This document shows positions 1 to 64,000 of a stretch of 64,000 nt of DNA, piece by piece. The stretch is from Corynebacterium epidermidicanis (lineage in GTDB: Bacteria > Actinomycetota > Actinomycetes > Mycobacteriales > Mycobacteriaceae), in assembly GCF_001021025.1 (NCBI RefSeq), contig NZ_CP011541.1, forward strand, positions 1,302,001 to 1,366,000. The letters are read 5' to 3'. Made by a program: the position numbers and the translations under genes. Every line of letters begins with the position of its first letter. Position 1 is the first letter of the stretch. The notes under the pieces were generated by a model. The model worked only from the letters and a program-made list of their open reading frames with translations, did not search any database and was not told the origin of the DNA.

Positions 1-1019
1 ACGCCTAGGCGGTGGGCGTTGTTGCGGATGCGCGCGCGTCGCAGCTCGGAGCGTTCAAAAGACACGGCTTGGGCACCTGGAGTCGCGCGCAGAAACTCGA
101 TCGCCACCGAACCACTACCACCCCCGATGTCCCACAAGAGGTCCCCCGGAACCCCTTCCAGCGCGCAGACGGTCAGCGCGCGAATATGTGACTTGGTGAT
201 TTGCCCGTCGTGCTCATAGGCATCGTCCGGCAGGCCCGGGAGGACACTGCGTTGCCTGCTAAGATCAGGCACCACCGCGATCACATTCAATCCGCTAGCT
301 GGCTGTTCGACGGCTTCCGGAGTAGCATAGACGACCTCGGCCTGCGGGCCACCCAGATCGCTGAGCACGACGAGCTGAGCGGCTAAATGACCCTGATCGA
401 TGAGCAGCGAAGCTACGGCCTGTGGGGTAAACCGATCCCGGCCGAGAACGAGGAAAGGCTGTCCGGCGTCCAGATAAGGAACGATTTCCTCAACCCCAGC
501 GCGCACCAAGGACACCACCGGAGTGCCGTGAAGGGGCCACTTCAGCTCAGCACACGCCAAGGACACCGAAGATGGAGCTGGTAGAACCCGGAAATTCTCG
601 GCGCCGAACTCGCGCGCCAATGTCTGACCGATTCCATGAAACATCGGGTCACCAGACCCCAGCACAACGATGTTTTGGTGCCGCCAATTCTTCAAATACT
701 CCTTGATCGCCGGCACCAACGGCGAAGGCCATGCCTTCATCTGAGCGCCTACGTGTTCCGGAATGAGGCCCAATTGTCGGGTGGAGCCAATGATGAGATC
801 GGCGTCTTCGATGATGCTACGAGCGGTGGCAGACAGGTCATCGAAACCTCCCGGATTGATACCAATCACGTACACCCCGTGGTAGGGCACGGAAACGCTG
901 AAATCAGGGTCGGCGTCGCCATCCACGATTGCCAAATGCGGCGGATGAGAAGCACCGTCTGCATGCGACGCGTTCGGGTCATTCGGTGGATCCGCAGGAC
1001 GGTGCGCAGGGCTAGTCAT
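1..1019 (-). CDS. cobL: CobL-type precorrin-6Y C5,15-methyltransferase (decarboxylating), C-terminus cut by window edge
   Basis: A minus-strand reading frame opens with ATG at 1019 and stays open to the left edge, giving 339 full codons. The first ~200 residues resemble the CbiE-type tetrapyrrole methylase: a VYVIGINPGG start, a VVLGSGDPMFHG segment, and later LGRDRFTPQ. Near the visible end there is LPGLPDDAYEHDGQITK, and then WDIGGGSGSVAIEF, the SAM-binding motif of the CbiT-type half. This is the two-domain CobL layout, which methylates precorrin-6Y at C5 and C15 and removes the acetate carboxyl in the aerobic cobalamin pathway. About 28 residues at the start are Pro/His/Asp-rich and look unrelated to the enzyme fold, so the true start could be later. 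B12-dependent enzymes (metH, mutAB) lie in the same window. Confidence 0.88.
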   Translation of the reverse strand, partial: MTSPAHRPADPPNDPNASHADGASHPPHLAIVDGDADPDFSVSVPYHGVYVIGINPGGFDDLSATARSIIEDADLIIGSTRQLGLIPEHVGAQMKAWPSPLVPAIKEYLKNWRHQNIVVLGSGDPMFHGIGQTLAREFGAENFRVLPAPSSVSLACAELKWPLHGTPVVSLVRAGVEEIVPYLDAGQPFLVLGRDRFTPQAVASLLIDQGHLAAQLVVLSDLGGPQAEVVYATPEAVEQPASGLNVIAVVPDLSRQRSVLPGLPDDAYEHDGQITKSHIRALTVCALEGVPGDLLWDIGGGSGSVAIEFLRATPGAQAVSFERSELRRARIRNNAHRLG

Positions 1020-1041
1020 GTGAATATCCTAGCTGGTCACG

Positions 1042-1779
1042 CTACCTAGGCATGAGGCGCCACACCGGACGAGGCACGATCGACATCACATAGGCCAGCG
1101 CCCGCAACCGCCCGGGAATCCACACGGTAGCGCTGCCGCGACGCGGAGCGAGAACTGCGTCCGCCACGTCGGCTGGAGTGACAGACATCGGCGCCGGTTT
1201 CATTCCCGCCGTCATCGAACCGATGACAAAACCAGGGCGTGCCAACGTCACTGCAACCTTGCTGCCGTGCAGCTCATCCATCAATCCCTGGCAGAATGCA
1301 TCTAGCCCGGACTTGGTGGAACCGTAGACAAAGTTCGCTCGACGAGCTCGCCAGCCCGCAATCGATGAAAATGCATAGATCCGGCTCGTTGTTTTCTGGG
1401 TACGCATGCGCGCTGCCAACGCCAGCAGCGTGCTGATTTGCGCAGTGTAGTCAACCGTAGCGATGTCCCACGCGTGATCCGGGTTGCGCAGAGCACGCTC
1501 GTGCTCGCCTAGAATTCCGAAGCAAACAACGGCATGTGCAATCTCGCCCAGCTCGCTGGCCTGGTTGATCACCGTTTCGATGCTAGAAAAGTCCGTGGCC
1601 TCAAAGCACATCGTGTTCACTGTCGAAGCGCCGTCGGCAAGCAACTGCTCTTTGAGCTGCTCACAGGCCTGGGGGCGACGCGCGGCGAGAACCACCTGCT
1701 GCCCTGGCGCTAATCGACGCGCGATCTCGCCACCAATGTCACTGGTGGCGCCGAGGATGAGTACTACGGAATCGTTCAT
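1042..1779 (-). CDS. Short-chain dehydrogenase/reductase, DprE2-like
   Basis: This 245-residue classical SDR has a glycine-rich cofactor loop GATSDIGG at residues 10-17, the catalytic Ser within FSSIAGW (~138-139) and YGSTK with Tyr152 and Lys156. The overall pattern, including ARPGFVIGSMTAGMKPAP and the C-terminal PRPVWRLMPR, resembles DprE2, the reductase that makes decaprenylphosphoryl-arabinose, but several SDR paralogues share these features and dprE1 is not adjacent. The substrate is therefore open. It lies 22 bp upstream of cobL and 34 bp downstream of the M24 peptidase gene, all on the minus strand, so co-transcription is likely. Confidence 0.82.
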   Translation of the reverse strand: MNDSVVLILGATSDIGGEIARRLAPGQQVVLAARRPQACEQLKEQLLADGASTVNTMCFEATDFSSIETVINQASELGEIAHAVVCFGILGEHERALRNPDHAWDIATVDYTAQISTLLALAARMRTQKTTSRIYAFSSIAGWRARRANFVYGSTKSGLDAFCQGLMDELHGSKVAVTLARPGFVIGSMTAGMKPAPMSVTPADVADAVLAPRRGSATVWIPGRLRALAYVMSIVPRPVWRLMPR

Positions 1780-1813
1780 GGCTTTAGCCGGACCTTTCGG
1801 AGTGCGCGGGCGA

Positions 1814-2962
1814 CTAGGCCAGCTGGTGGGTGTTATTGTTCAGGGATTCGCAGCCGGTTTCGGTGACCACCACGATGTCTTCAATGCGAGCCCCGAACTT
1901 TCCAGGCACGTAGATGCCTGGCTCGATGGAAAAGGCCATCCCTGGCTCCAGCACGAGGTCGTTACCAGCCATAATGAACGGTTCTTCGTGGGTGGACAGC
2001 CCGATGCCATGGCGCGTGCGATGGATAAACTCCGCGCCATAACCAGCCTTGCTGATGACATCCCGAGCCACATCGTCAATGCTTGCGGCGGTCACTCCCG
2101 GGCGGACCGCTGCCACCGCTGCACGCTGGGCCTGGTAAAGCACCTGGTAAAGACGTGCATACTCCGGATCGACCGCGGCGCCTGGCCCGCCGACCACATA
2201 CGTGCGAGTGCAGTCTGAATGGTAGCCAGCACCCCAGGTCCCGCCGATGTCTACCACGACAACGTCACCGTCGGTTAGCTGGCGATCAGAAAAATCGTGG
2301 TGGGCGTTTGCCCCGTTTGGCCCCGAACCTACGATGACGAAATCAACCGCGGTGTGGCCAACGTCAAGAATAAGTTGCTCCAGTTGTTGGGCCACAGCCC
2401 GCTCGGTTATACCTGCGCGCAGTAAATTGGGAACCTGGGCGTGGACCTGGTCGATTGCCTTTCCTGCTGCCCGCAGCTGGTCGATTTCTTCCTCATCTTT
2501 ACGCATGAACAGCTCCTTGAGCAGCGAGGAAGCCAAGACCGTCTCCCGTCCGGCAGCGCGCAGAATCTCTTGCAGCGGGAAAATATGATCGGCGGTGAGC
2601 GTCGCACCAAGCCCCACCCGCGCTCCGCGTTCCGAGGGGGCGGTTTCCGAGAGTCGCAAAGCCTCGATGGCCAAAGCATGTGGATCTGCGCCGTCCTCCC
2701 AGCCCACGATCTCGACGTCTAGCTCCCCCAATGCGCTGCGGGCCAATTCGCCGCGGTCAACCGCTGGAAGCAAGAAAGACGGTGTCCCCTGTGCCGGAAT
2801 AACCAGCGCGGTCAAGCGTTCGTGGGTGCTGAGCCAGGAGCCCGTCAAGTAGGCAAGTTCAGCACCGGTGCCAAACACTAAACCATCCAGGCCGGCTGCG
2901 TTGGCCAGTTCGGCGGCATGACGGATTCGGCGGGCATACACAGACACAGGAAAATTGCTCAT
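1814..2962 (-). CDS. pepQ: M24-family Xaa-Pro aminopeptidase/dipeptidase
   Basis: The 382-residue protein has the two-domain creatinase/prolidase fold. The N-terminal part is the substrate-gating domain, and the C-terminal pita-bread domain carries the five expected metal ligands: Asp238 (VVVVDIG), Asp250 (HSDCTRTY), His318 (RHGIG), Glu347 (SIEPG) and Glu361 (ARIEDI). It should cleave Xaa-Pro bonds in peptides in the cytoplasm using two divalent metals. The start ATG at 2962 fits the family length. It sits between helY and the SDR gene on the same strand, close to the tat-paf block. Whether it is strictly a dipeptidase or an aminopeptidase cannot be told from sequence alone. Confidence 0.9.
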   Translation of the reverse strand: MSNFPVSVYARRIRHAAELANAAGLDGLVFGTGAELAYLTGSWLSTHERLTALVIPAQGTPSFLLPAVDRGELARSALGELDVEIVGWEDGADPHALAIEALRLSETAPSERGARVGLGATLTADHIFPLQEILRAAGRETVLASSLLKELFMRKDEEEIDQLRAAGKAIDQVHAQVPNLLRAGITERAVAQQLEQLILDVGHTAVDFVIVGSGPNGANAHHDFSDRQLTDGDVVVVDIGGTWGAGYHSDCTRTYVVGGPGAAVDPEYARLYQVLYQAQRAAVAAVRPGVTAASIDDVARDVISKAGYGAEFIHRTRHGIGLSTHEEPFIMAGNDLVLEPGMAFSIEPGIYVPGKFGARIEDIVVVTETGCESLNNNTHQLA

Positions 2963-3001
2963 AGTTTTCCAGTGTAGGAGCTGGGGCGACTCGAGCGCGG
3001 G

Positions 3002-5797
3002 TTAGGCTCCGATCGCGACCACGCCACGACGAATAGCATCCACCGCCTGCCGGGCCGTCCGACAGATCTCATCGGTATAGCCAGTCTTTTTGACCTGCTC
3101 TAGTACGTCTACCACCTGGCGGCATTGCCGTACGAAGTCGCCTGGGGTGAGCTCCGCGCCGGAAGCATTCGCAGCCTGCAGGCAATAATCGAGTGGCGCG
3201 CCAGCGGTCCATTGGTGCATCGCCAATGCGAAACCGGGATCGGGCATCCGGGTCACCGGTAGGCGATGCCTGCGCTCATCGGATTCCAGTTCGGTCCAGA
3301 TGCTGTAGGTGGCGGTCATCGCGGTGGCCATCTCATCTGTGGCTGCCTCGGGTTCCCCGCCGCTTTCTTTGCGGTTTTCGAAGGTGCACAGTGATACCAC
3401 CCCCGCCAGCTCTGCGGGGTCTAGCTCATTCCAAATTCCCCTCCGCAGGCATTGGGCAACGAGCAGGTCTGACTCGTTGTGGATCTGGGCAAGCCGCTCC
3501 CCTTCATCGGTGATGACGGGGATGTCCCGGCCTTCGACCTCCTGGAACTCTACATAATCCAGCTCAGCCAACAAGTTGAGGATTCGATCGAAGGTGCGTC
3601 CCAACGTATCGGTGGCTGCCGAGACCTTTGAATCCAGTCGATCGAAATCGCGTTGGCGGCGGGCCAACCGTTCCGCGATTCGACTCAGTTGCTCCCGGTC
3701 GGGCCAATGGTGTGCGGGGTGGGCACGAAGCTCCGCCCGGAGTTCGTTAACTTTGCTATTGCCACGCACCCGCGGTTCCAAGCGCATCCGCTTCGGCCGC
3801 GGGTAGTTCCCGCGCTGGAACTTCTGCACGACATACTTCGCCCCTCGTCGCGGATGATGCGTGACATCACGAGGCAGCGACATGCTGCCCACGACGACCG
3901 GTGGCACCCCAAAGGACTCAGCGTCGACCCTGCCCGACCAGCCAGTTTCCATGGTGATCCAGGGCTTCGGGTCATACTTGTTGGACGCCGCGGACACTAC
4001 CACTGCCAACAGCGGGTGTTTCTTGCCTGGCATCGCGATCACGTCCCCGTTCTGCAGCGAGCGCAGCACCGCGGTGGCCTCGTCAAAGCGTGACTCTAAA
4101 GCGTGCCGCTTGGCATCCTTTTCCGCATCCTTGAGCTCGCGGCGGATACGAGCATATTCCATGAATTCCGCCACCGGGTCGCCTGTCGACGGCGGATTGG
4201 TCGCCGCAATGGCGTCGGCAAGCTCGGCTTTGAGCTTATTGACCTGGTGTTCCGCGCGGTCCAGCTCGGCGACCTCGGTGACCACCGAACCGTCAGCCTG
4301 ATATTGTGCGAAGGACTTCTCGATCAGCCGGTGCGCCGAATCGAAGCCGATGGTGGCCAGCAGGTTCACGCTCATGTTGTAGCCGGGAGCGAACGTCGAG
4401 ATCAGCGGGTAGGTGCGGGTGGACGCAAGACCAGCTACTCCGCGGGGATCCATGGCTGGCGCCCACTGCACCACCGCGTTGCCCAAGGTATCGATGCCTC
4501 GCCGTCCCGCACGGCCCGTCAGCTGCGTGTATTGCCCGGGCGTGAGGTCAACATGCGCTTCCCCGTTGTACTTGACGAGCTTTTCTAGCACGACGCTGCG
4601 GGCGGGCATGTTGATTCCCAACGCGAGCGTTTCTGTAGCGAAGACGGCGCGCACCAAGCCTAAGGTGAACAGCTCCTCGACGATGTGTCGAAACGCGGGC
4701 AGCATACCGGCGTGGTGCGCTGCAAACCCGCGCATCAGCGCCTGTTTCCAACGCTTGAAATCCAGCACCTCAAGGTCTTCAACCGGAATGTCGGCCACGC
4801 CCTTATCGACGATCTCGGCGATGCGGTTGGCTTCGTCCTGGTCGGTCAATACAAGTTGGGAACGCATGCATTGATACAGCGCGCCGTCGCAACCCGCGCG
4901 TGAGAAGATAAACGTGATCGCAGGCAGCATGTTTTGGGCTTGCAGGATGCGTAAAACCTCTGGGCGCCCCAGCGGACGGAAACGATCCTGTGGTCGGGCT
5001 TCTCCTGAGCGCCCACGACGGTTGTCCCACTGCTCCCCGCGTCGGCTACGCGATCGGAACCCATCTTTGCGTTCGTAGCCGCGCGAGGATCCGTCGTCGC
5101 CGGATTCCAAGCGCTGGATGTAGTGCTCGAGGTCTCGATTGACTTTCCCGGTGCCGGAGCCATCGAAAAGCGGGAAAATTTTCCGTCCCACCAGCATCCA
5201 TTGGTCCAGGGGGACGGGGCGACGCTCCGAGACAATGACGGTGGTATCACCCCGAACCGCAGTCAGCCAGGCGCCGAATTCCTCCGAGTTGGATACTGTG
5301 GCCGAAAGGCCGATGATGTTCACGCTGTCATCAAGATTGAGGATGACTTCTTCCCACACCGCACCTCGAGAGGCATCGGCGAGGAAGTGAATCTCGTCCA
5401 TCACCACATGCGTAAGCCGATCCAGTGCGGAGGATTCGGCATAGATCATGTTGCGCAAGACTTCGGTGGTCATCACGACGATCTCGGCATCGCCATTGAT
5501 GGACACGTCACCGGTGAGCAATCCGACGGCGTCATCCCCATGGACTTTTCGCAAGTCATGGAACTTCTGATTGCTGAGCGCCTTGATCGGCGTCGTATAG
5601 AAGCACTTTGTGCCCTGGCTGAGTGCCAGGGACACGGCGAACTCGCCGACGATCGTCTTGCCCGCGCCGGTTGGAGCGCATACCAACACGCCGTGGCCAG
5701 CCTCTACGGCTTCGCAGCCTTCTATTTGGAAGTCGTCGAGTGGGAAGCCGAGGTTGGCGACGAAGGTGTCAAAATGCGAGACGCCAGAAACAGTCAT
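3002..5797 (-). CDS. helY: Ski2-like superfamily 2 RNA/DNA helicase HelY
   Basis: A large DEVH-type helicase of 931 residues from ATG at 5797; a TTG three codons upstream (5806) keeps the frame, but the GGAGG just before the ATG argues for the ATG. Motifs in order: Walker A CAPTGAGKT (~40-48), VMDEIH, LSATVSNSEEF, TETLALGINMPA, and QLTGRAGRRGID (motif VI). The C-terminal third is of the arch/DSHCT type (…TFENRKESGG…). Between the two RecA cores there is an Arg/Gly/Ser-rich insert, around residues 225-270, that looks flexible and nucleic-acid binding. Mycobacterial helY lies next to tatC in the same order. The role is probably RNA processing or decay; the substrate is unknown. Confidence 0.92.
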   Translation of the reverse strand: MTVSGVSHFDTFVANLGFPLDDFQIEGCEAVEAGHGVLVCAPTGAGKTIVGEFAVSLALSQGTKCFYTTPIKALSNQKFHDLRKVHGDDAVGLLTGDVSINGDAEIVVMTTEVLRNMIYAESSALDRLTHVVMDEIHFLADASRGAVWEEVILNLDDSVNIIGLSATVSNSEEFGAWLTAVRGDTTVIVSERRPVPLDQWMLVGRKIFPLFDGSGTGKVNRDLEHYIQRLESGDDGSSRGYERKDGFRSRSRRGEQWDNRRGRSGEARPQDRFRPLGRPEVLRILQAQNMLPAITFIFSRAGCDGALYQCMRSQLVLTDQDEANRIAEIVDKGVADIPVEDLEVLDFKRWKQALMRGFAAHHAGMLPAFRHIVEELFTLGLVRAVFATETLALGINMPARSVVLEKLVKYNGEAHVDLTPGQYTQLTGRAGRRGIDTLGNAVVQWAPAMDPRGVAGLASTRTYPLISTFAPGYNMSVNLLATIGFDSAHRLIEKSFAQYQADGSVVTEVAELDRAEHQVNKLKAELADAIAATNPPSTGDPVAEFMEYARIRRELKDAEKDAKRHALESRFDEATAVLRSLQNGDVIAMPGKKHPLLAVVVSAASNKYDPKPWITMETGWSGRVDAESFGVPPVVVGSMSLPRDVTHHPRRGAKYVVQKFQRGNYPRPKRMRLEPRVRGNSKVNELRAELRAHPAHHWPDREQLSRIAERLARRQRDFDRLDSKVSAATDTLGRTFDRILNLLAELDYVEFQEVEGRDIPVITDEGERLAQIHNESDLLVAQCLRRGIWNELDPAELAGVVSLCTFENRKESGGEPEAATDEMATAMTATYSIWTELESDERRHRLPVTRMPDPGFALAMHQWTAGAPLDYCLQAANASGAELTPGDFVRQCRQVVDVLEQVKKTGYTDEICRTARQAVDAIRRGVVAIGA

Positions 5798-5833
5798 GCC
5801 CTCCAACCTACCTGTGAGCCGAATGCGGGGTAC

Positions 5834-6952
5834 TTAGAGCACGTCGTCGAAAGCAGAGGTGGGCTTTTCGCCTAAGTCACCCAACTCCGCGTTGCCACGG
5901 ATGAACGAACTCGGCGTCGGCGCTACTGGGCCGGATGGCTGAACTGCAGAACTGCCAAAAGGTTCCGGTGTGGGATTGATCGGTGCTGGGCGCTCCACTG
6001 GGGCCGGCGCATCGGCACCGCCCGGAACGGTGGATAATGGCGTTGCTGCGTCATCATCGACATCGAGCCAATCAGGGCGATTCTTTGCTCGGCGCTTGTC
6101 ATTAATTCGGGTGAATTGCAATGCTAATTCGACGAGTAAGGACAATGCCACTGCGAGCGCCACCATCGATACGGGGTCCTGACCCGGAGTCATGAATGCA
6201 GCGAAGGCAAACAACGCAAGGATGATAATCCGGCGCTTGTCTTTGACGGCTTCGTATTCAAGCACCCCTGCGATGTTCAGCATCGCGATAACCAGTGGCA
6301 CTTCAAAGCTCACGCCGAAGATCAACAGCAAAGCGAGCAGGAAGCTGTAGTACTGCTGGCCATTTAGAGCAGCCACCTGTGCGTTATCGCCAATGGAAAG
6401 CAAGACATCCAAGCCGTAAGACACCACAAAGTAAGCCAAGAACGCGCCGGAGACGAACAGTAGCACCGCGATGGACACGAAGGCAAAGGTCCACCGACGC
6501 TCATTCTTCATTAATCCTGGCGTGATAAAACCCCAGATCTGCGCCAGCCACACCGGTGAGGCGAAGACGGTCCCCGCTAGTGCGCCCACTTTTAGACGCA
6601 ACATGAACATTTCAAATGGGGCGGTTGCCAGCAATTTACAGCTGCCATCGTGGGAGAAGTCGGCGCGTCGTTCAATCGGCAAGGAACAGTACGGCCCGCG
6701 CAGGATTTCGCCCAAGGACGTCACCCCGAAAAATGAGTGTTGGTACCACAGGAAGCCCGCGACGGTACCTACCGCCAACGCCAACAAGGAGATGATCAGC
6801 CGACGACGCAGCTCCTGGATGTGCTCAACCAGTGACATTGAGCCGTCTGGGTTCTTTGGGCGTCGAGTAGCCCGTCGTTTCTGCTTTATCGACGAGCTGT
6901 TGGACCCTGGAGGCATAGCCTGCGCTCCTGCGTTGGCACTTGGGGTGCTCAT
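5834..6952 (-). CDS. tatC: Sec-independent protein translocase TatC
   Basis: TatC forms, with TatB-type and TatA proteins, the twin-arginine translocase that exports folded proteins. The core begins with the conserved cytoplasmic MSLVEHIQELRRRLI and continues through six hydrophobic segments, with SPVWLAQIWGFITPGL and LIFGVSFEVPLV as family landmarks. Two extensions are unusual: a ~40-residue Ser/Lys/Arg-rich N-terminus before the core, and a ~80-residue Pro/Ala-rich cytoplasmic tail after the last membrane segment. I chose ATG at 6952; an in-frame TTG at 6964 has a slightly better upstream GGAAAG, so the start is uncertain by four codons. tatA lies directly upstream and helY directly downstream. 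Confidence 0.95.
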   Translation of the reverse strand: MSTPSANAGAQAMPPGSNSSSIKQKRRATRRPKNPDGSMSLVEHIQELRRRLIISLLALAVGTVAGFLWYQHSFFGVTSLGEILRGPYCSLPIERRADFSHDGSCKLLATAPFEMFMLRLKVGALAGTVFASPVWLAQIWGFITPGLMKNERRWTFAFVSIAVLLFVSGAFLAYFVVSYGLDVLLSIGDNAQVAALNGQQYYSFLLALLLIFGVSFEVPLVIAMLNIAGVLEYEAVKDKRRIIILALFAFAAFMTPGQDPVSMVALAVALSLLVELALQFTRINDKRRAKNRPDWLDVDDDAATPLSTVPGGADAPAPVERPAPINPTPEPFGSSAVQPSGPVAPTPSSFIRGNAELGDLGEKPTSAFDDVL

Positions 6953-7118
6953 GGTGCGTAACAATCACTTTCCACAAAAGAATCCATCACCGGGAAAGGT
7001 GGTGGTTTGCAGCCCACCTCGTGCACGGTGAAAATGCCCGGCGTGATCTCACCAAAAGTGAGATACCACCGAGCATGAGTGCACAGATGAGCCTTGGTTA
7101 ACTATCGACGGCAACCGA

Positions 7119-7433
7119 CTACTGAGCTGGATTCTGTGGGTACTGCTGATTGCCCGGAGCCGGCTGCTGAGGGTACGCCTGCTCAACCAGCTGTTGAGGG
7201 TATGGCTGCTGAACTGGCTGTGCGTAGCCCTGAGCTTGCTGTTGCGGGTAGCCCTGTGGCAACTGTGGCTGCGCTGGTTGCTGGTCGTCATTCTGCATTT
7301 CCTTCACTTCAGACTTGAAGATGCGCATGGAGCGACCGAGGGAACGAGCAGCGTCCGGCAGCTTCTTCGCGCCGAAGAGCAGGATGACCAGGACGGCGAT
7401 GATGATGAGCTCGGTAGGGCCAAGATTTGGCAT
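7119..7433 (-). CDS. tatA: Twin-arginine translocase subunit TatA
   Basis: A 104-residue protein with the typical TatA build: a short N-terminus with Gly5-Pro6 ([10 protein letters not shown]), one membrane helix (~residues 8-20), the hinge FGAKKLPD and the amphipathic helix [18 protein letters not shown]. From about residue 48 to the end the tail is almost only Gln, Pro, Tyr and Ala in irregular PQQ repeats; this is much more repetitive than needed for transport. TatA oligomers form the pore when TatC engages a twin-arginine substrate. Adjacent tatC and the same order as in mycobacteria (pafC-tatA-tatC-helY) support the call. Confidence 0.95.
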
Positions 7434-7474
7434 GAGTTACCTCGTTTGATGGAGACGATCGGATAAATGCAGTG

Positions 7475-8467
7475 TTAGGAACGCATGGTGCCTATCGCGC
7501 TATCATACGCTGCCAGTCCAGCGAGTGCGCGTTGGGTGAGGGCCTGCGCGGCGGAATGATTGTCCGCTATGACGATGGACCCGCCCTGGCTCAAAATGAA
7601 CCGCTGCAGCCAAGCGTCTGAGGCAACCCGCAAGGTGGCGTAACGCCATCTCGCGTCGTGCCAGTCTTTGAGTTCCATGGGAACGTAATCGGCCAGCCAC
7701 AAAGCCTCGCGCGCGACCTTTATCAGGACGTCACGGCTGTTCTTGGACAAGGAAAATGGGTCCCTGGCATCGAATACCAGTTGTCTTGCGTGCGGTTCGG
7801 CAGGTTCGTCCAGAACGACGATGTCGCTCATTCGATCCAGCCGAAAGTTGCGATGGGCAGCCTTGTCGTGGTCCCACCCCACTAAGTACGTGCCAGTCTG
7901 GGCGCTGAAGATGCGGGTGATGGAAATCACTCGTTGGCTAAGGTGCTCCTCATTAAGTGAATGGTAGCTAAAGCTAATGCGGCGGCGTTCATCTACCGCT
8001 CGGCGCACCGACTCAATGGCTGTCTCCACTTCTGATTGAGAGGTATCGGCCTCTGCAATTGCGTCGACGACAGCTTCAACTGAACGTCCCATCAACCCGC
8101 GCAGCTTGGCCGCTGCACTGAGGACTGCGTCCCGGTTTATGAGCCCGGGCGATTGCTCTAAATTTTCCAACGCGAGCAGCAATGCACCGGCTTCCCGGTG
8201 GGTCAAGCGTAACGGCTTGTCCAAACCCTGAGTTTCTAGCACTCGCACCCCAGAGTAATCAATCTCGAGGTCCACGAGGTCACCCGGGTAGAGACCTGGA
8301 AGCCCGCAGCACCACAACCGGTTGAGGTCATCTTTGATCTGTTCAGGAGACATGCCAAGGTCCGCTGCCGCCTCCATCAGGGAATGATCTGGGTGGGAGG
8401 CAAAATAGGGCAACAGATTGAGCATCCGGACTAAGCCCGGAAGGTATTCGTGTCCACGCGCAGCCAT
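7475..8467 (-). CDS. pafC: WYL-domain transcription regulator PafC
   Basis: This 330-residue protein has an N-terminal winged-helix portion (LVRMLNLLPYFASHPDHSLMEAAADLGMSPEQI) and a WYL domain with ISFSYHS and GTYLVGWDHDKAAHRNFRLDRM. Together with PafB it forms PafBC, the heteromeric activator of the LexA-independent DNA-damage response described in mycobacteria. Its start codon overlaps the stop codon of pafB by one base (TAATG at 8467), so the two are translationally coupled. Despite the name it is not an enzyme of pupylation; it only shares the operon with pafA. Confidence 0.92.
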   Translation of the reverse strand: MAARGHEYLPGLVRMLNLLPYFASHPDHSLMEAAADLGMSPEQIKDDLNRLWCCGLPGLYPGDLVDLEIDYSGVRVLETQGLDKPLRLTHREAGALLLALENLEQSPGLINRDAVLSAAAKLRGLMGRSVEAVVDAIAEADTSQSEVETAIESVRRAVDERRRISFSYHSLNEEHLSQRVISITRIFSAQTGTYLVGWDHDKAAHRNFRLDRMSDIVVLDEPAEPHARQLVFDARDPFSLSKNSRDVLIKVAREALWLADYVPMELKDWHDARWRYATLRVASDAWLQRFILSQGGSIVIADNHSAAQALTQRALAGLAAYDSAIGTMRS

Positions 8468-9504
8468 TAGCTCTTCTCCTCAGTATTGGCAGTCGCCTGT
8501 TCCTCGCATGCATCCTTGTGTGCCTCAGCGACCGCTCGCAAATGCCCGATGACTGCTTCGCGCGCGGTCTGTGGGGCCAAGACCAGGGCAAAGGGAGCAT
8601 GAGCCGCGGCGGACCGAACCAACCAACCCTGATCGACATTGGCTAGCTCGTAAGTGTCATAACCCGGGATATCGTCGCGAGCAACAAGCGTGCCGACCTC
8701 GGTGAGTTCCCGGGCACGCCCCGGTTGGATGGCCACGGTGGCGTCGATAAGCTGGTGCCCCCGGCGCAATGAGTTTGTCACTAGTGCCTGCAAGTCCTCG
8801 GCCGGCGGTTTTGGGTGGGTGGCTGTGCCGGACTGGGTAATGTCTGAGATTCGGTTGATGCGGAAACTTCGTGGTTCATCACGGTCGAGATCGAATCCGA
8901 CCAGGTAGAGGCGATTGCGTAGTGGGACCAGGCCCCATGGGTCCATGTGGCGGGTTTGCGTCTCGCTGTCGGCCGCAGCTTGGTAAGAAAAGCTGATTGC
9001 TAGCCCTTTGCTGCAGGCACGCAGAATCCGGTCGAGATCGATGGCGGTGATGGAAGCGATGTCGCCGACGGTGGTAAATTCAGCGCCGCCGAGCTCGCGG
9101 TGTGCACCGGCGGCTGCGATTTTTGTCCAACCTGAACGGGCGAAGGCCGCGAGTTCTTGGTTCATCCCCATGTCCCCTGCCAACCCCAGGACGGTAGCCT
9201 CAGCCGGGGTGAAGTTGATTTCCGGGAGCGCATAGTCGTCGGCGGCGAGGCGATGGGCTGGTTGTACTACGCCGTCGGGAGTGCGAAACTCGGCAATCGT
9301 TTCGATGGGGACACCCACGAGCAGGAGATCCCTGCGATCCCGCGCAAAGAGCTTTTTAAAGGCCGTCTCGCCAAGGTTTTGATAGCCATCGACGTTGCTG
9401 TGGATCCATTTGCCAGTTAGGTATTTCTTGCCCAGCCGATCGGCGTTAAGAAACGCGAACGTGAGATTCATCAAGCGTTCAAGCCGGGGGTCCTTTTCGG
9501 TCAT
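8467..9504 (-). CDS. pafB: WYL-domain transcription regulator PafB
   Basis: The 345-residue partner of PafC begins MTEKDPRLERLMNLTFAFLNADRLG, a winged-helix start, and carries a WYL region (AISFSYQAAADSE… and LRNRLYLVGFDLDRDEPRSFRINRI). PafB and PafC are paralogues and act together at DNA-damage-inducible promoters in mycobacteria. The ATG at 9504 overlaps the pafA stop by four bases (ATGA), giving coupled translation pafA-pafB-pafC. No operator can be assigned here from sequence alone. Confidence 0.92.
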   Translation of the reverse strand: MTEKDPRLERLMNLTFAFLNADRLGKKYLTGKWIHSNVDGYQNLGETAFKKLFARDRRDLLLVGVPIETIAEFRTPDGVVQPAHRLAADDYALPEINFTPAEATVLGLAGDMGMNQELAAFARSGWTKIAAAGAHRELGGAEFTTVGDIASITAIDLDRILRACSKGLAISFSYQAAADSETQTRHMDPWGLVPLRNRLYLVGFDLDRDEPRSFRINRISDITQSGTATHPKPPAEDLQALVTNSLRRGHQLIDATVAIQPGRARELTEVGTLVARDDIPGYDTYELANVDQGWLVRSAAAHAPFALVLAPQTAREAVIGHLRAVAEAHKDACEEQATANTEEKS

Positions 9505-10964
9505 GGCATCTCCCCTCGTGGGTGCGCAGCCAGATAGGCGATGAGTTCGTCCACCCGCTCGTCCACAGCCGCAAAGGGATCGACGAGTTCCACCACCTTG
9601 GGCTCGGGCCGATTAACTTTTAGCCGCGTCCAATCCACGGTCGTGGGCGCTTGATGCTCCAGCGCGGCGGATAAGAACCGCCCCCGCAGGTGCGCCCGCG
9701 TGCTCGCAGGGGGCGTATCGACGCTCTCCGCGATCGCCTCGTCCGTGGTCCACCGATTGATCAGCCCGCGGTTCAACAGCACGGAATAAAGGCCTCTGCC
9801 TGGCCTAATGTCATGGTAAGCGAGGTCGATCTGCGCGAGCTTGGGGTGGTCGATTTCAAAACCAAAGCGATCCTGATAGCGCTGCAACAACTGCCTTTTG
9901 ATAATCCAGTCGATGTCCTTGTCCACCGCACTGAAGTCGCCGGTTTCAATTGCGTCCAACACCCGACCCCACAGCTCAACAACGCGTTCGAATTCCCGCT
10001 GCGGGGTTGCGGAAACTAGGTCAGTCCGGCTGACCAAACGATCTTGACGCTGTCCTAGCCAGTCCTTGGCTGCGGTATGGAAAGTGCGCTGGATCTCGAG
10101 CGCAGTGATCGTGCGGCCGTCGCGCAGTCGCACAACGGTGCCGCCGGTGGTATCCCTAGCGATCTCGCGGATCGACTCGATATCGTCTGCCAATTCGAGG
10201 TCTGGCAGTGCGACATCGGCCTCGATCATCTCCAAGACCAGTTCCGTCGCGCCGATTTTCAACGCGAAGGTGGGCTCGGCCATATTGGAGTCGCCGACGA
10301 TGACATGCAGGCGCCGATACAAGTTGGAATCCGCGTGCGGCTCGTCACGGGTATTGATGATGGGGCGGGACCGAGTGGTTGCCGAGGACACCCCTTCCCA
10401 CACGTGATCCGCACGTTGTGAAACGCAGTAACCCGCGCCATACTTCGTGCTGGCCGAACCAAGGAACGGGCGGTAAACCAACCCAGCGCCCACGATCAGT
10501 TGCCGGGTGATCAAAAACGGCATGAGTTGGCGCCCCAGCGTTCGCAACACTGCGCTACGGGAGACCAGATAGTTTTCGTGGCAACCGTAGGAGTTTCCTT
10601 GCGAGTCCACGTTGTTTTTGAACAGGAACACCTTCGCCGGCATACCCTGCTTGGCTAGCTGCTGCTCCGCCTGAACCGCTAAGTCATTCAGGATCACGTC
10701 TCCCGAGCGCTCGTAGTTGAGCAGTTGCGTAATGGAGTCGCATTCCGCGGTGGCGTATTCCGGGTGAGAGCCTACGTCGAGGTAGAGGCGCGCGGCATTG
10801 CGCGTGAAGACATTTGAGGAAGCATATTCCGCTACCACCGGGCGAAACACGTAACGAGCGATGTCGTCCGGGCCCCACGGTTTGCGGCTGGGGTCGTCGA
10901 AAAGGCAGCTGATGCCGTATTCGGTTTCGATGCCTTTGATGCGTCGAAGAAGCGCCTCACCCAC
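9501..10964 (-). CDS. pafA: Pup-protein ligase PafA
   Basis: PafA activates the C-terminal Glu of Pup with ATP and joins it to a lysine of the target protein. The 487-residue protein starts at a GTG (10964) six bases after the pup stop region and opens with the glutamine-synthetase-like GIETEYGISC signature. Other family blocks include DVGSHPEYATAECDS, GNSYGCHENYLVSR and NTRDEPHADSNLYRRLHVIVGDSN, which build the ATP/Mg site. The homologous Dop gene lies on the other side of pup. The absence of the extra Dop loop and the order pup-pafA-pafB separate it from Dop. Confidence 0.95.
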   Translation of the reverse strand: MGEALLRRIKGIETEYGISCLFDDPSRKPWGPDDIARYVFRPVVAEYASSNVFTRNAARLYLDVGSHPEYATAECDSITQLLNYERSGDVILNDLAVQAEQQLAKQGMPAKVFLFKNNVDSQGNSYGCHENYLVSRSAVLRTLGRQLMPFLITRQLIVGAGLVYRPFLGSASTKYGAGYCVSQRADHVWEGVSSATTRSRPIINTRDEPHADSNLYRRLHVIVGDSNMAEPTFALKIGATELVLEMIEADVALPDLELADDIESIREIARDTTGGTVVRLRDGRTITALEIQRTFHTAAKDWLGQRQDRLVSRTDLVSATPQREFERVVELWGRVLDAIETGDFSAVDKDIDWIIKRQLLQRYQDRFGFEIDHPKLAQIDLAYHDIRPGRGLYSVLLNRGLINRWTTDEAIAESVDTPPASTRAHLRGRFLSAALEHQAPTTVDWTRLKVNRPEPKVVELVDPFAAVDERVDELIAYLAAHPRGEMP

Positions 10965-10970
10965 GAGTGG

Positions 10971-11156
10971 TTACTCCCCGCCTTTTTGGACGTAGGACTT
11001 TACGAATTCCTCTGCGTTGTTCTCTAGGAGGCCATCGATTTCATCCAACAGATCGTCAGTGCCGGTCGTATTGAGCTGAACCTGACCGGCGCTGGTGGTG
11101 GCGTCATCGGCATCATGGTCCCGGCCGCCGGTGGAATAAGTCTGTGGATTCGTCAT
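10971..11156 (-). CDS. pup: Prokaryotic ubiquitin-like protein Pup, mature-type GGE terminus
   Basis: A 61-residue acidic, low-complexity protein with the Pup hallmark LLDEIDGLLENNAEEFVKSYVQKGGE at its end. It ends directly in Gly-Gly-Glu. In mycobacteria Pup ends in Gln and must be deamidated by Dop before ligation; here Dop would be needed only to remove Pup. The gene is followed after a few bases by pafA and preceded by dop. I see no prcB/prcA between dop and pup, where they would lie in mycobacteria. Confidence 0.96.
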   Translation of the reverse strand: MTNPQTYSTGGRDHDADDATTSAGQVQLNTTGTDDLLDEIDGLLENNAEEFVKSYVQKGGE

Positions 11157-11191
11157 GGGTTACCTTTCAACTGGCTGGACTTCTAAACAGA

Positions 11192-12730
11192 TTACGCGCT
11201 CGGGTGCGCAATGCGTTGGACAAGTGCCGGGGCGTGGTGCTCGAGGGCATCGACTAGCTCGGGCGCGGTGGTGCCCGCTGACGCCAGCTTTTCGACGTCC
11301 GTTCGCGTCAACAAATCCAAGCGCGGGAGATAGATTCGGGCGGCGGCGGTGGCGCTGGTCGCGAGTTGAATCGTGTCCCAGGATGCCGCCAATACCTCTG
11401 ATCCCCAGCGTTGCATGACCATCCCGCGGAAATAAGCCCGAGAATCAGCAGGCGGTTCATCCGCTGCGGCGGCGATGGCGCTGGCATCGACTAGGGTGCG
11501 CATTCGCTGTTTGCGAACTAAGGCATGGTAGAGCGATTTTTCCGGATCGATCGAGCAATACTGCAGGTCAATCAGGGCGATCTTGGGGTCGGACCACGTG
11601 AGACCACGATCGATAAAACCGCGCATCAACGCGAGTTTTGCGGTCCAATCCAACAGGTGCGCCGTCTGTAAGGGATCACTTTCGAGCAGATCCATGACCT
11701 CGCCCCACAGCTGATGGACTTTGAGATCAACTTCGGTGACTGGGGTGCACCGTCGATGGTATTCGCGCAGAATGTCGAGCGCAGTTATGCTGCGCCCGTC
11801 GCGTACATCTAAGCGGTGCGTGAGGGTGAGGTCCCGGGAGACGCGCTGGACTTCGCGGACGGCGTCGACAAGCTGCAGGTCGCGGAATTCTACCCCCTGT
11901 TCGATGGCATCGAGGACCAAGCTGGTCATACCGAGCTTGAGGAAGTTTGACGTATGCGACATGTTCGCATCGCCGATGATGACGTGCAGTCGGCCGAATT
12001 CACCTTCTGAGGCGTGGGGTTCGTCCCGGGTGTTGATGATGCCCCGGTTGAGGGTGGTCTCCAGGGAGATTTCCTGCTCGATGTAATCGGCGCGTTGAGA
12101 GATCTGGAAGCCGGGAATTTCGCCGCGTACCCCCAGGCCGACTCGGCCGGCACCGGTGATGACTTGCCGTGCCACGAAGAACGGGATGAGGGACTGTGCC
12201 AGCACATCGAAGTCGGTAGACCTTGAATAGAGATAGTTTTCGTGACTGCCGAAACTGGCGCCTTTGCCATCCACGTTGTGCTTATAGATCTGCAGTGGCG
12301 GGCAGGGTTCATGTCCTGCCACCGCAGACTTACCCTGGGCAGCAAGCTCCGTCGTGGCGGCTACCGCGCGAGAGACGATGAGGTCGCCAGCCGCGTCGTA
12401 GATGAACGCGTCCCACGCGTTGGTGGTCTCTGGGGCGGAATACTCCGGGTGGGCGTGGTCGACATAAAAGCGGGCGCCATTGCTGGTCACCATGTTTGCT
12501 ACCCCGACAGCGTTCGGATCGATCACCGGCACGGTGTGATAGCGCTTGAGGTCGAATCCGCGCTGGTCGCGCAAGGGGTGCTCGCTGGCGAAGTCCCAGT
12601 GGGATCGTCGTGCGGAGACTTTCGCGGCGTAGCTCACCACCAGATGCGTGGAGGTAATGATCGGGCTGAGTGTTGGCATCGTCGGGCTGGCGATGCCGTA
12701 TTCAGTTTCGGTGCCCAAAAATCGCGACAT
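11192..12730 (-). CDS. dop: Depupylase Dop
   Basis: This 512-residue PafA homologue begins MSRFLGTETEYGIASPTMPT and has the Dop-specific extra segment near residues 35-70 (LVVSYAAKVSARRSHWDF…). It shares SFGSHENYLYSRSTDFD, NTRDEPHASEGEFGRLHVIIGDANMSH and IALIDLQY blocks with the ligase. Dop hydrolyses the isopeptide bond between Pup and its target. Because Pup already ends in Glu, its deamidase activity would have no substrate. It lies 12 bp downstream of the ARC ATPase gene and 35 bp upstream of pup. Confidence 0.95.
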   Translation of the reverse strand: MSRFLGTETEYGIASPTMPTLSPIITSTHLVVSYAAKVSARRSHWDFASEHPLRDQRGFDLKRYHTVPVIDPNAVGVANMVTSNGARFYVDHAHPEYSAPETTNAWDAFIYDAAGDLIVSRAVAATTELAAQGKSAVAGHEPCPPLQIYKHNVDGKGASFGSHENYLYSRSTDFDVLAQSLIPFFVARQVITGAGRVGLGVRGEIPGFQISQRADYIEQEISLETTLNRGIINTRDEPHASEGEFGRLHVIIGDANMSHTSNFLKLGMTSLVLDAIEQGVEFRDLQLVDAVREVQRVSRDLTLTHRLDVRDGRSITALDILREYHRRCTPVTEVDLKVHQLWGEVMDLLESDPLQTAHLLDWTAKLALMRGFIDRGLTWSDPKIALIDLQYCSIDPEKSLYHALVRKQRMRTLVDASAIAAAADEPPADSRAYFRGMVMQRWGSEVLAASWDTIQLATSATAAARIYLPRLDLLTRTDVEKLASAGTTAPELVDALEHHAPALVQRIAHPSA

Positions 12731-12742
12731 AATCTGTATCTC

Positions 12743-14287
12743 CTAACCGATGATCCGCACGTTGGTAATCGTGCCTGCGTGCCGCGAAACCCCGGTGGCT
12801 GCAATCCGCGCCCATTCATCCGGGCTGGACGTGTTCGGTAGGTCTTCGTTCTCGCGGTTTTCCGCGTCAATTGCGCTGATCAAGTGGTCCACGGTGATGC
12901 CGGAGCCACACCCGGCCAAGTGGTCTTTGATGGCGAGCTTCTTCGCTCGGCTCACCACATTCGCGATCATCGCACCGGAGACGAAGTCGCGGTAATGCAA
13001 AATTTCCTGCTCGCCCGTCGAATACGTCAGTTCTACGAAAGGGCGATCGGCGTAAATGTGGGTCACTGCGGCGTCGATAAGCAATTCGGCGGGCGCGGCG
13101 AGCGGTAGGTCGGAGCGGATGTGCTTGGCAAAAATGTCGGCGGCAGCGCTTTGCGACGGCCGATCCACGCGGATCTTGACGTCGAGGCGCCCAGGGCGCA
13201 GGATCGCGGGGTCGATGAGTTCCTCGCGGTTGGTTGCACCGATAACGATCACGTTGCTGAGCTTTTCCACGCCGTCGAGTTCTGCCAGCAGCTGTGGCAC
13301 CACGGTGGTTTCCATGTCTGAGCTCACACCGGAGCCACGGGTGCGGAAGATTGATTCCATCTCATCGAAGAAGATGATGACGGGCTTGCCGTCGCTGGCC
13401 AGCTCGCGGGCACGCTCGAAAATGAGACGGATTTGGCGCTCCGTTTCGCCCACATACTTATTGAGCAGCTCCGGGCCCTTAATGTTGAGGAAGTACGAGC
13501 CAGATTCGCTGCCCATACGCACCGCCAGCGAATGGGCCACTGCCTGGGCAATCATCGTCTTGCCACAGCCGGGCGGGCCGTAAAGTAGCACGCCCTTCGG
13601 CGGGTGTAGTTCATAGGCTTGGAAAAGCTCGGGGTGGGCAAAAGGCAACTCGACGGCGTCCTGAATCTGCTCGATCTGGTTGTGCAAGCCACCGACGTCC
13701 GCGTACGTCACATCTGGGACGATCTCCAGCGCCAGGCGGTTGACTTCCGTCTTTGGAATCACCTCAAAGGCATAGCCGGCCTTGGTGTCCACCAGCAACG
13801 TGTCCCCGGGGCGGGGCGCACGATCACCAGTCTGCAGCGCGCCGGCAAGCTTGACGACGACCTCTTCGCCTGAATGGTCCTGGACCAACGCACGGTTGCC
13901 ATCGATGGTCTCCGTGAGGGTGGCTAATTGGCCAGAATCAGTGTGGCCACAGGCTTCCACTACAACGCTTCCCTCCCCGAGTCGCACCCGTATGCCCGGA
14001 ACCAACGAAGCACGATCCAAGGTGGGGTCGATCATCAGCCGCATGTGTCGGTTGCCGGTGAAAACCTCGGCTGAGCGGCCGTTATCTTCGGTGCCCAGGT
14101 AAGTGCCGTAGGTGGATGGCGGGGTGTTGAGCCCTTCGAGTTCCTCGTACAGCACTTGCAGCTTGTCGCGCGAGGCTTTGAGCAACTCGGCGAGCTTGGC
14201 ATTGCGGGTGCCAAGCTCATGATTTTTGTTTTGGAGCGCGCGCAGCTCGGCCCGCAACTCCGTCACAGTGGGACTGGAAGAAGTCAT
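12743..14287 (-). CDS. arc: ARC/Mpa-type AAA+ ATPase, lacking the proteasome-docking tail
   Basis: From ATG at 14287 (GGAGG just upstream; an in-frame TTG lies three codons earlier) the protein has 514 residues: an N-terminal coiled coil (~8-52) that in Mpa binds Pup, two OB-like segments, and one AAA domain with Walker A GPPGCGKT (~237-244), Walker B FFDEMES and an [21 protein letters not shown] arginine-finger region. Mycobacterial Mpa ends in GQYL, which opens the 20S gate; this protein ends in NVRIIG and has no such tail. With no proteasome gene beside it, it probably unfolds or extracts pupylated proteins without degrading them through a 20S core. Upstream is a small membrane protein gene and trmI. 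Confidence 0.94.
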
Positions 14288-14338
14288 ACCCTCCAATGTA
14301 GCTGGTACAAAGGTCCGCTTGCTGCAAGGATGCTAACT

Positions 14339-14373
14339 GGAGAGGGAATGTGGGTGCCGCCCGTTCCCTCTCC
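14339..14373. terminator. Perfect 10-bp inverted repeat between ARC and the small membrane protein gene
   Basis: GGAGAGGGAA at 14339-14348 is an exact inverted repeat of TTCCCTCTCC at 14364-14373 with a 15-base GC-rich loop. It lies just after the stop of the 40-residue ORF and before the ARC start, in minus-strand reading. No clear T-run follows, so it may be a processing or partial termination site rather than a full intrinsic terminator. Confidence 0.5.
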
Positions 14374-14388
14374 GGGCCCCACCCCGCA

Positions 14389-14511
14389 CTACAAATCACG
14401 CTCGCCGGGGTTCTTACGATCCTTGGCCCACTTCCTAATCCAAATTGTCCCCAGAATGAGAACAATCAGAATCAGAATGGCGGTACCAATGTAAATAGCT
14501 TCAGAGGACAT
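14389..14511 (-). CDS. 40-residue single-span membrane protein (unrecognised)
   Basis: A short open frame of 40 residues with an ATG at 14511 and TAG stop. An AAAGGG lies about 10 bases upstream of the ATG, a usable ribosome binding site. The product starts MSSEAIYIGTAILILIVLILG, with one strong hydrophobic helix (~residues 6-25), and ends in a highly charged tail (RKWAKDRKNPGERDL). This N-out/C-in layout is typical of small actinobacterial membrane proteins. It is wedged between trmI and the ARC ATPase on the same strand. I cannot assign a function; it is too short for default ORF cut-offs. Confidence 0.68.
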   Translation of the reverse strand: MSSEAIYIGTAILILIVLILGTIWIRKWAKDRKNPGERDL

Positions 14512-14566
14512 GTTTTCTACCCTTTCGATAGTAATTGCTTATTGCAATTCTCCAGGATAGCGAAAC

Positions 14567-15406
14567 CTAGCGACGGGCGCGACGCTGTGGGCGTGGCGCT
14601 ACGGTGCCATCTGCTAGCCGACGAGCCCAGATTAGGAAGGCCGTGTGGGCATTCATCCGGTGCTCTGGACGGGTTGCCAACCCCTCCACTTTCCATTCAC
14701 GCACAAGCGATTCCCACGCCTTCGGCTCGGTAAAGCACTTGAGTTCACGCAGCCCTTCCATGACTTTCATCAGCTGCGGCACCGTGGCCACGTAGGTCAT
14801 GAATACCCCGCCCGGCACCAGCAGCTTTGAGCAGGTCTCCAGGCATTCCCATGGCTCGAGCATGTCCAAGATGATGCGGTCGACCGGTTGGCCGCCAACA
14901 TCATCCAAGGTGACCTCCTTCAGGTCACCCAAACGCGGGCTCCAGGTATCAGGGCGACCACCAAACCAACCATCGACATTGGATTCGGCGTATTCCAGGT
15001 GATCCTCACGGATTTCGTAAGAAATCAGCTCGCCGGTCGGTCCGATCGCACGCAACAAGGCCATCGATAGCGCTCCGGAGCCCGCTCCGGCTTCCAGGAC
15101 GCGGGCACCTGGGAAGATATCGCCCTCGACCAAGATTTGTGCGGTGTCCTTGGGGTAAATAACGGCAGCGCCTCGCGGCATGGAGAGGATATGGTCTACC
15201 AGCAGGTGGCGGAAGCACAGGTACTCCCCACCCATCGCAGTTTTGTACACGGTGCCTTCGTGCTTTCCGGCGATCTCATCGTGGGGGATGATGCCCTTGT
15301 GGGTATGAAGTGCACCTCCGGGTTCCAGGATGATCGTGAAGTGACGGCGTTTGGCGTCGGTGAGCTGGACGCGGTCGCCGTATTGAAATGGGCCGGAGTT
15401 AGCCAT
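14567..15406 (-). CDS. trmI: tRNA (adenine-58-N1)-methyltransferase TrmI
   Basis: This 279-residue protein has an N-terminal beta domain (GPFQYGDRVQLTDAKRRHFTIIL) and a Rossmann methyltransferase domain with the SAM loop VLEAGAGSGALSMAL (~100-115), EIREDHLEYAESN and LDMLEPWE (the ILDxxEPW catalytic motif). TrmI forms a tetramer and methylates A58 in the T-loop of tRNA. The basic C-terminal tail (APRPQRRARR) is common in actinobacterial copies. Gene order trmI-ARC-dop-pup agrees with mycobacteria (Rv2118c-mpa-dop-pup). Confidence 0.95.
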   Translation of the reverse strand: MANSGPFQYGDRVQLTDAKRRHFTIILEPGGALHTHKGIIPHDEIAGKHEGTVYKTAMGGEYLCFRHLLVDHILSMPRGAAVIYPKDTAQILVEGDIFPGARVLEAGAGSGALSMALLRAIGPTGELISYEIREDHLEYAESNVDGWFGGRPDTWSPRLGDLKEVTLDDVGGQPVDRIILDMLEPWECLETCSKLLVPGGVFMTYVATVPQLMKVMEGLRELKCFTEPKAWESLVREWKVEGLATRPEHRMNAHTAFLIWARRLADGTVAPRPQRRARR

Positions 15407-15488
15407 GCGCGGCCTTTCTGCTGGAAGGGAAATCGAATCGAAACTTCAGGCACGCGCGGCATATACCCGCGCGTGCAGGGTTACTACC

Positions 15489-16748
15489 TTACAGCGTGTA
15501 CACCAAGTAGCTTTCCAGGGCCATCGTCATCCACGCCATGTCTGCGGCGCTGGCGAGCTCGCGCGCGGAGTGCATCGACAGCAGTGGGATTCCTACGTCT
15601 ACGGTCGATACGCCCAAACGGGTGGCGGTGATCGGCCCGATGGTCGATCCGCACGGGCTATTGTTATTGCCTGCGAATACCTGGCTGGGTACCCCGGCCG
15701 CGGCGCAGGCACGCTGCCACATTCCGGCCGAGCGGGCATCGGTGGCATAGCGCTGGTTGGCGTTGACCTTCAAAACTGGTCCCTGGCCAAGTACTGGATA
15801 GTTCACGGCGTCGTGGCGGGCTGCATAGTTGGGATGGATCGAGTGCGCTGCGTCGGCAGACACGCAGGTGGAACGGGCGTACATCTGATGCAAGCCTTCC
15901 GTATCGGCACCCAGAGCGGTGCCAGTGCGCACCAACACGTCCTCTAGGATTGGGCCGGCTGCCCCGTACATCGTTGCGGAACCCACTTCCTCGTGGTCAA
16001 AAGCCGCGAGCACCAAAATGTCCTCGCCGGCATCCCCAGATTCGATTGCGTTGATAAGTGCCTGCAACGACGCGTACACGCTGGAAAGATTGTCCATCCG
16101 TCCAGCGGCAATCAGCTTTGATGGGCCGAAGATCACACCGCGCGCCCCATCAACGGTAATCAGATCGTGCCCGACGATATCCTCGGCGTTCACCCCGGCC
16201 GAGGCCGCGATGATGTCCATGATCTTCAGTTCGGGATCGTCCACCGCAAAGATTGGCTGGGTGTGGGCCTGCTTATCGACGTGTAGCGCGTCGTTCGCCC
16301 CGCGGTCGAGGTGGATAGCCAGGTGCGGAATCCGCAGCATCGCTTCCGTAGTGACGAGGCGCTGGGAGCCGTCGGCAAGCTCAATGCGGCCGGCAAGCTG
16401 GAGCTCGCGATCGAACCACGATGCCAGGATTGGCCCGCCGTAGATCTCGACGCCAATTTGCTGGAAGCCACTGCCCTGCAGTTCTGGAAGCGGCTTTGCT
16501 TTGAAACCGGGTGAATCGGTGTGGGAGCCGATGATGCGGAACCCGGAACGAGGCGAGGCATCCTCCGGCACCCACCATGCCACGACGGCGCCTCCCCGAA
16601 CCATGACATGACCACCGGGGCTGGCATCCCACTGTTCGTTTTCTTCTTGGCGGACAAATCCGATGCGTTCAAGCCGATGGGCTACTTCTTCTGCAGCGTG
16701 GAAAGAGCTTGGACTAGCAGCGATGAAATCGAGGAAGGATTCAGACAT
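15489..16748 (-). CDS. M18-family aminopeptidase (aspartyl aminopeptidase type)
   Basis: A 419-residue M18 peptidase. Metal-site segments are visible: SHTDSPGFKAKP (His and Asp ligands), FAVDDPEL region, AAFDHEEVGSATMYGAAGP (Glu pair) and a late LSMHSARELAS His. M18 enzymes are cytoplasmic dodecamers that remove N-terminal residues, often acidic ones. The start ATG at 16748 gives the usual MSESFLDFIAASPSSFHA opening. It is divergent from the RecB-like gene, with about 120 bp between them. Confidence 0.93.
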   Translation of the reverse strand: MSESFLDFIAASPSSFHAAEEVAHRLERIGFVRQEENEQWDASPGGHVMVRGGAVVAWWVPEDASPRSGFRIIGSHTDSPGFKAKPLPELQGSGFQQIGVEIYGGPILASWFDRELQLAGRIELADGSQRLVTTEAMLRIPHLAIHLDRGANDALHVDKQAHTQPIFAVDDPELKIMDIIAASAGVNAEDIVGHDLITVDGARGVIFGPSKLIAAGRMDNLSSVYASLQALINAIESGDAGEDILVLAAFDHEEVGSATMYGAAGPILEDVLVRTGTALGADTEGLHQMYARSTCVSADAAHSIHPNYAARHDAVNYPVLGQGPVLKVNANQRYATDARSAGMWQRACAAAGVPSQVFAGNNNSPCGSTIGPITATRLGVSTVDVGIPLLSMHSARELASAADMAWMTMALESYLVYTL

Positions 16749-16870
16749 ACCTTATAGCTTGCCACTTCTGGCTACCGTTGGCTGGAAAAGCCACGATTGG
16801 AAAATTGCCTCATCGGGGTGCATCCCGGTCCGTACAGACGCTGAAAGAAAGGCTAGACTGGGTGGTCATT

Positions 16871-17707
16871 ATGGCTAGCAAACCAAAACTTCTTGCGCTG
16901 TCTCCTTCGCGGGCCAGTGACTATGAACAATGCCCGCTGCTTTACCGTCTCCGCGCGATCGACCGGATCCCGGAGCCAACCACGATCGCCCAGGTCAAGG
17001 GCACTCTCGTGCATGCGGTGTTGGAAGAGATGCATAAGCTCCCGCGGGAGCAGCGAACGTATCCGGCAGCGGTAAAAAGGCTAAAGCCACATTGGGCGCT
17101 CTTGACGGCTGCAGACCCATCGCTAGATGAACTTGTTCCTGAAGCAGATTTGTACGATTTCCTCGTGGAGGCGCGCACGTTGCTGCGGGGCTACTTCCAC
17201 ATGGAAAACCCACAGGGTTTCGACGCCCACGAGTGCGAGATGTATGTAGATACCGTCCTGCCGAATGGTGTCCCCGTGCGTGGCTTCATCGATCGCGTTG
17301 ACATCGCCCCGACCGGCGAAGTTCGCGTCGTTGATTATAAGACGGGCAAGAAGCCCAAACCGCAATACAGCCAGCAAGCAAAATTTCAGATGCGTTTCTA
17401 CGCTCTCGTCTACTGGCGATTGTTCGACACCATTCCAGCCCAGCTGCGGCTGATGTACCTCAAGGTCATGGACCATTTAGTGCTGCAACCGTCCCGGGAA
17501 GAGCTAGAGTTCTTCGAGCGTGATCTGGGAGATCTTTGGGGCAAGATCGAGCAGGACGGCAAGGCTGGCACTTTCCGGCCGAAGACCTCCAAGCTGTGCG
17601 ATTGGTGTTCTTTCCAGAAGATGTGCCCAGCGTTTGGTGGCACCCCACCCGAATATCCTGGTTGGCCTGGTAGTGTCGCTGATCTAGTCGAGCCCGCCGA
17701 GCAATAG
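16871..17707 (+). CDS. RecB-family (PD-D/E-XK) exonuclease with iron-sulfur cysteine cluster
   Basis: From ATG at 16871 the product has 278 residues, the same length as the mycobacterial neighbour of trmI (Rv2119 family); an in-frame ATG at 16778 would add 31 poorly conserved residues. The N-terminal SRASDYEQCPLLYRLR carries the first Cys, VRVVDYKTGKKP is the catalytic D-x(n)-K motif, and CDWCSFQKMCPAFGG gives the remaining three Cys of an AddB/Cas4-like 4Fe-4S site. It is a stand-alone nuclease domain without helicase. Its last 24 bases overlap the 3' end of the convergent DUF624 gene. Confidence 0.88.
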   Translation: MASKPKLLALSPSRASDYEQCPLLYRLRAIDRIPEPTTIAQVKGTLVHAVLEEMHKLPREQRTYPAAVKRLKPHWALLTAADPSLDELVPEADLYDFLVEARTLLRGYFHMENPQGFDAHECEMYVDTVLPNGVPVRGFIDRVDIAPTGEVRVVDYKTGKKPKPQYSQQAKFQMRFYALVYWRLFDTIPAQLRLMYLKVMDHLVLQPSREELEFFERDLGDLWGKIEQDGKAGTFRPKTSKLCDWCSFQKMCPAFGGTPPEYPGWPGSVADLVEPAEQ

Positions 17708-18277
17708 CGCCACCAGGTACCACGCCAGCGCGGGGCCGATGAGAACGCTAAATAGCGCGATCGCTGCCCACTGCCCAGGCAGCGCGAGTACGAGCGCAGG
17801 CACGGTCAATAGTGCAACAGCGGCCAGGATGGATCTCGGCAGAAAACGGACTGCGGCCCACACTGCTTGCCTTATCGACGCCATCCCGCGCCCCCACAAC
17901 ACGAAGTACCACGCGATTAGCGCGGTCAGTAGTAAGACTCCGGAGCCAAGCGATCCCATGACTACCGTGTAGGCTTCCCGCGACACATTGGCCCGGTTGA
18001 TGATCAAGTATTCATAGCTGCAGACCAGGAAAAAAATAAGTAGCACAGCCGAAGCAAGCAATCCACGGGGTATGTCGCGACGAAACTCATGAAAGAAGTC
18101 TCGAACCGGGCGGACGGCTTCTTCCCGGCTCAGGCGTTGGGTTTGGGTGGCTAGCGCTTTAGTGGCTGGCCCGATGCTTACCAATGGCAGACTGCTGATG
18201 AGGAAACAGAAGTTTAGAATCACCAGGTCAGCAGCCAAGTCGAGCGCTGCGTAGAGTCTGCCGTTGGGGTCGAACAC
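17684..18277 (-). CDS. DUF624/YesL-family membrane protein
   Basis: A 197-residue protein with four to five hydrophobic segments and the family opening MFDPNGRLYAALDLAADLVILNFCFLI, followed by SLPLVSIGPATKAL. YesL-type proteins are commonly encoded beside carbohydrate ABC transporters of the Ugp/Lpl type, but their role is not established. The GTG start at 18277 is only nine bases after the stop of the permease gene, so it is the last gene of the sugar-transport operon. Its 3' end overlaps the convergent nuclease gene by 24 bp. Confidence 0.85.
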   Translation of the reverse strand: MFDPNGRLYAALDLAADLVILNFCFLISSLPLVSIGPATKALATQTQRLSREEAVRPVRDFFHEFRRDIPRGLLASAVLLIFFLVCSYEYLIINRANVSREAYTVVMGSLGSGVLLLTALIAWYFVLWGRGMASIRQAVWAAVRFLPRSILAAVALLTVPALVLALPGQWAAIALFSVLIGPALAWYLVALLLGGLD

Positions 18278-18286
18278 AGTGGATGT

Positions 18287-19141
18287 TTAGCCCTTCACTG
18301 CACCAGCAGCGACACCTTCGATGATGTGCTTTTGGGTGGCCAGGTAGAAAATGACGATAGGAATGATAGCGAGTACGAGCATAGCCATCATGGCACCCAT
18401 GTCTCGGTTACCATTGGAGCCCACGAAACTTTGCACCACGACGGGGATCGTCTTGTATTCGGTCGACAAACCGATCACTAGGTATGGCAGCAGGTAATCG
18501 TTCCACACCCACATCGCGTTGAGGATCGCAACGGTGACGGAGGTTGGCTTGAGCATTGGGAATACTACTCGGAAGTAGTTTTGGAGTGGGCCACAGCCGT
18601 CGATAAGCGCGGCTTCCTCGATCTCCATCGGAATGGACTTAACAAAACCGGCGAACATGAATACCGACAGGCCTGAGCCGAATCCCAAGTACAAGACTAC
18701 GATGCCCAGCGGGTTCGATAGACCGAGCATGTCGGCGATTTTCACGGTTGGGAACATCACCATCTGGAACGGAATCACCATGGAGAACACGAAGAGGAAG
18801 TACAAGCCGGTGGTCCACCACGTCTTGACGCGGGTGATGTAATAGGCGGTGAGGCTAGAGAAGAAGACGATCGCAGCTACCGACAAAATGGTGATGACGA
18901 AAGACCACAGGATCGCCGAGAGGAACCCTTCTTTCATCAGACCCACAGTGTAGTTTTCGAAACCGGCCCACATGTCGCCCAGAGGGAGGGCAAAGGGATT
19001 GTCGGAAATGGCGAACTTCTGTTTGAACGAGTTCTGGAAGATGAAGAAAATTGGACCGAGGAACACGATAGTTAGAAACACTAACACCGCATAAATCACG
19101 CCGGTGGACGCCGGGTTCTTTTTTGAAACTGGTGCGGACAT
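18287..19141 (-). CDS. Carbohydrate ABC transporter permease (MalG/UgpE type)
   Basis: The 284-residue inner permease has six hydrophobic helices and the EAA loop EEAALIDGCGPLQNYFRVVFPMLKP (with the invariant Gly), which docks on the ATPase. It belongs to the carbohydrate uptake transporter 1 class. The start lies two bases after the stop of the partner permease (19144), so the two are tightly coupled. The transported sugar cannot be named: no glycosidase or sugar kinase lies nearby. Confidence 0.93.
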   Translation of the reverse strand: MSAPVSKKNPASTGVIYAVLVFLTIVFLGPIFFIFQNSFKQKFAISDNPFALPLGDMWAGFENYTVGLMKEGFLSAILWSFVITILSVAAIVFFSSLTAYYITRVKTWWTTGLYFLFVFSMVIPFQMVMFPTVKIADMLGLSNPLGIVVLYLGFGSGLSVFMFAGFVKSIPMEIEEAALIDGCGPLQNYFRVVFPMLKPTSVTVAILNAMWVWNDYLLPYLVIGLSTEYKTIPVVVQSFVGSNGNRDMGAMMAMLVLAIIPIVIFYLATQKHIIEGVAAGAVKG

Positions 19142-19143
19142 AA

Positions 19144-19989
19144 CTAGGCCTCTACTTCCCTGCTGCGGGTAGTTTGCAGCTGGAACAGCGCAAACACCAC
19201 TACTACGACGACGAAAATCACTGCTTTTGCCTGGCCGACGCCCTCAACTCCGATGCGCGTGAACATGGTGTTGACGATGTTCAGCGCGACCATTTCCGTC
19301 TTGGCCGCTGGTGCACCGTTGGTGAGCGCGAGATTCTGGTCGAAGAGCTTGAAGGTGTTCGACAGTGTCAGGAAGAGGCAGATGGTGATGGATGGCATGA
19401 CCATCGGAATGGTGACGTTGCGCAAGATCTCCCACTTCCCGGCGCCATCGAGTTGAGCCGCTTCGATGAGCTCAGGTGGGACATTTTGCAGGCCAGCGAT
19501 GTAGATGATCATCATATAACCGATGAGCTGCCAGTTAATCAATACCACGAGGCCAAGGTAGCCGTACTTCCAATCGGCCACGATCGTGGTGCCGTAGTGA
19601 GAGAGCACCGCATTGATCATCGATTGCCAGGTGTATCCCAACACGATGCCACCGATGAGGTTGGGCATGAAGAAGATGGTGCGGAAGAAATTCGTGCCCC
19701 GTAGCTTTCGAGTCAGGATCCACGCGATCGAGAAGGCGAAGATATTCACCGTGATGATCGAAGCCACCACAACGAGGCCAGTAAACACGAATGAGTTCAG
19801 GAACCCCTCGCGCTGGCTAAAAGCTTTCTGGTAATTGTCCAGGCCCACCCACGTCGCATCGGTGATGGTGGTGAAGTCGGTGAAGGAGAGGAAGAAGCCC
19901 ATCACGAAAGGGACTAGGAATGCGATCGCGAAGGCGATGAGTGTGGGAAGCACGAAGATAGGGAAATATTTTTTTAATGATCCCTGCAT
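19144..19989 (-). CDS. Carbohydrate ABC transporter permease (MalF/UgpA type)
   Basis: From ATG at 19989 the protein has 281 residues (MQGSLKKYFPIFVLPTLIAF); an in-frame GTG at 20043 would add 18 residues that do not look like the family. It contains six membrane segments and the EAA loop PPELIEAAQLDGAGKWEILRNVTIPM. It pairs with the downstream MalG-type permease. Upstream, between it and the binding protein gene, lies a long hairpin (20051-20110) that could set the ratio of binding protein to permease. Confidence 0.93.
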   Translation of the reverse strand: MQGSLKKYFPIFVLPTLIAFAIAFLVPFVMGFFLSFTDFTTITDATWVGLDNYQKAFSQREGFLNSFVFTGLVVVASIITVNIFAFSIAWILTRKLRGTNFFRTIFFMPNLIGGIVLGYTWQSMINAVLSHYGTTIVADWKYGYLGLVVLINWQLIGYMMIIYIAGLQNVPPELIEAAQLDGAGKWEILRNVTIPMVMPSITICLFLTLSNTFKLFDQNLALTNGAPAAKTEMVALNIVNTMFTRIGVEGVGQAKAVIFVVVVVVFALFQLQTTRSREVEA

Positions 19990-20050
19990 AACGTCACCAT
20001 CTTTAGGTAATGAATCAAAGGAAACCAGTGCGCATACGGACACCGGCGGA

Positions 20051-20110
20051 GCTCGCGTTGGCCGTCGGGGAAGCTAGCCTGCTATTTCTTCCCTTGCAGC
20101 CAACGCGAGC
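20051..20110 (-). terminator. Long stem-loop between binding-protein and permease genes
   Basis: GCTCGCGTTGGC (20051-20062) and GCCAACGCGAGC (20099-20110) form a perfect 12-bp stem; inside it GGGAAG and CTTCCC form a second stem. It sits in the gap after the binding-protein stop codon. In many sugar ABC operons such a hairpin protects the upstream mRNA or stops part of transcription, so that binding protein exceeds permease. No T-run follows. Confidence 0.6.
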
Positions 20111-20124
20111 GGAACTGCTGGAGA

Positions 20125-21456
20125 CTACTTGCCTGCGCTCTCAGCAGCCCAGCCATCAACGAAGACCTTAACTACTTCGTCCCATGGCATCTTGCCGGCA
20201 GCGTATTGTGCCAGAGCTTGGCCGAAGTCGTTCTTAAACTTCTGAGATGGGAAGTACTGGAAGTCCCAAGGGATGGTAGTCAGATCCTTGTTGTCGATCG
20301 CGGCGGCAACTTCCTTAGCCAGCGGATCGTTAGGCGTATCCGTCTTGCTGAAGTTGTTGAACGGAGCGTTGAATCCAAGGTCATTGATGACGTACTTCTT
20401 GCCTTCATCGGTGGTGAACAACCAGTTGATGAAGTCCACAGAAGCCTTGCGGTTCGCCTCAGGGGCCTTGGCGTTGACGCCTAGGTAATTCTCGGTGCCG
20501 ACGGCAATGCCGGTCTTCTGCTCGTCCGGCAGCCCCATGTAAATAGGCAGGTACTTGACGTTTTCCGGCTTAACCACATTGCCGTTTACCTTGTCGATCT
20601 GGCTCCAAGCCCAGTTGCCGTTTTGTACCATGGCGGCCTTGCCGAGGGCGAACTCAGCCATCGAGTCAGTCACCGCCTTGGAAGGAGCTAGCTTCTTATC
20701 GACGGTGGAGTTGTTCAAGTACAGGTCGAAAATGTTCTTGAAGTCTTCGTTGTACTTGAACTTAAGGTCCTTGGTTTCTTTGGTGCCCAGGTCCTTGAAT
20801 TCTTGGTGTACTGGCAGGTTTGCCAGGTGGGTCTGCCAACGCCAATCCTCGCCAGAAGCAAGGGACGTTGACGCAAAGACGCCTTCAATGCCGAGCTCGG
20901 CCTTCTTGGCCTGCATATCCTCGGAGACAGCCTTGAGGGTTGCGTAATCCTTGACGTCAGCTGCACTCTTAGCCTTCGCATCAGGCAGAGCGAAGTACTT
21001 GTCAAAGATAGCGGCGTTGTAGATCAGACCGTATCCTTCGACAGCGAATGGTACGCCGTAAACTTTGCCATCGGACCCCTTGAGTGCCGGGACGTCCGGG
21101 TTGAGGTTCTTGGTGATTTGTGCGTCGGTCATGTCCGCCATGTATGGCTGCCAGGTTTTCAGTCCGGTTGGGCCGTTGACCTGGAAGATCGTAGGAGCAT
21201 CCTTCTTGCCGATTTCTGCCTTAAGGGTTTGTTCATAGCTGTTGGACGCAGCCGTAACCACCTTGACCTGGACGCCGGTCTTAGCGGTGTAGTCCTTGGC
21301 GATCTTCTGGTACGCGGCATCCTGTTCCGGCTTGAAATTCAGGAAATATACCGATCCCTTGTCGGAATCGCCGCCTCCGCTGGAGCAAGCTACCAATCCG
21401 CTAGCAGCAATTGCTGCAGCAGCAAGGACTGCCGAAATGCGTTTGATTGACTTCAT
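20125..21456 (-). CDS. Sugar ABC transporter substrate-binding lipoprotein
   Basis: This 443-residue solute-binding protein has a lipoprotein signal: basic MKSIKR, a hydrophobic Ala-rich stretch, and the lipobox LVAC with Cys24. The mature part has the extracellular family-1 features (NGNWAWSQI, VGTENYLGVNAKAPE, ASVDFINWLFTTDEGKKYV). After lipid attachment it would sit on the outer face of the membrane and deliver substrate to the two permeases. It is the first gene of its operon; upstream are 450 bp of non-coding DNA with two palindromes. Confidence 0.94.
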   Translation of the reverse strand: MKSIKRISAVLAAAAIAASGLVACSSGGGDSDKGSVYFLNFKPEQDAAYQKIAKDYTAKTGVQVKVVTAASNSYEQTLKAEIGKKDAPTIFQVNGPTGLKTWQPYMADMTDAQITKNLNPDVPALKGSDGKVYGVPFAVEGYGLIYNAAIFDKYFALPDAKAKSAADVKDYATLKAVSEDMQAKKAELGIEGVFASTSLASGEDWRWQTHLANLPVHQEFKDLGTKETKDLKFKYNEDFKNIFDLYLNNSTVDKKLAPSKAVTDSMAEFALGKAAMVQNGNWAWSQIDKVNGNVVKPENVKYLPIYMGLPDEQKTGIAVGTENYLGVNAKAPEANRKASVDFINWLFTTDEGKKYVINDLGFNAPFNNFSKTDTPNDPLAKEVAAAIDNKDLTTIPWDFQYFPSQKFKNDFGQALAQYAAGKMPWDEVVKVFVDGWAAESAGK

Positions 21457-21571
21457 AGGTCAAATCTCCCTATCGAGGTAAGCGAGGTTGCACTGCACGG
21501 ACTGGACATAACCAATCGGAGTTAAATCCACGGAATTCCGAAGAAATCTTGCTGCAACTCGCATCGTTTTT

Positions 21572-21585
21572 CGATCAATTGATCG
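21572..21585. promoter_or_regulatory. Perfect 14-bp palindrome upstream of the sugar ABC operon
   Basis: CGATCAATTGATCG is an exact palindrome 116 bases upstream of the binding-protein start. Symmetric sites of this kind upstream of sugar transporters are usually operators for LacI- or ROK-type repressors. A second short palindrome, CGGAATTCCG, lies at 21531-21540. No regulator gene lies next to it, so the cognate protein is unknown. Confidence 0.45.
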
Positions 21586-21853
21586 TTCCCCTTAAGGTTA
21601 GCTCATGTGACATCTCAACTAATAAAAAGATTCATATAATTTGCATCACGGTGTGCCCTGAGGCGCATTTGGGAATTATCAGCGTATTTCCCGGTGGTCA
21701 GCGGGAGCAAGAGCTCGTTGCCGTATAAAACGAGATGTCGCCCACAACCGCTACCGTGGGCAGGCCAATGGTTATTACCGGCCTGGTGACCTGTGGGGAC
21801 CTCTCTCCTTGTCTCGGTTGTAAACTTCCCCAACGTCCCAAGGGGACGTGGGC

Positions 21854-21898
21854 AAAAAAAGAACCCGGCTGCCCCACGCATGTGGTACAACCGGGCTG
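21854..21898 (-). terminator. Rho-independent terminator after the sugar ABC ATPase gene
   Basis: Read leftward, an 11-bp stem (AGCCCGGTTGT with GGCAGCCGGGTT, three G-U pairs) is followed by TTCTTTTTTT. It begins 16 bases after the ATPase stop codon. This ends the fhs/ATPase transcript before the binding-protein operon. Confidence 0.8.
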
Positions 21899-21913
21899 CA
21901 CAGTTCCAACCGC

Positions 21914-23053
21914 CTAGTTAGGCAGCCGCTCCCCTGTGCTGGCGAGGAAGTTGTGCTGCTCGCCTTCCTTGATTTTCACCCACACGATCGCGCCAGCCCC
22001 CGGAGCTGTGTGTGGTGCCGTGCGGATCACGATCTGGTTGTCGGCGGAGTTGTGATCCGGGTTGGAGTCCGTACCGGAGCTGATAGAGCCGCCGCCTTCG
22101 AGCACGCCGTAAATGTAGGCATCGGAGCCAAGCTCCTCGACGAGCGTAACTCGAACTGGGAATGCCCCAGGAGTGCTTTCTGCTACCAGGTCGAGGCTTT
22201 CAGGTCGGAATCCGATGACGACTTGCTTTTCACCAACGGAAGCAAGTGCTTCCTGGGTAGCGGCCGACAGCGGGATGCGGGCCTTGCCCGTGACACCAAT
22301 GCCATCCTGGACATCAAAAGTGCCGAGGTTCATAGCCGGTGAGCCAATGAAACCTGCAACGAACTCATTGACGGGCGTTTCATAAAGCTCGCGTGGAGTG
22401 CCGACCTGCTGCAGGATACCTCGGTTAAGTACGGCGATGCGGTCACCCATCGTTAGGGCCTCGGTTTGGTCGTGGGTAACGTACAGGGTGGTCACGCCTA
22501 GTTCTCGTTGCAGAGCAGCGATCTGCGTACGGGTCTGCACGCGCAGCTTGGCATCCAAGTTGGACAATGGTTCGTCCATCAAGAACACCTTCGGCTTGCG
22601 GACGATTGCCCGGCCCATCGCCACGCGCTGACGCTGGCCACCAGACAGCGCCTTCGGCTTCCGGTCGAGGTATTCGGTGAGGCCCAGCGTGCGAGCGACT
22701 TCCTCTACTCGGCGATTGATTTCTTCTTTCGACTGGCCCGCGATTTTCAGCGCGAACCCCATGTTCTCGCGCACACTCATGTGTGGGTATAGCGCATAGT
22801 TCTGGAAGACCATCGCAATATCACGGTCTTTGGGCGCCTCTTTCGTGACGTCTTTGCCGTCGATAAGCACGCGCCCATCGTTGACTTCTTCCAAGCCAGC
22901 AAGCATACGCAGGGTGGTTGACTTGCCGCAGCCCGAGGGTCCGACGAGTACGAGGAACTCGCCATCTGCGACATCGAGGGTGAAGCTATCCACCGAAGGG
23001 GTGGTGGCGCCAGGATAAATCCGGGTGGCGCGGTCAAAACTAACAGTTGCCAT
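21914..23053 (-). CDS. msmK: Sugar ABC transporter ATPase (MsmK/UgpC/MalK type)
   Basis: From ATG at 23053, preceded by GGAGG eight bases upstream, the protein has 379 residues; an earlier in-frame start at 23131 lacks such a site. Motifs: Walker A GPSGCGKSTT, Q-loop VFQNYALYPHMSV, signature LSGGQRQRVAMGRAI, Walker B VFLMDEPLSNLDAKL, switch TLYVTHDQTEA, then a TOBE domain from ~residue 240. It would energise the two nearby permeases, and like other MsmK proteins may serve more than one sugar transporter. It is separated from them by a terminator, so it is a separate transcription unit, possibly with fhs. Confidence 0.93.
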   Translation of the reverse strand: MATVSFDRATRIYPGATTPSVDSFTLDVADGEFLVLVGPSGCGKSTTLRMLAGLEEVNDGRVLIDGKDVTKEAPKDRDIAMVFQNYALYPHMSVRENMGFALKIAGQSKEEINRRVEEVARTLGLTEYLDRKPKALSGGQRQRVAMGRAIVRKPKVFLMDEPLSNLDAKLRVQTRTQIAALQRELGVTTLYVTHDQTEALTMGDRIAVLNRGILQQVGTPRELYETPVNEFVAGFIGSPAMNLGTFDVQDGIGVTGKARIPLSAATQEALASVGEKQVVIGFRPESLDLVAESTPGAFPVRVTLVEELGSDAYIYGVLEGGGSISSGTDSNPDHNSADNQIVIRTAPHTAPGAGAIVWVKIKEGEQHNFLASTGERLPN

Positions 23054-23150
23054 GAGAATTTCCTCCATCGGCAGGTACGTGCCGAACGATCCGAGTGATG
23101 AGGCAGGTGCACAGCGCTTATCGACGCACACCTGTCCCCAACTCTAGCAC

Positions 23151-24854
23151 CTAAAACAGCCCGGAAATTTGGCCTTCATCATCTACATCAATGTTGAGCG
23201 CGGCCGGTAGTTTCGGCAGGCCCGGCATCGTCATCACATCGCCAGTGAGAGCAACGACGAAGCCTGCGCCCGTGCGAGGTCGTAATGCGCGAACGTGCAG
23301 AGTATGGCCCGTCGGAGCGCCGAGAGCGCTCGGGTCGTCGGAAAAGCTGTACTGGGTTTTTGAAACACAGACGGGGAGCGTGTCCCAGCCATTAGCCTTC
23401 AAGTAAGCCAAGTCCTTCAGAGCCTGGCCACTGAGCTGAACACCGGCTGCGCCATAGATTTCGCGGGCGATGGTGTTCAAGCTTGCTTCAATGCCGAGTG
23501 CTGGATCGTAGAGTGGCTGGTTGGTGGGCTCGTGTGACTCGAGGTATTCCAGGACGGCGTCGGCAAGCTCGCGGGCCCCTTCCCCACCTTGGGACCACAC
23601 CTCGGTTTCCACCACTCGGAAGCCCAGCTGAGCACCCCACGTCTTAACGAGGGCAACTTCCTCGGAAGTGTCAGCGGTGAATCGGTTCAAAGCTACGATC
23701 GGTGTTTGGCCAAACTTGGCAATGTTGGTGCAGTGTCGGGTAAGGTTTGCCAGACCTTGCTCGAGCGCGACCAAGTTTTCCTGATTGAGTTCCTCGCGGG
23801 AGAGGCCACCATTGAATTTCAATGAGCGAATCGTCGCGACCACGACAACGGCTGAGTAATCAAAACCACCGGCACGGGCCTTTATGTCGAAAAACTTCTC
23901 CGCGCCAAGGTCAGAACCGAAACCAGCCTCGGTGAGCACAATGTCCGCATACTGCATAGCCGTATTGGTAGCGATGAGCGAGTTGCAGCCGTGCGCGATG
24001 TTGGCAAATGGACCACCGTGTACGAAAGCTGGGGTTCCACCCAGGGTTTGCACCAAGTTGGGGTTGATTGCATCGCGCAGTTGGGCAGCCAGCGAGCCAG
24101 CTACCTGTAGATCTTTGACGAAAACCGGTTGCTGGTCGTAGTTTTGGCCGACGACGATATTGCCGATCCGCGTCTTCAAATCCGCGAAATCCTTGGCGAG
24201 GCACAACACTGCCATGATCTCTGAAGCGGCGGTGATGTCAAAGCCAGTTTCAATTGGCGTGCCATGGGCAGGGCCACCGAGCCCAGTGACGATATTGCGT
24301 AGGGAGCGATCGTTGACATCGAGGCAGCGACGCCACGTAATGCGACGAGGGTCGATCCGCAGCTCGTTGCCCTGCTGAATGTGATTATCAATCAGGGCGG
24401 CCAGGGTATTGTTCGCTGCAGCGATGGCATGCAAATCGCCGGTGAAGTGCAGGTTGATGTCATCCATCGGCACGATCTGGCTGTAGCCACCTCCGGCGGC
24501 GCCGCCTTTGATACCCATGACAGGGCCTTGCGATGGTTCCCGAATCGCTACGATAGTTCGCTGCCCAGCGGCACGCACCGCGTCAGACAGACCGATCAAC
24601 ACGGTCGACTTGCCCTCCCCTGCTGGAGTTGGTGACATTGCGGTCACCAAAACCAAGCGAGCGCAATGTGCCTTCTCACCCAAAGAAGCGACGTCGATTT
24701 TCGCCTTGTTACGGCCGTATCCAATTACCGCAGACACCGGCAGGCCTGCGCGCTCGGCTATGTCGGAGATGGGAAGAAGTGAGTGTGTAAGCGCGATTTC
24801 GGCATCGGATGGCTGGGGCTGCACAGTTGGTTCGGCAGGCTGCTTAAATGTCAT
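23151..24854 (-). CDS. fhs: Formate-tetrahydrofolate ligase
   Basis: This 567-residue enzyme makes 10-formyl-THF from formate, ATP and THF. The P-loop TPAGEGKSTVLIGL, the glycine-rich MGIKGGAAGGGYSQIVPM and the NLHFTGDLHAI block are family hallmarks, and the length is near the usual 550-560. Fhs is patchy among corynebacteria in my general knowledge. It lies between the sugar ATPase gene and the dcu terminator on the same strand. It would supply one-carbon units for purines and, through THF interconversion, for the B12-dependent methionine synthase found 6 kb away. Confidence 0.95.
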   Translation of the reverse strand: MTFKQPAEPTVQPQPSDAEIALTHSLLPISDIAERAGLPVSAVIGYGRNKAKIDVASLGEKAHCARLVLVTAMSPTPAGEGKSTVLIGLSDAVRAAGQRTIVAIREPSQGPVMGIKGGAAGGGYSQIVPMDDINLHFTGDLHAIAAANNTLAALIDNHIQQGNELRIDPRRITWRRCLDVNDRSLRNIVTGLGGPAHGTPIETGFDITAASEIMAVLCLAKDFADLKTRIGNIVVGQNYDQQPVFVKDLQVAGSLAAQLRDAINPNLVQTLGGTPAFVHGGPFANIAHGCNSLIATNTAMQYADIVLTEAGFGSDLGAEKFFDIKARAGGFDYSAVVVVATIRSLKFNGGLSREELNQENLVALEQGLANLTRHCTNIAKFGQTPIVALNRFTADTSEEVALVKTWGAQLGFRVVETEVWSQGGEGARELADAVLEYLESHEPTNQPLYDPALGIEASLNTIAREIYGAAGVQLSGQALKDLAYLKANGWDTLPVCVSKTQYSFSDDPSALGAPTGHTLHVRALRPRTGAGFVVALTGDVMTMPGLPKLPAALNIDVDDEGQISGLF

Positions 24855-25020
24855 GACTATTACTCTATCCAGTTGTGGCGAGTTGGGGAATGGAATATAA
24901 GCGTTGATTGCCTTCGAGGTTGCTCAGATTTGGCGGCGGCTTCAGGCGGTCAGTGCAACATTTTGTACCATCTGAAAGGCACTCGGCGCGCCGCTAGTTG
25001 ATCGGCGCGACCACGCACGA

Positions 25021-25071
25021 AAACGCCTTCGAGCTAGCACCAGCAAGCGTCGCCGGTGCTAGCTCGAAGGC
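25021..25071 (-). terminator. Strong rho-independent terminator after dcu
   Basis: GCCTTCGAGCTAGCACC (25025-25041) and GGTGCTAGCTCGAAGGC (25055-25071) form a perfect 17-bp stem with a 13-base loop. Read leftward it is followed by GTTTTCG. It lies 23 bases after the stop of the C4-dicarboxylate transporter gene. Confidence 0.9.
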
Positions 25072-25093
25072 CGCATCTATCGGGGCAGTTGAA

Positions 25094-26404
25094 CTAGATC
25101 ATCACAGACCCGAAGAGGAAACCGAGAATCACTGCAAAAGTGATGGCCAGCGTACCTGGGATGATGAAGGAGTGGTTGAAGACGTATTTGCCGATTCGCG
25201 TAGAACCGGTGTCGTCCATTTCGACCGCTGCCAGTAGCGTTGGGTAAGTAGGCAGGATAAACAGTGCGGACACTGCTGCGAAGGAGGCGACAGCTGTGAG
25301 TGGGGAAACCCCGACGGCAAGAGCTGCCGGAAGCAGAGCCTTAGCGGTCGCCGCCTGGGAGTACAGCAGTGCGGCGGCGAAGAAGAGCACCACAGCGAGC
25401 ATCCAAGGGTAATCCTTGAGCACGTTTCCGGACAGGCGCTTGATGTCTTCGATGTAGTGGTTAATCAGCGTGGTGCCCAACCAGGCGACACCGAGCACGC
25501 AGATGCAGGCAGACATCCCAGAGCGGAACACTGAGGTTTGCAGGATGGTGTCAGCCTTGAGCTTGCAGATGAGGGTGATTGCCGTTGCTGCGGCCAGCAT
25601 GATGGCCATGATGGCTTCGTTGCGTGGGATGCTTGGATTCTTAATTAGTCCTACCTGGTCGGAGATGGCGGTGGCGTAAGCCATGACTACCAAGATGGCA
25701 ACCAAGAAGATCATGACGGAAGCCTTGGCGCCCTTTACTGGGGTGTAGTCGTTTTTACCGCTCGGCGGTTGAACGGTGCCGTTGGCGAGGCGCTCCTGGT
25801 ACACAGGATCGTCTTTGAGGTCCTTGCCGAGGAAGTTCGTGATGAACGCGGCGAGGATAACGGCGATGAAAGTAGACAGCAGGAACACTGCCAGCATCGA
25901 CAGGTAGCCAACGCCGAGTGGCTCCATGAGGGAGGCCATGAACACTACGGCTGCGGAAATTGGTGATGCCGTAATAGCCATCTGAGAAGCGACGACAGCG
26001 ATTGAAAGTGGACGGGATGGGCGCACGCCTCCTTCTTTCGCCACTTCAGCGATAACGGGGAGCGTCGAAAAGGCTGTGTGGCCGGTTCCGCAGAACACGG
26101 TCATAAGCCAGGTGACGATTGGCGCCCAAATCGTAATCTGCTTGGGGTTCTTCCTGAGTGCTTTCTCGGCGAGGTAAACGAGGTAGTCGAGACCACCAGC
26201 TTTCTGCATGGCGGCGATAGCTGCGATGACAGCCATGATGATGCCGATAACATCGAATGGAATATCTTTGATGGTCACGGGCACGCCGGTCAGTCCTAGG
26301 AGCAGAACGCCAGCGCCACCCGCGAAACCGATTGCGATGGAGCCGAGGCGCGCGCCTAGAAAGATCGCGGCGAGAACGATGATGATTTGAAGTGCGAGTA
26401 ACAC
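25094..26404 (-). CDS. dcuA: Anaerobic C4-dicarboxylate transporter, DcuA/DcuB family
   Basis: The 436-residue membrane protein has the family length and about ten hydrophobic segments. Landmarks are the opening MLLALQIIIVLAAIFLGARLG, FCGTGHTAFSTLPVIAEVAKEGGVRPSRPLSIAVVASQMAITASPISAA and the late FILPTYPTLLAAVEMDDTGSTRIGKYVFNHSF. Dcu carriers exchange fumarate, malate or aspartate for succinate. aspA (aspartase) lies 400 bp upstream on the same strand, and that pairing suggests aspartate import, deamination to fumarate and succinate export. DcuA versus DcuB cannot be separated here with certainty. Confidence 0.92.
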   Translation of the reverse strand: MLLALQIIIVLAAIFLGARLGSIAIGFAGGAGVLLLGLTGVPVTIKDIPFDVIGIIMAVIAAIAAMQKAGGLDYLVYLAEKALRKNPKQITIWAPIVTWLMTVFCGTGHTAFSTLPVIAEVAKEGGVRPSRPLSIAVVASQMAITASPISAAVVFMASLMEPLGVGYLSMLAVFLLSTFIAVILAAFITNFLGKDLKDDPVYQERLANGTVQPPSGKNDYTPVKGAKASVMIFLVAILVVMAYATAISDQVGLIKNPSIPRNEAIMAIMLAAATAITLICKLKADTILQTSVFRSGMSACICVLGVAWLGTTLINHYIEDIKRLSGNVLKDYPWMLAVVLFFAAALLYSQAATAKALLPAALAVGVSPLTAVASFAAVSALFILPTYPTLLAAVEMDDTGSTRIGKYVFNHSFIIPGTLAITFAVILGFLFGSVMI

Positions 26405-26806
26405 TTTGAAACTTCCCTTGGGTCGGTCGCAGTGGACCAGGCCAGATCACTGAACCGGCACTGCACTACGGGGTAGCCTGGCCGGGAAGGTCGATGTGGC
26501 ACGAAGTGGTGGATGTCTTCGGCTCGTTTCACTCTTAGCCGCGCACGTCGTTGCGATCGTGTCTCAAGTATCCCGCTCAACCAGGACTATTCACTTATGA
26601 AAACTTACTAATACTAATTATGAATCAACTGTCCGATTGTGTCCAATGAGTGTGGGTATTCCCACAAAGCATGGCTGGGTAGTTGGCCGCTCTGCCTTAT
26701 CGACGCCAGCCACCTGCGATTCCTCTAGAGTTGAACCCAACCAACCGCAAACAATCGGGCGCAACTACGGTAAACTGCCCACATTGCGCCCGATTCTGCT
26801 AGTTGT
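26405..26806. other. 402-bp gap between dcu and aspA
   Basis: No gene is visible. The right end holds the aspA terminator (26753-26795). The left half must hold the dcu promoter, read leftward; the AT-rich stretch near 26590-26625 is the best place for it, but I cannot fix the boxes. A CTTATCGACG motif occurs at 26696-26705. Confidence 0.5.
26753..26795 (-). terminator. Stem-loop terminator after aspA
   Basis: AATCGGGCGCAA (26753-26764) and TTGCGCCCGATT (26784-26795) form a perfect 12-bp stem. In leftward reading it lies 11 bases after the aspA stop and is followed by a G/T-rich stretch starting GTTTG. Confidence 0.8.
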
Positions 26807-28246
26807 TTAATCCTCGTAGAGCTTGCCTGAGTAGCGAGGCGCCATCAGGTTTTCCTTGGAGAGGACTTCGTCGAGCTTAGCCTCGTCCATCAGCCCCTTC
26901 TCGAGAACGAGCTCACGAACACTACGACCGGTGGCCGCAGCTTCCTTGCCAATCTTGTCGCCAGCCAGGTGGCCAATGAATGGGTTGAGGTAGGTGATGA
27001 TTCCGATGGAGTTGTCCACGAAAGCGCGGCAGATGTCTTCGTTTGCGGTGATGCCAACGATGCACTTTTCGCGCAGGGTTTTGACAGCGTTGGTCAGCAG
27101 GTTGATCGACTCGAAAATCGCCTGTGCCAGCGCTGGTTCCATCACGTTGAGCTGAAGCTGGCCTGCTTCTGCTGCCATCAGGACAGTGATGTCATTGCCG
27201 AAGACCTTGAAGCACACCTGGTTAACAACTTCAGGGATAACCGGGTTGACCTTCGCCGGCATGATCGAGGAGCCAGCCTGCATTTCTGGCAGGTTGATTT
27301 CCTTGAGACCAGCACGTGGGCCAGAAGCCAACAGACGAAGGTCGTTGCAGATCTTCGAGATATTCATGGCAGCTTGCTTAATCGCCGCGTGTGCGTGCAT
27401 GTAGCAGGAGTTGTCATAGGTAGCAACCAGAAGATCAGGAGCGCCCTTGATCTCAAGGCCAGTCACCTCAGCCAACGCCTTGACGATGGCATCCTGGAAG
27501 CCTTCTGGGGTGTTGAGCCCAGTGCCGATTGCTGTGGCACCAAGGTTCGTGGTCAGCAAAATCTGCACTGCCTGCTCAAGGAAATCGGCCTCCTCCTTAA
27601 TGCCGTGCCCGAAGGCAGCGAATTCGCCACCGAGCGTCATGGGCACTGCGTCTTGCAGCTGGGTGCGACCCATCTTAAGCACGTCTTTGAATTCTTCGCC
27701 CTTGGCAAGGAACGCCTCAGAGAGGAAATTCAGTTCTTTAATCAGGCCCTGAGATGCGTGGAAGATTCCGAGCTTGAGTCCTGTTGGGTAGGCGTCGTTG
27801 GTGGACTGCGCCATGTTGACATCGTCATTGGGGTTCAGATCATGGTAAGAACCCTTTGGTTTGCCCATGTGTTCCAGCGCCAGGTTGGCCACAACCTCGT
27901 TGGTGTTCATGTTCATCGAGGTGCCAGCGCCACCCTGGAAGGCATCGGTTGGGAACTGGTCCATGCAGCGGCCCTGTTCAAGGATCTGATCGCAGGCCCA
28001 CACGATTGCCTCGTACTTGTCCTTTGGCAGGGTTTTGCAAGCGCGATTAGCCATCGCGGTGGCCTTCTTTACCTGGACCATGCCGCGAATGAAGTCAGGG
28101 ACGTCATTGTGGGTCTTGCCAGAGATGGCAAAGTTTTCTACGGCACGCAGCGTATGGATGCCGTAGTAGTGTTCGTTGGATACTTCTTTGGTACCCAGCA
28201 GGTCCTCTTCGACGCGGGTGCCCGCAGCAAAGTTAGTCTCAGTCAT
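26807..28246 (-). CDS. aspA: Aspartate ammonia-lyase (aspartase)
   Basis: A 479-residue member of the fumarase/aspartase superfamily; it has [20 protein letters not shown], the conserved mobile loop with the catalytic Ser, and earlier [21 protein letters not shown] and [15 protein letters not shown] [11 protein letters not shown]. It converts L-aspartate reversibly to fumarate and ammonia. The N-terminal [27 protein letters not shown] is typical of aspartase rather than fumarase C. An AAGGAG precedes the ATG at 28246. It precedes dcu but has its own terminator, so the two are probably separate transcripts with a linked function. Confidence 0.95.
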
Positions 28247-28703
28247 TGTTCTCTGATCTCCTTCTACCCTCTGGGGGTATCAGTATCGTGTATCTGTTCG
28301 CGCGATTGTGTTCAGAGACCGACTATCAACACCCTGCTGGTCCCGGAACTGCCGGGGTATAAGGTCTAGCCGTCGGTGAACCGCTGTCTGCGAACGGTGG
28401 GCAGAGCTTAATGCTTTTTAAGTTCCAATTCTCAGTCTACGTACGTTTTTGGATAAAGCCACGTCCAACCGGGCAAAATCGGGTCGTCGTGATGTGACAT
28501 TTCAGACAGGAACTAGAAGTTGAATGTGGGAAAACCAACCAGAATCGCCAAACGTGCCAATCAAATTGTTCAACACCCCTGCGTGCTCAGGGTGGAACCC
28601 CAAGCTGCAAGCCGCGCCTAAAGAACAGGCCCGACCCTTTGGCGGAACCAAAGTGTCGGGCCACTGTCGTATCTACCCCTCTATTGGGGCACATATGTGG
28701 GGG
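28247..28703. other. 457-bp gap between aspA and hisG
   Basis: No gene is seen. It contains the hisG terminator (28628-28662) and, to its left, the aspA promoter region. Visible items are a small TACCC/GGGTA hairpin near 28265-28280, CCCGG/CCGGG near 28340-28358, and ATGTGACATTTCA at 28492-28504, which nearly repeats a 13-base string upstream of the sugar operon. Confidence 0.5.
28628..28662 (-). terminator. Stem-loop terminator after hisG
   Basis: GGCCCGACCCTTTGG (28628-28642) pairs with CCAAAGTGTCGGGCC (28648-28662) with one mismatch and a five-base loop. In leftward reading it is followed by TGTTCTTTAGG. It closes the metH-HAD-hisE-hisG transcription unit. Confidence 0.82.
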
Positions 28704-29549
28704 TTACATCCGGGCAATTCGGATTTCGGACGCCAAGATGGCACGCGCTCCAATACCGGCGAGCTCATCCATGACTGCATTTGCTTGCTTGCGTGGGACC
28801 ATCGCGCGGACTGCTACCCACTCCGGGTCTGCTAATGGGGACACGGTTGGCCCATTGATGCCTGGAGTGACTGCCACCGCTTCGTCGAGAAGCGTGCGGG
28901 TGACGTTGTAGTCGAGCATGAGGAAGTTTTGTGCGTGCAAAATTCCTTCGATGCGGCCTAAGAAAACGCGGTGGGCGTCGGTGAGTTCGATTCCCTCCCG
29001 GCCCACGACGATTGCTTCCGAGTCGCAGATGACTGGACCGAACGGGACCAGGCCTTGCTTGCGCAGTGTGCGGCCGGTGGAGACGACGTCAGCGATTGCG
29101 TCGGCAACTCCGAGTCGGATTGAAATCTCTACTGCCCCATCGAGCCGGATGACTTCGGCCTCAATGCCTCGAGCAGCGAGGTCATCGCGGACCAAATTGG
29201 GGTACGAGGTGGCAATGCGCAGGCCGGATAAGCTGTCGATAGTAAATTGAGCTGACTGCGGCGCGGCATAGCGAAACTTCGATGCCCCAAACCCCAGCTT
29301 CATCACTTCGGAGACTTTTGCCTTCGCGTCGCCAGCCAGATCCCGACCGGTGATCCCTAAATCCAGGTGACCTTTGGCGACGTAGATGGCGATATCTTTC
29401 GGGCGTAGGAAGAAAAACTCCACGCCGTTTGCCTCGTCGAGAACGGTTAGCGCTTTCGTATCTCCACGCTGGGCATAGCCGGCTTCCTTGAGGATTTCTA
29501 CCGTGGCGTCGGACAGAGCGCCCTTATTTGGGACTGCAACTTTGAGCAT
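28704..29549 (-). CDS. hisG: ATP phosphoribosyltransferase, long form
   Basis: HisG joins ATP and PRPP in the first step of histidine synthesis. The 281-residue protein is the long form: the catalytic part opens [25 protein letters not shown] and has the PRPP loop [18 protein letters not shown], and the last ~75 residues ([29 protein letters not shown]…) are the regulatory ACT-like domain where histidine inhibits. The ATG is 16 bases after the hisE stop. The other his genes are not in the window. Confidence 0.95.
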
Positions 29550-29565
29550 GTTTATTCACTGCTTC

Positions 29566-29829
29566 CTACAGATATTTGTAGACATCTTCCGGAGAAAGCC
29601 CCCGGGCGATCATCACGGTTTGGGTCCAGTAGAGCAACTGGGAGATTTCCTCCGCGAGCTCGTCGTCGGATTGGTATTCAGCAGCGATCCACACTTCGCC
29701 TGCCTCTTCGATGACTTTCTTGCCCAGATGATGCACGCCCTTATCCAAGGCAGCAACGGTGCCGGAACCTTCTGGACGGGTCTCAGCACGATGGGCAAGT
29801 TCTACAAAGAGGGAGTCAAAGTTCTTCAC
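29566..29829 (-). CDS. hisE: Phosphoribosyl-ATP pyrophosphohydrolase
   Basis: The 87-residue MazG-like protein has the HisE pattern [33 protein letters not shown], with the paired Glu residues (EEAGE) that bind Mg. It removes pyrophosphate from phosphoribosyl-ATP, the second step of histidine synthesis. The start is GTG at 29829, five bases after the stop of the HAD phosphatase gene. It is separate from HisI, as is usual in actinobacteria. Confidence 0.95.
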
Positions 29830-29834
29830 CCAAA

Positions 29835-30542
29835 CTATTGTTGCATAATTTCCACGATATGCGCGTTAATTTTTGCATACCACTGCATTAAATCCACCGG
29901 GGTGACCCCCAAAAAGGAGGAACTACCGTGCAGCTGGGCTAGCGGGAGCACTTCTGGAGGTACCACTATCTCCTCGGAAGCTGGCAGACCAACAACCCGG
30001 CACCCCGCCGACGCCGCGGCTGCCATGCCGGTGGCCGAGTCCTCAAACACAAGGCATTTCGCGGGTGCCACCCCAAGCCGGGAAGCAGCCGTGGCGTAAA
30101 TCTCCGGGTCGGGCTTGCCACGGGTCACTTCATCACCGCACAGCGTATCGACGAAGCGTTGCCGGCCAATCGCATCGATGGCCGGGTCGGCCAGCTCACG
30201 CGGCGTGTTGGTGACCACCATCATGGGGACTTTGTGCGCCACCAATGCGTCGAGAAGCTCGGCGACCCCAGGGACCAAAGTGAGGTCTGTGGCGAAAAGC
30301 TCACTGACCCGCCGGTACATCTGTTGCCGGTGCATCTCTCGCTGTTGTGGAGTGAGTACCACTCCGGCGAATTCCTCGCAGATCCGGATGGTGTTGGCAA
30401 AGGTGCCGCCGACGGTGAGCTCCCGAATCGCTGGGGTGAGCCGGCGACCGATCGCCTCGCTCATCTCGTAGGTTGCAATACCCCACAGTGGCTCCGAGTC
30501 CACGAGGGTTCCGTCCATGTCCCACAAGATCGCTTCATACAC
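29835..30542 (-). CDS. HAD-superfamily phosphatase (beta-phosphoglucomutase-like)
   Basis: A 235-residue HAD hydrolase with motif [12 protein letters not shown] (~8-18), motif II VVTNTPR, and motif [37 protein letters not shown]. It has an alpha-helical cap after motif I. The substrate is unknown; such proteins act on sugar phosphates or nucleotides. It lies between metH (12 bases upstream) and hisE (5 bases downstream). Corynebacterium has this gene order elsewhere in my knowledge, so a role as histidinol-phosphatase is possible but not shown. Confidence 0.88.
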
Positions 30543-30553
30543 GTCTACCTATC

Positions 30554-33500
30554 TTAAACGTTAAAGTACGACGCTTCCGGGTGATACAGCACGAAGGCAT
30601 CGGTGGACTGCTCTGGGTGCAGCTGTAGTTCTTCAGAAAGCTGTACGCCGATGCGGCCGGCATCCAGCAACTCGACCAGCGCTTTGCGGGAATGCAGGTC
30701 CGGGCAGGAACCGTAGCCGAATGAGTATCGAGCTCCGGAATAGTCCAGGTCGAAGAACCGACGAGGATCGGTGGCATCGGCATCTGAGACCTTCCGGTCG
30801 CCGGACAACCGCAGTTCGGCGCGAACGCGGGAGTGCAGATACTCCGCTAGCGCTTCAGTCAGCTGCACCCCAACTCCGTGCAGTTCGAGGTAGTCCCGGT
30901 AGCTGTTTTCGGCGAAGAGTTCTTGCGCTAGATCTGCGATCGGTTGCCCCATCGTCACCAGCTGGAACGGCAGCACATCAACTTTGCCAAGTTCGCGGGC
31001 ACGTTTGCGACTGGCCACGAAGTCCGCAATGCACAGGAATTTCCCGCGCTGCTGCCTCGGGAAGCTAAAACGCGTGCGAACCGGTGCGTTTGGACGTGGC
31101 TCAGTCAGCACCAGCAAGTCCTGCCCTTCCGACACGACGGGGAAATAGCCGTAGACTGCCGCCGCGTGATCAAGAATCCGGCGCTGTTTGAGCTGGTCCA
31201 GCAGAAAACGCAGGCGAGGACGGCCTTCGGATTCCACCAGGTCCTCGAAAGTTTGTGAGGAACCTTTGGTAGGTTTGAGTCCCCACTGCCCCATGAACAA
31301 CGCGCGCTCGTCAAGCATTGGGAGGTATTCAGACAGTGCGATCCCCTTGACCACGCGCGTCCCCCAAAACGGAGGCTCGGCAATCTCGTGGCTTTCTGAT
31401 ACCTCCGAGCGAGCAGGCACCTCCGGCTCGGGTGCTGCTTGTCGACGCTCCTCGGCGATTCGGAGCGAGCGTTGTCTGCGTCGCTTACGCTCCGCCTTCT
31501 TTTCCTCAGCGATCGCCGCTTGTGCGCGTTGTTCTTCGGTAGCGTCGCCGCGTTTGAGGGCCATGATGTGGTCCATCAAGCTCAAGCCCTCGAAGGCGTC
31601 TTTGGCGTAGTAGACGTCGCCGTCGTAGATCTCGTCCAAGTCATGTTCGACATAAGACCTGGTCAGTGCGGCACCGCCGAGCATCACCGGATAGTCCGAC
31701 AGATCACTTGCGTTGAGTTCGACGAGGTTGTCTTTCATCACCACCGTCGACTTCACCAACAGCCCCGACATGCCGATCACGTCAGCCTGGTGCTCTTGCG
31801 CGGCTCGAGCTATCTCGGAGATGGGCTGCTTGATGCCCAGGTTGATGACTTGGTAGCCATTATTCGACAAGATAATGTCCACTAAGTTCTTGCCAATATC
31901 ATGCACGTCGCCTTTAACCGTCGCGATCACCATGGTGCCCTTTTGCCCCGTGGAATCAGTCGCGGTCATGAACTGCTCGAGGTAGGCCACCGCTGCCTTC
32001 ATGGTTTCTGCCGATTGCAGCACAAACGGTAGCTGCATTTGTCCAGAGCCAAACAGCTCCCCGACGGTCTTCATGCCGTTGAGCAAATCCTGGTTGATGA
32101 TTTCGATCGCAGATTTGGTCTGGAGTGCTTCATCGAGGTCCGTCTCGAGGCCGTTCTTCTCGCCGTCGATAATGCGCTGCGCAAGTCGCTCAAATAAAGG
32201 CAGCGCGGCGAGTGCTTCGGCCCGGGCATCCTTGGCGGTGCTGGCGTCAACTCCTTCGAACAGCTCCATGAACACCTGCAACGGGTCATAGCCTTCGCGA
32301 CGCCGGTCGTAGACCATATCTAGCGCGACCAACCGCTGACGGTCATCGATGCGGTTCATCGGAATGAGCTTCGACGAATGAGCGATGGCGGTGTCGAGGC
32401 CTGCTTCGATGCATTCGTTGAGGAAGACCGAGTTCAGCACTTGCCGGGCAGCTGGGTTGAGGCCGAATGAGATGTTAGACAGTCCCAAGGTGGTGTGGAT
32501 CTCGGGGTAGGCCGCCTTGAGCTGGCGAATGGCCTCGATGGTTTCGATGCCGTCGCGTCGAGTTTCCTCCTGACCGGTAGAAATGGGGAAAGTGAGACAG
32601 TCGACGATGATGTCTTGATAGTCCAGCCCCCACTCGGTGGTGATCGTGTCGATGAGTCGGCTGGCCACAGCTACCTTGTGCTCGGCGGTGCGCGCTTGCC
32701 CTTCCTCATCGATGGTGAGCGCAACGACAGCGGCGCCGTGCTGCTGAGCGAGCCGCATGATCCGTTGAAAGCGAGAATCCGGGCCATCGCCATCTTCAAA
32801 ATTGACGGAGTTCAGCACACATCGTCCCCCGAGCTGCTGCAAGCCTGCCTCCAGAACGGCCGGTTCCGTGGAGTCCAGCATGATCGGCAGCGTCGTCGCG
32901 GTGGCCAATCGTGCTGCCAATTCAGCCATGTCGTCCCGGCCGTCGCGTCCGACATAGTCGACGCAGACGTCCAGTAGGTGCGCCCCGTCTCGCGTTTGCC
33001 CTTTGGCGATATCGATGCACTTTTCCCAGTCCCCTGCGAGCATCGCCTCCCGAAACGCCTTGGAGCCGTTTGCGTTGGTGCGTTCACCGATGATCGTGAT
33101 GCCGGTATCTTGCGTCAAGGGTACCGACTGGTAGAGAGAACTCACCGCGTCTGCAGGCCGACGCTTTGTCTCGTTGCCGGTGTCCGTGCCGGAAATTGCG
33201 AGTTGGTCAATACGGCGGCGAAGTTGGTGGATATGCTCCGGAGTCGTGCCACAGCATCCGCCGACCATGCGCAAGCCGAATTCACTAATGAATCCCTCGA
33301 GTGCCGTGCCCAAATCTTCAGGACTAAGCGGGTAATGCGCCCCATTCGGTCCGAGGACTGGCAGACCCGCATTGGGCATGACGGAGACAGGGATCGACGA
33401 ATGCTGGCTGAGGTAGCGCAGGTGTTCGCTCATCTCGGTGGGGCCAGTGGCGCAGTTGAGACCGATCATGTCGATACCCAGCCGCTCCAACGCTGTCAAA

Positions 33501-34129
33501 GCTGCGCCAATTTCGGAACCTAAGAGCATCGTGCCCGTGGTTTCCACCGTCACGTGCACGACGATTGGCAATTCGCGATTGGCCTCGGCAAAAGCTGCGC
33601 GGACCCCAAGGACGGCCGCCTTGACCTGGAGCAGGTCCTGTGCTGTCTCGATCAAAATGAAATCAGCGCCGCCCCTGATCAGGCCCAAAGCAGCAAGACG
33701 ATAATGGGAGCTTAATTCCGAATAGCGAGCATGCCTTAACGACGGCAACTTGGTGCCAGGGCCCAATGCTCCAGCCACGAAGGTGCCTGGGAATTCGTCA
33801 GCTACTTCCCTAGCAATGCGAGCCCCAGCCTCGGCTAGCTCTTCGCAACGTTCGGCTATGCCGTAGTCGGCTAAGTTCGGCAGGTTGCAGCCGAAAGTGT
33901 TGGTTTCTACAAAATCGGCACCGGCACGAAAGTAGTCCCGATGGATCTGTGCGATCACGTCCGGCCTGGTGACATTGAGGATCTCGTTGCAACCCTCAAG
34001 TTCGAGAAAGTCCGTGGTCAAATCCAGCTCAATTGCTTGTAGCTGGGTGCCCATCGCCCCGTCGCCCAAGAGGACGCGATCAGCGAGGGCAGTGAGAAAA
34101 GGGGATGTTTTCGGGCAAATACTGTTCAT
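30554..34129 (-). CDS. metH: Cobalamin-dependent methionine synthase
   Basis: The 1191-residue protein shows all four modules. The homocysteine domain (~1-330) has LLGDGAMGTQLQA and the zinc cysteines in GLNCATGP and GGCCGTTPEHI. The folate domain (~340-620) has IIGERTNANGSKAF. The B12 domain (~650-880) has DVHDIGKNLVDIILSNNGY, with the DxHxxG His that ligands cobalt. The C-terminal activation domain binds SAM (YSFGYGSCPDL…). It methylates homocysteine using methyl-THF. A short charged linker with many Lys/Arg/Glu residues (~870-900) separates the last two modules. No B12 riboswitch is visible; only ~70 bp separate it from the upstream gene. Confidence 0.96.
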   Translation of the reverse strand: MNSICPKTSPFLTALADRVLLGDGAMGTQLQAIELDLTTDFLELEGCNEILNVTRPDVIAQIHRDYFRAGADFVETNTFGCNLPNLADYGIAERCEELAEAGARIAREVADEFPGTFVAGALGPGTKLPSLRHARYSELSSHYRLAALGLIRGGADFILIETAQDLLQVKAAVLGVRAAFAEANRELPIVVHVTVETTGTMLLGSEIGAALTALERLGIDMIGLNCATGPTEMSEHLRYLSQHSSIPVSVMPNAGLPVLGPNGAHYPLSPEDLGTALEGFISEFGLRMVGGCCGTTPEHIHQLRRRIDQLAISGTDTGNETKRRPADAVSSLYQSVPLTQDTGITIIGERTNANGSKAFREAMLAGDWEKCIDIAKGQTRDGAHLLDVCVDYVGRDGRDDMAELAARLATATTLPIMLDSTEPAVLEAGLQQLGGRCVLNSVNFEDGDGPDSRFQRIMRLAQQHGAAVVALTIDEEGQARTAEHKVAVASRLIDTITTEWGLDYQDIIVDCLTFPISTGQEETRRDGIETIEAIRQLKAAYPEIHTTLGLSNISFGLNPAARQVLNSVFLNECIEAGLDTAIAHSSKLIPMNRIDDRQRLVALDMVYDRRREGYDPLQVFMELFEGVDASTAKDARAEALAALPLFERLAQRIIDGEKNGLETDLDEALQTKSAIEIINQDLLNGMKTVGELFGSGQMQLPFVLQSAETMKAAVAYLEQFMTATDSTGQKGTMVIATVKGDVHDIGKNLVDIILSNNGYQVINLGIKQPISEIARAAQEHQADVIGMSGLLVKSTVVMKDNLVELNASDLSDYPVMLGGAALTRSYVEHDLDEIYDGDVYYAKDAFEGLSLMDHIMALKRGDATEEQRAQAAIAEEKKAERKRRRQRSLRIAEERRQAAPEPEVPARSEVSESHEIAEPPFWGTRVVKGIALSEYLPMLDERALFMGQWGLKPTKGSSQTFEDLVESEGRPRLRFLLDQLKQRRILDHAAAVYGYFPVVSEGQDLLVLTEPRPNAPVRTRFSFPRQQRGKFLCIADFVASRKRARELGKVDVLPFQLVTMGQPIADLAQELFAENSYRDYLELHGVGVQLTEALAEYLHSRVRAELRLSGDRKVSDADATDPRRFFDLDYSGARYSFGYGSCPDLHSRKALVELLDAGRIGVQLSEELQLHPEQSTDAFVLYHPEASYFNV

Positions 34130-34200
34130 AGAATAGACAGCTTAGTATATTGTTGGTTGAGTTTGTGGCACCAACCCCCAACAAAAACGAACCGAGCTGA

Positions 34201-34581
34201 CTATTCGAGTTCAGGTATGTTGTCAAGCACGTCAGATTCGGAGTCCACACGGGCCACCGCATTGCGGATAAGCTCGTTCAATTCAGCCTTTTCCTCGGGC
34301 TCGACAACGGCATCCGCATTCTTAGAGTTGAAGGCATCGATATCATTAATCACTGCTGTGACAGCTTCGTTGATTGCCTCCGGAACCACCGGCGCCTCCA
34401 AAGCATCAAGGGTGTCTAGAAAGCCCTCGAGGATTGCCCGAAGCTTAGGCAAGACAGCAGGGTCGAATGGCTGATCCCAGAATTCGCGCTCATCGGCACG
34501 CAAGTACGAACCAGTGGCAAATTCTTCAAGATTGGCGATGAACTCGTCTACAGCGGGTTGAAAAGAGGCACGGATCGTCAT
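34201..34581 (-). CDS. Small acidic protein of unknown function
   Basis: I prefer the ATG at 34581 (126 residues, MTIRASFQPAVDEF), with GGGGAG upstream; an earlier start would add 21 poorly coded residues. The protein is rich in Glu, Asp and Ala and likely all-helical. It has no signal peptide, membrane segment, cysteine or nucleotide motif. I do not recognise the family. It lies between metH and mshC on the same strand, 72 bp before metH, so it may be the lead gene of that operon. Confidence 0.7.
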   Translation of the reverse strand: MTIRASFQPAVDEFIANLEEFATGSYLRADEREFWDQPFDPAVLPKLRAILEGFLDTLDALEAPVVPEAINEAVTAVINDIDAFNSKNADAVVEPEEKAELNELIRNAVARVDSESDVLDNIPELE

Positions 34582-34659
34582 AGTTGAATATTCTCCCCTA
34601 TTCGCTGTGGATCTGCAGGCTGATGTCACATTATTTAGCCCCACCGAATAATTTTTCGG

Positions 34660-35937
34660 TTAGAGCTTGAGCCCCAGCAAACTATCCAACGCTAGGCTGA
34701 CCATGTCGCCGGCTGCGCGTGAGTTTCCCACTTCCTTACTTTCTTGCGTACCGGAGAGGATTTGTTCGGCCCAGGCGTCGATACTGCGGATGGCACGTGG
34801 CGTGTCGAGGTCGTCGGCAAGCGCGCTGCGTACCTCAGTTATAAGGGCGAGGGCGTCGGCCACAGATGACGCGGAAGCGGTGGCTTCCCGCCAGGTGGCA
34901 AGCCGGTGCTCGGCCTCGGTGAGGACCTCATCAGACCAATCGCGATCGCTGCGGTAGTGACCAGCGTAGAGCCCAAGGCGGATGGCCGCGGGGTCGTGCC
35001 CGGCAGCGGTCAGCTTGGAGACAAATACCAGGTTGCCTAAGGATTTTGACATCTTCACACCGTCGAGGGCGATCATGCCCGCGTGGGCATAAATATCCGC
35101 CATGCGACCAGCCTCTGGGTACGCGGCTTCCGCATGGGCTGCGGAAAATTCATGGTGCGGGAACTTGAGATCCGAACCACCACCCTGGATCGCGAAGTGC
35201 GGGCCCAGGCGGTTAGTGGCGATGGCAGAACATTCGATATGCCAACCAGGGCGTCCTGCCCCGAAAGGCGCATCCCAGGCGGGTTCTCTTTCTCGATGTG
35301 CGCGCCAGACCAGTGCATCCAATGGGTCGCGCTTCCCCGGTCTGTCTGGGTCACCTCCGCGCTCGGCGAACAGTGCCATCATCTGTTCGCGGTCGTAATT
35401 TGACTCGTAGCCAAATGTTTCGGTGGCTGAGACACTGGCATAGATGTCGGGGAATTGTTGGTCGTCGACAACATAGGCAGCGCCGCAATCCAAGAGTCGT
35501 TGGACCAGATCGATGACTTCGTCGACGATGTCCATCACCCCGACATAATCCCGAGGTGGGATCACGCTTAACGCCGTCATGTCTGAGCGGAACAGTTCAA
35601 TCTGTGATTGCCCCAGCTCGCGCCAATCCACACCGTCTCGGGAAGCACGCTCGAACAGGGGATCATCGACATCGGTGATGTTTTGCACGTAGTGCACTGT
35701 GTGCCCATTGTCGAGGAGGACTCGTTGCGCCAGGTCGAAGGCAACATATGTGGCGGCGTGTCCTAGGTGGGTCGCGTCGTAGGGCGTAATACCGCACACG
35801 TACATGCCGGTGTCCCCGGTCTTCGGTGCCACAACTTGCTTGAGCTTTTGGTCTGCAGAATCATACAATTTCAACGGAACGGGGGCGCCAAATTCAGCTG
35901 GCAGAAATGGGACCTGCGGCTGCGACCAAGAGTACAT
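34660..35937 (-). CDS. mshC: Cysteine:GlcN-Ins ligase MshC (mycothiol synthesis)
   Basis: This 425-residue class I synthetase-like enzyme joins cysteine to glucosaminyl-inositol, the step before acetylation to mycothiol. The family signatures are the Zn/Cys-containing [21 protein letters not shown] (HLGH here is the HIGH motif) and [23 protein letters not shown] and [13 protein letters not shown] supply zinc ligands. It lacks the C-terminal anticodon domain of cysteinyl-tRNA synthetase, which together with the opening [10 protein letters not shown] points to MshC and not CysS. Mycothiol is specific to actinobacteria. Confidence 0.95.
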
Positions 35938-36013
35938 GTTATCTACCTTACATTTAGGCGTGGTTGGAAATTGCTATCGACCGCGCCACCAAACTGGGGC
36001 GCTGAGCTGTGTA

Positions 36014-36883
36014 CTAAGGGGTCAACACCCCGGCGGCAAGTAAACCCATGACTGCCAGTCCGGCTGGAATGCGATATGCCGCGAACCAGGAAAATGAGTT
36101 GTTCGAGACAAACTTGAGCAACCAAGCAATGGAGGCATATCCCACCACGAACGCGATTCCTGTACCCACCAATAGCTGCACGCCACTAGCCGCCTGCCCG
36201 GAAGATGGAGCGAAGGCATCTGGCAGGGAGAAAATGCCGGATGCAAGTACCGCGGGTATAGCAAGCAAGAAGGAAAAGCGCGCAGCGACTTCTCGATCCA
36301 AACCAAGGAAAAGCCCTGCTGAAATCGTGCCGCCGGAACGCGAGACGCCAGGAATCAAAGCCAGGCACTGTGCGAGACCCATCAAGATTGCGTCGCGCAT
36401 GGTCAACTGGTCAAAGCTGCGCTTTTTGGTGCCATACTTTTCCGCTGCAATGAATACGAATGAAAACAAGATCAGCACTGAAGCGGTAATCCACATGTTG
36501 CGCAGTGCGTCGCGAATGAAGTCCTTGCCCAGATAACCCAGCACTGCCACCGGCAGTGTGCCGACGATAACCATCCACCCCATCGCATAATCAAAGCCCC
36601 GTTCGCTCTTGTTCACAAGGCCTTTGAGCCAGCCGGTGGCAATCTTGACGATGTCTTTGAAGAAGTAGACCAAAACCGCAGCCTCGGTGCCCAACTGGAT
36701 CACTGCGGTAAACGACGCCCCAGCATCTCTGCCCCACAATAGATCAGAAATAATCCGCAAGTGTCCGGACGAACTAACCGGCAAAAATTCGGTCAGTCCC
36801 TGAACAATGGACAGCACAATCGTCTGCGACCAGGTCAGCGAATCGTGCGCGGGAGCAGCTGCTAGCAAAGTCTCGTTAATCAC
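36014..36883 (-). CDS. uppP: Undecaprenyl-diphosphatase UppP
   Basis: UppP (BacA) removes a phosphate from undecaprenyl diphosphate, which recycles the carrier for peptidoglycan. The 289-residue membrane protein has about eight hydrophobic helices and both catalytic blocks: [16 protein letters not shown] with the Glu pair and Ser-rich loop, and [13 protein letters not shown] with the catalytic Arg. The N-terminus ([15 protein letters not shown]) is a little longer than usual. It lies downstream of mshC (read leftward) and diverges from the lipoprotein gene at 37016. Confidence 0.95.
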
Positions 36884-37015
36884 TTGTCATAGGTTACCCT
36901 CCGTTGGAACATAAGGAGCCCATCCGGCCTTGCGCACAGACTAGGAATCCGCTGCGAATTAGTTAGCTGTACGCCTCGACCAGCGAAATTAGTCGCTCTG
37001 CTACTCTTAGGTGCT

Positions 37016-38161
37016 GTGAAGAAGTCCGAAACTTTTCGACGCTTAACAGCCCACAAACGCACCGCCGCCCTTTTTCTCGCTGCCTGCACCGTGAGCTTTG
37101 CGGCGACTGCCTGCATTCCCGGCGTCCCGCAAGAACAGCAGGCTGAGCAGCAACCTTCGGGGGCGGAGACGTTGTCGAATGCCGTCGGCAAGGCCACTCC
37201 GGTCAAGTCCCCCACTGCGAAGCAGCCAGCTGGTGAGCTGCTGGACCTAGGCCCGGACTTCGCCGCTCTACAAGACGTCGAGGCCGCGGGAGACGTATTG
37301 GCGCTGCGTTCTGAATACTCAATAGCTATCGGCACAATTGAGCAGCTCAAGGCAAAGGAGTTCAAGACTCTGACGATCAATAAGAGCTGCGGCGAGCTCA
37401 GTGCCACGTCAAACGCGTTCGTGCTGGCATGTCCAACCGCACTCAACGGAGGCGGTGGCGGCGGACAAGTCGCGATCATCGATGCCCAGAATCCGGACTT
37501 GCGCAATGTCCGATCGGCGCCCATGAAGTTCACCAGTGCCGCGTTGACTAGTAATGGCGTCGTTATTGCGGGATCAAGCGAAGAAAATGATGTCTATGCC
37601 TTCCGTGGCAACGACTCGGGCAATGCCAAGCGTATCCGAACTGATCGCAAAGCAGATCAGATCGTCGCCAGCCCAATCCCGGGAAGCCGAGACGCTGTCG
37701 TCTTCATCGACCGCAACGCGACCGTGATTCAGGGAGTCGACTACCCCAACAATGCGCCCGGAGCAGCCTTGCGCATGGGAGTCGGTGTGGGAAGCATCGC
37801 CCCAGGCACTGAAGGCCTCGTCTTCGCCGCCGACACCCTCGGTCATCAGTTCGGTCTCTATACCGACACCGACGTGCTGCGTTTGCATCAAACATTGCCT
37901 ACCGATGCCTCGCCCTGGGCAATCGTAGCTGATAGCAAGCACGAAGCGGTCTGGGTAGCTTCCAATGCGCACAACACTGTGCAGGCATTTACCTACAACA
38001 CGGGGGTGCCGGTAGGCCATGGGAAACTCGACACCATCGCCGATGTGCGTTCCATGGCGATGACTGAAACAGGCTCGTTGGTTCTCGTGTCTGATTCCGG
38101 GCCCGGGGTTCAAGTAATTTCGGACGTGGCAGTCCAACAGGCCGTCGCAAAGCAAAACTAG
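37016..38161 (+). CDS. Predicted lipoprotein with beta-propeller-like body
   Basis: The GTG at 37016 follows an AGG five bases upstream. The 381-residue product has a lipoprotein signal (basic [33 protein letters not shown], lipobox Cys33), then a Pro/Gln/Glu-rich linker, then a repeat-like body with several [18 protein letters not shown] and [21 protein letters not shown] segments like YncE-type propellers. No catalytic motif is seen. pyrD follows after 17 bp on the same strand, so the pair is probably co-transcribed although no functional link is obvious. Confidence 0.82.
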
Positions 38162-38178
38162 AGATAAGGGAAACCACA

Positions 38179-39294
38179 TTGTCCAAGCAGCTGCGCCCCC
38201 ACCCACTACGTACCGCTGCCTACCAACGCGCGCTGAGCATGATGTTTCACCTGCGCGCCGAGCGGATCCACGTGCTGATGATGCGAGCCTTGACCGCATT
38301 GCACCGCGCCACCCCGATCAACCGTGCGCTAGAACGTGTCTTGCCAGTACATGATGTGGCGTTGGAACAAGAAGTATTCGGAGTGACTTTCCCTCGCCCG
38401 CTCGGGCTCGCCGCCGGCTTCGATAAGAATGCTTCGGCTGCAGACGCTTGGTCCCCCTTAGGTTTTGGTTATGCCGAACTCGGCACAGTTACCGCCCAGG
38501 CGCAGCCAGGAAACCCTACTCCCCGACTGTTCCGCTTGCCGGCTGACAAGGCCATCCTCAACCGGATGGGGTTCAATAACCGTGGCGCAGCTGTCGCGGC
38601 CGAAAACCTTCGGCGCCGCAAATCCGATGATGTGATTGGTATTAACATTGGGAAAACGAAGGTGGTGGCTGCGGAGGATGCAGTAGCCGACTACCGTGCC
38701 TCTGCCTCGCTCCTGGGCGATTTGGCGGATTACCTGGTGGTAAACGTGTCCTCGCCTAACACGCCAGGGTTGCGGGATCTGCAAGCAGTGTCCTCCCTAC
38801 GTCCCATCTTGGCTGCAGTGGTGGAATCAACGTCTGCACCGGTGCTGGTGAAGATTGCCCCTGATCTCAGCGACGAAGACATCGTGGAGATCGCTGACCT
38901 TGCGAAGGAACTTGGCTTGGCTGGCATCGTGGCCACCAACACTACGATCTCCCGCCAAAACCTACGTACTCCAGCTGAAGATGTCGCGGATATGGGAGCC
39001 GGGGGTATCTCCGGTGCGCCCCTGAACGAACGCGCGCTCGAAGTATTGAAACTGCTGTATTCCCACGTGGGTGACGAACTCGTTATTATTTCTTCGGGTG
39101 GTATCACGAGTCCCCAAATTGCGTGGGAACGAATCGCCGCCGGCGCGACGCTCCTCCAGGGCTATACTGCGATGATTTATGGAGGACCGGACTGGATTCG
39201 TGACATCCACCTCGGAATTCTGGATCAGCTACGCCATTATGGCTTCGCTAGCATCTCCCAGGCCATTGGCTGTGGCCTGGAATGGAAAGACTAG
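38179..39294 (+). CDS. pyrD: Quinone-dependent dihydroorotate dehydrogenase (class 2)
   Basis: PyrD class 2 oxidises dihydroorotate to orotate with FMN and passes electrons to the quinone pool. The N-terminal ~40 residues form the membrane-contact helices. Motifs are [34 protein letters not shown] (the catalytic Ser in [10 protein letters not shown]) and TNTTISR. The 371-residue start is TTG at 38179 with AAGGG upstream. Its stop lies two bases from the stop of the convergent PEBP gene, leaving no room for a terminator. Confidence 0.95.
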
Positions 39295-39296
39295 CA

Positions 39297-39833
39297 CTAC
39301 TTGTTTTCGTGCCAACCCCAGTAGATCGACCGTGCCAGAGTATGGAAGTACAGGTTAAAGCCTAGAACGGTGGGGGTGGCATCGGCCGGAACGTCGAGTT
39401 CTGCCACGTCGAGTGCGTGGACGGCGAACAGGTAGCGGTGCGGAGCGTGGCCTGCTGGTGGGTTTGGCCCGTAGTAGCCACGTTTGCCGGAGTCACCGAC
39501 CAGAGTAACCGCCTGAGCGATTCCCCCTAGGGTTTCATCACCGGCACCAGAAGGCAGCTCGGTGACGTCGGCAGGGATATTGAAAACTGCCCAGTGCCAA
39601 AAGCCGGCTGCCGTGGGAGCGTCCGGATCAAAACACGTGATTGCGAATGACTTCGTCTCTGCCGGGAAACCAGACCAAGAAAGCTGCGGTGAGACGTCGT
39701 TGCCACCGAGTTGCGGTTCTTTAAACGTGCCGCCGTTGGCAAAGTCGTCCGAGGTCAGGTCAAACGAAGGGTGTTCGCCCAGGGGTGCGTAGGGATCGGG
39801 GCCAGGGAAACGTGGATCAAGGTAATCAGTCAT
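39297..39833 (-). CDS. YbhB/YbcL (PEBP-like) protein
   Basis: From ATG at 39833 the protein has 178 residues; an earlier in-frame start at 39872 would add 13. It has the PEBP core: GNDVSPQLSWSGFPAETKSFAITCFDPDAPTAAGFWHWAVFNIP (the DPDAP and HW ligand motifs) and GHAPHRYLFAVHALD. Bacterial PEBP proteins bind phosphate-like ligands and their role is mostly unknown. No signal peptide is seen. It is directly followed (read leftward) by pyrD in the opposite direction, and its own start overlaps the end of the ABC exporter gene by none but lies close (27 bp). Confidence 0.85.
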   Translation of the reverse strand: MTDYLDPRFPGPDPYAPLGEHPSFDLTSDDFANGGTFKEPQLGGNDVSPQLSWSGFPAETKSFAITCFDPDAPTAAGFWHWAVFNIPADVTELPSGAGDETLGGIAQAVTLVGDSGKRGYYGPNPPAGHAPHRYLFAVHALDVAELDVPADATPTVLGFNLYFHTLARSIYWGWHENK

Positions 39834-39859
39834 GTCTCCCTTATACCGAAAACTCGCCC

Positions 39860-41620
39860 CTACCGTTGCCAAGTTCGGAATAAATGTGCGTACTTTCCAT
39901 CGAACTTCATGAGTTGTTCATGGGTGCCGGATTCGACGATCCTCCCCTGTTCCATGAAGACGATGTTGTCCGCGTCTTTTGCTTGATCTAGGCGGTGGGC
40001 AACGACCAGCGCAGTACGGCCTTGAGTTACTTTCCCGGCCGCTGCCTCCAAATCTCGAGCATTGTCACTACCTGCGTCTGCAGTTGCCTCGTCCAAGATC
40101 AACACTGGCGGATCACTGAGGAACAGTCGAGCCAGGCTAATTTGCTGGGCAACCTCTGGGCTCAATTCAGTGGCGCCCGATCCGATCAGCGTATCCAGTC
40201 CTTCTGGCAGCCAACGCTGGTAAGTAATGCTGTTTGGCTTCAGGCCTACTGCAGCAAGAGCTGTATCGAGCTCAATATCACTAGCGTGTGGAGCGGCCAG
40301 CAAAAGGTCATCGCGGACAGTGCCGGAGAACAAATGGACCTCCTGGGTAGCAAGCACTACATTGCGCGAAAGCCACTCCGCGGAAACATCCGCTGTGTTA
40401 ATTCCGTCGACGCTTACTTGCCCATCCGTTGGACGAAGTCCGCCGGCAAGAATGGCTGCTAGCGTCGATTTGCCCGCCCCCGAAGCGCCCACCAGAGCGG
40501 TGGTGGAACCAGCCGGCAGCTCAAGATTGATGTCGTGCAACACCGCCGGACCGTCGCCGTAGGAAAACGAGAGGTTTCGGATTTCTACATCGGGCGCACC
40601 AGCGATGTCAGTGGGATCAGTGGAGCTACTTGTGGTGGCGTGGAACTGCGCGAGGGCCACCGCACGTCCCAGGGCGGTTAACGCGTGCTGGATTTCACCG
40701 GCGAAGAACATCAGGTTGAAGATGTGCACTTCCATCCGGGAGATCAACACCACGGATGCAGCTGCCGCACCCACCGTGATGTCGCCGCGTTGGGATAGGA
40801 CCGCTGCCTCAACGAAGCCGAGGATCACCAGGGCTCCGTAGATCAGGCTGCCTTGCCAGGTCAGCCGGTTGATCAGTGGCATCCGGTCCGCTGCGGCATC
40901 GACGGTATCCCATGAGGCTGCCCGCATCCGGTTGAGTCCCCACTGTTGGAAACCAAAGGTCGTGAGTGTTTGTGCTCCGCGGATGGAATCCAGCAAAAGG
41001 TTATTGCGCTTGGCTTCCGCGACACTCACGGCATTCGCCGTGGCTGGAAAGAGGCGCAAGTTTGCGCGGGCAAATGGGAAAATGACCACGAGCAGGGCTA
41101 CGAGGGTGATGCCGAATATCGGGTGGACCAGTGTCAATGCGATAAAAGTGAACGGGAACATCAGCCCTGTGATCACTAGGCGCACCCCGATTGCGTTGGC
41201 AACGCGCACTGTGGTGTCGATGTCTTTGGTCAATCGAGTAATAATGTTGCCCGTGCCAAGCGCCAGCGAGTCTGGTGTGGGCGCACGCAACGCTGAGCGG
41301 AGCGCTTGAGACCGCAGGGAGACGCTCAGTTTGCGTACGGCGGAGATCAGATAGAACTGCGCGCTGGATCGCCCCACCACTTCCACGAAAAGGACAACTA
41401 TCAACACGCCGATGAGAAGGGGCACCGGCGTGTTGGATTCACCGCGGGCGGCGTCGACAAGCCAGCCGATAGCGCTTGAGCCGGTAACCAGCGACGTCAT
41501 TGTGATGAGGAAGATCAGACTGACCGTCCACCACCACCGCTTGGACGGCCGGGCGGGCAAACTCGCAACGTATGCAAGGGTTTCTTTGATGGGCGCCGGG
41601 GCCAGGGCATCAGAACGCAT
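39860..41620 (-). CDS. ABC exporter half with intact Walker motifs but degenerate signature
   Basis: I prefer ATG at 41620 (586 residues, MRSDALAPAPIKETL). Six membrane helices come first, then the ATPase from ~residue 350. Walker A LVGASGAGKSTL and Walker B VLILDEATAD with the catalytic Glu are normal. The signature is TELSPEVAQQISLARLFL, where LSGGQ is replaced by LSPEV. The partner gene just upstream has LSGGQ but no Walker A, so the two look like a heterodimer. The start overlaps the end of the partner gene by 11 bp. Substrate unknown. Confidence 0.9.
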   Translation of the reverse strand: MRSDALAPAPIKETLAYVASLPARPSKRWWWTVSLIFLITMTSLVTGSSAIGWLVDAARGESNTPVPLLIGVLIVVLFVEVVGRSSAQFYLISAVRKLSVSLRSQALRSALRAPTPDSLALGTGNIITRLTKDIDTTVRVANAIGVRLVITGLMFPFTFIALTLVHPIFGITLVALLVVIFPFARANLRLFPATANAVSVAEAKRNNLLLDSIRGAQTLTTFGFQQWGLNRMRAASWDTVDAAADRMPLINRLTWQGSLIYGALVILGFVEAAVLSQRGDITVGAAAASVVLISRMEVHIFNLMFFAGEIQHALTALGRAVALAQFHATTSSSTDPTDIAGAPDVEIRNLSFSYGDGPAVLHDINLELPAGSTTALVGASGAGKSTLAAILAGGLRPTDGQVSVDGINTADVSAEWLSRNVVLATQEVHLFSGTVRDDLLLAAPHASDIELDTALAAVGLKPNSITYQRWLPEGLDTLIGSGATELSPEVAQQISLARLFLSDPPVLILDEATADAGSDNARDLEAAAGKVTQGRTALVVAHRLDQAKDADNIVFMEQGRIVESGTHEQLMKFDGKYAHLFRTWQR

Positions 41621-43259
41621 ATTTACGCAACTCCTCATCGGTGATGAAGTGATCGGCGACGGCGCGCCAGGCGCGGGAAGACGAAATGACGATCGTGGTG
41701 CGATGGCCTCGGTAGTCGTGGACACCTCGAGCAACAGCAGCGGCAGTCACCGCGTCGAGGCCGGTCGAAGGATCATCGAGTACCAGCACCTCCCCTGCAT
41801 TAGCCAGCGCTCGGGCGATACACACTCGCTGTCGCTGCCCGCCGGAGAGATTCAATCCCGATTCACCCAGTGGCAACAGCGGAAGCTGACCATCCGGGCC
41901 GTAACCGCCCAGCCTATCGACGACATCATCACAGCACGCTGCCGCCAGCACTTCTCGGTGCTGGTTTGGGCTGAGCCTGCGCAACGGGTCAATGTTGTCC
42001 AACAAACTTCCTTCAAAAATTGCCGGATAGTGTGGCGGAAACGCCGCCTCCGGCCACTGTTGCCGGCTGTATTGCTGGGCGATAGCCCAGGCCTTCGAAC
42101 TCTGCGCTGCCCAGACATGCAACCCGGGTTTTGCTGAGTTTTCAGCACATGTTTCTTGATTGCTCACACGTTCTGCACTCGTGTTGAGTTCGTTGTCGAG
42201 GTCTTGGACGCGTTTGCCCGAGGCGTTGGCGCGAGCCCAATACTCCGTAAAGAACCCGAGGGCATAGCCCGTCACGGTGAGTGCAGGTGGTAGCAGCAGC
42301 GCGACAGACACGAAGTGACCTGGGGCCAGCTCGCCGCTGGTTGTTTGCCAAGCAGCTAAGGACATGATGCCGGCGATGGTCACCAAAGGTATGGACTGTC
42401 GGATGAAAGTGGTGACGGCAGAGACTTTGGCGTCGGTAAGCATCGCATCGAGGGCCGTGTTGGCTGCCGTAGCGAAGCGTTGCTCGGCGAGATCAGTGGC
42501 GCCAAGCCCCTTGAGTACCCGGGCACCTTGAGCGAAGTCCGTAGCCAGAGAAATCGATGTTGATTCCGCGGCGCGACGAGTAGCGGAAATCTTTGAGATA
42601 GCCTTACCCGTGAAGAAGGAAACGATTGCGGTCGCTACCCCTCCCAGCAGAGTGGCGGTGCCGATAACCCAGCTGAACTGGTAGAAAGACACGGCCGTAG
42701 AAACCAGGTACGCGAGCATGACCAGTGGGAAATTCAACACTTGTTTTACTTGCCCGAGCTGATCAGAATCCTCGTCGATGGTATTCATTAACTCGCCTGG
42801 CGAACGCTGTATTTCGGGCCGATGCAACAACGAATCCGTCAGCCGCATCCGAATACTATGCACGGTGCGCACAACACCAAGGTCGGTGAGGGAATCAGCG
42901 GTGGAGTCAAGCAAGAAGACTAGGATCGTACAGACAGCGACAGTAACTAGCGGAGCGATCGCATCTGAAAGCAATCCGTTGCCGAACACTCGATCGGTGG
43001 CGTTACCAACAGTGGTGGACAGCACCACACCCGCGATCGCCGAAAGCACCATCGCTCCGACGACGATCCCCGCAGCCAGCGCATGAGTACGAAGCGCCCG
43101 CCACACGATGAACCGCGACTTGGATCCAGGCGCTGGCACAGAAAAAGGCTTCTCTACGCCCGGCTCCACCGGGACAAACCATGACCAGGTTTTCATTCGC
43201 GGCCACGGCCGTTCCCACCACCGTGCTGTGGGAGTTGGCTCGAGAGAAAAATCAGTCAT
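41610..43259 (-). CDS. ABC exporter half lacking Walker A (degenerate nucleotide site)
   Basis: This 549-residue protein starts with an ATG at 43259 and has a normal membrane domain (six helices, NTIDEDSDQLGQVKQVLNFP coupling region). The ATPase part runs from ~residue 355 but begins with GLHVWAAQSSKAWAIAQQYSRQQWPEAAFPPHYPAIFEGSLLDNI, which has no GxxGxGKS loop. It does have the signature LNLSGGQRQRVCIARAL and Walker B LVLDDPSTGLD, with Asp in place of the catalytic Glu. The two facing sites of the pair would be one canonical and one dead. The frame is open and the sequence looks like normal coding DNA, so this is not a sequencing break. Confidence 0.85.
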   Translation of the reverse strand: MTDFSLEPTPTARWWERPWPRMKTWSWFVPVEPGVEKPFSVPAPGSKSRFIVWRALRTHALAAGIVVGAMVLSAIAGVVLSTTVGNATDRVFGNGLLSDAIAPLVTVAVCTILVFLLDSTADSLTDLGVVRTVHSIRMRLTDSLLHRPEIQRSPGELMNTIDEDSDQLGQVKQVLNFPLVMLAYLVSTAVSFYQFSWVIGTATLLGGVATAIVSFFTGKAISKISATRRAAESTSISLATDFAQGARVLKGLGATDLAEQRFATAANTALDAMLTDAKVSAVTTFIRQSIPLVTIAGIMSLAAWQTTSGELAPGHFVSVALLLPPALTVTGYALGFFTEYWARANASGKRVQDLDNELNTSAERVSNQETCAENSAKPGLHVWAAQSSKAWAIAQQYSRQQWPEAAFPPHYPAIFEGSLLDNIDPLRRLSPNQHREVLAAACCDDVVDRLGGYGPDGQLPLLPLGESGLNLSGGQRQRVCIARALANAGEVLVLDDPSTGLDAVTAAAVARGVHDYRGHRTTIVISSSRAWRAVADHFITDEELRKYAF

Positions 43260-43315
43260 GTGGAAATAATCTACCCTAAAATCACAACGACGAAACTAGG
43301 TTTTGAGCTGCAGAT

Positions 43316-43345
43316 TTGTGGAAACTGAACAATTCAGGCTATTGT
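43316..43345 (+). promoter_or_regulatory. Predicted sigma-70-like promoter for tRNA-Leu
   Basis: TTGTGG (43316-43321) and TATTGT (43340-43345) are separated by 18 bases and lie 36 bases upstream of the tRNA. These fit corynebacterial -35 and -10 boxes loosely. The region also separates the divergent ABC exporter gene. Confidence 0.5.
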
Positions 43346-43380
43346 ATTCCAAGTACCGAGCACGAGCTCGGAAACACCCA

Positions 43381-43466
43381 GCCCGGGTGGCGGAATGGCA
43401 GACGCGCTAGCTTGAGGTGCTAGTGTCCTACTAATGGACGTGGGGGTTCAAGTCCCCCCTCGGGCA
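43381..43466 (+). tRNA. tRNA-Leu (anticodon GAG)
   Basis: The 86-base sequence folds as a class II tRNA: acceptor GCCCGGG with CTCGGGC (one G-U), D-arm, anticodon stem CTAGC/GCTAG with loop TTGAGGT, long variable arm GTCC…GGAC, and T-arm GGGGGTTCAAGTCCCCC. The GAG anticodon reads CUC/CUU Leu codons. The discriminator is A and CCA is not encoded. No integrase or attachment duplication is seen beside it, although a repeat element lies 122 bp downstream. Confidence 0.97.
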
Positions 43467-43476
43467 CAATGTGAAG

Positions 43477-43516
43477 TCTCGAGCCGCTGACTTAGATCAG
43501 TGGCTCGAGGCTTTTG
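43477..43516 (+). terminator. Probable terminator after tRNA-Leu
   Basis: TCTCGAGCCGCTGA pairs with TCAGTGGCTCGAGG across a short loop, and the downstream side is followed by CTTTTG. It starts 11 bases after the mature tRNA end, the expected place for tRNA termination. Confidence 0.75.
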
Positions 43517-43587
43517 TCATTGCTTACCACCACCGCGGATTGCCTTTCAGATGGTTCATTATCGCTAGCGCAGCCCCTTACAATCGA

Positions 43588-43850
43588 GGGTTAAGTAAAG
43601 AAAAGTGCGTCTCATCGGCGTGTCGCCGGCCGTGCGGGTTTGCTGCACAAGTGCTATGTCGTCGCTTCGGCGTAGTCCGACTACGTAGAACAGCGTTTTT
43701 TTAATGAATTAAATCCCACAGCGGTAGTCCGACTACACCGAAGGGACGACATCGAGCGAGCTACGGCCCCAACGAACAATAACAACCGAGTTTAGGGCCA
43801 CTGCGCCGCGGAAATCACGCATCAGAGACACACTTCTCTTTACTTAACCC
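43588..43850. mobile_element. Repeat element copy A: 263-bp MITE-like element with terminal inverted repeats
   Basis: The ends are inverted repeats about 24 bases long: GGGTTAAGTAAAGAAAAGTG at the left and, in reverse complement, GGGTTAAGTAAAGAGAAGTG at the right. Immediately outside, ACAATCGA (43580-43587) and ACAACCGA (43851-43858) match at 7 of 8 positions, like a target duplication. Inside is a second inverted repeat of ~27 bp, each arm containing GTAGTCCGACTAC. No ORF of protein-like composition lies within. A related copy in opposite orientation is at 57990-58238. A non-autonomous transposable element (MITE) is the best reading; the parent transposon is not known. Confidence 0.75.
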
Positions 43851-43904
43851 ACAACCGATGCGGCCTAATTCGTTTTCTTCTCACAACATGGTTGACTACT
43901 ACCT

Positions 43905-45362
43905 ATGACGCTCGATCCACAAGATTTAGCCACCTGCCTGCGGGTCCTCGATGAAGCTGGCACACTCGATCCCCAATCTGCTGACTCGGTGACGCTACAG
44001 CGCGCCGTCGCCAAGCTGTTTAAGGAAGTGAAGCGACAGCGGCGACAGTCTGCGAAGCAAGCTCGTCGCGCAGCGGATGAGGCTGTGCTTTCGGCTACGG
44101 CCACTGCTAATCCGGCCCGCATCGACGACGAGACGGCCGGGATCCTGGTGCGTCCGGCCGGTGCGGCCCCGGTGTCTTTAGAGAAAGGTGCAGTTGCTAC
44201 TCCACATGGATGGGCGGGCAAACTATACCGTGCGCAAAATTGCTATGTGTGCAAGCGGCCGTACACGCTAGTCGATTCCTTTCACCACCAGCTCTGTCCC
44301 GAGTGCGCTGCGGACAACCGGGTGCGTCGCAATGCTCGCGTAGATCTCACCGGACGGCGTGCGGTGTTGACCGGCGGACGGGCCAAGATCGGCATGTATA
44401 TCGCCTTGAAGCTGCTTCGCGACGGCGCTGATCTTACCATCACCACGCGCTTCCCACGTGATGCTGCGCGTAGGTTTGCTGCTGTGGGCGATAGTGCGGA
44501 TTGGTTGTCGCGGCTCCACATAGTGGGAATCGATCTCCGCGACCCAGCGGCGGTGGCAACGTTTGCTGACGAGGTAGCAGCCGCCGGCCCGCTAGACATT
44601 CTGATCAATAATGCTGCCCAGACTGTGAGGCGCTCCCCTGGGTCTTACTCCGGGCTCATCGATGGCGAGCAGGCCCCGCTGACGGGGGTGGAGAATAAGG
44701 TCGATCTACGCGCGATCGGTGCGACCTCGGATCTTCATCCGGCAGCGCTCGTGTCGGGTTCTTCCCCGTCGGCGGCCGATGCCCTGGTTAGCCAGGCGAT
44801 GCTTGGCGGCTCAGCCTCGCTCGCACGTATCGCAGACGGCACCGCCGTTGACGCCGGGGGCCTCATCCCTGACTTGGTTTCGCATAACTCATGGGTCGCC
44901 ACAGTTGGGGAGGTTGACCCTGTGGAGCTGTTGGAGGTGCAATTATGCAATCAAACTGCGCCATTCATTCTGGTGAACCGACTTCGGCCGGCTTTGGAAG
45001 CTGCACCTGCCCGACGCAAGTATGTTGTCAACGTCTCCGCCATGGAAGGAGTCTTTGGTCGCGGCTACAAAGGGCCGGGGCACCCACACACAAACATGTC
45101 GAAGGCGGCGCTGAATATGCTCACTCGGACTGCAGCCGGTGAGCTTTTTGAACACGGAATATTGATGACCGCCGTGGACACGGGATGGATCACCGATGAG
45201 CGCCCGCACACGGCAAAGGCACGGCTTGCTGAAGAGGGCTTCCACGCGCCGCTTGACCTCGTTGATGGCGCGGCCAGGGTCTACGATCCGATCGTGCAGG
45301 GTGAGAACGGTGTTGACCTGTACGGATGTTTCCTGAAGGATTACCGCCCACACGCCTGGTGA
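43905..45362 (+). CDS. SDR-family protein with N-terminal zinc-ribbon
   Basis: The 485-residue protein has an N-terminal ~110-residue helical region rich in Lys/Arg/Ala, a CxxC…CxxC zinc ribbon (Cys113, Cys116, Cys131, Cys134), and then an SDR Rossmann domain with RRAVLTGGRAKIGMYIALKLL as the cofactor loop and LINNAAQTVRR. Downstream is VNVSAMEGVFGRG…HTNMSKAALNMLTRT: the position four before the Lys holds Thr instead of the catalytic Tyr, although a Tyr lies earlier in the segment. A long loop of ~100 residues is inserted between NNAA and the Ser motif. The dehydrogenase activity is therefore doubtful; a zinc-dependent binding or reductase role is open. Starts 54 bp after the repeat element; divergent neighbour none. 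Confidence 0.8.
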   Translation: MTLDPQDLATCLRVLDEAGTLDPQSADSVTLQRAVAKLFKEVKRQRRQSAKQARRAADEAVLSATATANPARIDDETAGILVRPAGAAPVSLEKGAVATPHGWAGKLYRAQNCYVCKRPYTLVDSFHHQLCPECAADNRVRRNARVDLTGRRAVLTGGRAKIGMYIALKLLRDGADLTITTRFPRDAARRFAAVGDSADWLSRLHIVGIDLRDPAAVATFADEVAAAGPLDILINNAAQTVRRSPGSYSGLIDGEQAPLTGVENKVDLRAIGATSDLHPAALVSGSSPSAADALVSQAMLGGSASLARIADGTAVDAGGLIPDLVSHNSWVATVGEVDPVELLEVQLCNQTAPFILVNRLRPALEAAPARRKYVVNVSAMEGVFGRGYKGPGHPHTNMSKAALNMLTRTAAGELFEHGILMTAVDTGWITDERPHTAKARLAEEGFHAPLDLVDGAARVYDPIVQGENGVDLYGCFLKDYRPHAW

Positions 45363-45392
45363 AGTCCTGCTGGTTGGCGCATCAGTTCAAAA

Positions 45393-45430
45393 CACCCCTC
45401 GCATCCGCATAGGAGCAGATGCAAGGGGTG
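45393..45430. terminator. Stem-loop between convergent SDR and cupin genes
   Basis: CACCCCTCGCATC (45393-45405) pairs with GATGCAAGGGGTG (45418-45430) with one mismatch. Read leftward, GTTTTG follows, so it ends the cupin transcript; it can also serve the SDR gene from the left. Confidence 0.75.
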
Positions 45431-45446
45431 CCATGGGTCGAGGAAG

Positions 45447-45872
45447 CTAGTGTTGCTCGTTCGGGTCGTTGTCGGCGTCTTCTTTAGTCTTGTGGATCGT
45501 GCCCGCAACGTGGTCAGGAGCTGCGTAAATCGAGTAAACCTTGAGTGGTTCGTCGCCTTCGTTGACCACGTTATGCCACTTACCGGCGGGGACGAAAATC
45601 GCCCAATCGTCCTCAACAACTCGATCGATGTCCAGCTTGTCTGCGGAATCGCCAATCATGACGTGGCCTTTACCAGCCTCGATGCGAAGGAACTGGTCGT
45701 GATCCTCGTGCACCTCTGCGCCGATTTCGCCACCAGCCGGGATATTCATCACGGTCATTTGGAGGAATTTTCCGGTCCACAACGTGTCGCGGAAGTTCTC
45801 GTTGTCCAGGGTGGCCTTCTCAATATCCAGTACGTATGGGTGCGGGCCGTGGTCCTTCATAAGATCAGACAT
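45447..45872 (-). CDS. Cupin-domain protein
   Basis: From ATG at 45872, with GAAGGAGA six bases upstream, the protein has 141 residues; the longer form from 45938 lacks such a site. The cupin motifs are EIGAEVHEDHDQFLRIEAGKGHVMIG (His and Glu ligands) and PAGKWHNVVN (second His). The metal-bound beta barrel is single-domain. It has a negatively charged tail (EDADNDPNEQH). Function is unknown; small cupins of this kind are metal-dependent isomerases, oxygenases or binding proteins. Confidence 0.85.
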   Translation of the reverse strand: MSDLMKDHGPHPYVLDIEKATLDNENFRDTLWTGKFLQMTVMNIPAGGEIGAEVHEDHDQFLRIEAGKGHVMIGDSADKLDIDRVVEDDWAIFVPAGKWHNVVNEGDEPLKVYSIYAAPDHVAGTIHKTKEDADNDPNEQH

Positions 45873-46006
45873 GATGTCTCCTTCGTTGTCGTCGTATCCG
45901 GCCCCCAGTCTAGCCTCGATCAGGCCGGGCCGGAGCAAGAAAACGAATATAGATTCGATTCCATTTTACCGAATTGCTCAGTTAACAGCAATGACATCTC
46001 GAAAAG

Positions 46007-47107
46007 CTAGGCAGATTCGGTGAGTCCATCGAACGCTTGGAGGATTCTTTCGGCAGCCAGAGTTGGGGTGATTTTGCCGTCGCGAAGCAAATGCTCGACG
46101 TCGGTACGGGCGGAGACAACTTCTTTATTGGTGTTGAGTCGCTGCAAGATTGTTTCGTGCACCATCGACCACATCCACCCCACCTGCTGCTCGCGTCGCC
46201 GGCGGTCAAATGCGCCGGATTGTTTCATGACCTCGTGGTGCTCAAGGATGTACTGCCAGAATTCGTCAATTCCAGTTCCGTCAACTGCTGACATCGTAAG
46301 TGTCGGCGGATGCCACAGGTCGTGTTCGCTGCGCACCATGCGCATCGCGGCTGCTAGTTCGCGTGCGGCGCGCTTTGCCTGCTTGAGGTTCGGGCCGTCA
46401 GCTTTGTTGATCGCCACGATCTCGGCCATTTCCAACACGCCTTTTTTGATTCCTTGCAGTTGGTCGCCCGCTCCCGCCAGCGCGAGAAACGCGAAGACAT
46501 CGACCATCTGTGAGACCGCAACCTCAGATTGTCCTACGCCGACGGTTTCTACGATCAGCACGTCGTAGCCAGCAGCTTCGAAGACCACCATCGATTCGCG
46601 GGTTGCCTTGGCCACCCCGCCGAGCGTTCCGGCGGAAGGCGACGGCCGAATAAACGCGTTGTCCTCCGCGGAAAGCTTGGTCATGCGAGTCTTATCCCCC
46701 AGGATGGAGCCACGGGTGCGGGTGGACGAAGGATCGATTGCCAGCACGGCCACCCGGTGCCCTTCAGCGAGAAGCTTCATACCGAGGGCTTCGATAGTGG
46801 TGGATTTCCCGACCCCAGGCACGCCAGTCATGCCAACGCGCAATGCACCGCCGGAGTGCGGCAGCAATTTAACCAAAAGCTCTTGGGCCAGAACCCGGTG
46901 CGCCGGAGCGGTCGATTCCAGCAAGGTGATAGCCCGCGAGAGATTCGTGCGATCATTGTTGATGACCGCCTCGTAGAGGGCGTCAACGTCAATGCGCCGG
47001 CGGGCCCGCTGCACCACCTCGGGGGCGACCGCAGTTGCACTACCGAGGTCTGTGCCGGCGGTGGTGGTTAGCGAACCGAGGCTGTGCTCCAGAAATCCGT
47101 TGTCCAC
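46007..47107 (-). CDS. meaB: Methylmalonyl-CoA mutase chaperone GTPase MeaB (ArgK)
   Basis: The 366-residue G3E GTPase has the P-loop GMTGVPGVGKST, Walker B ILVET-like VLIVETVGVGQSE (switch), and the base-recognition NKADGPN. MeaB guards methylmalonyl-CoA mutase: it admits adenosylcobalamin to the mutase and prevents inactivation. Its gene follows mutA and mutB, as in other actinobacteria, after a 116-bp gap with a hairpin. Confidence 0.95.
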   Translation of the reverse strand: MDNGFLEHSLGSLTTTAGTDLGSATAVAPEVVQRARRRIDVDALYEAVINNDRTNLSRAITLLESTAPAHRVLAQELLVKLLPHSGGALRVGMTGVPGVGKSTTIEALGMKLLAEGHRVAVLAIDPSSTRTRGSILGDKTRMTKLSAEDNAFIRPSPSAGTLGGVAKATRESMVVFEAAGYDVLIVETVGVGQSEVAVSQMVDVFAFLALAGAGDQLQGIKKGVLEMAEIVAINKADGPNLKQAKRAARELAAAMRMVRSEHDLWHPPTLTMSAVDGTGIDEFWQYILEHHEVMKQSGAFDRRRREQQVGWMWSMVHETILQRLNTNKEVVSARTDVEHLLRDGKITPTLAAERILQAFDGLTESA

Positions 47108-47150
47108 TTGATCTTCCTTTTCTTGGGTTTGGCACGCTCGAGATATGCCG

Positions 47151-47196
47151 AGGGCCGATGCCGGGATACGGGAAGCATCCTGCCGACATCGGCCCT
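47151..47196 (-). terminator. Hairpin between mutB and meaB
   Basis: AGGGCCGATG (47151-47160) and CATCGGCCCT (47187-47196) form a perfect 10-bp stem in the gap between mutB and meaB. An outer GCTCG/CGAGC pair is possible. No T-run follows, so it may attenuate or protect mRNA rather than terminate. Confidence 0.5.
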
Positions 47197-47223
47197 GGGT
47201 AACGCGAGCTAGGGGCGAATCAC

Positions 47224-49431
47224 CTAAGCAGGCAGCTCGAAGCCGAGGTTGGCAGCAAGCTTGGTCAGCATATCGATAGCCGACTCCGCGATGACTGTGC
47301 CCGGTGGGTAAATCGCCGCAGCGCCCATATCGTAGAGCTCCTGGAAATCACCCGGAGGGATCACGCCGCCGACGACAATCATGATGTCCTCGCGGCCCAG
47401 CTTCGCCAATTCCTCCTTGAGCGCGGGTACCAAAGTAAGGTGACCAGCCGCCAGGGAGGACACGCCCACGACGTGGACGTCGGCATCGACAGCACTGCGA
47501 GCTGCTTCTGCCGGGGTTTGGAAGAGCGGTCCGACGTCCACATCCATGCCGAGGTCGGCATATGCGGAAGCCACCACCTTTTGACCGCGGTCATGGCCGT
47601 CCTGGCCCATCTTCGCGATGAAGATACGTGGACGGCGACCTTCTTCTGCCTCAAAGGCATCGGCCAGCGCAATTGCCTTTTCGACGTTCGACACTGCGCC
47701 ATCCTTTCCTACTTCGTCTTTGTACACACCCGACAGCGTCTTGATTTCCGCTTCGTGGCGGCCAAAAACCTTCTCCAAGGCTAGCGAAATCTCCCCAACC
47801 GTGGCCTTTGCGCGAGCTGCGTCGACAGCCAGCTTCAGCAGATTGGATTCAAGGTCCCCAGCTTCACGTTCTTCGGTAGCAGCAGCTGCGGTCAGGGCCT
47901 CAAGAGTGCGCTGAACTTCAGCTTCGTCGCGCTCGGCGCGCAGACGATCCAGCTTTTCGAGCTGCTCAGCACGTACCTTGGAGTTTTCGACCTTGAGCAC
48001 TTCAATGGCTTCATCCTCTGCCACGATGTACTTGTTGACACCGATGAGAGCTTGGCGACCCGAGTCGATGCGGGCCTGGGTACGTGCGGCCGATTCCTCA
48101 ATGCGCAGCTTAGGAATACCTTCGATGGTGGCCTGTGCCATGCCACCGGCAGCTTCGACTTCTTCGATGTGCTTGCGGGCGCGGTTTGCCAGCTCGTTGG
48201 TGAGCCACTCGACGTAGTAAGAGCCAGCCCATGGGTCGACCGGGCGCACCGTGCCGGATTCCTGCTGCAGCAGCAACTGGGTGTTGCGCGCAATGCGGGC
48301 AGAGAAGTCGGTAGGCAGCGCCAGCGCCTCATCCAGCGCGTTGGTGTGCAGCGATTGAGTATGCCCCTGCGTTGCGGCCATCGCTTCAATCGCGGTGCGT
48401 GCGACGTTGTTGTACACGTCCTGCGCAGTAAGAGACCAGCCGGAGGTCTGGGAGTGGGTACGCAACGATTGAGACTTCGGATTCTTCGGGTCGAACTTTG
48501 CCACTAGCTCACTCCAGAGCAGGCGACCAGCGCGCAGCTTCGCGATCTCCATAAGGGTGTTCATGGAAATACCCCAGAAGAAGGACAGGCGAGGCGCGAA
48601 CTTGTCGACGTCCAGGCCAACGTCCTTACCAGCGCGAATGTATTCGATACCATCAGCAAGCGTGTAAGCGAGCTCGAGATCGGCCGTCGCGCCAGCTTCC
48701 TGGATGTGGTAGCCAGAAATCGAAATCGAGTTGAAGCGAGGCATCTTCAGCGACGTGTACTCGAAGATATTCGAGATAATGCGCATCGATGGCTTCGGCG
48801 GGTAAATGTAGGTGTTGCGGACCATGAACTCTTTCAGAATGTCGTTCTGAATGGTTCCAGCGAGCTGTTCCGGCGCTACGCCTTGCTCCTCAGCGGCCAC
48901 GATGTAAAGCGCAAGAATCGGCAGGACGGCGCCGTTCATCGTCATGGAAACGGAGACGTTGCCGAGGTCGATGCCCTCGAACAGCTGGCGCATATCCAGG
49001 ATCGAGTCGATGGCCACACCGGCCATACCGACGTCACCGATCACTCGCTCGTTATCGGAGTCGTAGCCGCGGTGAGTCGCCAAGTCGAAGGCAACCGAAA
49101 GGCCCTTCTGACCTGCGGCGAGGTTGCGACGGTAAAACGCGTTGGATTCGGCGGCCGTCGAAAAGCCCGCGTACTGACGAATCGTCCACGGCTGGTTGGT
49201 GTACATCGTCGGGTACGGCCCGCGCATGAACGGTGCGATACCTGGGAAGGAATCAAGTGGATGCCCGGCGGCTGCGGCAGCGTCGCGGTCTGCGCGGGTG
49301 TACACGCGTTTTACTTCGATGCCTTCTGGTGTCTCCCACACCTGATCGGCGGAGGATGCTGCCGGTGGCTGGGTAGCTGGGGCTTTCGCAGACGTCCGTG
49401 GGGTGTGTGCAAAATTAGGGATGGTAGTCAT
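47224..49431 (-). CDS. mutB: Methylmalonyl-CoA mutase large (alpha) subunit
   Basis: The 735-residue subunit binds adenosylcobalamin and isomerises methylmalonyl-CoA and succinyl-CoA. The N-terminal TIM barrel has [24 protein letters not shown]…[30 protein letters not shown]. The C-terminal B12 domain has [14 protein letters not shown], the DxHxxG cobalt-binding motif. It follows mutA after eight bases. The proteins form a heterodimer in actinobacteria. Confidence 0.96.
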
Positions 49432-49439
49432 AGTTGCTC

Positions 49440-51278
49440 TTACGCTCCCAACTTGGTCAGCAGCTCAGCCAAAGTGGCCGCTGCGTCGATCTTGAGGTTG
49501 AGGTATCCGTCTGGTTGATCAGCGGCTTCCGCGAAGGTCTGTGGAGCTCCAGCGAGCAGAATTTCGCCAGCGCCGGCATCGCGAAGCGCCTTGACCACGC
49601 TTTCACCCGTCGCAGCGTATTCCTGATCAGTGCCACAGATCACGACGATGTCTGAGGCCTTGGCCGCTGCAGCAAATTCCTCGGTGCCAGGAGCGACTTG
49701 TCCAGGGTTGAGGACTTCAATTCCGCCGGAGGCCAAGAGGTTGGTGGTGAATCCAGTACGGATGTTGTGCTTGGCCAGCGGACCGATCGGAACCAATCCG
49801 ATGATCGGGCGCGTGCCGTGCTCCTCAAGGTACGCGTCCGAACGGTTGCGTAGCGCCTCAAATTCCGCAGCCCAACGACGCACGCCGGCTGGTTCCACGC
49901 GGAGCTCAGCCGGCAAAGCCTTCTCGCCCAGGTTCGGGAACTCATTGATGCCGGTTAGCTGCTTGCGTCGCGAGGCGATGTCAGCACGCACCTTCTCATG
50001 CGATGCTGCGAGCTTTTCGACGATCGTGTGTTGCGCAGCGGTGAAGCCGCCAGCAGCTTCCACTTCGGTAAATACCTGCCAAGATCGGTCTGCGAGATCA
50101 TCGGTGAGTCGTTCGACATAGAAGGAACCACCTGCGGGGTCTACGACATATCCCAAGTGGGACTCTTCTAGCAGCAGCAGGTTGGTGTTGCGAGCGATGC
50201 GCTTGGCGAAGGCTCGGGAAACTCCGGGCATTCCGCCAGCAACTGCGTAATCGAACGGCAGAACTTCCACATCAGAGGCACCGCCGACACCGGCCGCGAA
50301 TGCGGCGACGGTTACTCGCAGCATGTTGACCCAAGGATCGCGCTGCGAGAACATCTCCGGTGCGGTGAGCGCATGCTGTGGTGCCAGTCCAGCCTCGGGG
50401 AAACCAAGTTCTTCAGCGACTCGTGCCCACAGTGATCGGGCTGCGCGGAACTTCGCGATTTGCCCGAACTGATCGTCAGTGGTGGCAAAACGGAAGGAAA
50501 GTTGTCCGAGAGCCTGTTCCACGCTTAAACCGGCTGTAGTGAGCTCGCGCAAGTACTCAACACCGGCGGCTAGGGCAAAACCGATTTCTTCCGCATCCGT
50601 AGCGCCTTGGTTGGCGAAGGATACGGCGTCGACAAGCACGGCGCGGACCCCTGGGCGCTGTGCGGCCGCCTCGGCGAGTGCGATGGTCTCGGCGAGTGAA
50701 GCGGAGGCGGAGCCATCAATCTGCGCGGTCAGCGGTGCTGCGCCAAGTTCGAGCTGAATTCCAGACTCACCTTCGGTGAGCTGAAGCAGCTGGTCCGCTA
50801 CCGCAGCGGTGGCACCGCCAGCGGCAAGCCGAACTGGCATTGCGGAGAGAACGACATTATTCAATACGGCCTTTAGATCAACATCAGCTTCAGCACGAAG
50901 CACGATCTGCGAGGTACCGTTGTTCAACGCAGCTAGGATTTCTTTGTTCGCAGCGGCAGCGTCAGCGGTGTCGAAGCTTTCCGTGACCCCCCAGCCGATA
51001 CGGCCGTCGGAGGGAGCAACCCCGCCGCGGACGAAAGGGAAAGCGCCCGGAGCGGCGACTTCTGCGCCCTCATCCGCTCGGGTGTACAGCGGGTTGACGT
51101 CGATGCCATCGTTAGTGGTGCGGATGAGCTTGGTCCACACGTCGGCGGGAACGTCAGCGATATCTTTCTTTTGCACACGCGCAAACACCTTGGCTACGGC
51201 TCGATACCAATCTTGTTGATTGGCGGCGAATTCCGCAGGCAAAGAAGTGGTTGCCGCGTCAGACTGGCGATCAGTCAC
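49440..51278 (-). CDS. mutA: Methylmalonyl-CoA mutase small (beta) subunit
   Basis: I prefer the GTG at 51278 (612 residues), with AAGGGGAGA upstream; an ATG at 51311 is in frame but lacks a ribosome binding site. The fold mirrors MutB: a TIM-barrel part with [26 protein letters not shown], and a C-terminal Rossmann region ([28 protein letters not shown]…). The C-terminal part has no DxHxxG, so it does not bind B12, as is usual for the small subunit. mutA-mutB-meaB form one transcription unit. Confidence 0.94.
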
Positions 51279-51718
51279 AACGGATCTTCTCCCCTTGGGT
51301 CGAGTGGTCATGCAATTGCTGAATGGAAACCGAACCCAATTCGCTTTTCGGCGATAAGGCGGCGGCTACCAAACCTGCGGGTTTCGCCTCCGGGTAACGG
51401 CCACACCTGGCTACCCAATCCTGGAATCCAAAGCACAGTCGAACTACCGCAGAGCCAAAGCTCACACTTATCTTCCACTGTAGTCATTGAAACTTCGGCG
51501 TACGGGTCAATTCGTGCACCAGTATTCGATCCATGCTTTCGCCGACCCTCAAGCTGCGGGCAGCAGCGGGAAAACGCAATCGAAAATACCCAGCTCATTG
51601 GGAGTGTTACACGGTAACACTATCGTCAGCTCAGCGGGGCGTCGACAAGCGCCCTTCGCTATTATCAGGGTGGCAAACTCCCCCAGTTAAGGTGTGCACT
51701 AACCTAGCTGATGTGCGG

Positions 51719-52402
51719 ATGACTCGAACAAAGAAGTTCATCGCCTTGGGCGTGCTCGTGCTCATTGGTGTATTGGTGGTGGCCTTAGTAGACATTGAAT
51801 CCCCTGCGCAACTGCGTCAGTTCTTTGAAAAGTTCGGGGTTTGGTCGTGGCTCGCCTTCTTCTTCGCCTATGTTGTGCTCACGCAGTTCCCGGTTCCTCG
51901 GACAACCTTTACCGTGGCGGCTGGAGTGCTGTTTGGCCCAATTTTGGGAAGCGCGTTGGCGCTGAGTGCCACCACGATCTCGGCTGCGCTGTCGCTGACA
52001 ATGTTGCGCGCATTGCTGGCTGATCCGCAAGAAGTAGCCCAACCACACGATTCCTGGCTGCAACAAATGGCCAGCAAACAGCGCGATCATCCCGCATTCG
52101 CCCGCATAAACACCCGCCTTGAGCAGCGCGGAGGCATCGCCGTATTCTTTCTCCGGATGATCGCCGGGATACCCTTCTCCGTGCTCAATTACGCCTGCGT
52201 GCTCACCCCCATCCCGTTGCGCTCGTTTGTCGTGGCAACCTTTTTCGGCTCTGCGCCTTCAACCATCGCCGGTGTGGTTTTAGGGGACGCCCTCACCGGT
52301 TCCCACGACACCCGCATGTTGTGGGTTTTCGCAGTCCTATTGGTTGTTGGTCTCTCCGGCCTTTTCATCGACTTTTTGCTGCCAGTCAAGCCTAAGGCGT
52401 AG
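51719..52402 (+). CDS. TVP38/TMEM64 (SNARE-associated/DedA-like) membrane protein
   Basis: The ATG at 51719 gives 227 residues (MTRTKKFIALGVLVLIGVLVV); the long open frame upstream to 51533 is not coding-like. It has several hydrophobic helices and the family pattern FPVPRTTFTVAAGVLFGPILGSALALSATTISAALSLTMLRAL with a PG…IAGIPFSVLNY second half. Members are membrane proteins of the DedA superfamily; some are lipid scramblases. It diverges from mutA; mycobacteria also have a TVP38 gene beside mutA. Confidence 0.88.
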   Translation: MTRTKKFIALGVLVLIGVLVVALVDIESPAQLRQFFEKFGVWSWLAFFFAYVVLTQFPVPRTTFTVAAGVLFGPILGSALALSATTISAALSLTMLRALLADPQEVAQPHDSWLQQMASKQRDHPAFARINTRLEQRGGIAVFFLRMIAGIPFSVLNYACVLTPIPLRSFVVATFFGSAPSTIAGVVLGDALTGSHDTRMLWVFAVLLVVGLSGLFIDFLLPVKPKA

Positions 52403-52412
52403 ACTCGACGGC

Positions 52413-53045
52413 ATGTTTGCCATCTACGCCCGCTACCGAGGACGCGATGTCCGCCGTGCTGAACTGGTTCGTCGTTCAGCCGAAGCATTGTCGACGCTCC
52501 CCGGAATCGGCAATTTTGATGTTATTGACGTGGAAGACATCTGCGCCACAGCGCAGGGCGAGGATGCTGCGGTGGCAATCGCGGATGTAACTATGGCACT
52601 GCTTTCCGCAGGCGATTGGGCAGTAGGTATCGCGGTGCTGCCTACAGACAGCAACGAAGACGAGGAAGTGGCGCGGGTGATGGCTGGCAACGCGCTAGGA
52701 ACTAGTGGCCGCAGTGGCACTGTCAAGGTCCGGGTCGCACCTCGATCAAGTTCAGCTGCCACGGCGGGGCTGAGAGAGCTTAAACAGCAGGCCAACACCT
52801 GGGCGTTCGATATTTCGGCTGCGTTTACCTTGCTTTCAGCCGTGCTTGCAAAACGTACGGCTGAGGGACGTGAGGCCACCGCCTTCATGCGTCGCGGTCT
52901 CACTCAGGTGGAGGCCGCTGAGGAGTTGGGTATTACGAAGCAAGCGATGTCACAGCGGTTGCAAGCTGCGGGCTGGCAAGCAGAAACCGCCGGCTGGCAG
53001 CTGGCGGTTGATCTGTTGCAAAAGGCTGAGTTAGGGGTGTGCTAG
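52413..53045 (+). CDS. Helix-turn-helix protein of unknown function
   Basis: The 210-residue product starts at ATG 52413, ten bases after the TVP38 stop. The first ~100 residues have no recognised domain (a conserved-looking ERSAEALSTLPGIGNFDVIDVEDI region). Near the C-terminus FMRRGLTQVEAAEELGITKQAMSQRLQAAGWQAE reads as an HTH. This could be a small DNA-binding regulator; I cannot name the family or targets. It is convergent with the band 7 gene, nine bases apart. Confidence 0.72.
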   Translation: MFAIYARYRGRDVRRAELVRRSAEALSTLPGIGNFDVIDVEDICATAQGEDAAVAIADVTMALLSAGDWAVGIAVLPTDSNEDEEVARVMAGNALGTSGRSGTVKVRVAPRSSSAATAGLRELKQQANTWAFDISAAFTLLSAVLAKRTAEGREATAFMRRGLTQVEAAEELGITKQAMSQRLQAAGWQAETAGWQLAVDLLQKAELGVC

Positions 53046-53054
53046 CCCTATTCG

Positions 53055-54299
53055 CTACTGCTGAGGTTCAGTCGGCGGGGCTTGGTCGAACTGGGGCACG
53101 GGGAATTGTGCAGGCACTGATGCGTGCGGGCTTTCCAGCGACGGAATGTCGGACGAATTATCTCGCGCGGCAGCGGTCTTCGCTGCTAGCGCAGCCCCGG
53201 GATCTTCTTCCACCGGTTTATTAGCTACCGCGTTGGCTGCGGCGACCGCAGCTGCAATTTCTGGGTCTGATTCGGTGTTGAACCACTCGTCGACGTTCTC
53301 CTGAGCGGCCATTTCCTTAGTCTCCTCGGTGACTGTGGCTGGCTCATAACGGAACACACCGTCTTCGTCCTTGTTGGCCATCGAACGAGCGAACTGCTCG
53401 AGGGAGTCCCCAAATTGGCTTGGGACGAGCCACATCTTGTTTGCACTACCTTCGGCCATCTTTGGCAACTTCTCTAGGTATTGGTAAGCCAGCACCTCAG
53501 GCGTGAGCTGTGCAGACTTGATAGCGGCATTAACCTTCTGAATCGAGCGGGCTTCACCTTGGGCCTTGAGGTACTTAGCGGCACGTTCACCCTCAGCGCG
53601 CAAAATCATTGCCTGACGCTCGGCCTCTGCGGCCAAGATAGCAGCGTGCTTTTCACCCTCGGCAGCCAGAATCTTCGCTTGCTTTTCACCTTCGGCGGTC
53701 TTGATGTCAGCTTCGCGCTGACCTTCAGCTGCGAGAATGGTGGCGCGCTTTTCGCGGTCGGCCTTCATTTGCTTTTCCATCGACTGCTGAATCGATGGTG
53801 GTGGATCGATGGCCTTTAGCTCCACGCGGGAAATGCGCAGGCCCCATTTGGTGGTGGCGGCATCCAGCTCGCCCCGCAGGCGTCGGTTGATAACTTCACG
53901 GGAGGTAAGCGTTTCTTCGAGTGTCATGCCACCGACGACGTCACGCAGCGTAGCGGTGGAAATCTGCTCGACACCCACGATGTAGTTGTCCACGCCGTAG
54001 ATGGCGCGAGCCGGGTCGTTGATTTGGAAAGTTACTACCGTGTCGATCGCGACGGTGAGGTTATCCTGGGTAATCACTGCCTGCGGCGGGAAGGAAACCA
54101 CTCGCTCACGGGTATCGACCTTCGCGCGCACGCGGTCGATAAACGGAACCAGGATGGTAATGCCACCCGACACCGTGCGGGTGTATTTACCGAGACGCTC
54201 GATGACAGCTGCCTCACCTTGTGGAATCAAGGCAATTGACTTGACAACGAGCAGCAGAATGAGCACTAAAAATATCAGCAGTACCGCTAGCTCTATCAT
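53055..54299 (-). CDS. SPFH/band 7 (stomatin-like) membrane-associated protein
   Basis: From ATG at 54299 (AAGGA upstream) the protein has 414 residues. An N-terminal helix anchors it, then a band 7 domain (IPQGEAAVIERLGKYTRTVSGGITILVPFIDRVRAKVDTRERVVSFPPQAVITQDN). Residues ~190-260 form a coiled-coil with 10-residue-like repeats (AAEGEKQAKIL, AAEGEKHAAIL, AAEAERQAMIL). The tail is low complexity. NfeD is encoded directly upstream with a 4-base overlap; the pair scaffold the membrane together, as known for these families. Confidence 0.92.
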   Translation of the reverse strand: MIELAVLLIFLVLILLLVVKSIALIPQGEAAVIERLGKYTRTVSGGITILVPFIDRVRAKVDTRERVVSFPPQAVITQDNLTVAIDTVVTFQINDPARAIYGVDNYIVGVEQISTATLRDVVGGMTLEETLTSREVINRRLRGELDAATTKWGLRISRVELKAIDPPPSIQQSMEKQMKADREKRATILAAEGQREADIKTAEGEKQAKILAAEGEKHAAILAAEAERQAMILRAEGERAAKYLKAQGEARSIQKVNAAIKSAQLTPEVLAYQYLEKLPKMAEGSANKMWLVPSQFGDSLEQFARSMANKDEDGVFRYEPATVTEETKEMAAQENVDEWFNTESDPEIAAAVAAANAVANKPVEEDPGAALAAKTAAARDNSSDIPSLESPHASVPAQFPVPQFDQAPPTEPQQ

Positions 54300-54727
54300 G
54301 AAATGTCCTTCCATACGATGGCTGTTGAGCCATCAATTCGGGCTACATAGACGCGATCATCTTCCTCGAACAGCTCTGTGGGAAGCATGGATTTAGCAGA
54401 CCAAATCTCGCCATCAATACGCACCAGTCCACCGCTTTCGCTCACGGGTTCCAACACCTCCGCTGCCTTACCGACGAGCGCCTGCACGGAAGTATCCAAT
54501 GCAGGCTTTCGGTGCAAATGTCGATGCAGGATCGGACGAACGAACATGAGGTTGGCTACCGCGCACACCGCAAAAACCGCGACTTGGACCCACATTGGTA
54601 CGCCCGTGAGGGCCACGCCAGCGGTCATGAGTGCCGCGGTTCCGATGAGCAACAGCGAAAACTCTCCGCCAACCAGCTCAAGGCCAGCAAAGACCAGCCC
54701 CGCTATGAACCAGATGAGTGCTTCCAC
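54296..54727 (-). CDS. nfeD: NfeD-family membrane protein
   Basis: The 143-residue short NfeD has a hydrophobic N-terminal half (four segments) and an OB-fold C-terminal part (LVGKAAEVLEPVSESGGLVRIDGEIWSAKSM). It is translationally coupled to the band 7 gene (stop and start overlap by four bases). In mycobacteria the same pair (Rv1487-Rv1488) lies near hemZ. Its exact function is not known. Confidence 0.9.
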   Translation of the reverse strand: MEALIWFIAGLVFAGLELVGGEFSLLLIGTAALMTAGVALTGVPMWVQVAVFAVCAVANLMFVRPILHRHLHRKPALDTSVQALVGKAAEVLEPVSESGGLVRIDGEIWSAKSMLPTELFEEDDRVYVARIDGSTAIVWKDIS

Positions 54728-54776
54728 AGCGATAACGCTACCTAATAGATGGGTGGCTCGCAGGAAATAGCACCAG

Positions 54777-55619
54777 TTAACGGAAATCTTCTTTAGTTAG
54801 CTCGGGAACGGTAACCCAATCGACGAGCTTTTCGACGGCCCCGATCAATGTGGAATCAATGTCCCTAAAACTGGTCACGGCATTGAATACTCGGTTCCAT
54901 CCCTCTTTCGGATCCGACCAGCCAACTCGCTGGCAGACGCCAGTTTTCCAATCTTCGCCACGCGGGATTTCCGGCCAGGCTTTTAGTCCTAACCGTTCCG
55001 GTTTCACGGCAGCCCAAATGTCGATGTATGGATGCCCAGTAACTAGCACATGCGGACCGACAGTCTCGGTAATTCGGGTTTCTTTTGAGCCTTGCACGAG
55101 GTGATCAGCGAGAACGCCGACTCGGCGCCCTGGCCCCGGTTGAAACTCTGCCAGCCGTTCTGGCAAGTTGTCGAGTCCCTCCAGATACTCCACCACGACT
55201 CCCTCAACGCGCAGGTCATGGCCCCACACCTTCTCCACGATTGCGGCGTCGTGAATGCCCTCCACCCAGATCCGTGAAGGGGCCGCTACTTTGGCTTCCA
55301 CGTTTGCTACTTTGCGCGAGCCGGAGTTTGAGCGCTGTGGCGCCTGTTTCGGCACATATCGGGTAAGTGATACTCGCTGCCCTTCGACGAGGAAGGCGCC
55401 GTCGACAAGCTTGAAGAGGCGCTCTGTGCGGTAGCGGTCCTCTAACCGGACGAAGTCGCCATCGTAAGTGCGCTCGAAGCCCGTGACTGCGCCGACGAAG
55501 CCATCTACCAGGACCTCGACTACAAGCCCCGGCTCAGCGGGAACGCGGGGATACTCCACGCGCTGTTTTCGAGAATGTCCACTAAAGATGTCACCGGCGT
55601 AGGGGTCACGGAAATTCAT
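54777..55619 (-). CDS. DUF3097 family protein
   Basis: The 280-residue protein is the actinobacterial DUF3097 type. An N-terminal beta-rich part (LVVEVLVDGFVGAVTGFERTYDGDFVRLEDRYR) is followed by a Toprim-like stretch RIWVEGIHDAAIVEKVWGHDLR, where the Glu and later Asp (VGVLADHLVQGSKE) resemble a metal site. Such a fold hints at nucleic-acid or nucleotide chemistry; the activity is not established. It diverges from the unknown gene at 55654 by 34 bp. Confidence 0.85.
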   Translation of the reverse strand: MNFRDPYAGDIFSGHSRKQRVEYPRVPAEPGLVVEVLVDGFVGAVTGFERTYDGDFVRLEDRYRTERLFKLVDGAFLVEGQRVSLTRYVPKQAPQRSNSGSRKVANVEAKVAAPSRIWVEGIHDAAIVEKVWGHDLRVEGVVVEYLEGLDNLPERLAEFQPGPGRRVGVLADHLVQGSKETRITETVGPHVLVTGHPYIDIWAAVKPERLGLKAWPEIPRGEDWKTGVCQRVGWSDPKEGWNRVFNAVTSFRDIDSTLIGAVEKLVDWVTVPELTKEDFR

Positions 55620-55653
55620 GTTTATTGAGCATATCCGCTAAGCTTTGCAGGCT

Positions 55654-56436
55654 ATGGATTACCGCGCCCAAGTTTATTCTCCGCTGCAAAACCTCGCGAT
55701 CTGGCTGGGTGCGTGGCTAGCTGATTATGTCGCGACGGACGAATGTCTTGGTGCCGTCACCGAGCTTGGCGGCGCGCACCTCCTTGAAGGGGAGCATCCG
55801 GAGGTGGGCAGCAATGTTGATTTCCTCAAACTGGTTCGTAACCTCGTGGACGAGCCGGCGCCTCCCACCCCACCATTGAGCTTGGTGCTGTGTGGCCCCG
55901 GCGATGCGCCGCGGCTGCCAGTAGGATCGGCAGCCTATGCAGCTACAATTGAGGGCGGATTGGGTGCGCTGGTAATGCCGCAAAGACATGCCGGTAGTCA
56001 TATCCTCGTCCCACAACCCTATTCTGCTGGCCTGAGGTGGCAACGCTTCACCATCGACGAGCCACTGCCACCGGTGGACTACCTCAGCCCTGGCGACGCG
56101 GACAGGTCACTCGCAGAAGCCACTCGAGCGGCCGCGGATCTTATTGAAGCGATGGGCGACAATAATCTTACGCGGAACAAGAGTATTCCTGATCCACGCC
56201 TAACTGTCGGCCATCTCTCTGACTTCTACGATGTGCCCGGCCTCCCCCTCATCACGCCACCACGCGCTGCCAAGCTCTTTGCACGCGCCGACCGGGTGGC
56301 GGCCATCATCGAAACTGTGCAGTCGCATGTTGGGGACCATAGCCTCGATCCCCAACTCATTTCCCTCTGGCGCCATATCAGGGCCGCGCGAGTCGCTGGC
56401 GTAACGTACGCACTGCAAGAATTTCAACGCGGCTAG
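55654..56436 (+). CDS. Conserved actinobacterial hypothetical protein (Rv1486c-like context)
   Basis: I chose ATG at 55654 (260 residues, MDYRAQVYSPLQNLAIWLGAWLADYV). I see no catalytic motif, signal or membrane segment. The order hemH, this gene and the NfeD/band 7 pair matches mycobacteria, which have a conserved hypothetical at this place (Rv1486c), so orthology is likely. It diverges from DUF3097 and converges on hemH (15 bp apart). Confidence 0.78.
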   Translation: MDYRAQVYSPLQNLAIWLGAWLADYVATDECLGAVTELGGAHLLEGEHPEVGSNVDFLKLVRNLVDEPAPPTPPLSLVLCGPGDAPRLPVGSAAYAATIEGGLGALVMPQRHAGSHILVPQPYSAGLRWQRFTIDEPLPPVDYLSPGDADRSLAEATRAAADLIEAMGDNNLTRNKSIPDPRLTVGHLSDFYDVPGLPLITPPRAAKLFARADRVAAIIETVQSHVGDHSLDPQLISLWRHIRAARVAGVTYALQEFQRG

Positions 56437-56451
56437 GGCCTGTTCCTGGGC

Positions 56452-57534
56452 TTATCGACGTGGTCTGGTGGGGCAACACCCCTCGGCGCAAGGAGCCCCG
56501 TTACGGGTGCAACCTCGCAATGGAGTCGTTCCGAGGCGAGCCGCCAGCTCATAGTTTCCAGGGCGCAGACCAGCCGCATATTCGTCGATAAGGCTAAGCA
56601 CCATCGAAGTAAACTCCGCGGTCGGACCGGGCGTGCCTACCCGAACCACGTGCTGTCCATCCGCAGTGGCAGCGGTCTGTAGTTCGGAGTCGAGGTCCCA
56701 AATGACCTCAATATGATCGGAGATGAAGCCAATTGGGCAGACAATTAGTGTGGTCACGCCCGCTTCATGCAGCTCATGAGCATGGTCGACAATGTCTGGC
56801 TCCAGCCAAGGGATGTGAGGTGCCCCAGAACGAGATTGCCAGACCAAGTCGTAATCGGTGATGCCTAGTTCGGCGGCCACCAATCTGCTGGCCTCACCGA
56901 CCTGGCTCGAATAGAGGGGGCCGTCCGCAGGAAGTCCAGAGGCTTCATCTGCGGCGGTTGGAATGGAATGGGCAGTAAAGACCAGTCGGGAATGCTCGCG
57001 CTGCTGCGAGCTAAGGCTATCGAAGGCAGCTCGAGTTGCTTCAGCGAAGGCCTTGATGAAAAGCGGATGGTCGTAGAACTGTCGCAGTTTCACAAATTCC
57101 ACCTCTGGCAGCCCTTGTTCTGCCAGATGAGCACGGAGCTGGGCGATATCCTCGTTGTACTGCTTACAGCCTGAATACCCACCCCACGCCGATGTAGCAA
57201 AGACGGCCACCTTTCGATGCCCGTCGCGCGCAATACGCTCAGCTGTTTCGGTGCCAAATGGGTGCCAGTTGCGGTTGCCGAAATAGATCGGTAGTTGCCA
57301 TCCTCGTTCAGCTATGGCTTGCTCCAGGTTGGCAATGATCTCGCGGTTTAGCGCGTTGAGCGGGCTGACCCCACCGAAATGAAAATAGTGAGCTCCCACC
57401 TCGTCGAGCCGCTCCGGGGGTATTCCGCGACCAGCGGTTACATTTTCTAGAAAGGGCCGGACATCATCGGGACCTTCAGGACCGCCGAAGGAAAGCACGA
57501 GCAGTGCGTCGAATGGGCTTGCGGAAACAGTCAT
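56452..57534 (-). CDS. hemH: Coproporphyrin/proto ferrochelatase with 2Fe-2S-type cysteines
   Basis: The 360-residue enzyme inserts iron into the porphyrin, the last or next-to-last step of heme synthesis (coproporphyrin route in actinobacteria). It has [34 protein letters not shown] with the catalytic His, and [13 protein letters not shown] [10 protein letters not shown]. Cys123 (YSGC) and the C-terminal Cys342, Cys349 and Cys353/354 resemble the four cysteines that hold the 2Fe-2S cluster of mycobacterial ferrochelatase. The ATG is at 57534. No DtxR box can be assigned with confidence. Confidence 0.94.
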
Positions 57535-57989
57535 GCCCCTAGGTTACTCGGGGGCAGTCAAAAGATTGACACTATGTACCTGCAGGCGGGGCGGGAACGA
57601 ATGCAGCACAGCATTGCGCCTGGATTTTGGGTGAGTTGCCTTGACAGTTGGGAGTCGACGTAGGCAGCAAACTGGGTGACTGTCGTGGCCGCTTAATCAT
57701 GTGGCTATGCTCCCCCGTGGCTTTTCGATGACGCTTTCCCGACGGGGTATGAATATCGACCTTGCAGTTCAGCAAAACGCGAAAAGAGACTAAGCCCTCT
57801 ACAAAGCTCAGCCCTGGCGGTGCTTGCCCAAAGGTTATCGACGCAACCAGGTCTGTCCGCTTCAGACATTTTCCGGATGCCGTGCTTAACGAGCGCTACC
57901 CCGGAAGTAAGACTTAGTAGACATGCAGCCCCACGCGACAGTCAAATATCGCACCGCAACAACCCGTGGCCACCAGGAGCGATCCGAGC

Positions 57990-58238
57990 GGGTTACGTAA
58001 AGAAGAGTGTGTCTCTCATTCGTGATGTCCGCACGGTAGTGGTCCTAAGGATTTCTGAGAGCTATAGACCGGAGGTGGTCGTCCCTTCGGAGTAGTCGGA
58101 CTAACGCCGTGGGATTTTATTCATCGAAAAATGCTGCTCTACGTCGTCAGACTACGCCGAAACGACGACATAGCACATCTGCATCGGGGCCGCACGCCGG
58201 CGGCACGCCGACCGGTGGCGCTTTCCTTCACCTAACCC
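57990..58238. mobile_element. Repeat element copy B: ~249-bp MITE-like element, older-looking copy
   Basis: Read in the plus direction it aligns with the reverse complement of copy A along most of its length. The left end GGGTTACGTAAAG is followed by TGTGTCTCT…GTGATGTCCGC, then CGTCCCTTCGGAGTAGTCGG, CGTGGGATTTTATTCAT, CTCTACGTCGTCAGACTACG and CGACGACATAGCAC, as in copy A. The right end CACCTAACCC is a weaker inverted repeat. No flanking duplication is seen. It has more differences than expected between two fresh copies, so it is probably the older insertion or a recombined one. Confidence 0.72.
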
Positions 58239-58260
58239 ACTTGACCCTTCCCAGAACTAA

Positions 58261-58289
58261 AATTGCCCCTGCAATGTGCAAGGGCAATT
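58261..58289 (-). terminator. Terminator after the NlpC/P60 gene
   Basis: AATTGCCCCTGCA (58261-58273) pairs with TGCAAGGGCAATT (58277-58289) with one mismatch and a three-base loop. In leftward reading TTTTAGTT follows. It lies 56 bases after the stop of the NlpC/P60 gene. Confidence 0.8.
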
Positions 58290-58345
58290 CCTTCAATGCT
58301 CAGTTATCCAGGAAGAATCCAAAGGAAACAGAGTCCCAGGAGATT

Positions 58346-60130
58346 CTAAATGAGGCGAACCGCATAAGGACTCATGCCCGCCCAGCGCACCGGGCTGATT
58401 TGCACCGTGGAGCCGGATTGCGGAGCTTCGATCATTTGGCCATTTCCCAAATAAATCGCGACGTGATGCTCGGCGTTTGGTCCCCAGAAAATGAGATCGC
58501 CTCGCTGCATATTGCTTGGGTCGATCTTTTGACCTTGGTTGTACTGGTAGCCGGTGTAGTGTGGCAGCGAAATACCGGCGGCAGCAAAGGCGTACAGCGT
58601 CAGTCCCGAGCAGTCGAAACCGATCTTGTTGTAGTCGCCGTAGCTATCGGCCACGCCGCCATCCCGGATGCCGCGAGTAGGGCCACTAGCATTACCGCCA
58701 CCCCAGGCATAGGGCATGCCAATCTGGGATTGCGCGCGTGCGATGACGGCTTCAATCATCTCGGCGCGATCGCCAGTGACCTTGGCGGTAGACGCCTGAG
58801 CAGTAGCAGCTCCGGACTTAGCGGCTGCAGCCACTGCAGTCGCAGCAGCCTGCTCATCTTGTAGCACCAAATAGTCTTCTGCAGCGAAGATTCCGTTGCT
58901 CACTGTGTCAGCTACTTCAGAAGCACCATTAGCAGCACTTTCGGCAGTGCCTGCTGCGGCAGCACCATTAGCAGCTGCCCCGGCCGCAGTAGCTGCGCCG
59001 AGGGCGGTTGCGGCAGCTGCCGCTGCTTGAGCAGCTTCTTTGCGAGCTTGTTCCCGAGCTGAGGCTTCTTGCGCCTGCTTTGCTGCTTCAGCAGCAGCCT
59101 CGGCTGCGGCAGCGCGTGCTTGTTCTGCCTGGCGTTGCTTCTCGGCGCGTTCGGCAGCGGCGGCTGCTTCGGCTTGACGCTTTGCTTCTGCCTCTGCTTC
59201 TGCGCGAGCTCGGGCTTCCGCCTCGGCCTTGGCCTTCGCAGCGGCTGCTTCGGCGGCGCGCCGCTCGGCCTCTTTTCGCTCCTGCTCCGCTTTGAGGAAG
59301 TCCTGGTATTCCTTGCGTTCTTGTTGCAAGCGCGAGGACGTGTTCTTTGCGGCGTCGAGTTTCACCTGGGCTGCGACTTGCTTGGTTTTCAGTTCAGCAT
59401 GCTTCGCTGACTGCTCTTGCAGGGCAGCGGCATTGCTACGGACAGCTTGTTGCGCAGCTCCCTCCGCAGTTTTTGCGTCCTGTTCGCGTGCTTCCGCAAC
59501 GATACGAGCTTCCCGCAACGTGGATTCCTTGTTGGCGGATTCCGCGCGCAGCCGATCAATCTCCTCGATGGTGGCACGTTGCTTCTGGGCATTAAGCCGC
59601 AGGTAGCTTTGCCGAGCTAGCGCATCCGCGGTGTTTGCGGTGCCCGCAGCGCCTGCCACCGCGTTGTTTGCTGCACCCTGGCGGTATGCTGTCCGAGAAA
59701 TCTCGTTCAGTTTTTGCTGAGCGTCGTCAATTTCGCGTTGGTTTGTGTCGAGCTCGGACTTTGCCTTGTCAACCTCAGAACGAGCATTGTCTGCCTCGGC
59801 CTGCGCTGCCTGCAAATCGACGATCGCCTTGTTAACGGCTTCACGCAACCCACCCATCAGGGATTCCAGCTGAGCAAGCTCGGATTGCGCCTGGGTTAGT
59901 TCAAGCGCCAACTTGGAGACGCTTTCGGAGCTCGTCAGCACATCTTGCTGTGCGGCGTTCAATTCGCCATCAGTGGGGTTGTTTGGAGCTTGCGGTGCAC
60001 CTGCCGGTTGGGCGTGAGCTGCCGGAAGCGCGACGCTCGACAGGGTAGAAAAAGAGGCGACAGCGGTTGCTGCCGCGATGATGCTGCGGGTGCGCTGTCG
60101 ACGCTCGGTCGACGTGTGTTGCGTTGCCAC
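58346..60130 (-). CDS. Secreted NlpC/P60 peptidoglycan endopeptidase (RipA type)
   Basis: GTG at 60130 has GGAG seven bases upstream; the longer frame to 60193 lacks a signal at its start. The 594-residue precursor has a signal peptide (RRQRTRSIIAAATAVASFSTLSSVALPAAHA), a coiled-coil of ~240 residues rich in Gln/Ala/Glu, an unusually Ala-rich stretch (~305-440), and the C-terminal NlpC/P60 domain: Cys in IGFDCSGLTLYAF, His in EHHVAIYLG and a later acidic site. It cleaves peptide cross-bridges during cell separation, as RipA does in mycobacteria. acn and an Rv1476-like gene lie beside it, as in mycobacteria. Confidence 0.92.
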   Translation of the reverse strand: MATQHTSTERRQRTRSIIAAATAVASFSTLSSVALPAAHAQPAGAPQAPNNPTDGELNAAQQDVLTSSESVSKLALELTQAQSELAQLESLMGGLREAVNKAIVDLQAAQAEADNARSEVDKAKSELDTNQREIDDAQQKLNEISRTAYRQGAANNAVAGAAGTANTADALARQSYLRLNAQKQRATIEEIDRLRAESANKESTLREARIVAEAREQDAKTAEGAAQQAVRSNAAALQEQSAKHAELKTKQVAAQVKLDAAKNTSSRLQQERKEYQDFLKAEQERKEAERRAAEAAAAKAKAEAEARARAEAEAEAKRQAEAAAAAERAEKQRQAEQARAAAAEAAAEAAKQAQEASAREQARKEAAQAAAAAATALGAATAAGAAANGAAAAGTAESAANGASEVADTVSNGIFAAEDYLVLQDEQAAATAVAAAAKSGAATAQASTAKVTGDRAEMIEAVIARAQSQIGMPYAWGGGNASGPTRGIRDGGVADSYGDYNKIGFDCSGLTLYAFAAAGISLPHYTGYQYNQGQKIDPSNMQRGDLIFWGPNAEHHVAIYLGNGQMIEAPQSGSTVQISPVRWAGMSPYAVRLI

Positions 60131-60541
60131 GTAAAGACTCCATTCCACCGCCAAGCATCGCCAGTCGATCCCTCGGGAATGAAGAATCGGCACGTGATGC
60201 TAGGGCGACCGAAATTAACATTCGATGCTGTCGTGTTTCCTCACGGTGAAAACTGAAAGCCGCTGGCACCTGGGCCGATTCTGAAAGTCAAGTGTGTGCA
60301 CCTGACCAAACCTCAAAGGCCATGGTCGAATAACACCCGGACAATCAAACATGCTTCCCCACATGATCGACATGGTCAAGGTTGCTGGTGTGACTTCAGT
60401 TATCTCGTGAGCTGACAATTGAACATTAGGCCACACCACTCCCCTTCGGTAACTCTTTTCGCAGTAATCACATGCGTAGCATTCCATTACTTCCGGCGGA
60501 AACTAGCTGTGGCCTGCAGGTTATCAAAATGAAACACATTT

Positions 60542-60557
60542 GGTGATCTTCGTCACA
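60542..60557. promoter_or_regulatory. Candidate GlxR (CRP-type) binding site
   Basis: GGTGATCTTCGTCACA resembles the CRP-type TGTGA-N6-TCACA consensus, with one mismatch in the left half. GlxR controls many corynebacterial genes; this site lies upstream of the NlpC/P60 gene in minus orientation. It is inferred from sequence only. Confidence 0.4.
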
Positions 60558-60618
60558 CTTTGACATTAGTCGGCGTGTCTTGACCCATTTTGAGAAACGG
60601 ACTACCCCGCAAAGTCTC

Positions 60619-60656
60619 AACCCTAAAGTCAAGGTTTAACTCCTGACTTTAGGGTT
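60619..60656. terminator. 13-bp inverted repeat between the Rv1476-like and NlpC/P60 genes
   Basis: AACCCTAAAGTCA (60619-60631) and TGACTTTAGGGTT (60644-60656) are a perfect inverted repeat; GTCTC extends the outer end with a bulge. It lies 69 bases past the stop of the small membrane protein gene (read leftward). A weak T-run follows; it could be the terminator of that gene or an operator. Confidence 0.5.
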
Positions 60657-60724
60657 GGGAGACGTATCGACTTCAGGTCGAATACTTCGATCTATGGGCG
60701 GTAGCGAACCAGTGCAAGCGCTAC

Positions 60725-61249
60725 CTACCTGGACGGGCGCAAATGACGGCCGCCTGTTTGGGTCGCCTCCGGGCGCCCCTGCATAAACGAAAAGATCACA
60801 GCCGCTATAGCCAACAGAACTATCGCCGCGATGATGAGATTGATGCCCGCCCAGGAATAGGACGTCTCATTGACCATGTCGATCATGGTGCGGGCGCCAC
60901 GTGAAAAGCTTGGATCGTCAAGGAAGTGCCATTGCGCTGATTCCAATACGGCCCTGGAATGGTTCCGACTCACCACGGAGCCCGTGGCTGGAGTGCGAAC
61001 AATGATGGCTGAATAGTCCGTAGTGTTAAGCAACTCCTGCGCGATGTCTCGCACATCCGTCGGCATCTTCGGAGTCTCGTCTAAGATCACAATCCCCGTT
61101 TTCCCAAATCCTGAATCCGCAGCGTGCCGACTGACGTCGATTAGCTCGGCTTCCATTTGGGGGTATTGGCGACCAAGATCATTGATCGCCACATTATCGA
61201 CGGCAAGTTCCGCCCGAAGCGTGTCGACGTCAACATCTGCAGGGATCAT
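60725..61249 (-). CDS. Rv1476-like membrane protein (DUF6676 type)
   Basis: The 174-residue protein has a soluble N-terminal ~125 residues (MIPADVDVDTLRAELAVDNVAINDL…) and one C-terminal membrane helix (AGINLIIAAIVLLAIAAVIFSF) followed by a basic tail. It matches the mycobacterial Rv1476 type encoded between acn and the RipA-type hydrolase. The function is not known; the domain resembles TPM-like sensors of the periplasmic side. It diverges from acn with ~385 bp between. Confidence 0.85.
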   Translation of the reverse strand: MIPADVDVDTLRAELAVDNVAINDLGRQYPQMEAELIDVSRHAADSGFGKTGIVILDETPKMPTDVRDIAQELLNTTDYSAIIVRTPATGSVVSRNHSRAVLESAQWHFLDDPSFSRGARTMIDMVNETSYSWAGINLIIAAIVLLAIAAVIFSFMQGRPEATQTGGRHLRPSR

Positions 61250-61635
61250 GAGCTCGATTTCCGATCGTCAGTGGGGGATCTATTCGTCGAGTCAATATAG
61301 TCCGCGTACCCGTCTGGTTGGCTGTGCCTCGCCGCGATGGGTGCGGTTTCCTTAGCCGTCGAAACCTTCGAAACTCACGTAGACTTTGAGGCAGTGCCAG
61401 CCCTGGTCGGGTGTGGCGGCATGGCCCCAAAATGGGTCCCTCTGCGTGTCACACTTCCCAACAGAACGACCGTACTGTTAAGCTGGACGCAGACTACGAC
61501 GGTGCTTGTCGACGACAATGGCAGCCCACCCCCAGCCCGGGGACATTGGACGGCCTGAATCTTCGACCGCAAGACCACAGGTACCGCTCGTCAGCCACAG
61601 AAACTTACCCACATATATAGGAAGCGGAGCACACT
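61250..61635. other. Divergent promoter region between the Rv1476-like gene and acn
   Basis: No gene lies here. It carries the AcnR-type operator (61462-61477) and the acn promoter. The left part must hold the promoter of the small membrane protein gene. No further site is certain. Confidence 0.6.
61462..61477 (+). promoter_or_regulatory. Candidate AcnR operator upstream of acn
   Basis: CAGAACGACCGTACTG agrees with the AcnR operator pattern CAGNACnnncGTACTG known for Corynebacterium glutamicum acn. It is an imperfect palindrome extended by AA/TT (AACAG…CTGTT). It overlaps a TTAAGCT that could be part of the acn -10 region, so repression by AcnR binding would block RNA polymerase. Confidence 0.75.
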
Positions 61636-64000
61636 GTGACGACAAGCAAGAACTCCTTTGGTGCCAAGCAGACTTTGACTGTTGGCGATAAGTCCTACGA
61701 CTACTTCGCACTCAACGCAGTCGAAGGCATGGACAAGCTGCCATACTCGCTCAAGGTCCTCGGTGAAAACCTGTTGCGTACCGAAGACGGCGCCAACATT
61801 ACTGAAGAACACATCAAGGCAATCGCGAACTGGGATGCATCGGCCGAGCCAAGCATCGAGATCCAGTTCACCCCTGCACGTGTCCTCATGCAGGACTTCA
61901 CCGGCGTTCCTTGTGTAGTCGACCTGGCTACCATGCGCGAGGCTGTGAAGACCTTGGGTGGCGACCCAGACAAGGTTAACCCGCTCAACCCTGCCGAGAT
62001 GGTTATTGACCACTCCGTCATCGTCGAGGCATTTGCCTCCCGTGAGGCACTGAAGACCAACGTTGCTATCGAATACGAGCGCAACGAAGAGCGTTACCAG
62101 TTCCTGCGTTGGGGCTCTAAGGCCTTCTCGAACTTCCGCGTTGTTCCTCCAGGAACCGGCATCGTCCACCAGGTCAACATTGAGAACCTGGCTCGCGTCG
62201 TATTCGATAACGAGGGTCTGGCATACCCAGACACTTGTATCGGTACTGACTCCCACACCACCATGGAAAACGGCCTCGGCATCCTCGGCTGGGGCGTTGG
62301 CGGCATCGAAGCTGAGGCTGCAATGCTTGGCCAGCCAGTATCCATGCTGATCCCTCGCGTCGTCGGCTTCAAGCTGACCGGCGAGATCCCTGTAGGCGTT
62401 ACCGCTACCGACGTCGTCTTGACCATCACCCAGATGCTGCGTGAGCACGGCGTAGTGCAGAAGTTCGTCGAGTTCTATGGCTCCGGCGTGAAGGCTGTGC
62501 CACTGGCTAACCGCGCAACCATCGGCAACATGTCCCCAGAATTCGGCTCCACCTGTGCCATGTTCCCAATCGACGAAGAGACCACCAAGTACATGCGTCT
62601 CACCGGTCGCTCCGAGGAGCAGGTCGCTCTCGTCGAGGCTTACGCAAAGGCTCAGGGCATGTGGCTCGATGCGGACACCCCGGAAGCTGAGTACTCTGAG
62701 TACCTCGAGCTGGACCTGTCCACCGTCGTACCATCCATCGCTGGTCCGAAGCGTCCGCAGGACCGTATCCTGCTCTCCGAGGCAAAGGATCAGTTCCGTA
62801 AGGACCTGCCAACCTACACCACCGACGAGGTGTGCTTCGACGAGTCCGAGCCAGCAAAGCGCATGGAAGCTGAAGGCGACGTTAACAGCGGAACTAACCA
62901 GGTCACCGACCTCAACGTCTCCCAGGCCGGCAACGGTGAATCTGCTGCTCTCGGTCGTCTTGGTCGCCCATCCAACCCAATTACCGTGACTTCCCCGAAG
63001 GGTGGCGAATACACCCTCGACCACGGCATGGTTGCAATCGCTTCCATCACCTCTTGCACCAACACCTCTAACCCATCCGTGATGATCGGCGCTGGCCTGA
63101 TCGCACGTAAGGCAGCAGAAAAGGGCCTGAAGTCCAAGCCTTGGGTCAAGACCATCTGTGCTCCAGGTTCCCAGGTTGTCGACGGCTACTACAAGCGCGC
63201 TGATCTCTGGAAGGACCTCGAGGCTCTCGGCTTCTACCTCTCCGGCTTTGGCTGCACCACCTGTATCGGTAACTCTGGCCCACTGCCAGACGAGGTTTCC
63301 AAGGCCATCAACGAAAATGACCTGGCAGCCACCGCAGTTCTCTCCGGTAACCGTAACTTCGAAGGCCGCATCTCCCCTGACGTAAAGATGAACTACTTGG
63401 CTTCGCCAATCATGGTCATCGCTTACGCTATCGCCGGCACCATGGACTTCGACTTCGAGACCCAGCCACTGGGTCAGGACCAGGACGGCAACGACGTCTT
63501 CCTGAAGGACATCTGGCCATCCACCGAGGAAATCGAAGCCACCATCGAGCAGGCTATCTCCCGCGAGCTCTACGAAGCTGACTACGCAGACGTCTTCAAG
63601 GGCGACGAGCAGTGGCAGAACCTCCCAACCCCAGAGGGCAAGACCTTCGAGTGGGATGAGAAGTCCACCTACATCCGCAAGGCTCCTTACTTCGACGGCA
63701 TGGAGCTCGAGCCAGCCCCCGTCACCGACATCAAGGGCGCCCGCGTTCTGGCCAAGCTGGGCGACTCGGTCACCACCGACCACATCTCCCCTGCGTCCTC
63801 CATCAAGCCAGGCACCCCAGCGGCTCAGTACCTGGACGAAAACGGTGTTGAGCGCAAGGACTACAACTCCCTCGGTTCCCGTCGTGGTAACCACGAGGTC
63901 ATGATGCGTGGCACCTTCGCCAACATCCGCCTCCAGAATCAGCTGGTAGACATCGCCGGTGGCTACACCCGTGACTTCACCAAGGGCGGCGAGCAGGCCT
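61636..64000 (+). CDS. acn: Aconitate hydratase A (3' end outside window)
   Basis: The frame opens with GTG at 61636 (GGAG eight bases upstream) and is still open at the right edge, giving 788 codons; full-length AcnA is about 940 residues. It has the conserved [30 protein letters not shown], the Fe-S Cys in [11 protein letters not shown], and [15 protein letters not shown] with the other two Cys. Aconitase converts citrate to isocitrate with a 4Fe-4S cluster. The AcnR operator upstream suggests TetR-type control; acnR would be expected downstream, outside the window. Codon use is strongly biased, which is typical of a highly expressed gene. Confidence 0.97.

Follow-up and report, generated by a model that had tools for sequence, protein, structure and literature searches.

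IS1249, an insertion sequence of Corynebacterium that belongs to the IS256 superfamily, flanks the erm(X) transposon Tn5432, according to the available part of the respective article (PMC8304765). When IS1249 was used for mutagenesis in C. glutamicum, auxotrophs were obtained at a rate of 0.2%, compared to 1.3–2.5% in other studies; the sections of the report that were accessible attribute this low number to the insertion specificity of the element and give its target preference as a triple A or T (PMC1590026). Such a low rate is expected if IS1249 mostly misses genes. In the open-access literature, the matches listed, as far as their text was available, contained no report of the MITE analysed below and none that places IS1249 at tRNA genes or terminators. 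The genome of Corynebacterium epidermidicanis (2,692,072 bp, one contig; from here: G000 or host genome) was assembled from short reads with gaps closed in silico, and its announcement does not mention repeats (PMC4543519).

Here we analysed a stretch of 64,000 nt from this genome (the window), for which a prediction made from the sequence alone had proposed a non-autonomous transposable element downstream of a tRNA-Leu gene. A MITE of IS1249 is in itself another member of an already known kind of element. We report a statistical preference of IS1249 and this MITE for intrinsic terminators, in many cases 45–100 bp behind a tRNA gene, where it is the IRR end that faces the terminator. Judged by the matches listed for the open-access literature and the parts of them that were available, this oriented preference for terminators and tRNA genes in the IS1249 group, which was assessed relative to a control family, appears to be new.

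The focal element of 263 bp opens with GGGTTAAGTAAAG at position 43588 and closes with the complement at 43850. Counted on the sequence, its ends agree at 24 of the outer 26 bp, and over 35 nt the inverted arms show 83% complementarity. Hence, the predicted MITE-like shape with inverted ends was confirmed, as was the flanking 8-bp duplication, which is matched at 7 of 8 positions (ACAATCGA and ACAACCGA at the borders). The second inverted repeat expected inside the element consists of the 13-mer GTAGTCCGACTAC at 43672–43684 and 43724–43736. No protein-coding frame had been seen in the interior; in fact, there are only two wholly internal ORFs of at least 30 aa, with 32 and 34 aa, while one 77-aa frame enters from outside. 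The upstream tRNA gene is tRNA-Leu(GAG), in agreement with the prediction. Being short, free of a transposase gene, bordered by terminal inverted repeats and a duplication of fixed length, and present in multiple copies, the element is a MITE. The features are listed in the table.

Features of the focal MITE, its surroundings in the window, and the stand-alone repeats of the host genome (window positions unless marked G000)
Feature	Position	Strand	Remarks
IS1249-type MITE, focal copy	43588..43850	+	263 bp; IRR-like end on the left
Left terminal inverted repeat	43588..43613	+	resembles the IS1249 end behind the transposase gene (IRR) in other species
Right terminal inverted repeat	43825..43850	-	
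Target-site duplication, left copy ACAATCGA	43580..43587	n/a	
Target-site duplication, right copy ACAACCGA	43851..43858	n/a	7/8 compared to the left copy
Palindromic core (~consensus 66–168)	43653..43755	+	twin 13-bp palindromes; little variation among copies; also a stand-alone repeat
tRNA-Leu (GAG)	43381..43467	+	120–121 bp upstream of the focal element
Intrinsic terminator behind tRNA-Leu	43476..43515	+	hairpin followed by TTTT; limits set visually; 78 nt from the hairpin end to the focal element
Second, diverged MITE copy in the window	57990..58238	-	terminator hairpin 22 nt away, on the left-end side
Stand-alone repeats (L211–L225)	G000 1545–1659, 104973–105630 (three), 329633, 357588, 497299, 507117, 637976, 692029, 940130, 1661582		

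A search of the region 43300–44000 against Rfam returned only the tRNA at gathering score and no family at this score within the element. A known Rfam RNA family was rejected as an identity of the element; a weak match to a miRNA family over the hairpin lies far below the gathering score. Plasmid and phage collections gave no match to the element. The second MITE copy in the window has no tRNA gene within 300 bp. Moreover, short intergenic motifs resembling AAACTTGACCACACCGTAGCG and GATTGCCTTTCA-ATGGTTCA seem to recur, as judged by eye, at window positions 43535–43563 and in the flanks of several copies.

The genome-wide search for further copies, which had been proposed as a check, yielded at least 53 near-full copies plus 9 fragments in the host genome. 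Copies were counted as near-full when at least 225 bp could be aligned; a few are truncated or strongly diverged. The number 53 is a lower bound, composed of 46 near-full copies that were recovered together with the 9 fragments by a profile search of fetched stretches, and of 7 more from further sites. In a DNA search of the host genome, the best 40 of 91 candidates were scored; each of these 40 extends over the greater part of the element, with at least 84% identity. A pattern of the end with up to 3 mismatches matched the whole genome 81 times, compared to 0 times for a reversed control pattern, so the end sequence is not a chance occurrence. The median divergence from the consensus is 6.1% (46 copies), which indicates that the family is not brand new. 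Among 242 genomes of the genus, with 3 candidates scored per genome, the interior of the MITE was detected in the host genome and in none of the 241 besides it. MITEs were also looked for in other species: at 6 loci, a second end was sought within 900 bp and none was found.

At the exact ends, 16 of the 53 copies are flanked by a perfect 8-bp duplication, 6 by 7/8 and 5 by 6/8, whereas 26 fall below 6/8; if a shift of the ends by 2 bp is tolerated, at least 7/8 is reached by 26 of the 53. Reciprocal recombination between copies was considered as the cause of the missing duplications and rejected, since no matching pair was found among the 26 copies below 6/8 (650 ordered pairs). The copy at 1491036 is nested in another copy, with the borders CAGTTGGC and CGGTTGGC forming a 7/8 duplication. 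In the related genome G032, the tRNA-Leu(GAG) gene is likewise followed by a terminator and then by the beginning of the dehydrogenase gene that stands at this place in the host. The stretch that leads up to the putative start codon measures ~80 bp in G032 and is free of the element, compared to 437 bp in the host.

The many copies without a clear duplication at their exact ends could suggest that the sequence is not mobile at all, for instance an ancestral intergenic repeat or an RNA gene. This reading is already contradicted by the duplications and the copy number, and the perfect duplications at 16 sites, the nested insertion, the element-free interval in G032, the negative search for the interior in the 241 genomes besides the host (3 candidates scored per genome) and the lack of an Rfam family at gathering score leave it with hardly any probability. 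Copy number, matching ends, 8-bp duplications and the nested insertion thus support the interpretation as a non-autonomous transposable element. Two observations concern individual copies. Those at G000 208708 and 1442451 have ~30 bp of right flank in common (29/30), a hint that recombination or conversion extended past the element borders. The copies at G000 25300, 176750, 216538, 223640, 276807 and 2375309 possess a different right end (CTTTCG...TACTTAACCC or TACCTAACCC) and possibly constitute a subfamily.

The original prediction had left the parent transposase open and suggested looking for an insertion sequence with such ends. The first ~42 bp of the MITE have matching loci in 27 of 200 other genomes. 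At 16 of 19 such loci examined, there was an IS1249-like transposase, and at 7 both ends were present, 1379–1407 bp apart. Over ~39–54 bp in most cases, the left end of the MITE matches IS1249 elements at their IRR end. At the right end of the MITE, the outer part matches the shared terminal repeat. Among 92 IS1249 elements with defined ends, 90 have a length of 1379–1412 bp; the ends mostly read GGGTTAA...AAAGTG, and GGGTTAA occurs at both ends in 78 of the 92. The transposase belongs to the NCBIfam family IS1249 (NF033544; 434.6 bits, cut-off 300), with weaker matches to IS256/Mutator families. The parent identified by these ends is IS1249, with a transposase of the IS256 type, from which the MITE appears to be derived. 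Based on the ends, the length of the duplication and the common placement described below, the MITE was probably mobilised in trans by the IS1249 transposase.

An intact transposase that could make the host genome home to a self-sufficient IS1249/MITE pair was not found there; the only trace of an IS1249 transposase gene detected is a frame-broken remnant at 739378–740005. Therefore, the MITE family seems to have outlived its parent in this genome. The right end of the remnant (740188) directly abuts a MITE copy that lacks its last ~22 bp (L187, G000 738800–741000). A similar junction exists at 1749736.

The placement of the MITE copies is far from random. The host genome has 52 tRNA genes, and 17 of the 53 copies are located within 300 bp downstream of one of them, 16 within 130 bp; for the latter distance, random placement gave a mean of 0.10 and a maximum of 2 in 2000 trials. 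In 15 of the 17 tRNA-linked copies, it is the IRR-like left end that points towards the tRNA. Counted by transcription units, 17 of 40 tRNA units have a MITE within 300 bp. Two copies are also located upstream of another tRNA (151 and 296 bp), each of them downstream of a nearer tRNA.

Inspection of the flanks showed many copies directly behind, or within, an intrinsic terminator. With a home-made detector, the limits of which were chosen after viewing the flanks and which included a distance limit of 60 nt, terminators were found at 37 of the 53 copies, reading into the left end in 32 cases and into the right end in 6, compared to 9.2% of random intergenic positions in the window; 16 copies have no terminator according to this detector. 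An earlier scan with other settings yielded 30 left and 8 right, or either in 36 of 53, compared to 11.7% for random window positions. The focal copy fits this picture loosely: its hairpin is 78 nt away, which is more than in most copies and beyond the 60-nt limit.

For comparison, we analysed IS1249 itself in other genomes. NF033544 was matched in 163 of the 242 genomes at E ≤ 0.001, in 95 above the cut-off. We examined 133 loci, of which 30 and 100 were among the matches listed in the family search and 3 came from the search for matching ends; this set is non-random, as it was drawn from the best matches listed. Loci were kept if ends and a duplication of at least 7/8 could be recognized, which applied to 92 (89 with 8/8); 41 did not qualify, 39 because clear ends were lacking and 2 because the duplication reached just 6/8. 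The 92 elements originate from 34 genomes and have 90 distinct duplications; L300 and L302 have a common flank, leaving ~91 independent sites. As a control, 90 IS256 loci were examined (30 listed by the search and 60 from genomes that also gave IS1249), and ends were found in 60.

Of the 92 IS1249 elements, 41 (24 genomes) are located within 150 bp downstream of a tRNA gene that lies on their IRR side, and 3 downstream of one on their IRL side; at 3 elements, a tRNA on the IRL side reads away from the element. In contrast, none of the 60 IS256 elements, partly from the same genomes, lay within 150 bp of a tRNA, and 2 of 60 were at terminators. The difference was also seen across all loci: the distance between the transposase gene and a tRNA was at most 400 bp at 57 of 133 loci for IS1249 and at 1 of 90 for IS256. 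An excess of positions downstream of tRNA genes over the respective control hence characterizes both the MITE (16/53 against 0.10) and IS1249 (41/92 against 0/60).

Terminators were detected on either side of 54 of the 92 IS1249 elements, on the IRR side of 48 and on the IRL side of 9, compared to 0.4% and 1.4% in dinucleotide shuffles of the flanks; at 38 elements the detector reported none. They occurred on the IRR side of 29 of the 41 tRNA-linked sites. Among the 51 sites not beside a tRNA, IRR-side terminators were detected at 19 and IRL-side terminators at 7, and 27 sites had a terminator on neither side. The commonest distance from the hairpin on the IRR side was 21–37 nt (29 of 49). A few copies are located between tRNA and terminator or inside the hairpin (e.g. 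L035, L261, L353; by eye). With 41 of 92 sites, tRNA ends appear over-represented even among terminators, which would suit a cue linked to transcription. A palindromic target consensus in the duplications was rejected, as the palindromy per site did not exceed that of shuffles.

Such a distribution might arise by survivorship, if IS1249 inserted with little restriction at A/T triplets and was retained only where it does no harm, e.g. behind tRNA terminators. The published preference, in the accessible text, comprises only the triple A or T (PMC1590026), and several IS1249 flanks look coding by eye, so that some copies seem to reside within coding sequence; both would suit free insertion. IS256 copies, partly from the same genomes, are not near tRNA genes (0/60) and rarely at terminators (2/60), and survivorship offers no ready reason for an orientation specific to one end (41 to 3 for IS1249, 15/17 for the MITE). 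We therefore consider survivorship an unlikely explanation. The expression of the transposase is an unlikely cause of the orientation as well, because the bias also exists in the MITE, which lacks a transposase gene. Since the terminator-linked, oriented placement is common to the insertion sequence and to the gene-less MITE, targeting by the transposase is the best explanation.

The interior of the MITE has its own peculiarities. Consensus positions 61–160, i.e. 100 of 263 columns, contain only 17 of 115 singleton substitutions (42 copies; binomial p 6.7e-8), with the limitation that these limits were chosen after seeing the table and that the 4 most diverged copies were left out. The mirror positions of 61–100 (164–203) vary freely. 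In addition, the palindrome was found without IS1249 ends in 12 stand-alone copies of ~110–140 bp, all of which have two GTAGTCNGACTAC-like sites separated by a loop of 38–39 nt of variable sequence. Thus, the MITE appears to combine IS1249 ends with a repeat that is also present on its own. Neither this separate palindrome nor the placement preference had been part of the prediction. The fixed spacing of ~five helical turns suggests a putative paired protein site. One stand-alone copy is located close to the start of the G000 numbering.

From the few singletons in the core and the constant loop of the 12 stand-alone copies, one could propose a domesticated structured repeat, the core hairpin of which has a role for the host, e.g. 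in RNA 3'-end formation, with the copies at tRNA ends being kept by selection. The stand-alone copies themselves do not follow this expectation, as 0 of 12 are within 300 bp of a tRNA, and IS1249 is placed alike in other genomes. The MITE interior was detected in none of the 241 genomes besides the host (3 candidates scored per genome). Covariation was sought in the core arms, and double-change pairs did not exceed those in shuffles; the core as a covarying RNA was therefore rejected and no selection on base pairing is claimed. The middle of a repeat might also be homogenized by gene conversion or by the assembly of short reads, but positions 164–203 vary freely; constraint, gene conversion or assembly effects are all possible causes of the low core variation. 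Altogether, domestication as the reason for the placement appears quite improbable.

We favor, with a probability of roughly 85%, that the MITE was moved by an IS1249-type transposase that selects terminator sites at the time of insertion, where both the movement in trans and the choice of sites are inferred. The transposase would act in trans on the MITE ends and would pick its sites via the DNA of the terminator, i.e. the T-tract or the hairpin, or via a halted RNA polymerase. The peak of insertions at 21–37 nt past the hairpin is about where the front edge of a terminating polymerase would be expected, and may therefore suit a halted polymerase as the cue. Because insertion at terminators would spare the genes of the host, a high copy number could be reached. 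Extending this idea, the IS1249-group transposases could be a bacterial counterpart of the tRNA-targeting transposons of eukaryotes, recognizing their target through the polymerase that terminates at tRNA genes (or the DNA structure of the terminator) and inserting at the front edge of this polymerase with one particular end directed inward, which their MITEs would use to fill the 3' flanks of tRNA genes harmlessly. We put this forward tentatively, as a possibility about which doubts prevail.

If transposase targeting is correct, it provides a sharper reason for the few auxotrophs obtained with IS1249 (0.2%; PMC1590026, accessible text). IS1249 would then be a bacterial DNA transposon whose safe-haven targeting is directly testable. 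Its target rule bears on where elements of the Tn5432/erm(X) type settle (the transposon as described in the available part of PMC8304765), and the placement could guide the search for gene-sparing insertion tools.

Compared to described systems, the MITE resembles IS1249 as known from Tn5432 in its ends, mostly GGGTTAA...AAAGTG, and in the 8-bp duplication. While the target of IS1249 in print, as far as the paper was available, is a triple A or T (PMC1590026), the sites favored here are terminators, very often those of tRNA genes. The MITE differs from IS1249, the transposase of which belongs to family NF033544, by the lack of a transposase and by its foreign palindrome.

Bacterial repeats of the kind represented by BrickBuilt and BOX/RUP/SPRITE also include ERIC. 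Like the MITE, BrickBuilt and BOX/RUP/SPRITE are small and non-coding, have many intergenic copies and form secondary structure, according to the available portion of the source (PMC10969869). Here, in contrast, the parent is known by its ends, and the oriented preference for tRNA terminators was established relative to a control family and extends to the parent, as seen in many genomes.

Group IIC introns are retroelements that possess a ribozyme and a reverse transcriptase. They have in common with IS1249 and the MITE that a Rho-independent terminator stem-loop (or attC) is located just upstream of the insertion site, as stated in the accessible part of the respective article (PMC7923331); unlike these introns, IS1249 and the MITE are DNA transposons. 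For TRE5-A of Dictyostelium, the neighborhood of tRNA genes likewise serves as a safe haven, into which the element inserts at a fixed distance of ~47 bp upstream, following the text available for this element (PMC5391098). Whereas TRE5-A is a eukaryotic retrotransposon relying on the Pol III machinery, IS1249 and its MITE are bacterial, reside downstream of the tRNA gene and depend on a DNA transposase.
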